The notes below the pieces were generated by a model. The model saw only the letters and a list, made by a program, of their open reading frames with translations, was not told the DNA's origin and did not search any database. DNA of 23,806 bases, from the IMG/VR virus record IMGVR_UViG_3300035670_001246, positions 1 to 23,806 of that record. The stretch is one strand, 5' to 3'. Position numbers and translations under genes: made by a program. Of this stretch, positions 1-23,806 are shown piece after piece (within the stretch, counting starts at the first letter, position 1; every line of letters begins with the position of its first letter). Source of the stretch: a virus.

Positions 1-988
1 CATTTGCGGCGTTTCCCTCGCCAAATGACGTGGAACCATACCCGGCGGATGTGTTGCCGCTCCCCATGGCTACCGCGACAGTGTTTGACGCAGTGCAGCC
101 CTGCCCAATGGCGACGGAGTTGGCGCCGCTCGCGGTGCAGCTCTGCCCGATGGCGACGGAGTTTGCGCCGCTCGCGATGTTGCTCTTGCCAAGCGAGACA
201 GACGACGTGCCCGACGCCGTACAGGTATCGCCTACGGCCATCGCGCGCAGACCCGAGACAGTGCAGTTATTGCCAGCCGCGAACGAGCCAGCGCCAGCCG
301 CGGTGATCGTGTTCTCCGAGCCAGCCGCGAACGAGTTCGCACCGGCGGCGACCTGCGCTGCGGCGGACCGCTGAAGCTGGAGATCGGTCGAGTAGTTTCC
401 ACGCGCATTGCCACCCGTCGCGGTGCCGTCCGGCATCTGCGCGGTGATCGCGCCCGTGCCGAGAGGCTGGAGCACGAGGCCGATGTTCGATGCGGCGAAC
501 GTGCCGATGCCGACCACGGTCAGCGTGGAGTATTCCGCCCCCGAGTAGGTCGCGGAGGAAAGGCGCGTGCCTTTGTAGTTGCTGGAATCGGTGAACGTGT
601 TCCAGCGGAAAAGCTGGCCCGAGGTGTCGATGCGGGCGCGTTCGGTGGCGTTGGTCAAAAAAGACATGTACCCACTCGCGCGCCCATCGCCATCGATGGC
701 CGTAAATGCGAGCGTCGTCGATCCGTTTTGCACCCATCCGAGGCGCGAGACGTTGCCCGTGCCGTTGATTAGGCTAATCGTGTTGTTGTTTGCCGCGAGC
801 GTCTGGACCTGAAACGGATACGCGGGAGTCGGGACGCCGACGCCGATGAAGTTTCCGCTCTGCGTGATGACCGAATCCCCCAGCGTCGTCCCCGAACTCC
901 ACCGCGGGATCGTGTCGGTGGTGCCGGAGCCGCCGACGGGGGTGCCGCCAGTCGTGGGAGGAGGGAAGATGTATTCGGGAGCTCCCAT
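1..988 (-). CDS. Tail fibre with YadA-head-like repeats (partial, cut by left edge)
   Basis: Open to the window edge: 329 residues are visible and the C-terminus is missing. The ATG follows the stop of the preceding gene by one base (TGACATG), with GGGGA about 6 bases upstream. The N-terminus is Pro/Gly/Thr-rich. Residues 22-60 contain TIPRWSSGTTLGDSVI and a GVGVPTPAYPFQV segment, a pattern I know from phage and bacterial trimeric fibre proteins that begin with a registration motif. Residues 211-329 are 14-residue repeats of the form x-x-C/N-T-A-S-G-A-N-S-V-A-I-G, the Hep_Hag/YadA-head type that folds as a trimeric left-handed beta-roll. Such proteins usually bind the host surface, and a C-terminal trimerisation or receptor-binding domain would lie beyond the edge. 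Cysteines 242, 256, 284 and 298 sit in register. Being last in the tail operon fits a fibre. Adhesive role is inferred; the repeat assignment is firm. Confidence 0.8.
   Translation of the reverse strand, partial: MGAPEYIFPPPTTGGTPVGGSGTTDTIPRWSSGTTLGDSVITQSGNFIGVGVPTPAYPFQVQTLAANNNTISLINGTGNVSRLGWVQNGSTTLAFTAIDGDGRASGYMSFLTNATERARIDTSGQLFRWNTFTDSSNYKGTRLSSATYSGAEYSTLTVVGIGTFAASNIGLVLQPLGTGAITAQMPDGTATGGNARGNYSTDLQLQRSAAAQVAAGANSFAAGSENTITAAGAGSFAAGNNCTVSGLRAMAVGDTCTASGTSSVSLGKSNIASGANSVAIGQSCTASGANSVAIGQGCTASNTVAVAMGSGNTSAGYGSTSFGEGNAAN
93..176. repeat. Two tandem 42-bp repeats inside the fibre gene
   Basis: Units 93-134 and 135-176 match at 39 of 42 bases (differences at unit positions 8, 15 and 30). 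Each unit encodes one 14-residue turn-repeat plus neighbouring register residues of the fibre. Flanking repeats are recognisable in protein but more diverged in DNA. The near identity suggests recent duplication or conversion within the gene. Confidence 0.85.
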
Positions 989-989
989 G

Positions 990-1394
990 TCAGTTCCCCA
1001 CCACGCGGAAGTCGAGCGTGCCAGCAAGCACGCCAACGCAAAGCCCCGTGCCGTCGCGCACGTCGAACTTCAGTCGTCCGCCGGGAGGGATGATCGTCGC
1101 CGTGTCCGCCGTGTCGATGGCCGGCGACACTCCGAGCGCGCACGCGAGACCGTCGTACTCGATGCCACCGACGTAGAGCGACACCGTTGTCGACGGGTTG
1201 TGGATGGTCAGCCCCTGCGCATACGCGCTGTCGAGCGTGCGCACATGGTTCGTGGCGCTGAGCACGACCACGCTCGTGGGCGTCGGCACCGTGCTGTCGT
1301 CCGTGCGCGCCGACTCCAATTGGAAGAACGTCGTGGTGGCGCGTGCGAGGTAGGTTCTTGTTCGGGAGCCGAGCCCCGTGCCGATTCGAGTCAT
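990..1394 (-). CDS. Small tail-associated protein of unknown function
   Basis: A protein of 134 residues whose function I do not recognise. The ATG at 1394 has a strong AAGGAG site about 7 bases upstream, and its stop is immediately followed by the fibre start, so the two are probably co-translated. The sequence is Thr/Val/Gly-rich with no hydrophobic segment or signal peptide. Stretches such as SVVVLSATNHVRTLDSAYA, GLTIHNPSTTVSLYVGGIEY and IIPPGGRLKFDVRDG look like a beta-sandwich. The pattern of small-molecule-free surface strands ending in a PPGG turn is seen in small virion proteins that sit next to fibres. Position between the ejection proteins and the fibre suggests a fibre adaptor or accessory tail protein. 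That role is inference from context only. Confidence 0.6.
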   Translation of the reverse strand: MTRIGTGLGSRTRTYLARATTTFFQLESARTDDSTVPTPTSVVVLSATNHVRTLDSAYAQGLTIHNPSTTVSLYVGGIEYDGLACALGVSPAIDTADTATIIPPGGRLKFDVRDGTGLCVGVLAGTLDFRVVGN

Positions 1395-1442
1395 GGTCTT
1401 TCTCCTTGCCTGTGGTATCCCCGGCCTGTGCCGGCATGAGTC

Positions 1443-4400
1443 TTAGAGCTTCGTGTTCTCCACGAGCGGTGATTTGGTCGAGGGGCGCGTGCGCGCCGCG
1501 GCAGCCTCGGAGCCTGGGCGCATCGGCTGCTCACGGGTCGGCGCCATGCCGATGTACTGCTGGCTCTGGTAGACGCTCATGGTGTAGCCCTGCGCCTTCT
1601 TCTTGCCCTTGGTCAGGCCGAAGAGCGGGGCGATCATGAGGTTCGGCTGGTCGCGGTGCAGCAGCGTGACGACGTTCTTCAAGCGGTCGTACGCCTCGGG
1701 CGAGAGGCGCTGGATGACCTCGACGTCCTGCTGGCGCAGCGTGCCGTCCTTGATGAAGCGCAGCACGAGGTCCGGGTTCTTGACCACCGCGACCGCGCGG
1801 GCGAACGCCGTGGCGTTGGCGCCGGTCAGGATGCCCGCCGGCGGGCGCTTGCGCTCGAGGTAGTTGACCATCTCCTCGAACTGCCGGCGCGCCGACTGCA
1901 CGTTCGCGACGTTGATCTCGGGTGCCGCCTCCATCCTCGCCCATGTAGCACGGATGGCGTCGCGATCCTCGACGACCTGGTCGACAAAGTAGTTCGCCTC
2001 CTCGGCGGAGAACTTGTACTCGGGCTTGAGCTCCGCGGCGCGCGTCACGGGCGGCAGCGCGCGGATGGCGCCACGGGCGAACTTGTCGACCATGCCGGTG
2101 GCCGCGAGGCCGTTCATCATGGACGCCACGGCGCGACCAACGCCGCGACCGCTCTTGGCGCCGATGACCGCGCCGAGAATGGTCGTGATGACGCTGTGGC
2201 CGAGGACCATGTCGAGGGCCTGTGAGCCGATGATGGCGCCGAGGACCGAGGGCGACTCGGCTGCCGTCTCGGTGACGCCGGCGTCCGCGAGGAGCGCCTT
2301 GATGCGCCGTCCCTCCTCGGTCTGGTAGAACTTCTTGAGCTGCGAGGCGACGAACTGCTCGCCCTCGGGGGCGATGAGGCGACCCTCCATGCCGCGGCGA
2401 AGCACGCCGCCCTCGCGCTCGATGGCCGCGATGGTCTCGCTGATCTGCTTCTTGGTCGCCTGCGCCGCCTCGAGGTCGTTCTGCAGCGTCGTCGCCGCGG
2501 CCTTCTTGTCGGTCAGGACGCGGACCTTCTCCTTGGCTGCCGCAAGACGCGCTTCGTTGCGCACGCCCACGACCTTTTCGTTGAGCTCGGCGAGCGTCGC
2601 GCGGCCCTGCGCCGTCTTCCAGACGTCGTTCGCCCGGTCGATGCGCATGCTGTCGCGCAGCGCACGGCTGCTGTCGACGGTCGCCTGGGCATCGGTGCGC
2701 ACGGCCTTGATGCGCTCGTGAGCATCCCGCTCGGCGGAGAGCTTGCGCGTGGCGGTCTCGGCTCGACGACCGGTACCCTCCGCAGCCTTCTCGAGCTTCG
2801 TGATGCGGGCGACGATCTTGGCCTCTTGCGCACCCGCCTCGCGGATGGCGGTCTCGGCCTCGATGATGGTCCTGTCGAGCTGCTCGGTGGTCACCCGCTC
2901 GACCGTGGCCGCCGTGCGCTCTGCTGCCGTCATGACGGGCGTTGCGGCCTGCGCCTCGACCGATGGCAGGGCGGCTTCGAAAGCCGCTCTAGCGGCCTTT
3001 GCAGCGTTCGCATCGGCCACCGCGGCGCGGCGCAGGAGCAGGTTGGCGTCGTTGCCCGCCCGCCTGAAGATTTCGGCAGTGCCCTCCTCACCGAGCTGGT
3101 TCACGAGCAGCGCGCGTGCGCGGTCCGCGGCCTTCGAGATGTTGAGGAGCTCGGGCCTCGTGCCGCCGATGGCGCCCGTGCGCTTGATGAGCCGCGCCTC
3201 GGCGCCGCCCGCAGCGGCCCGGTCGACCATGGTGACCATGGTTGCGACGGTTCGGCTCGGCAGCTTGGCCAGCACGGCCTCGTTGTCGAGCAGCGCGCCG
3301 ACGACGCTCTTGCGCCCGCCGCCGCCCGCTTCGACGTCCATCACGCGCGCCAGGAATGAGAACGCGTCGCCTTCCTCGATGCGCGTCGCTTCGATGAGCG
3401 CGCCGTTGATGGCGCGATCCGAGGTCGGGCGGATGCCGAGCTCCTTGAGAGCCGCCTCCTCGAACTCAGCGTTGGTCATCGCGCGAGCGGCGTTCTCCGT
3501 CGCCGTGCGCTCCGCAGCACGGGCGTCCTGACCCGCGATGCCGGCCATGGCGTCGACCGTCGCCTGCGCCTCTTTGCGCACCGCTGCGTCGAGCGTGGAA
3601 TCGCCGAGCATCGTCGCCATCTCGGAGACGTGCGCAGCCTGAGCGCCGAGCGTCTGGCCCGCCTGGTCGATCGCCTGCAGAGACGTTTCGGTCTTGCTGA
3701 TGGACTCATCAAGAGCGGTGACGTCACGACCGGCTGCCGCTTCGGCGTCGCGCTTCGCTCGCTTCGAGAGGAGCTCCTCGGTCTTCCGCGCGCGCTCCTT
3801 GGCCTGCTGCTCGGCGTTCCGGGCCATCTGCCGGCGCGTGGCAGCCATCTCTTTCGCGATCGGGTTGATCTGCGACTCGAGCCGGGTGACGTCTTCGGTT
3901 GCCGCCGTGAGCGCGTCTCCGAGCGTCGTGACGCGCTTGCTGACGGACGCGACTGCGGTCTCGAGACGTCCCGGCTTCACCCCGAGGTCGGCCAGGTTGG
4001 TCACGAAGGCGTTGTAGTCGTCCGCCGCCTTGGTCATGCGGGACGCGAGGTCGCGAGCCTGGTCGGCCTTGGCCATCTCCGTCGCGCGCGCCTCGGTGAC
4101 CGCCGCCTCCGCGCCCGCCGCCTCGAGCTCCTTGGCCGCCTTCGCTGCCGCGCGGCGTTCGAGCATGCGTCCGCCCGCGCCGAAGAGCGCCCCAAAGCCA
4201 GCACCCACCGTGGCGCCTGCCGCGCCCGCGGTGCCGAGGTTCGCCTGGCGTTCCTCGATGGCCGCCTGACTGAGCTCCGAGCCTGCGCCAAAGCCCGCGC
4301 CGATGGCCGCTTCACGAGCGACGAGTCCGCCGAGGCTGCGAGCTCCCGCGCCGAGGCCGCCCGTCAGCGCGGTGGCCGGGATGGCGCCCAACAGCGACCC

Positions 4401-4796
4401 CGCCGTGATGGCGGTCGGCTGCGCCTGCTCGAGCTGCGCGAGCGTCTCGGGCTCCATGCCCGCCATGGTCAGGAGCTTGCCGGCGGTGCCGAACGTCGGC
4501 AGCTGCGCAGCGCCATAGGCGAGGCCTGCGAGGGTGCCGCCTGGGCCTCCAAAGCGCTCCTCCGCGGTGCGCTCGAACGTTGCTTCGCTGGTCTCGAGAC
4601 GCGGCATGGCGCCGTACTGCGCCTGGATGTCCGCGAGGTCGGCGAGCGAGAGCTTGCCGCCGCCGTCCGCGAGCGTGACCTCCTGCTGAGGGTTCGTCGG
4701 CGTGAAGCCGGCGGACATGAGCCGCGCAGCCTGCGCCTGTGGCACCGACAGCGTGCGGCCTGCAGGGTCACGCAGCGAGACGACGTTCTGCTTCAC
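1443..4796 (-). CDS. Large internal virion / DNA-ejection protein (T7 gp16-position)
   Basis: A protein of 1117 residues that starts with GTG in a GTGA overlap with the preceding gene; SD is weak, so coupling probably drives initiation. The composition is Ala/Glu/Arg/Lys-rich. Residues about 215-840 are mostly predicted coiled coil (long heptad-like A-E-R-K stretches). Two Gly/Ala-rich apolar blocks flank it: about residues 86-212 (for example GAAGATVGAGFGALFGAGG) and about 849-905 (LGAIIGSQALDMVLGHSV, then TTILGAVIGAKSGRG). Such glycine-zipper blocks are typical of phage proteins that leave the capsid and enter the cell envelope. No lytic transglycosylase catalytic signature was seen. It is the third and largest of three consecutive proteins after the nozzle, the position of T7 gp16. 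Internal/ejection role is inferred from position, size trend and composition; a tape-measure-like protein is the main alternative. Confidence 0.6.
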   Translation of the reverse strand: MKQNVVSLRDPAGRTLSVPQAQAARLMSAGFTPTNPQQEVTLADGGGKLSLADLADIQAQYGAMPRLETSEATFERTAEERFGGPGGTLAGLAYGAAQLPTFGTAGKLLTMAGMEPETLAQLEQAQPTAITAGSLLGAIPATALTGGLGAGARSLGGLVAREAAIGAGFGAGSELSQAAIEERQANLGTAGAAGATVGAGFGALFGAGGRMLERRAAAKAAKELEAAGAEAAVTEARATEMAKADQARDLASRMTKAADDYNAFVTNLADLGVKPGRLETAVASVSKRVTTLGDALTAATEDVTRLESQINPIAKEMAATRRQMARNAEQQAKERARKTEELLSKRAKRDAEAAAGRDVTALDESISKTETSLQAIDQAGQTLGAQAAHVSEMATMLGDSTLDAAVRKEAQATVDAMAGIAGQDARAAERTATENAARAMTNAEFEEAALKELGIRPTSDRAINGALIEATRIEEGDAFSFLARVMDVEAGGGGRKSVVGALLDNEAVLAKLPSRTVATMVTMVDRAAAGGAEARLIKRTGAIGGTRPELLNISKAADRARALLVNQLGEEGTAEIFRRAGNDANLLLRRAAVADANAAKAARAAFEAALPSVEAQAATPVMTAAERTAATVERVTTEQLDRTIIEAETAIREAGAQEAKIVARITKLEKAAEGTGRRAETATRKLSAERDAHERIKAVRTDAQATVDSSRALRDSMRIDRANDVWKTAQGRATLAELNEKVVGVRNEARLAAAKEKVRVLTDKKAAATTLQNDLEAAQATKKQISETIAAIEREGGVLRRGMEGRLIAPEGEQFVASQLKKFYQTEEGRRIKALLADAGVTETAAESPSVLGAIIGSQALDMVLGHSVITTILGAVIGAKSGRGVGRAVASMMNGLAATGMVDKFARGAIRALPPVTRAAELKPEYKFSAEEANYFVDQVVEDRDAIRATWARMEAAPEINVANVQSARRQFEEMVNYLERKRPPAGILTGANATAFARAVAVVKNPDLVLRFIKDGTLRQQDVEVIQRLSPEAYDRLKNVVTLLHRDQPNLMIAPLFGLTKGKKKAQGYTMSVYQSQQYIGMAPTREQPMRPGSEAAAARTRPSTKSPLVENTKL

Positions 4797-6412
4797 TTGG
4801 TCTTCGCCTTCTGGGCCGCGACCGCGCGCGCCGCGGTCTCTGCCCTGGTGAGCTTGTTGTACTCGTCGAGCGCCATGAGCGGCACGCCGAGGCTCTGCTG
4901 CATGAGGTTGTACATGATGGGGTTCGACCGCTGCGACTCGATGAGGGTCGAGCTCATGCGGCGCTCCTTGGCCACCTGGTCGTTGACGTAGGTGTTGAAC
5001 GCGTCGTAGCTCAGAAGAGCGTTCTTCAGCGTGTCGCGCGCGAGCTCGTTGTTCGTGACGGCGCCGCCCGAGACGACGCGAAGGTCTTGGTTGATGACGC
5101 CCTGCACGGCGCCGGCAATCTTGCGCTCCTCTTCGGTTGTGGCGCGCTTGAGCACCTCGCGATTGATGGCGTCCGACAGCGTCGTGAACGCCGTCGCGTC
5201 GTTAAGGGCCCTCGCCATGTTGCTCTGCAAAATCTGGTTGACCGCAGGAGCAACGGAACTGTCCCAGAACTTGCGGATCTGGTCGGGGCGAGCCACCCCG
5301 GCGAGGCGGTTCACGAGCGTGCTGACGGCGTTGAGCTTGTCGATTGCCGCGGCGTTGCCCTTCACGAAGGCGGGGTAAGCCTTGCGAGCTTCCTCGTACA
5401 TCTTCGGGTCTGCCTGCGCGCCCGCGCGGATGCCGTCGAGCAGCTTCATGCGCATGTCCTGCACCGCGCGGAACTGCGCCGCAGCAGCCGCGGCGTTCTT
5501 CTCGTCGATGCGCATCTGCAGGTCGCCCTGCTGCGCCTTGAGGTTGCCCGAGGCTTCGGTAAGGGCTGCGCGTGACTTGGCGTCGCCGACGCGCTGGGCT
5601 GCGAAGTCGAGGGCGCGCGAGTACTGGTCGAGCGCAGCGCCTGCGGAAAGTGCGAGAGCTTGCTGCTCGTCGGCGCCCATCTGGCGAGCGTCGAGGAAGT
5701 TGTTCCGGCGCACCGTCTGACCCTGGAGCATGCGCTCGTACTGGGTCTTCTGGTTCATGATGTCCCGCTCGACGGCCTTGTCGACCTCTTGCAGGATCTC
5801 GTTGGGCCCGGCGCGGCCAGCGGCGCCCTTGAGCATGCCCACGAGGCCCGCGGAGAACGAGAGAATCGCCGTGTCGACCGGTCGGTTGCCGAGGTCGCGG
5901 AGGAGGCGCGAGGCGTCGAACGAGTCCTGCGCCTTGCGCATGGCCGCTTCGTCCTCGGCCATGGCCACTTTGCGCGCATCGAAGAGCTGCCGCTGCTGAC
6001 CCTGCAGGACCGCGAGGTCGTCGCGGTACTTCTGCGCCGCCGCCTCGGCCTGGTCCATGATGCCGGCGCGGCGCGCCGTCTCTCGCTCCATGACCGGCAC
6101 GACGCTCTCGATGGCCTGACCGCGCAGGCGGAAGCCTTCCTTCTGGAGCTCGTTCATGCCGATGGGGCGCCGGCCACCGCCGGTCAGCCCCATGATCTTC
6201 ATGCGCTCGTCGACCATCGCGAGCTGCTTGCGCAGGAGGTCGTTCTCCGACGCCTGCTGCTCTTCGAGCGTCATCTGCGGCGCAGGCGCTTGCTCTGCCG
6301 CGGGCGCAGGCAGAACCTCTTGCGCCGCCTCCACGGGCGGGAGCTCCTTGTCGGGCTCGGCGAAGTAGTTGGCGAGGTAGTCGTACGGATCGCGGGAAGG
6401 CTCAAAATCCAT
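4793..6412 (-). CDS. Internal virion / ejection protein (T7 gp15-position)
   Basis: A protein of 539 residues. The ATG at 6412 has a GGAGG site about 5 bases upstream that directly follows the previous gene's stop. Residues 1-60 are acidic and Pro/Ala-rich (PAPAAEQAPAPQMTLEEQQ). Residues about 60-170 and 215-330 are Gln/Ala/Arg-rich and helical, with coiled-coil character. A short apolar Gly-containing segment lies near residue 185 (AILSFSAGLVGMLKGAAG), and the C-terminal half is all-helical. There is no enzymatic motif. It overlaps the next gene by four bases (GTGA). Being the middle of three helical proteins between nozzle and fibre, it matches the place of T7 gp15. I infer a component of the internal core or ejection channel; sequence similarity to T7 itself is not visible. 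Confidence 0.55.
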   Translation of the reverse strand: MDFEPSRDPYDYLANYFAEPDKELPPVEAAQEVLPAPAAEQAPAPQMTLEEQQASENDLLRKQLAMVDERMKIMGLTGGGRRPIGMNELQKEGFRLRGQAIESVVPVMERETARRAGIMDQAEAAAQKYRDDLAVLQGQQRQLFDARKVAMAEDEAAMRKAQDSFDASRLLRDLGNRPVDTAILSFSAGLVGMLKGAAGRAGPNEILQEVDKAVERDIMNQKTQYERMLQGQTVRRNNFLDARQMGADEQQALALSAGAALDQYSRALDFAAQRVGDAKSRAALTEASGNLKAQQGDLQMRIDEKNAAAAAAQFRAVQDMRMKLLDGIRAGAQADPKMYEEARKAYPAFVKGNAAAIDKLNAVSTLVNRLAGVARPDQIRKFWDSSVAPAVNQILQSNMARALNDATAFTTLSDAINREVLKRATTEEERKIAGAVQGVINQDLRVVSGGAVTNNELARDTLKNALLSYDAFNTYVNDQVAKERRMSSTLIESQRSNPIMYNLMQQSLGVPLMALDEYNKLTRAETAARAVAAQKAKTK

Positions 6413-6422
6413 GGTCGCCTCC

Positions 6423-7502
6423 TCAGTCGATCTCGAAGTCGATGCGACGAGCCTTGCGCGCCTTCGGAGCTGTGACCGCCTTGCGGCGCGTCGGCATCAC
6501 CGGCATCGGCGCCTTCGGGATGGAGCGGGGGCGGTTGAAGAGCTCGCGGATTGCGGAGCCTTCGTCGCTCAGCCCGGCCATGGCCGGCATGGTGCGCGTC
6601 ATGGCGATGGGCGCCGGTTCCATGCTTGGACCCTGCGCGGCGCCGAGCGTCGTCATGCCGGTGAGCGTACCTTCGGGGCGGGTCTCCACGAAGGGTCGAG
6701 GGCCTGCGAGGTTGGGCGTCGGCACGAACGACGGGGTCGCTGCGTACTGGGCGGCGAGCGACTGGCCCGCAGCCTGAATGGGAGCTTGCGCCTGCGCGAG
6801 ACTCTCGACGGGGGTGCCCACCTCGCCGACGTCGCGGACGACGCCAACGGGCGCCTTGGCCGCAGCAGGCGCCGCTCCTGCCTCGCGGCCCATCACGATG
6901 GCGAGTTGCTTGTCCTCGCGCTCCCTTTGCCGACGAGCGTTGTACCGGTTGGCAAATGCCTCGCTGACGCGTTCGCCGCCCGTCGCACCACCGTCACCAC
7001 CGCCCTTGGGCTTCTCGCCAGGGAGGAGCGTACGGCCCGCGAGGCCGAGCACGCCCTCGGCAAAGCCGGCGAGCTCGTCGCGTTTGCGCTGAGCCTCCGC
7101 CGCCGCCACGTCCGCGAGGGCCATCTGGCCTTGCGCCACGCCACGTCGAGCGCGCTCCTGCTCGGCAGCGCGGAGCTCGGCGAGCTGGGAGGCGTACCGA
7201 GCCTGCACGTCGGCGCCCTGGCGCATCGCCTCACGACGAAGGCCTGCCTGCTGCTGCGCCGTGCCACGAGCCGCCTGCGACTCGAGGTCCGAGATGGCGC
7301 GCCCGCGAGCGTAGGCAAGCCCCGCTTGGCCCTGCGTCGTGCCGCCCTCGGCCACGCGCATGTAGGGCGCCATGGCCGCGAGGATGCGCTCCCGCTCTTC
7401 CTCCTCGGCGCTCTTGATGCCGAAGAGACCGCCAAGTGCGCGGCTCACGAACGGAGTTGCCGCGTTGACCGCGAGCGTTGCAGCAGTAATTGGGTCGGCC
7501 AT
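6423..7502 (-). CDS. Internal virion / ejection protein (T7 gp14-position)
   Basis: A protein of 359 residues. The ATG at 7502 is preceded by AGGAG at about 5 bases; this site overlaps the TAG stop of the nozzle gene. The N-terminus is apolar (PITAATLAVNAATPFVSRAL, then GGLFGI). It is followed by a long Ala/Arg/Gln/Glu-rich helical stretch (residues about 32-150), then a low-complexity Gly/Ala/Pro region, and a very basic C-terminus (TRRKAVTAPKARKARR). An apolar N-terminus followed by a helical Gln/Ala-rich body is the usual look of the smallest podovirus ejection protein (T7 gp14, P22 gp7-like in place). The basic tail could touch packaged DNA. No catalytic motif. Function is inferred from order and composition. 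Confidence 0.55.
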   Translation of the reverse strand: MADPITAATLAVNAATPFVSRALGGLFGIKSAEEEERERILAAMAPYMRVAEGGTTQGQAGLAYARGRAISDLESQAARGTAQQQAGLRREAMRQGADVQARYASQLAELRAAEQERARRGVAQGQMALADVAAAEAQRKRDELAGFAEGVLGLAGRTLLPGEKPKGGGDGGATGGERVSEAFANRYNARRQREREDKQLAIVMGREAGAAPAAAKAPVGVVRDVGEVGTPVESLAQAQAPIQAAGQSLAAQYAATPSFVPTPNLAGPRPFVETRPEGTLTGMTTLGAAQGPSMEPAPIAMTRTMPAMAGLSDEGSAIRELFNRPRSIPKAPMPVMPTRRKAVTAPKARKARRIDFEID

Positions 7503-7510
7503 GACTACTC

Positions 7511-10500
7511 CTAATGCTTGGCTTGTTCGGTAATACGCTTGTTGAGCCCAGTCTTCAAGCCAACGACGAGGGCGATGTTCGAGAAGCGGTAGCCCATCAC
7601 ATTCTGGTCAACGACGCTCGGCGCGCTGGTCTGGGCGCCAAGCTGCATGAACTGACCCTTCTGGTACGAGAGATGGGTCTCGAGCTGCAGGACGCCGCCC
7701 TGGATGGCGGCAATCGAGCCGAGCTCCTGCTGCGTGAAGAGGACGTTCTGTAGCGCGCTCGGGTCGGTCTGAACGAGGAACGCAATCGGCGGGTATGCCG
7801 TTCCAGCGATTGGACGCGCGAGCAGCCGCGCGCGCTTTACGCGCTGAAACCCCTGCACCTCGTTGAGAGCGAACGGTGCCGTCACCCAACTGACCACCGG
7901 ATAGCGGAACGCGTACGTCGGCGCGTTGTTCTCCAGGCCGTCCACGTAGGACGAGCCCTGCTGGTAGACGGTTCCTCCGCCCGCCCACGCCGGGATGTAC
8001 CCAAGCGCGAACCACGGAGCGTTGTTGATGACCGTCATGGACGCCGTGCTGTTCTGCGATACGCTTCCGGTGCCGTTCAGATCCTGTGGCAGGTTCCAGC
8101 GGTACCAGGTGTTGCTGAGGTAGCTGTAGACGACGACCGTCGACTGCACCGCGTTGCTTACACGGGTCGTCGGCGCGCCCTGCAGGACGAAGTAGACCTC
8201 CTCGCTCTGCGGGTTGTGCGACGTCGAGACGACGTACGGGTAGGGCTGCAGGATGTCCCTGATCTTGTCGCCGATGGAGCGCACCTGCAGGTCCGGCGTC
8301 AGGATCTCGATGCTGCGCCCGGAGCGGAAGAAGATGCCGATGGGCGTCGCGATGACGCTTCGGGGGTCGGTGCATCCGATGCCGTGCGGCAGGCGCGTGG
8401 GCTCCGAGAGCGACGAGCTCTGCCCCGTCGCATCGGGCATCGTGCCGGCGACGACGTAGATGTCGTTCTCCTTGAAGATGAAGAGGTTCGAGTTCATCGA
8501 CGCGAGGCCGGTGACCGCTCCGCCCGCCTCGATGGTCAGCGTCAGCGTGTCGTTGAACCCTGGCGCGTCGGTCGGCGAGAGCTCCTTCGTGAACCACACC
8601 ACGGTCGCATCGTCGGCGCCGCCGATGACGAGGCGGTTCTGGTGGACGCACATGGCCTTGCAGCCCGGGGGCGCCACGTTGTCGAGCACGCCGCCTGTCG
8701 TGTACAGGTACGGCTCACGGAGCATGCCGTTGTAGTCCCCAGTCGGGCCGTCGAAGATGCCGTTGTGCGCGCCCGCATACGCCGGCGGTACTGGCACCTT
8801 GTGGATGTTGCAGACCACGAGCCCGCAGGGATTCTGGTCGATCTGTCCGAGGCCGACGCTCGCCGCATCGAACGGCCTCGACGCGTACGGCACGACGCCG
8901 CGCGAGGCGTTGCGAGGCACGACGAAGTCGTTGATCGGGTTCAGGAAGTTCTGCCACGGCATGCGGTACAGCACCGTGGAGTAGGGCTCGCACGTCGAGT
9001 ACGGCTGCAGCGTCACGCGGCGCGGGTCTTCCGAGGCTGCGCTGAGCCGGTTCGTGAGCTCGAGACGGGGCACGAAGAAGCCCCACTTGTACTTCGTGAC
9101 CAGGCCGCCCGCGCGGATGGCGCCGCGCTTCTCGCTCGCGGTCGGGTCAGAGGCAAGGATCTCCGCGTTGATGGTGTACTGAATCGGCGACGAAGGGGCC
9201 GAGCGCACCGCACGACCGGTGCCGTCCGCGTACTCGTAGCACCACGAGAGCAGGAAATTTCCGCCCGCCTCGGCCTGCGTGTAGTTGCTCTGCCGGTTGC
9301 CGCCGCTCGTCGAGTCGTTCGGGTTGGACCACCCCGCCGCTGCTCGCGGCGCCCACAGGAAGTAGGCGCTGTTGCCGTACTTCGGCGGAAGGTTCGCAGC
9401 GTCCGGCGAGAACCCGCTGCCGGTGTTCTGATACCGCCCGTAGTAGTGCGAGCCGTAGAGGCTCGAGCCGCCGTTTGTCGACGTCTTCGTCGCGTCGTTG
9501 AACTGCTGCACGCGCAGGTCCGCGTACACGGCCTCGAAGTTCTGCGACGGGTCGCCACCCCAGCGCGTCTGCTCCGCTCCAAAGTCGAAGTCGTACGGCG
9601 TGTTGTTGCTCACACGCATGCCCGACTCGTACAGAAAGAACGGGCGCGTGATGTTGTTCAGCAGGTATGCCGTTGGCGCGAGACCAGGACCGCCAAAGAT
9701 GGTCAGCGCCTTGAACGGGCGGACGTTGTCGTTGGCGAGCGCGAAGCGTTGCGCACCGCCATCACCCCAGCTGACACTGGTGAGGTCGCGCTGCGGCCAC
9801 ACGAGCATGCCGTGCTCGTTGCAGTTGACGCCGTCGAAGACCGACAGGATGCCGCCGTTGATGAACGTGTAGTCCGACATGCGGACCATCTGGCGCCAGT
9901 TCTGCGGCAGGTACTCGTAGTCGATGGCGAAGCATTCCTGCAGGCCCTTGGACGACGCATTGCGCAGGGCTCCGAGCGTGAACCCGGCGCTCGTGTACTG
10001 CAGCGTCGGCACGTTGAGCGTCGGCGCCGTCACGCGCATCATGTTCGCCGCCTCGACGAACATGCCCGCGTTGTTCGCGTACAGCGTTCCGTTGGCGCTT
10101 GGGTACGGCTGCGCTTCAAGGTCCGGGTTGCCTCCTGGCCACGAGATGGACGCCTCTTGCGTCTGCCTGAAGCGCAGGAGGAACGTGCTGGCCTGGCTGC
10201 CGTCACCCGCCGTCGTGGCCGCCATGTAGCAGCGTCCGTCCGCCGCGCGGTAGATGTCGCTGAGCAGACGCCATGGGCCACCGAGAGCGCACTTCAGCGC
10301 CGTGCTGGTGCCCGTCAGGAACGGCACGAGCGGGTCGTAGTACTTGCTCGACTGCTCCGAGTATCCGTAGACCTCGAGGAAGTTGTTGAGCTGGTGGGGG
10401 CTCGCTGCGCCGAACGGCGTGTCCCCCTGCGGGTTCGTCAGCGTCGTCGCCGAGCAGCTCGACAGCGCGATGATGTGGTTCTTCTCGTCCTCCTGCGCGA

Positions 10501-12691
10501 TGGCCCAGCGATGCACACAGTGCTCTTGCTGTCCGACGTAGTAGAACGACGTGTTCGCGGGGCGAGACACTGCGTCAGGGACGTCCGAGCCCTCTGGAAT
10601 TGTCGCCACGCCATGCGTCAGGTTCCACACCTGCGCGCCGGTCAGTGTCCCCGCGCCGATGCCGGGCGTACCTCCCGCAATCGACGCTACGACTGCCGAC
10701 CACGCCGTATTGACTACGCCGGCAAACGCGTACCCGGGCCCCGGACCCGCGAGCGGGTTCTCGATTGCGCACGCGACAATGGCGCCCGCCGCGTCTACGA
10801 ATACGGTCGCGGTCGCGATGACGTTGCCACCAATGATGACGTCGCAGCCCGTATGCGTGCCTGGCGTAAAGCCCGTGTTTACACCAGCCGCGTCGATGTC
10901 GAGTAGCTGCACCTGCCTGTCTGCCTGTGGCAGCGTTGACCAGTCGATCGGCAAATTGCCAGGGTAGAGGCGCGACGGACCAACGGTGAAGCCCTGCGCA
11001 ACGGACTTGAACCGGTTGTCGTATGCGTCGAGCCCGGTTGCGTTTTGCTCCGCGTACGGCCTGCTTGCTCGTGGCCTGAGTGTCAGGAATGCGGGCGTCG
11101 TTCCGAGCGCAGGAGCAAATGCGCTCGTCGCTGCGATGTCTGCAAAGTACGTCTGATCGGAGCCATCCACCAATCGGATGGCCATGGTCCACTCGCTGTT
11201 CGCCGACGTATTTCCGAAGGAGACATACCCCTCGGCGGGCCAGCCTGGCGACGAAAAGACCGACACGGGCGGCGTGCCGGTATACGCGTACACCGTCGTC
11301 TCAAGCGCCGAGCGCGTGTTCGGGCTGGCCGAGACGCGATCCGGGGCCGAGACCGTCGCCAGGACGTTCGTCAGGTTGTCGTTGGTCTGGAAGCCGATGA
11401 GCGGGATGTACTGGCCGCCGGACCAGTCGAGCGTCCAGGTGGTCGTGCCGTCGTTGTAGGCGCCCTCAAGGCGTCCAGACACCAGTTGGCAGTCGAGCTT
11501 GTCGGTCTCGACGGGGCCTTCTGCATCCGCCCAGTACCGGGCGATGACGCGCGCGGAGTAGCTGATGAACGACGTCCAGTTCAGCAGGAGCGGTGGAACG
11601 ACCGTCTCGCTGACGAATGGCCGCTGGTTGAGCACGATGCCGCGATTGGCGTACGGGCGGAATGCGGGAGCCACCAATGGTGCCGTCCGGTGCAGGATGT
11701 CCGGCACGGACGTCGTCGCGTTGACGGCCGCCGTCGTCGGGTCGACGTAGGCAAGGACGGCCTCGATGGCCGCCGGACCGGTTCCAACCGTGTCATCCTC
11801 GCAGTACACGTAGGCGATCGTTGGCACCTGCGCGTTGAGGCTCGGAGGCAGCGCGCAGACGTCGAAGTTCCGGTGCGTCTTGACGAGGGTGAACGCACTG
11901 ATCCTCGTCAGGTTTTGCGTTACGGTCCCGACGATCGCGCCTGTGTCCGGGCTGATGACGACGTACTCGATCTGGTCCGTCGCGCGGTTGTACCAGAACG
12001 CCATCGGCCACCGCGCCGACGCCGCTGACCCGCGCGTATCGAGCAGGATGACGCGCAGGTTCTGAGCACTCTGGGTGTAGGCGCCCGCCGTGTTCTTGAG
12101 GCGCGTCGGCGGTACGATGTACGCATCCGTGCCTACGACCTGCACGGAGTAGTAGACGCTGTTGCCGTCGCCGTTCTCCTGGTCAAGCATCATGCGGTCG
12201 GACGAGAGCTCCTGCCCGGTGCGCTTGCCCGTGACCCAGAAAGTGATTCGCTTGGTATCGTTGTCGTAGATGAGGCTATCAATCTCGATGATGCTGCCGC
12301 CTGTCGACGCGGTCGACACGAGCGTGCCGACGTGCTCGGGCAGGTCGTTGACCTCTCGCCAGCCACGGTCCGACTGTCCGCCCACCCAGTCGTAGAACTT
12401 GCCGCCGGCTGCCAGTACCGCGCGCGTGCCCGATGCCGACGAGTTGGACGAGATGGTCTCGATGTCGTTGGGCAGCGTCTGAAGGGCGCCGCCAGGGGTC
12501 GTGAACGTGAGCGCCGGTCGCTTGTCCGTCGTGCGCGTGACGAGCTCGAAGCCAGGACGCGAGTCGAACGCGCCCTTGACGACGGACTGCACGTTCACGA
12601 GCTCGAGCATCTCCGGTGGCTGCACCGAGAAGACGTCGTCGTCCTGGTTGATGCCACCCGCCAGCGGGACGTTTACGACGCGCTCTTCCAT
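7511..12691 (-). CDS. Giant tail nozzle / tail tubular protein
   Basis: A protein of 1726 residues, about twice T7 gp12 (794 aa) and over three times P22 gp10. I chose the ATG at 12691, which shares a base with the previous stop (TGATG) and has GGAG 8 bases upstream; a TTG one codon earlier is the alternative. Motifs that recur in phage nozzle proteins appear in order: GGINQDDDVFSVQPPEMLEL near residue 13, SVFDGVNCNEHG near 947, YADGTGRAVRSAPSSP near 1152, HQNRLVIGG near 1350, then FIFKENDIYVVAG, RSGRSIEIL and a C-terminal QGFQRVKRARLL. These define a beta-propeller-like tube end. The region of about residues 60-900 is beta-rich and largely unassigned, with a G-P-G-Y module at about 600-655. 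The protein would form the hexameric tube below the adaptor through which DNA exits. Family assignment rests on motifs remembered, not searched. Confidence 0.72.
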   Translation of the reverse strand: MEERVVNVPLAGGINQDDDVFSVQPPEMLELVNVQSVVKGAFDSRPGFELVTRTTDKRPALTFTTPGGALQTLPNDIETISSNSSASGTRAVLAAGGKFYDWVGGQSDRGWREVNDLPEHVGTLVSTASTGGSIIEIDSLIYDNDTKRITFWVTGKRTGQELSSDRMMLDQENGDGNSVYYSVQVVGTDAYIVPPTRLKNTAGAYTQSAQNLRVILLDTRGSAASARWPMAFWYNRATDQIEYVVISPDTGAIVGTVTQNLTRISAFTLVKTHRNFDVCALPPSLNAQVPTIAYVYCEDDTVGTGPAAIEAVLAYVDPTTAAVNATTSVPDILHRTAPLVAPAFRPYANRGIVLNQRPFVSETVVPPLLLNWTSFISYSARVIARYWADAEGPVETDKLDCQLVSGRLEGAYNDGTTTWTLDWSGGQYIPLIGFQTNDNLTNVLATVSAPDRVSASPNTRSALETTVYAYTGTPPVSVFSSPGWPAEGYVSFGNTSANSEWTMAIRLVDGSDQTYFADIAATSAFAPALGTTPAFLTLRPRASRPYAEQNATGLDAYDNRFKSVAQGFTVGPSRLYPGNLPIDWSTLPQADRQVQLLDIDAAGVNTGFTPGTHTGCDVIIGGNVIATATVFVDAAGAIVACAIENPLAGPGPGYAFAGVVNTAWSAVVASIAGGTPGIGAGTLTGAQVWNLTHGVATIPEGSDVPDAVSRPANTSFYYVGQQEHCVHRWAIAQEDEKNHIIALSSCSATTLTNPQGDTPFGAASPHQLNNFLEVYGYSEQSSKYYDPLVPFLTGTSTALKCALGGPWRLLSDIYRAADGRCYMAATTAGDGSQASTFLLRFRQTQEASISWPGGNPDLEAQPYPSANGTLYANNAGMFVEAANMMRVTAPTLNVPTLQYTSAGFTLGALRNASSKGLQECFAIDYEYLPQNWRQMVRMSDYTFINGGILSVFDGVNCNEHGMLVWPQRDLTSVSWGDGGAQRFALANDNVRPFKALTIFGGPGLAPTAYLLNNITRPFFLYESGMRVSNNTPYDFDFGAEQTRWGGDPSQNFEAVYADLRVQQFNDATKTSTNGGSSLYGSHYYGRYQNTGSGFSPDAANLPPKYGNSAYFLWAPRAAAGWSNPNDSTSGGNRQSNYTQAEAGGNFLLSWCYEYADGTGRAVRSAPSSPIQYTINAEILASDPTASEKRGAIRAGGLVTKYKWGFFVPRLELTNRLSAASEDPRRVTLQPYSTCEPYSTVLYRMPWQNFLNPINDFVVPRNASRGVVPYASRPFDAASVGLGQIDQNPCGLVVCNIHKVPVPPAYAGAHNGIFDGPTGDYNGMLREPYLYTTGGVLDNVAPPGCKAMCVHQNRLVIGGADDATVVWFTKELSPTDAPGFNDTLTLTIEAGGAVTGLASMNSNLFIFKENDIYVVAGTMPDATGQSSSLSEPTRLPHGIGCTDPRSVIATPIGIFFRSGRSIEILTPDLQVRSIGDKIRDILQPYPYVVSTSHNPQSEEVYFVLQGAPTTRVSNAVQSTVVVYSYLSNTWYRWNLPQDLNGTGSVSQNSTASMTVINNAPWFALGYIPAWAGGGTVYQQGSSYVDGLENNAPTYAFRYPVVSWVTAPFALNEVQGFQRVKRARLLARPIAGTAYPPIAFLVQTDPSALQNVLFTQQELGSIAAIQGGVLQLETHLSYQKGQFMQLGAQTSAPSVVDQNVMGYRFSNIALVVGLKTGLNKRITEQAKH

Positions 12692-13107
12692 CAACGAATC
12701 TCCAGCTGAAGCCTGACGGGGTCGAGAATATCATTCCCGTCCGCGTCCTTGGGCGCGATGTAGCGCAGGCGCATGATCTGTTGCCCAAGAGGCCCAGGCA
12801 CCGGGACGATCTGAAGGTTCGGTACTGCTGCTGGCGCGCTGCTCGCGAGCGGCGTGTTGGTCAGCACCTTGCCGATGTTGAAGCCGTTCGGCACGCGCCC
12901 GAGGTTGTGCGGGATGTCGACCGTCTGGCCCGGTCTGAACACGACGCCCTGGTCGGGCTTGTTCTTGACGATGCTCTTGACCGTCGTCTGGTTCGGGGGC
13001 CCGTTGCGCACCGACTCCGTCGTCTGACGCAGGACGTCCTGCACCTTGTCGAGCGCCTCGTTCCCCGAGGGAGCGGGAACGAACTGCTGCGGCTTCGTCT
13101 GCGCCAT
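12691..13107 (-). CDS. Small virion protein between adaptor and nozzle
   Basis: A protein of 138 residues. The ATG at 13107 has GAGG 6 bases upstream, running into the TAA stop of the adaptor gene. The N-terminal half is polar (PAPSGNEALDKVQDVLRQTT, then ESVRNGPPNQ). The second half holds PGQTVDIPHNLGRVPNGFNI, a His-x-LGR-x-P-x-G-F strand-turn motif that I have seen in many small podophage structural proteins encoded near the adaptor and nozzle. It ends with a short beta-rich segment (LQIVPVPGPLGQQIMRLRYI). No signal peptide or catalytic residues. Its stop overlaps the nozzle start, so it is probably made in step with the nozzle. Probably a connector or tail accessory protein; the exact role is unknown. 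Confidence 0.65.
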   Translation of the reverse strand: MAQTKPQQFVPAPSGNEALDKVQDVLRQTTESVRNGPPNQTTVKSIVKNKPDQGVVFRPGQTVDIPHNLGRVPNGFNIGKVLTNTPLASSAPAAVPNLQIVPVPGPLGQQIMRLRYIAPKDADGNDILDPVRLQLEIR

Positions 13108-13110
13108 GGC

Positions 13111-14079
13111 TTACCTCGCCCAGGGGAATGCGCGTCGGCTCAGGAGATGGACGTTGCGAATCTTCTCGGGCTGCGTCGCGTCGCGCTCGGCAGCGTGAAT
13201 CTCGAACCGCTTGAAGAGCTCGTCGCGGACGACCTTGATCGACGCCGCCTGCTCGATGCTCTCCTCCTTGAGGAGGCACTTGATCGCGGAGTCCTTGACG
13301 ACCCACTCGTCCCAGCCAGCGCGTCCATCGACGCGGTCGGTCGCGACCAGCATCTTCTGCGGCGCCGGGTAGTACCACACGCGGTAGGTGCCCGTCATCA
13401 TGGGAGCAATCGCCACCTTCTCGCGCCCGTCGAGGGTGAAGAGGCGGTACAGCGGAAGCGCGATGCTCCCCTGGTAGGTGTTCATCTGGCGGAGCGCGTT
13501 CTGCTGCTCCCATTGGAAGCGCCGCAGCGGGTTCCAAATGGCGTTGCCGGACGTCGTGTCGCTCGCCCAGACGCCCTTGCACTTGTAGAAGTCCGAGTCG
13601 AGCTGCACCGTTGCGAACCCGCCGGCGCCGAGGCCCTGCACCACAACGAGCGTGCTCGTATCAGTCGTCAGCGAGGCCGACTGGTAGCCGTTGCCGGCGT
13701 TCGTCAGCGTCATGCCCGTGATGGCGCCCGCGAGGGTCGTCAGCGTCACGGTCGCCGACACGTTCGAGCCCTGCAGGAGCGTTGCAGGGCCGTCGATGTA
13801 GCCCGCCCCAGGCACGAACGAGAGGATGTTGCGCACGACACCCGTGCGCCCATCGTTGAGAATGTCGAAGTCTCCTGCGCTACTGGCCGCACTCGAGGGA
13901 ATGTCGGTGTAGCGCAGGAGGTATTCCTGATCGAACATCACCATCCGGTCGTAGAGCTCAGCCCACGACTGGTTGATGTAGGACTGAAGCTCGGCGGACG
14001 TCACGAACTGCGAGTTCACCATGTCGGCTTCACGCCGCACGGCCAGTTCGAGCTCAGCAAGCGTCCGCGAGTATGCCAT
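13111..14079 (-). CDS. Head-tail adaptor protein (T7 gp11-position) with a beta insertion
   Basis: A protein of 322 residues with AGAGGA 7 bases before the ATG. The N-terminus (residues 6-60) reads TLAELELAVRREADMVNSQF, then VTSAELQSYINQSWAELYD and FDQEYLLRYTDIP. This helical pattern (E-L-x-x-x-I-N-x-x-x-x-x-L-Y-D) is common to short-tailed phage adaptors that ring the portal and connect to the nozzle. The matching second half (about 160-322) contains NPLRRFQWEQQNALR, YRVWYYPAPQKM, and a helical end with DSAIKCLLKEESIEQA and a VRDELFKRFEIHAAERD segment. Between them, about residues 85-157 form a Gly/Thr/Val-rich insertion bounded by GAGYIDGPAT and NAGNGYQS, resembling a decoration beta-module. 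Position between capsid and nozzle genes fits. Adaptor assignment is by pattern and order. Confidence 0.72.
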   Translation of the reverse strand: MAYSRTLAELELAVRREADMVNSQFVTSAELQSYINQSWAELYDRMVMFDQEYLLRYTDIPSSAASSAGDFDILNDGRTGVVRNILSFVPGAGYIDGPATLLQGSNVSATVTLTTLAGAITGMTLTNAGNGYQSASLTTDTSTLVVVQGLGAGGFATVQLDSDFYKCKGVWASDTTSGNAIWNPLRRFQWEQQNALRQMNTYQGSIALPLYRLFTLDGREKVAIAPMMTGTYRVWYYPAPQKMLVATDRVDGRAGWDEWVVKDSAIKCLLKEESIEQAASIKVVRDELFKRFEIHAAERDATQPEKIRNVHLLSRRAFPWAR

Positions 14080-14082
14080 CGG

Positions 14083-14337
14083 TCAGTCCTCTTCCTCTTC
14101 GTAGTCACCACCGCAGGAGGAGACGGCCTCCTTGAAGAGCTTCGCCGCCTTCGCCCAGTTGCCCTTTGCCTTGGCTTGCTCATAGGCCTGCAGCATCGCG
14201 CCGAGCTCGCTGCCCATCTCCATGCCCTCGCCTTCGTCTTCGGAACCCAGGGAGGGCCCGGAGGGTTTCTCCGAGCCCATCCCCGGCTTCTTCTTGCCGA
14301 TGGCGATCATGAGGGCCATGCCGCCTTTGCTTTTCAT
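14083..14337 (-). CDS. Short acidic protein between decoration and adaptor genes
   Basis: A protein of 84 residues of unknown function. The ATG at 14337 shares one base with the previous gene's stop (TGATG), so it is probably translationally coupled; a second ATG seven codons in (MALMIAIGKKKPG) has an AAAGG site and is an alternative start. The N-terminus is apolar and basic (ALMIAIGKKKPGMG). The centre is Gly/Glu/Ser-rich (GSEDEGEGMEMGSEL), followed by a helix (AYEQAKAKGNWAKAAKLFKE), then a run of acidic residues at the C-terminus (DYEEEED). The codons for that acidic tail hold the SD of the adaptor gene. It may be a minor virion or assembly protein; I do not recognise a family. Confidence 0.6.
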   Translation of the reverse strand: MKSKGGMALMIAIGKKKPGMGSEKPSGPSLGSEDEGEGMEMGSELGAMLQAYEQAKAKGNWAKAAKLFKEAVSSCGGDYEEEED

Positions 14338-14729
14338 CAGGCAGGCACCGAGCTGAGCGTGCAGGTGAACTGGATGAAGAGCGAGCCGGCCACGTCGACG
14401 TCGCCCGCGTTTCCATTGTCGACCTGGTACGCCTGAAGGACGCAGCCGGTCGTCGAGACGCTGGCGACGTGGAAAGCGATCTTCTTGGTCTTGTCGTAGG
14501 CGCAGACGTAGTTCGCGTGAACGCCAACCACATTCGACACCGTCGAGTTGTTGTCGAAGGTCACGTTGTACTGGCCGGCGACCACGCCGTCCTTCGCCAC
14601 CGTGATGCCCTGTCCGACAACGATGCCGGTCACGGCGCCAACGGCGTCGAGCGACACGCGGGTCGCGAGCGTCGCCTCTTGGACGATGTTGGTCCCCTTC
14701 TGGGGGTACAGATACCGATTCAGTGCCAT
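14337..14729 (-). CDS. Probable capsid decoration / small head protein
   Basis: A protein of 130 residues directly after the capsid gene, with an excellent AAAGGAG site 7 bases before the ATG. It is Val/Gly/Thr/Ala-rich and predicted all-beta. Residues about 30-75 (VGAVTGIVVGQGITVAKDG, then AGQYNVTFDN and VVGVHANYVCAYD) resemble a small phage structural family in which a G-x-G-x-x-x-x-K/R-x-G-x-G-x-Y-x-V-x-F/L strand pair is followed by a GVxAxY turn. Proteins of this size and place commonly decorate the capsid outside or form head fibres. No hydrophobic segment. It ends one base into the next gene. The decoration role follows from place and composition; a head-completion role is possible. 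Confidence 0.6.
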   Translation of the reverse strand: MALNRYLYPQKGTNIVQEATLATRVSLDAVGAVTGIVVGQGITVAKDGVVAGQYNVTFDNNSTVSNVVGVHANYVCAYDKTKKIAFHVASVSTTGCVLQAYQVDNGNAGDVDVAGSLFIQFTCTLSSVPA

Positions 14730-14734
14730 GTTCG

Positions 14735-14754
14735 GGCTCCTTTCTCAGGCAGCC
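14735..14754 (-). promoter_or_regulatory. Possible hairpin that covers the decoration-gene SD
   Basis: On the minus strand the 27-base gap after the capsid stop can fold as GGCT(G)CC / GGAGCC with a single bulged G and a TGAGAAA loop. The right arm is part of the AAAGGAG SD of the next gene. Such a fold could tune the ratio of the small head protein to capsid protein. It is short, so chance is possible. Confidence 0.25.
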
Positions 14755-14756
14755 GA

Positions 14757-16073
14757 TCAGGCGCCGAAGTTGGTGAGAACGATGTTCGCGCCGGGGTTGT
14801 TGCAGATGAACTGACCGTAGTGGCCGAAGCGGACTTCGTACTGGTCGTTGTCGTTGACGCGCAGGTAGTCGTTGTTGTCGTAGTCGAGCATCTGCGGCGC
14901 CGGCCCGAGCGTCGAGAGTTCCCAGGACGACATCTGAAGCATGAACGCCTTGTTGCGCGGGCAGAAGGGGTTCGCCACGATGTTCATCGGGCCGTTGGCG
15001 CCGTCGTACTGGATGCTCTTGAACGAGATGCCAGCGATGTTCGATTGCACGCGGTCGTACACGATGTCGGACCCAAGAGCCTTCTTGAGGTTCTGGAGGT
15101 CGAGCGGGTTGACGAAGATGGTGTCCGGCGAGCCGACGCCCTGCACGAGCACGCGCGCCTCGGCCTCCATGAGCGCCTCGTTCATCGGAAGGCCGGTGAC
15201 CGAGAAGTTCTGGCCCGCGAGACGGATCGGGTCCGAGGTGCGGTTGAGGCCCCAGAACGTGGTCGACGTCACGCTCGACGGGATCCACGCCTGGATGCCG
15301 GTGACGACGCCTTCGGCATACCCATTCGCCGCGCCCGTGCCCGGCGCGGTGATCGGACCGTCGCCCGAACGCACGACGCGGTCGGTCGCCGCAATCGCGC
15401 CGGCCGTCAGGTTCACCACGCCGCCGACGCCAACGACCGTGATCACGCCGGTCTGGCGGTTGATGCCCGAGACGTAGACGCCGTCGCCCGCGGCAGTCGT
15501 CGCCGGGGTGGTGGCGCGCGCGACCTGCGGAGGAGCGCCCGCCGGGAAGAAGTCGAGCTTCATCCCGAGGTTGAAGTAGACGGCGTCCGCCGGCGTCGCG
15601 AGCGTGAAGGTGGAGCTCGTCAACGAGTCGATGATGCCGCGCGTGCCGGTACCGTCCCCGAAGAGCTGGAACTCAAGGTCGGCGAGCTCGTTGGTCGAGA
15701 TGCCGTCCGTCTCGTTGTTCCAGAGGTCGACGAGCGCGCCGCTCGTGCGGACCGCCGCCTTCATGGTCTCGCCGTCCATGCGGAGGAGACCGTAGTGGCG
15801 CGTGCGATAGACCTGGAAGCGGTTGTAGGTACCGCCACCGCCATTGGTGCCGGACTTGGCCACGCCCTGGGCGATGCTGAAGTTGCTCGAGCTGCCCTGC
15901 GGGCGCTCGTTCTGGAGCGCGACCACGCGGAACTCGCCGTCGAAGTTCGTCGTCTTCTTGACGAGCGAGAGGAGCGGGAAGTTCTTGTAGAGGGCCTGGG
16001 GAATGGCGCCGTCCGGGTACTTGATCTTGAGGATCGACTTGACGGCATCGAAGGTCGGGTTGGTAAACGGCAT
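14757..16073 (-). CDS. Major capsid protein (HK97-type fold)
   Basis: A protein of 438 residues, a usual length for a major capsid protein. AGGAG lies 8 bases before the ATG at 16073. The N-terminus (NPTFDAVKSILKIKYPDG, then FPLLSLVKKTTNF) would be the N-arm; EFRVVALQNERPQGSSSNFS is the E-loop-like stretch. Residues 125-148 (STNELADLEFQLFGDGTG) match the spine helix and turn common to many phage capsids. Residues about 150-245 are a Thr/Val/Gly/Ala-rich insertion. The C-terminal half has TIFVNPLDLQNLKKALGSD, ISFKSIQYDGANGPMNIVAN and PFCPRNKAFMLQMSSWELS, the P-domain/A-domain pattern of capsids of this group. It follows the scaffold gene, as expected. It would form the icosahedral shell. The identification rests on pattern and order; no search was run. 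Confidence 0.85.
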   Translation of the reverse strand: MPFTNPTFDAVKSILKIKYPDGAIPQALYKNFPLLSLVKKTTNFDGEFRVVALQNERPQGSSSNFSIAQGVAKSGTNGGGGTYNRFQVYRTRHYGLLRMDGETMKAAVRTSGALVDLWNNETDGISTNELADLEFQLFGDGTGTRGIIDSLTSSTFTLATPADAVYFNLGMKLDFFPAGAPPQVARATTPATTAAGDGVYVSGINRQTGVITVVGVGGVVNLTAGAIAATDRVVRSGDGPITAPGTGAANGYAEGVVTGIQAWIPSSVTSTTFWGLNRTSDPIRLAGQNFSVTGLPMNEALMEAEARVLVQGVGSPDTIFVNPLDLQNLKKALGSDIVYDRVQSNIAGISFKSIQYDGANGPMNIVANPFCPRNKAFMLQMSSWELSTLGPAPQMLDYDNNDYLRVNDNDQYEVRFGHYGQFICNNPGANIVLTNFGA

Positions 16074-16084
16074 GACTGAGACTC

Positions 16085-17056
16085 CTAATTGGTTGCTTGC
16101 GAGGTTGCTTTCTTGACTGCGGCCACCAGAGCTGCCCTCTGTTCGTCAGGAGAGAGCAGCCCAAACGGCTTGCCAGCAGTCCGCGATTCGCTGGCAGCCT
16201 TCGTCGTGAGGGTCTTCGCCGGGGCCTTCTTCCCGGCAGGGGCCTCGCCCTTCTGCTCCGCGCCGCCGCCAAACCGCTTCACGCGGTCGGCGTACTTCTT
16301 CTCGAGCGCGCGGATGACCTCGATGTCCTCGGGCGGCTCGCCGTAGCGCTCCTCGTGGCGCTCGGCGACGCGAAGCGCCTCGTCCCAGAGGCTGTCGACG
16401 TCGTCCGAGAACATGTTGAAGAGGGTCGGGTACTCCGCCTTCGTGACCTGCGTCAGGAACTCGTTCCGGGCCTGCGCCAACTGCTGCTGCTGCTGATGCG
16501 CCTGACGCTCGGCCATGGCCTCCTCGCGCTCCCTGCGCAGGGCCTGGATCTCCTTCTTGACCTCGTCGAGCTCGCCGAAGGGGACGTCCATGTTCCCCTC
16601 GCGCATGCCGGCGTCGATGAGGTCTTGGAAGTCGAACCCGAACTCTTGGAACGTGCGCGCAGGGGCGCGGCGCAGTTTCTTGAAGAGGTCCTCGACAACC
16701 TGCTTCTTCGAGTACTCGATGTACTCGGCCGCTTTCTCGAGTTTGGCCTCGAGCTGACGCGCGTAGTTCTCCGCCTTGCGCACGCGCGACTCGGCGGCCT
16801 GCCGAATGGCGAGCACCTGCTCGGCGAAGTCCTCCTGCGCCTCGGGCTCCTCGGCCTCTGCTTCGGCGCCGCCTTCGGCTTCACCCGCCTCGGCCTCGAC
16901 GGTCTCCTCGCCTTCGCCGGACGCATCGACCTCGGGCTCGCGCGTGGGCTCCGGGGTCTCGGGCTCCTGCGCGGGCGCCTCCTCGGCCTCCGGCTGACTG
17001 GAAGAGATGACGGTATCCGCTGCTGCGCGCATCCGCGCGACCAAATCGTCAGACAT
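16085..17056 (-). CDS. Capsid scaffolding protein
   Basis: A protein of 323 residues. Its start lies within the last codons of the portal gene (8-base overlap, different frame), with GGAGG about 6 bases upstream. Residues 20-80 are strongly acidic and Pro/Glu-rich. Residues about 78-205 are Glu/Lys/Arg/Ala-rich coiled coil with a Gln run (HQQQQQL) near 188. Residues about 255-323 are basic (KKYADRVKRFGGG, PAGKKAPAKTLTTK, VAAVKKATSQ). An acidic N-terminus, helical middle and basic C-terminal capsid-binding tail, placed between portal and capsid genes, is the classic scaffold layout. It would guide procapsid assembly and leave before or during packaging. No protease motif is present, so removal is probably by exit, not self-cleavage; that is inference. 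Confidence 0.8.
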   Translation of the reverse strand: MSDDLVARMRAAADTVISSSQPEAEEAPAQEPETPEPTREPEVDASGEGEETVEAEAGEAEGGAEAEAEEPEAQEDFAEQVLAIRQAAESRVRKAENYARQLEAKLEKAAEYIEYSKKQVVEDLFKKLRRAPARTFQEFGFDFQDLIDAGMREGNMDVPFGELDEVKKEIQALRREREEAMAERQAHQQQQQLAQARNEFLTQVTKAEYPTLFNMFSDDVDSLWDEALRVAERHEERYGEPPEDIEVIRALEKKYADRVKRFGGGAEQKGEAPAGKKAPAKTLTTKAASESRTAGKPFGLLSPDEQRAALVAAVKKATSQATN

Positions 17057-18932
17057 TCATGGCCTCCATTGCCTGTGCCGGCGGCTCTTCCGCTGGCGGT
17101 GCTTCTTCCACGGGCGGCGGCGCCGCCTGCTGGGCGGCAGCAGCCTGCTGCGCCGCGGCTTCCATGCGCGCCTGCTCGATGAGCGCCTCGATCTTCGTGA
17201 CGTAGTCGTCGAGCACCTCGATGCGGTCCTCGGTCACGCCATCGACGCGCGCCTTGTTGTAGTGCTTGCGCGCGCGGTCGTACGCGATGGCGAGGTCGAG
17301 CCGCTTGTCGGGGTCCGGGTAGGGCTCGCCACGCAGGATGAGCGACACGGCCTTGTCGACCACGTCGAGGTCCGCCGTCTCAAGGTCGCGCTCTGAATCG
17401 ATGTCGCCGATGTTCAGGAGGTTCGCGACGACGCGACGGTCGGTGATGACCTTGCGGTCGACGAGCTCGAGCACCTCTTGGAACAGCGCGGCCTTGGTCT
17501 GCGAAAGCGCGCTGATGGGCTCGCAGCGGAGCGTGAACTCCTTGCGGTCCATCTGCACCTGCGACCAGTTGATGCGCTCGAGCTGGCCCGAGCCTGGCGC
17601 CAGGATTTCGACGTCGATGCCGTCCTCTGCCGCTTCCTCGCACGCGTCGACGATGAGCCAGCCGATGTCGACGTGGAACTGGCGCACGGCCTCGTGAGCG
17701 ACGCGGAAGCGCGCGTCTTCCATGTCGTCGTAGACCGTGAGCGCGCGCCCGGACGCCTGCCGCAGGCCCGCAGGCAATACTGACTGAGCGGCCAGTTCCG
17801 AAATGCCCTCGTACCGGAGCATGTTCGACGCGATCATGTCCTTGTACGCGTAGGTGTCCGGGTGGACCGGCTGCGGATTGAAGACGACCGGCGGCGCGCC
17901 CTCGTACTCGAAGATGGTGCCGACATCGTTGTCGATCTTCGTCTTCGTCATGGTGCCGGCTTGCACCGCGATGTGCGAACCGCCCATGAGGTTGTGCGCG
18001 GTCTGGATCTTCTCGCTGAGGAGGTCGTACTCGTCCTGCGGGGCCGCGAGCTCGAGCGCCATCGACGGGCCGTAGAACCCCGACAGCACCGTGTTGGTGC
18101 GGCAGAACGCCCAGCCGAAGTTCGTCGAGCGGCGCCACGGCGTCGCCTGCAGGGTTCCGGTGCTGAGCGCGATGACGCGCAGCCCGTCCTTGGCCTTCGA
18201 GCCAGAAGCGAGATGAATGCCCTCGTAGACCAGGATTTGGTCCGAGTAGCGCGACGAGTTCATGTAGTTGGAGTCGTCGTCCGCGGGCTTCGGGGCCGCG
18301 AGGATGGCCTTCGTGCGCTCCGCCGAGCTTCCGAAGAGCGTCGTGTCGTCTCCGCCGAACGCTTCAAGCACGACGCCGCGATCCATGTAGCAGCGGTGGT
18401 AGAGGCAGCGCGGCGTGCCGTAGCGCGCCTCGGGCTCGCTCACGAGCATGTCGAAGGCGGGCACTCGCTCGATGACCACCTGCCGGTCGTCGCCGATGTA
18501 CACCTTGACCATCGCGATCCCGAAGACGAGCTCGTCGAGGAGCAGCTGCGGGTAGATTTTGGAGTACTGCGCAGCCACGAAGGCACCCGCCAGGAAGCGA
18601 TCCAGCCGCTTCGCTCGGTACCTTTGCAGGAAATCGCCTCCTACGGTCACCGTGCTCGGGAGCGGCATCTGCCGCGCGAGCTTGGCCTGCATCGTATGGA
18701 TGGCGTTGCGCGCCACGTTGAACGACACCCGGTCGTCCCAGACGTTTCGCACCGGCATGCCGAACATTTTCAGGTCGGTGCCGTACACCTCCGCCGCGCG
18801 GGTCCACATTTGACGGCGATACGTCGTCTCATTGCGGATGGCCGTGACCGCTCCCACGAGGGCGACGTACGGATCCTCCTTCTGCTGATGAAGGAGCCAC
18901 CATGCGTCCGTGGTTTCGGAGATACCCGCCAT
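17049..18932 (-). CDS. Portal protein
   Basis: A protein of 627 residues, between T7 (536) and P22 (725) in length. The ATG at 18932 is the first start after an in-frame TAA; the SD is poor. The N-terminal part has WDDRVSFNVARNAIHTMQAK, the helical N-rich motif of many podovirus portals, and VFGIAMVKVYIGDDRQVVIE. A conserved segment at about residues 372-405 reads YEGISELAAQSVLPAGL then SGRALTVYDDMEDARF, the G-I-S-x-x-x-A-Q-x-x-x-P-x-G-L-x-x-x-S-G-x-A signature of portals of this class. The C-terminus is an Ala/Gln/Pro/Glu-rich tail (about 580-627), probably disordered. It would form the dodecameric ring at one vertex for packaging and ejection. Flanked by terminase and scaffold, as in most tailed phages. 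Confidence 0.9.
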   Translation of the reverse strand: MAGISETTDAWWLLHQQKEDPYVALVGAVTAIRNETTYRRQMWTRAAEVYGTDLKMFGMPVRNVWDDRVSFNVARNAIHTMQAKLARQMPLPSTVTVGGDFLQRYRAKRLDRFLAGAFVAAQYSKIYPQLLLDELVFGIAMVKVYIGDDRQVVIERVPAFDMLVSEPEARYGTPRCLYHRCYMDRGVVLEAFGGDDTTLFGSSAERTKAILAAPKPADDDSNYMNSSRYSDQILVYEGIHLASGSKAKDGLRVIALSTGTLQATPWRRSTNFGWAFCRTNTVLSGFYGPSMALELAAPQDEYDLLSEKIQTAHNLMGGSHIAVQAGTMTKTKIDNDVGTIFEYEGAPPVVFNPQPVHPDTYAYKDMIASNMLRYEGISELAAQSVLPAGLRQASGRALTVYDDMEDARFRVAHEAVRQFHVDIGWLIVDACEEAAEDGIDVEILAPGSGQLERINWSQVQMDRKEFTLRCEPISALSQTKAALFQEVLELVDRKVITDRRVVANLLNIGDIDSERDLETADLDVVDKAVSLILRGEPYPDPDKRLDLAIAYDRARKHYNKARVDGVTEDRIEVLDDYVTKIEALIEQARMEAAAQQAAAAQQAAPPPVEEAPPAEEPPAQAMEAMNV

Positions 18933-18941
18933 TTCTGGCCC

Positions 18942-18969
18942 AGTATCCCCAAGTTATCGTGACTCTCAA
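18942..18969 (-). promoter_or_regulatory. Possible sigma70-like promoter before the portal gene
   Basis: Reading the minus strand, TTGAGA (18969-18964) and GATACT (18947-18942) are separated by 16 bases. This resembles a -35 (5 of 6) and a weak -10 (4 of 6). It lies in the terminase-portal gap, and its start point would fall only a few bases before the portal ATG, which lacks a good SD. Short matches like this arise by chance, so confidence is low. Confidence 0.22.
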
Positions 18970-20609
18970 GCGAGAAAGCGACGCTTTTTGGCCAATCGGT
19001 CAGCTTTTCGGCGCATGGTCTTTTCCAGCGGCAGCCAAATCTGCTTTTCCTCCTCGGTCATGCCCCCGTAACCCTCCTCGAACGATTTTGCCGTGTCGGT
19101 GGGCTGCTGCTCGTGCCATCTGGTGAGCGCCATGCAGACGGCTGGGGCGTAGTCGGCGTGCCGACCATCGTTCGTCTTGCCAAGGTCGATGGTGATGCCG
19201 CTCTGGGTGTAGCGCCGCACGACTCGCTGCAGGTCTTGCTTCACGAGGGGGTCTGGAGGGAGCTCGACCTCGCCCATTTCGAACATCGTGCGCAGCGTGA
19301 GGTAGCGTTTCGTGCGCTCGTTGGACGACCACGCGTGCGGAACGAGCACGAGGCCCACCTGGTGCGCCAAATCGCGCAGCGCGTCGCCCATGTACTGGTC
19401 GCTGTCGAGCACCGTCACGCGGTATGCGCGCAGGATGACGGCGATTTCCTTCAGCACGGTGGCCGGCGACAGCGGCGCAGTCGGGCTTCCCGTCCACTGC
19501 TTTGCAAATGCGATCACTTTCTCGCGCCGACCCTGCCCGGTCGCCACGACGAGCGTGAACGAGTTGCCGCGCGTGGCCGGGTCGATGGCTGCGGTGTAGC
19601 GGATGCCTTGCTGCGGGGGCGCAACGATGGGCGTCTCGCGCGTTGCGCTCTCGAGCATGGCCGTCGTGAACAGCGCCTCCTCTGGATCGGCAAACTCCGC
19701 CTCGATGTCGGTGCGGTAGATGCGCGGATCGCGCTTCGCGATCTCGAGCTTGTCGGGCGTCCAGATGACCGGGGCCATGTCGTACGCCGGTGCCTTGATG
19801 ACGATGCAGTCGCGGTCGGGTTTGCCCCATCGGTCCTTCACGAGGTCGTAGAGGAATCCCATCGGCGCCCACGGCGAACTGATGTAGACGAGCTGCGCGC
19901 CTGGGAGAATGCGGAGCAGAACAGCGTCCCGCAGATCATTCACAGAGACCGCTGCGTCATCCGCACCCCAGCGCGCGACCTCGTCCATGATGACGCCGGC
20001 GGACCAGCGCGCGACGAGCGACGAGCCCGCCTTGGAGGCCGCGACGACCTTGATCTCGACGGGGCGCCCGCTCGGGTGCTTGACCATGAGCGTGTCGGCG
20101 GTGGGCGTCTCGAGGATGAGCTTCGAGAGCAGCGGAGACGCCATCATCCGGCCCACGATGTGGCCGAAGATGACGTCCGCGAGGTCTTTGCTCAGCGAGA
20201 CGATTGAGATGCGCGGGATCTCACCTGGTCCAAGACGCGTAAGGTCTGCTCGCTGAGACCAGTATACCGCGAGCGCCGCGGCACTGAGGCTCTTTGCAGT
20301 TCGGATACCTGCCACGATAGCGACTTCACTTGGTCGGACAGGCGCCGGGAGTGTGCCGCCACACGCGCGAAGGACCACGTCATCATCGCCCAGCTCGTCC
20401 AGAGGGCGACCATCAACGATGCGCGCAATGGCTCGCTGAAGAGGCGAGGCGGTAGTGAGAGCAAAGCCAAGAGGACTGGTGAGAAGGCCCTCAAAGTGAG
20501 TGAGGCTCTTCTGCGCCAGTTGCTCTTTGACTCGAGCCTCGAAGCTCGCGAGTACATGGTCAGCTTGGGGTGACTTTGCGGGGACGTCCGCGGCGCCTGA
20601 CTTCTTCAA
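18966..20609 (-). CDS. terL: Terminase large subunit
   Basis: A protein of 547 residues, the packaging motor. The start is TTG at 20609: the frame has no earlier start after a TAG at 20622-20624, no ATG in the next 60 codons, and AGAGGAG lies 7 bases upstream. The ATPase domain shows a Walker A-like loop GIRTAKS (101-107) and Walker B GVIMDE (205-210, D209 and E210), then the coupling motif VYISSPWAP (241-249). The nuclease domain carries the expected acidic triad: D343 in AAIDPA, D402 or D404 in VTVLDSDQ, and D486 in RHADYAPA. The Walker loop has Ala where Gly usually precedes the lysine. The C-terminus is basic (RRKADRLAKKRRFLA). The N-terminus overlaps the preceding gene by 50 bases in another frame. 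No small subunit is obvious nearby. Confidence 0.93.
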   Translation of the reverse strand: MKKSGAADVPAKSPQADHVLASFEARVKEQLAQKSLTHFEGLLTSPLGFALTTASPLQRAIARIVDGRPLDELGDDDVVLRACGGTLPAPVRPSEVAIVAGIRTAKSLSAAALAVYWSQRADLTRLGPGEIPRISIVSLSKDLADVIFGHIVGRMMASPLLSKLILETPTADTLMVKHPSGRPVEIKVVAASKAGSSLVARWSAGVIMDEVARWGADDAAVSVNDLRDAVLLRILPGAQLVYISSPWAPMGFLYDLVKDRWGKPDRDCIVIKAPAYDMAPVIWTPDKLEIAKRDPRIYRTDIEAEFADPEEALFTTAMLESATRETPIVAPPQQGIRYTAAIDPATRGNSFTLVVATGQGRREKVIAFAKQWTGSPTAPLSPATVLKEIAVILRAYRVTVLDSDQYMGDALRDLAHQVGLVLVPHAWSSNERTKRYLTLRTMFEMGEVELPPDPLVKQDLQRVVRRYTQSGITIDLGKTNDGRHADYAPAVCMALTRWHEQQPTDTAKSFEEGYGGMTEEEKQIWLPLEKTMRRKADRLAKKRRFLA

Positions 20610-20853
20610 CCTTCGGCTCCTCTACTTCCTCGACGGGGGCTTGCTCGGCAGATTCAGCGGGTTCGGCAAGAACGACGAGCTCGACGACGTTGGAGACGGG
20701 CACTCGGAGTTCTCGGGAGCAGACGAAGCCGCCTTCGAATCGAAGATCATCGTGTTTCGGCCGAAAGAGCGTGGTTGTGACGCGGGAGAACTCTGCGGGG
20801 TCGGAGACTCCGCGGAGGAAGATGGCGCGCTTGAGCGGGGTTTTCTCTGACAT
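20560..20853 (-). CDS. Small protein with C-terminal AT-hook, upstream of terminase
   Basis: A protein of 97 residues. The ATG at 20853 has only a weak purine-rich site (AAGAAAG). Third codon positions are strongly G/C throughout this frame, unlike the frame that overlaps it, so I take it as real. Residues 1-66 look like a small beta-fold (AIFLRGVSDPAEFSRVTTTL, FEGGFVCSRELRVPVSNVVE); the VPxSNV strand is common in small phage proteins encoded before terminases. Residues 67-85 are acidic (EEVEEPKVEEV), and the C-terminus is RRRGRPRKVTPS, an AT-hook core (R-G-R-P) that binds the minor groove of DNA. A DNA-binding protein next to the large terminase could assist packaging, or stand in for a small terminase, but nothing proves that. 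It overlaps terminase by 50 bases. Confidence 0.7.
   Translation of the reverse strand: MSEKTPLKRAIFLRGVSDPAEFSRVTTTLFRPKHDDLRFEGGFVCSRELRVPVSNVVELVVLAEPAESAEQAPVEEVEEPKVEEVRRRGRPRKVTPS
20617..20623 (-). promoter_or_regulatory. Strong SD that fixes the TTG start of terminase
   Basis: AGAGGAG on the minus strand, 7 bases before the TTG at 20609 and inside the coding region of the preceding AT-hook gene. No ATG or GTG is available near the expected terminase N-terminus, so this site decides the start. Confidence 0.7.
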
Positions 20854-21086
20854 TGTCGTTCTGCTTTCTTGATGGCGGCCACGAGGGCCTCGATGAACGG
20901 AATCCCCATGGTCTGGGTGGCCGTGAGGTCGGGGGAGACGAACTTGATCTCCTTGCCGAAGGAGTGGATGTGCCAACCCGTGAAGGCGGTCACGACGTCG
21001 CCGTACTTGCGCCACGCGTCGCAGTAGGCTTTCGAGCGCACGAGGAGTCGCCCGCCCGGAGCCGCACGCTTGTCATCGTCGCCCAT
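20622..21086 (-). CDS. Unknown protein; second half overlaps the AT-hook gene
   Basis: A protein of 154 residues if read to its TAG. The ATG at 21086 has AGAGG 4 bases upstream. Residues 1-78 look like real protein with strong G/C third positions (LLVRSKAYCDAWRKYGDVVT, FTGWHIHSFGKEIKFVSPD, MGIPFIEALVAAIKKAE). From residue 79 onward the frame overlaps the AT-hook gene for 232 bases, third-position G/C bias is lost, and the translation becomes Ser/Pro-rich low complexity. So the true product may be the first half with a long incidental tail, or the two halves may be joined by a frameshift or a sequencing error at about 20853. I do not recognise the family. Confidence 0.55.
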   Translation of the reverse strand: MGDDDKRAAPGGRLLVRSKAYCDAWRKYGDVVTAFTGWHIHSFGKEIKFVSPDLTATQTMGIPFIEALVAAIKKAERQCQRKPRSSAPSSSAESPTPQSSPASQPRSFGRNTMIFDSKAASSAPENSECPSPTSSSSSFLPNPLNLPSKPPSRK

Positions 21087-21339
21087 CGCGCCTCTTGAAG
21101 TGGCCAGCCGAACACATGGAGCAGGTGCCTGTATACCGCACGCGCCCGTCCTTGACCCAGCGGAGCCACTGCTCAAGCACCTCGCCCTTGTAACGGCACT
21201 TGGTGCATCGCACGAGGCAGCGGCGCTTCTGCGCGAACGTCTGCGGGTCGCCTGGGTCGATGACTTCGAGGACGCCGGCAACGTCGCCGGCCTTGAACGC
21301 AATGGGCCTACGCTGGCCCGTTTGGTAGAAGGTCGCCAT
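21073..21339 (-). CDS. Small zinc-ribbon-like protein
   Basis: A protein of 88 residues. I chose the ATG at 21339, two bases after the previous stop (TGAACATG); an upstream in-frame ATG would overlap the previous gene by 49 bases. Two cysteine knuckles, CTKC (45-48) and CSMC (73-76), with an extra C41 and H80, have the spacing of a zinc ribbon. Between them lies WLRWVKDGRVRYTGT, which would be the beta hairpin. The C-terminus is basic (HFKRRDGRR). The fold suggests binding of nucleic acid or protein, but there is no partner in view. It overlaps the next gene by 14 bases. Metal binding is inferred from the cysteine pattern. Confidence 0.65.
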   Translation of the reverse strand: MATFYQTGQRRPIAFKAGDVAGVLEVIDPGDPQTFAQKRRCLVRCTKCRYKGEVLEQWLRWVKDGRVRYTGTCSMCSAGHFKRRDGRR

Positions 21340-21341
21340 GT

Positions 21342-21527
21342 TCACTCGTCGATTGGGAGGGTGAGCTCGTAGGTCTGCCCGCCCTGCCATGCGTTGAAGT
21401 CGTAGTACCCAGACTGACGGTACTCGATGAAGAGCGAGCCTTCCGGTGGGCTGTAGAACCCGTCCTCGTCGGGGCCAATCTCCTCACGGCGGCCGCCTTC
21501 GTAGACGGCGAATACCTTGATGGTCAT
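21342..21527 (-). CDS. Very small unknown protein
   Basis: A protein of 61 residues. The start at 21527 lies in an ATGA overlap with the previous stop and has GAGGG about 7 bases upstream. The sequence (MTIKVFAVYEGGRREEIGPD, then GSLFIEYRQSGYYDF) is aromatic and acidic, predicted beta-rich, with no membrane or signal segment and no cysteine. I do not recognise a family. The overlap chain suggests it is co-translated with its neighbours. Confidence 0.6.
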   Translation of the reverse strand: MTIKVFAVYEGGRREEIGPDEDGFYSPPEGSLFIEYRQSGYYDFNAWQGGQTYELTLPIDE

Positions 21528-21763
21528 GGCGCGGCCCTCATCGCGCCCTTCAGCGCCTTGCAAAGCTCCGTGGCGGCCTCGTAGTGCAGCGTGAGCATCG
21601 CGAGGCGGTCGTCGTCCACGAGCACGAGCACGTCGAAGCACGGGCGGTCGTAGTCGTCCATGTGCCCCGGCTCGAACGTGATGCGCACGGAGGCGGATCC
21701 GCCGTTGTGGTTGCGCGCGCAGTTGTCGACGATGGTCGGTGTCATGGTGAATCCTCCGCTCAT
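21524..21763 (-). CDS. Small unknown protein with two plausible starts
   Basis: A protein of 79 residues from the ATG at 21763, which lies in an ATGA overlap and has AGAGGA 6 bases upstream. A second ATG at 21745 (73 residues) also has a strong GGAGGA 6 bases before it, so both starts are credible. Residues FDVLVLVDDDRLAMLTLHYE form a likely strand and helix, followed by AATELCKALKGAMRAA. The two Cys and several His residues do not form a clear metal motif. Function unknown. Confidence 0.6.
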   Translation of the reverse strand: MSGGFTMTPTIVDNCARNHNGGSASVRITFEPGHMDDYDRPCFDVLVLVDDDRLAMLTLHYEAATELCKALKGAMRAAP

Positions 21764-22203
21764 TTCATATCCTCTGCCATCGCCCGCGCAGCCGCGCGGA
21801 TCAGGTCCATGAGCTTGCCGAACGAGATCTCTCCGTCGTCGTGCTCGCGGAGCACCTTGCGCACGCCTTCGTAGGAAAGGCCGTACTCGCGCATTTGCTC
21901 GGCCTCCTGGCGGATCATCGCGGAGAAGTTCGCCGCTGCAAACGTCTTCATGCGCTCGCACTCGGCCTCTAGCTCCCGCACGCGGGCGATGAGCGCGGGC
22001 ACGTCGGTGCGGGCCGAGGCGATGAAGATGGCATCATTTCGCGCGGCGTCTTCGGTTTCGCGGTGCGGTCCCGCGCAGAACCAGCGGACGTACTCGGAAT
22101 ATTCGCCGCACTCTCCGGAATCGGACTGTTCCATTCCGCAGTCCCATTCTTGGCTTGGCGTTGCCGCGTTCGCGCGGCGCTCGATTTCGTCGAGGTCGAT
22201 CAT
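21760..22203 (-). CDS. Ead/Ea22-like phage protein
   Basis: A protein of 147 residues. The start at 22203 lies in an ATGA overlap with GGAGGA about 3 bases upstream. The N-terminus DLDEIERRANAATPSQEW and the later NDAIFIASARTDVPALIARV with RELEAECERM match a layout that is widespread among accessory phage proteins, usually annotated Ead/Ea22-like: an I-E-x-R-A-x-A-A-T-P opening, then a D-A-x-F-I-A-x-A-R-x-D-V-P-A-L motif. Between them is a Cys/Glu/Ser-rich stretch. The C-terminal third is helical (LSYEGVRKVLREHDDGE, KLMDLIRAAARAMAED). The molecular function of the family is not known to me. Not essential in most phages that carry it, as far as I recall. Confidence 0.65.
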   Translation of the reverse strand: MIDLDEIERRANAATPSQEWDCGMEQSDSGECGEYSEYVRWFCAGPHRETEDAARNDAIFIASARTDVPALIARVRELEAECERMKTFAAANFSAMIRQEAEQMREYGLSYEGVRKVLREHDDGEISFGKLMDLIRAAARAMAEDMK

Positions 22204-23087
22204 GGCTCCTCCGGAATCGACATGGCGCGGATCACGTCGCGTGTGCCAGGAACGCAGTGCGCATCCGCCACACGCGCACACGCCTCGCGCATCGCCTCCG
22301 CCCCGCGGCGGTAGGCGTCGGCAGTATCGTGGACGTTCGCGTCGTACTTCACACTCAGCGCGTGCAACTCCGCGGCCATCGCGTCAACCTCACGCCGCAG
22401 TCGCTCCACCTCGGCGCGCGCTCCGTTGTACGCCTCCCGCGTCGCGCGCAGCTCCGCGTCCTGGTTGGCGACGCGGACGAGAAGCTCGTCGCGCTCGCGC
22501 ATGAGGCGGTCGTACTGCTCAAGGCCGCGCTCGGCCTCCACGTCGCGCTCGTCGAGGGCGGCGGTGAGGGTGGCGATTTCCAGGTCTGCCTCGGCCTTGG
22601 CGGTCGTGAGCGCCACGATGGCTTCGCGCGCTTCGTCGCGCTCGCGTTCGCTCTGATGCGCCCATGCTCGTGCCTTGTCGCGCTCGTCTTCGAGCCAGTT
22701 GATGTCCTCAAGGACCGCATTGACCGCATCGAGGTCTTGCCGCGCCTCTTCGAGCTGCCGCGCCAGTTCGAGCATCGCGCTCTGCGCCGTGCGCCCGGTC
22801 ATGCCTGCGGCCTCCCAGGCGGAGAGGGAGAGGTCGCGCTCGCGTTCCAGCGCACGCCACGCGTTCACGAGCACGGCAGGCTCCGCCACGTCGTAGCCAC
22901 CAACGCCAAATGCGCGCAGCACAAATCCGATCGGCTCCGCGACCTGCAGTTGCCACGCGCGCAGCTCGTCCCGTTCGCGACAGGCGTCCTTCCAGTCGCT
23001 CTCGAACATGAGCGCGGAGTTGGTCTCCACGTCGCGTTCGCGCGTGAGCGTCTCCACGAGGGCTTCCAATTCTTCGACGGTCTTCAT
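22200..23087 (-). CDS. Long coiled-coil protein with phage-type C-terminal motif
   Basis: A protein of 295 residues. The ATG at 23087 is in an ATGA overlap; SD is weak, so coupling is likely. Two helical coiled-coil blocks dominate: about residues 1-45 (MKTVEELEALVETLTRERD) and about 80-260 (rich in E, R, A and D, such as QSERERDEAREAIVAL and ERLRREVDAMAAELHAL). Between them is a short Gly/aromatic linker (IGFVLRAFGVGGYDVAEPAV). The end reads RRGAEAMREACARVADAHC then RDVIRAMSIPEEP; the G-A-E-A-M-R-E-A-x-A-R-V-A plus I-R-A-x-x-I-P pattern recurs at the C-termini of many small phage coiled-coil proteins. No enzymatic motif. Function unknown. Confidence 0.65.
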   Translation of the reverse strand: MKTVEELEALVETLTRERDVETNSALMFESDWKDACRERDELRAWQLQVAEPIGFVLRAFGVGGYDVAEPAVLVNAWRALERERDLSLSAWEAAGMTGRTAQSAMLELARQLEEARQDLDAVNAVLEDINWLEDERDKARAWAHQSERERDEAREAIVALTTAKAEADLEIATLTAALDERDVEAERGLEQYDRLMRERDELLVRVANQDAELRATREAYNGARAEVERLRREVDAMAAELHALSVKYDANVHDTADAYRRGAEAMREACARVADAHCVPGTRDVIRAMSIPEEP

Positions 23088-23368
23088 AGCGGGAACCAGG
23101 CCTTGAGGAGGGTGCTGACTTTGACGAGTCCGCCCTTGGGGCGCTCGTCGGGGTGTGCATCGAAGTACGCCGCCTCGCGACGGGCGGCCTCGGTCTGAAG
23201 CCACACGCGCCGCGTCTCGGGCATGTCGGGGTATTCGATGGGCGTGGAAGGTGCGTCGGTGCCGTAGCCAACGGGGCTGCCCATGTCGGCCGTGGGTAGC
23301 CTTGTCAGCGGTAGGCCTTGGCCGTACTTGAGCCACTGCGACACCTTGCTCGGCTTGCGCTTCTTCAT
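23084..23368 (-). CDS. Small basic unknown protein
   Basis: A protein of 94 residues. The start at 23368 lies in an ATGA overlap with GAGGA about 5 bases upstream. The N-terminus is basic (MKKRKPSKVSQWLKYGQGLP). The middle is Pro/Thr-rich (TDAPSTPIEYPDMPETRRVW), followed by a helix (LQTEAARREAAYFDAHPDER) and KGGLVKVSTLLKAWFPL. No Cys, no membrane segment. I do not recognise a family. Confidence 0.6.
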   Translation of the reverse strand: MKKRKPSKVSQWLKYGQGLPLTRLPTADMGSPVGYGTDAPSTPIEYPDMPETRRVWLQTEAARREAAYFDAHPDERPKGGLVKVSTLLKAWFPL

Positions 23369-23634
23369 GGCTTCCTCGCGATGCACCTGTACTTGCACGT
23401 GGGGTGAAGTTCCCCACGCTCTCGCGTACATTCGCAGGCCGGCGCCTCGTTGGCTCCGGCACAGAATGGGACGGTGAGTTGCCACTCACAGTTGTCCCAA
23501 AACGATGGCCTTGTGAGTCGGCGCTCCACGACTTCGTGTGGGTCCGCGCCTGGCACTGGCGGGTTCGTGCATGCGAGCCCCAAGAACACCATCCCGATGA
23601 TGAGGAATGGCAACAGGACCAGCCCATTGAGCAT
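23365..23634 (-). CDS. Small exported or membrane-anchored Cys-rich protein
   Basis: A protein of 89 residues from the ATG at 23634, which has GAGGA 7 bases upstream. An earlier ATG at 23655 overlaps the previous stop as ATGA but has a poor SD and would place acidic residues before the hydrophobic part. Residues 4-21 are strongly apolar (GLVLLPFLIIGMVFLGLA) and are followed by C22-T-N-P-P-V-P-G. This resembles a signal peptide with an imperfect lipobox, or an N-terminal anchor. Six more cysteines (49, 58, 67, 69, 80, 84) could form three disulfides after export. A small outer-membrane lysis lipoprotein (Rz1-like) was considered, but no partner gene is seen. Export is inferred. Confidence 0.6.
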   Translation of the reverse strand: MLNGLVLLPFLIIGMVFLGLACTNPPVPGADPHEVVERRLTRPSFWDNCEWQLTVPFCAGANEAPACECTRERGELHPTCKYRCIARKP

Positions 23635-23651
23635 CGCTTCTTCCTCGGTCC

Positions 23652-23806
23652 TCATGGCTCGGGCCTGCGAACGAACTGGACGCGCTCGACGACTAGGCAG
23701 TAGCGGTCGTACTTACCACCGTCGACCACGACCCGTGCAACGTCTCCTTCGCACGAGTAGAAGGCGAGGTTCCGCATTCCGGCCTTCGCGCGAAGCTGGT
23801 TGGCCA
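23652..23806 (-). CDS. Small unknown protein, start codon cut by right edge
   Basis: The frame runs from the window edge to TGA at 23652. The first two visible bases are TG followed by GCCAACCAGCTTCGC, so the missing base probably completes an ATG (or GTG/TTG) and gives a 51-residue protein beginning with ANQLRAKAGMRNLAF after the Met. It contains YSCEGDVARVVVDGGKYDRY and CLVVERVQFVRRPEP, a short beta-rich, basic sequence with two Cys. An internal ATG at the RAKAG-M position is a second candidate start. Its stop may overlap the next start as ATGA. Function unknown. Confidence 0.5.
   Translation of the reverse strand, partial: ANQLRAKAGMRNLAFYSCEGDVARVVVDGGKYDRYCLVVERVQFVRRPEP

Follow-up and report, generated by a model that had tools for sequence, protein, structure and literature searches.

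Genes of the structural block and positions of the two module copies

The window analyzed here, by which we mean the whole stretch of 23,806 bases making up the virus record, contains a block of structural genes on the minus strand and comes from an uncultured, short-tailed phage. The genes are arranged in the order terminase, portal, a 323-aa gene, major capsid protein, a 130-aa protein, adaptor, a 138-aa protein and a 1727-aa protein in the nozzle position, after which further large proteins follow. The adaptor (head-tail connector) gene (13111–14079, minus strand; 322 aa) is of the SU10 type, because its product matches PF24175 (SU10_adaptor) above the curated Pfam threshold (28.7 bits, cut-off 27) and its AlphaFold2 model resembles the solved adaptors of cyanophage A4, SU10, GP4 and Pa223 (Z 10.1–10.6); the match to 7z4f_H (Z 10.4, rmsd 3.5, 189 residues) has the fold of a helix bundle with a fibre-dock beta-domain. 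The 1727-aa protein (7511–12694, minus strand), whose gene comes after the adaptor gene with a single gene between them, is probably the nozzle, to judge from gene order and size, and matches PHROG 511 and 3287, families labelled 'internal virion protein' and 'virion structural protein'. The intervening 138-aa gene (12691–13107) overlaps the start of the nozzle gene and its product carries a VDIPHNLGRVPNGF stretch, which we take to be a motif of fibre-type proteins. The 130-aa gene (14337–14729, minus strand) occupies the slot between capsid and adaptor.

The original prediction described a similar beta-module with G-x-G-Y turns in both adaptor and nozzle, and the residues on which it drew are present in both proteins. 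The adaptor module spans residues 80–162 (13594–13842, minus strand) and includes GAGY at residues 91–94 and GNGY at 129–132. Its strands are predicted at residues 80–89, 97–103, 106–116, 119–127, 141–147 and 155–162, in a model that is confident throughout the module (block-mean pLDDT 87–94). This copy is an insertion into an SU10-type adaptor, because solved adaptors of about 200–230 aa align over 185–193 of the 322 residues (the best six matches are 207–227 residues long); compared with SU10 gp11 and the adaptors of cyanophage A4 and GP4, the window adaptor has some 85–90 extra residues, and these are the module. The module region is kept in all 40 distinct adaptors among the matches listed.

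The nozzle module spans residues 596–693 (10616–10909, minus strand), with NTGF at residues 606–609 and the stretch GGNVIATATVFVDAAGAIVA...GPGY running to residue 655 (GPGY 652–655). Strands are predicted at residues 597–599, 612–621, 624–633, 638–646, 666–668, 671–674 and 688–690. The model, made for residues 540–735, has a mean pLDDT of 57, with block means of about 73–84 in the first strands and about 60–76 after them. The proposal that the module is inserted in both proteins thus holds for the adaptor, whereas the nozzle protein has no solved homologue by sequence with which to compare it. The literal G-x-G-Y pattern describes the adaptors well, with two copies in 25 of 31 distinct modules and at least one in every one of them, but it is kept (as G.G[YF]) in only 5 of 28 nozzles, a set from which fragments shorter than 700 aa were excluded. 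A regular expression improvised for the module core matched 23 of these 28 nozzles and missed clear copies, including the window's own, and was dropped.

The module tolerates insertions. In five of the 40 distinct adaptors (L041, L053, L056, L067 and L071; e.g. L056:12046-13992) its second half contains about 320 additional residues that look propeller-like by eye and bring these adaptors to twice the length, about 650 aa; in four of the 28 nozzles (L069, L062, L075 and L072; e.g. L075:11160-11573) it is interrupted by a nested segment of YKIATVGSTDFTLIGASANTV...VFVATG type. The long-insert adaptors L056 and L071 match Pfam only through the adaptor family, and the L056 insert matches no family in Pfam, NCBIfam or PHROG; the nested nozzle segment presumably resembles another repeat of phage proteins. 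The nozzles vary in other ways as well. That of L045 has an extra GAGY...GSGY module at residues ~485–560, upstream of the shared one; that of L028 (L028:10045-16443) is 2133 aa long and has some 400 additional residues following residue 60, which show no BLASTP similarity to the ~320-aa adaptor inserts; and that of L072 is split across two overlapping frames (13057–16893 and 16827–18488), which may reflect a frameshift, a real split or a sequencing error.

Similarity of the adaptor and nozzle copies

The similarity of the two copies is confirmed to exceed chance, even if it is barely visible when the two sequences from the window are taken by themselves. The adaptor segment aligns better than shuffled segments (P = 0.0105) and does so in a position-specific manner: its top Smith-Waterman match in the whole nozzle is at residues 608–689 (score 60, against 39 for the best elsewhere), and a profile of 31 adaptor modules finds the same place first in the nozzle family (28.6, P 0.0058; second 14.8). 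In 22 genomes with both modules (L071 omitted), nozzle window 589–686 ranks first of 34 by mean score, so that residues 589–693 are the best adaptor-module match within the nozzle by Smith-Waterman, profile and 22-genome test alike; the five long-insert adaptors were excluded from the module profiles and from the 22-genome test. The alignment predicted to rise above random background does so by these measures, but BLASTP does not detect it.

Two glycine- and alanine-rich beta hairpins of similar composition could, of course, come to look alike by chance or convergence, and four observations are in keeping with this. First, composition-adjusted BLASTP of adaptor against nozzle gives no match. 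Second, direct comparison of the adaptor-module profile (A1) with the nozzle-module profile (A2) yields P 0.012 and an HH probability of 3.6%; A1 omits the modules of L035 and L044 as well as some rows that are identical or nearly so, and A2 omits L071, the four nested-segment nozzles, L048, L052, L025 and L040. Third, among 85 control windows, to which the ejA family (one relative) contributed none, nozzle 589–686 comes top at 23.61 and the unrelated nozzle window 393–490 ties with it at 23.60, all others scoring at most 14.9; the tying window has 19 columns where gaps make up most of the window sequence, and the extra L045 module lies nearby. Fourth, small beta-barrels readily match one another. 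Two results argue the other way: the mean score over the 22 genomes is 39.1, compared with 34.7 +/- 0.6 for shuffled nozzle modules, and a third protein matches both copies with E-values of 1e-7 to 1e-9. We consequently consider chance or convergence improbable.

This third protein lies in the capsid-adaptor slot, the occupants of which differ greatly across the relatives, from about 130 to 350 aa; the copy in the window is without the module. In four of 34 distinct relatives the slot holds a protein of about 350 aa with a textbook copy of the module (GSGYTNGVHTNV...). The profile of this head-slot copy matches the nozzle family with Prob 93.5 and E 2.2e-7 and the adaptor modules with Prob 94.2 and E 1.1e-7. 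When it serves as bait for 90 windows drawn from ten protein families, with the five long-insert adaptors excluded from the module profiles, it draws a response only from nozzle 540–686 (best E 1.5e-9) and adaptor 50–196 (best E 1.4e-7), each through two overlapping windows; the fifth of the 90 windows is at E 0.014. The head-slot protein of L010 matches no PDB chain, and tblastn with the whole adaptor, the L071 nozzle module and the L010 head-slot module gives no match in the phage collection at the limits used. This intermediate, which matches both adaptor and nozzle, is the strongest evidence for a shared module, and in this respect the prediction that two neighbouring tail proteins carry one and the same module is supported.

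The predicted strands also follow one another in equal order around the two turns in the adaptor and nozzle models, each module having about six strands. Folding both segments, as had been suggested, agrees on strand order but is otherwise weakened by the poor nozzle model and by low Z-scores. Adaptor residues 76–162 resemble an unrelated domain, the C-terminal barrel of EF-Tu/SelB (Z 3.1–3.3), and so do residues 51–156 of the nozzle model, corresponding to nozzle residues 590–695 (Z 2.1–2.9); structure matches of the nozzle model reach only Z 2.0–2.9 and those in BFVD are weak (best E 5.4e-3). Over the module range the listed matches are low-Z EF-Tu/SelB barrels with no Ig fold among them, which does not count against an Ig-like fold. 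These barrel matches support a shared fold but are not proof of one, because the Z-scores are low, and they may reflect a common topology.

Relatives in other phage proteins and history of the copies

Dpo31, the tailspike of phage Carin-1 (PDB 28lx, 28mg and also 8ck1), is the single solved protein reached by the adaptor module profile at a low E-value (residues 446–506, E 0.0014); the whole-adaptor profile matches residues 445–546 (E 0.0035). The first of these matches lies inside the 434–536 insert, domain D3*, and the second nearly inside it. This domain is described as a protruding, Ig-like insert and is compared by the authors with sugar-binding domains (PMC13317679), and its carrier is a beta-helix tailspike, unlike adaptor or nozzle. 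The nozzle module profile finds no solved structure up to E 10, Dpo31 D3* included, nor does a profile of the nozzle C-terminal part, and phmmer searches of PDB chains with adaptor and nozzle give no credible match.

Among proteins of known phages the module is more widely represented. The family phrog_6005 matches 11 of the 31 adaptor modules, the L010 head-slot protein and stretches of the L045 and L071 nozzles, and phrog_5342 matches seven of the 31, the L010 and L002 head-slot proteins and a stretch of the L071 nozzle (~2367–2441); the window's own nozzle module has no PHROG match. Members of the A1 profile match PHROG families of head closure, baseplate wedge, head decoration and tail fibre proteins, and the L056 copy matches sheath, neck, baseplate and other known-phage proteins (120 of 50,697 records, E up to 1). 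G-x-G-Y modules of the Hc2 and wedge proteins of T4-like cyanophages, and of the Xanthomonas phage X1 tail sheath, match by sequence, although their carriers differ. The module has no Pfam match in the adaptor, the nozzle or seven other carrier sequences, and no NCBIfam family in the carrier sequences. Ig-like domains such as Big_2, FN3 and PKD are well known for their promiscuity among phages. The SU10 nozzle, gp17, is described as containing Ig-like domains (PMC9509320), beta-domains within a nozzle protein like the predicted one of the window; no sequence link was found between these and the window nozzle module. A general shuffling of fragments between the tail proteins of phages has already been described (PMC10684548), and in a survey of titles on the motif and on inserted adaptor domains, none treats the module in adaptors.

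Since the adaptor and nozzle genes are neighbours, the module could have been copied recently from one to the other within a lineage. The behaviour of the L071 nozzle module, which groups with the head-slot modules (90/77) apart from the other nozzles in a tree of 62 modules (four nested-segment nozzles and adaptor L053 omitted), indicates that replacement may happen somewhere. Three lines of evidence count against recent copying. First, the DNA of the two window modules has no similarity (P 0.218). Second, adaptor-nozzle pairs from the same genome resemble each other no more closely than other pairs do (P 0.197, 22 genomes). Third, adaptor and nozzle copies lie apart on the tree, in which a branch with weak support (57/28) has the 35 adaptor modules to one side and the nozzle modules need two changes. 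We regard recent copying as very improbable. These results instead speak for copies that are old and diverged, apparently acquired and then inherited rather than shuffled recently between neighbours, and the shuffling originally suggested would apply only in this older sense.

Possible roles of the module

We favor, as reasonably probable, the interpretation that the module is a beta-domain of about 80–95 residues belonging to a promiscuous family of tailed-phage surface domains. Its layout would be a strand, a G-x-G-Y-like turn, a three-strand meander containing ATATV and GAI, a second turn and two strands, with one copy in the beta-domain of the adaptor that forms the fibre dock, one in the middle of the nozzle and, in some relatives, a third beside the capsid gene. 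It would have been acquired long ago, followed by vertical descent within each protein, and would be exposed on the virion. The least certain part is what it does there: it may bind a host surface polysaccharide or receptor weakly, or it may widen the fibre dock between adaptor and nozzle. The likely role is that of an exposed extra domain that would bind surfaces or dock fibres, since either weak host binding or docking would suit an exposed module, and the 'decoration' function first suggested would be plausible.

Alternatively, the module could be a purely structural spacer that stabilizes the dodecameric adaptor and hexameric nozzle or clamps the fibres, with no host contact. The adaptor fold match would place the insertion in the beta-domain that is reported to dock fibres in SU10 and P-SCSP1u (PMC9509320, PMC10575957), contacts of the Ig-like domains of the SU10 nozzle are described as stabilizing the tail (PMC9509320), and the presence of the module region in every distinct adaptor among the matches listed is consistent with such a part. 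However, the family also occurs in head decoration, tail sheath and tailspike proteins, which have no fibre socket, and a general surface role fits this distribution better. We consider the spacer a realistic but doubtful possibility. A further proposal is that the adaptor and nozzle modules act as a pair, surrounding the tail with a composite binding surface that would be either a fibre socket or a site for the host receptor, and this seems to us unlikely. In Vibrio phage OWB, the tail tubular proteins TTPA and TTPB are reported to bind the host receptor, and the authors link them to the fibre site and the nozzle (PMC7241545).

The module is real yet familiar in kind, being one of several interchangeable add-on domains of tailed phages. 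What the present phages add is a single module in three closely encoded virion proteins of one phage group, with further copies elsewhere in sheath, baseplate, neck and tailspike proteins. As no Pfam or NCBIfam model matches the module in the carrier sequences searched, a family model would annotate many proteins now listed as 'virion structural proteins'. The window and its relatives also provide a case in which receptor binding by the adaptor and the nozzle could be tested, comparable to the binding reported for the Vibrio phage OWB proteins TTPA and TTPB (PMC7241545).
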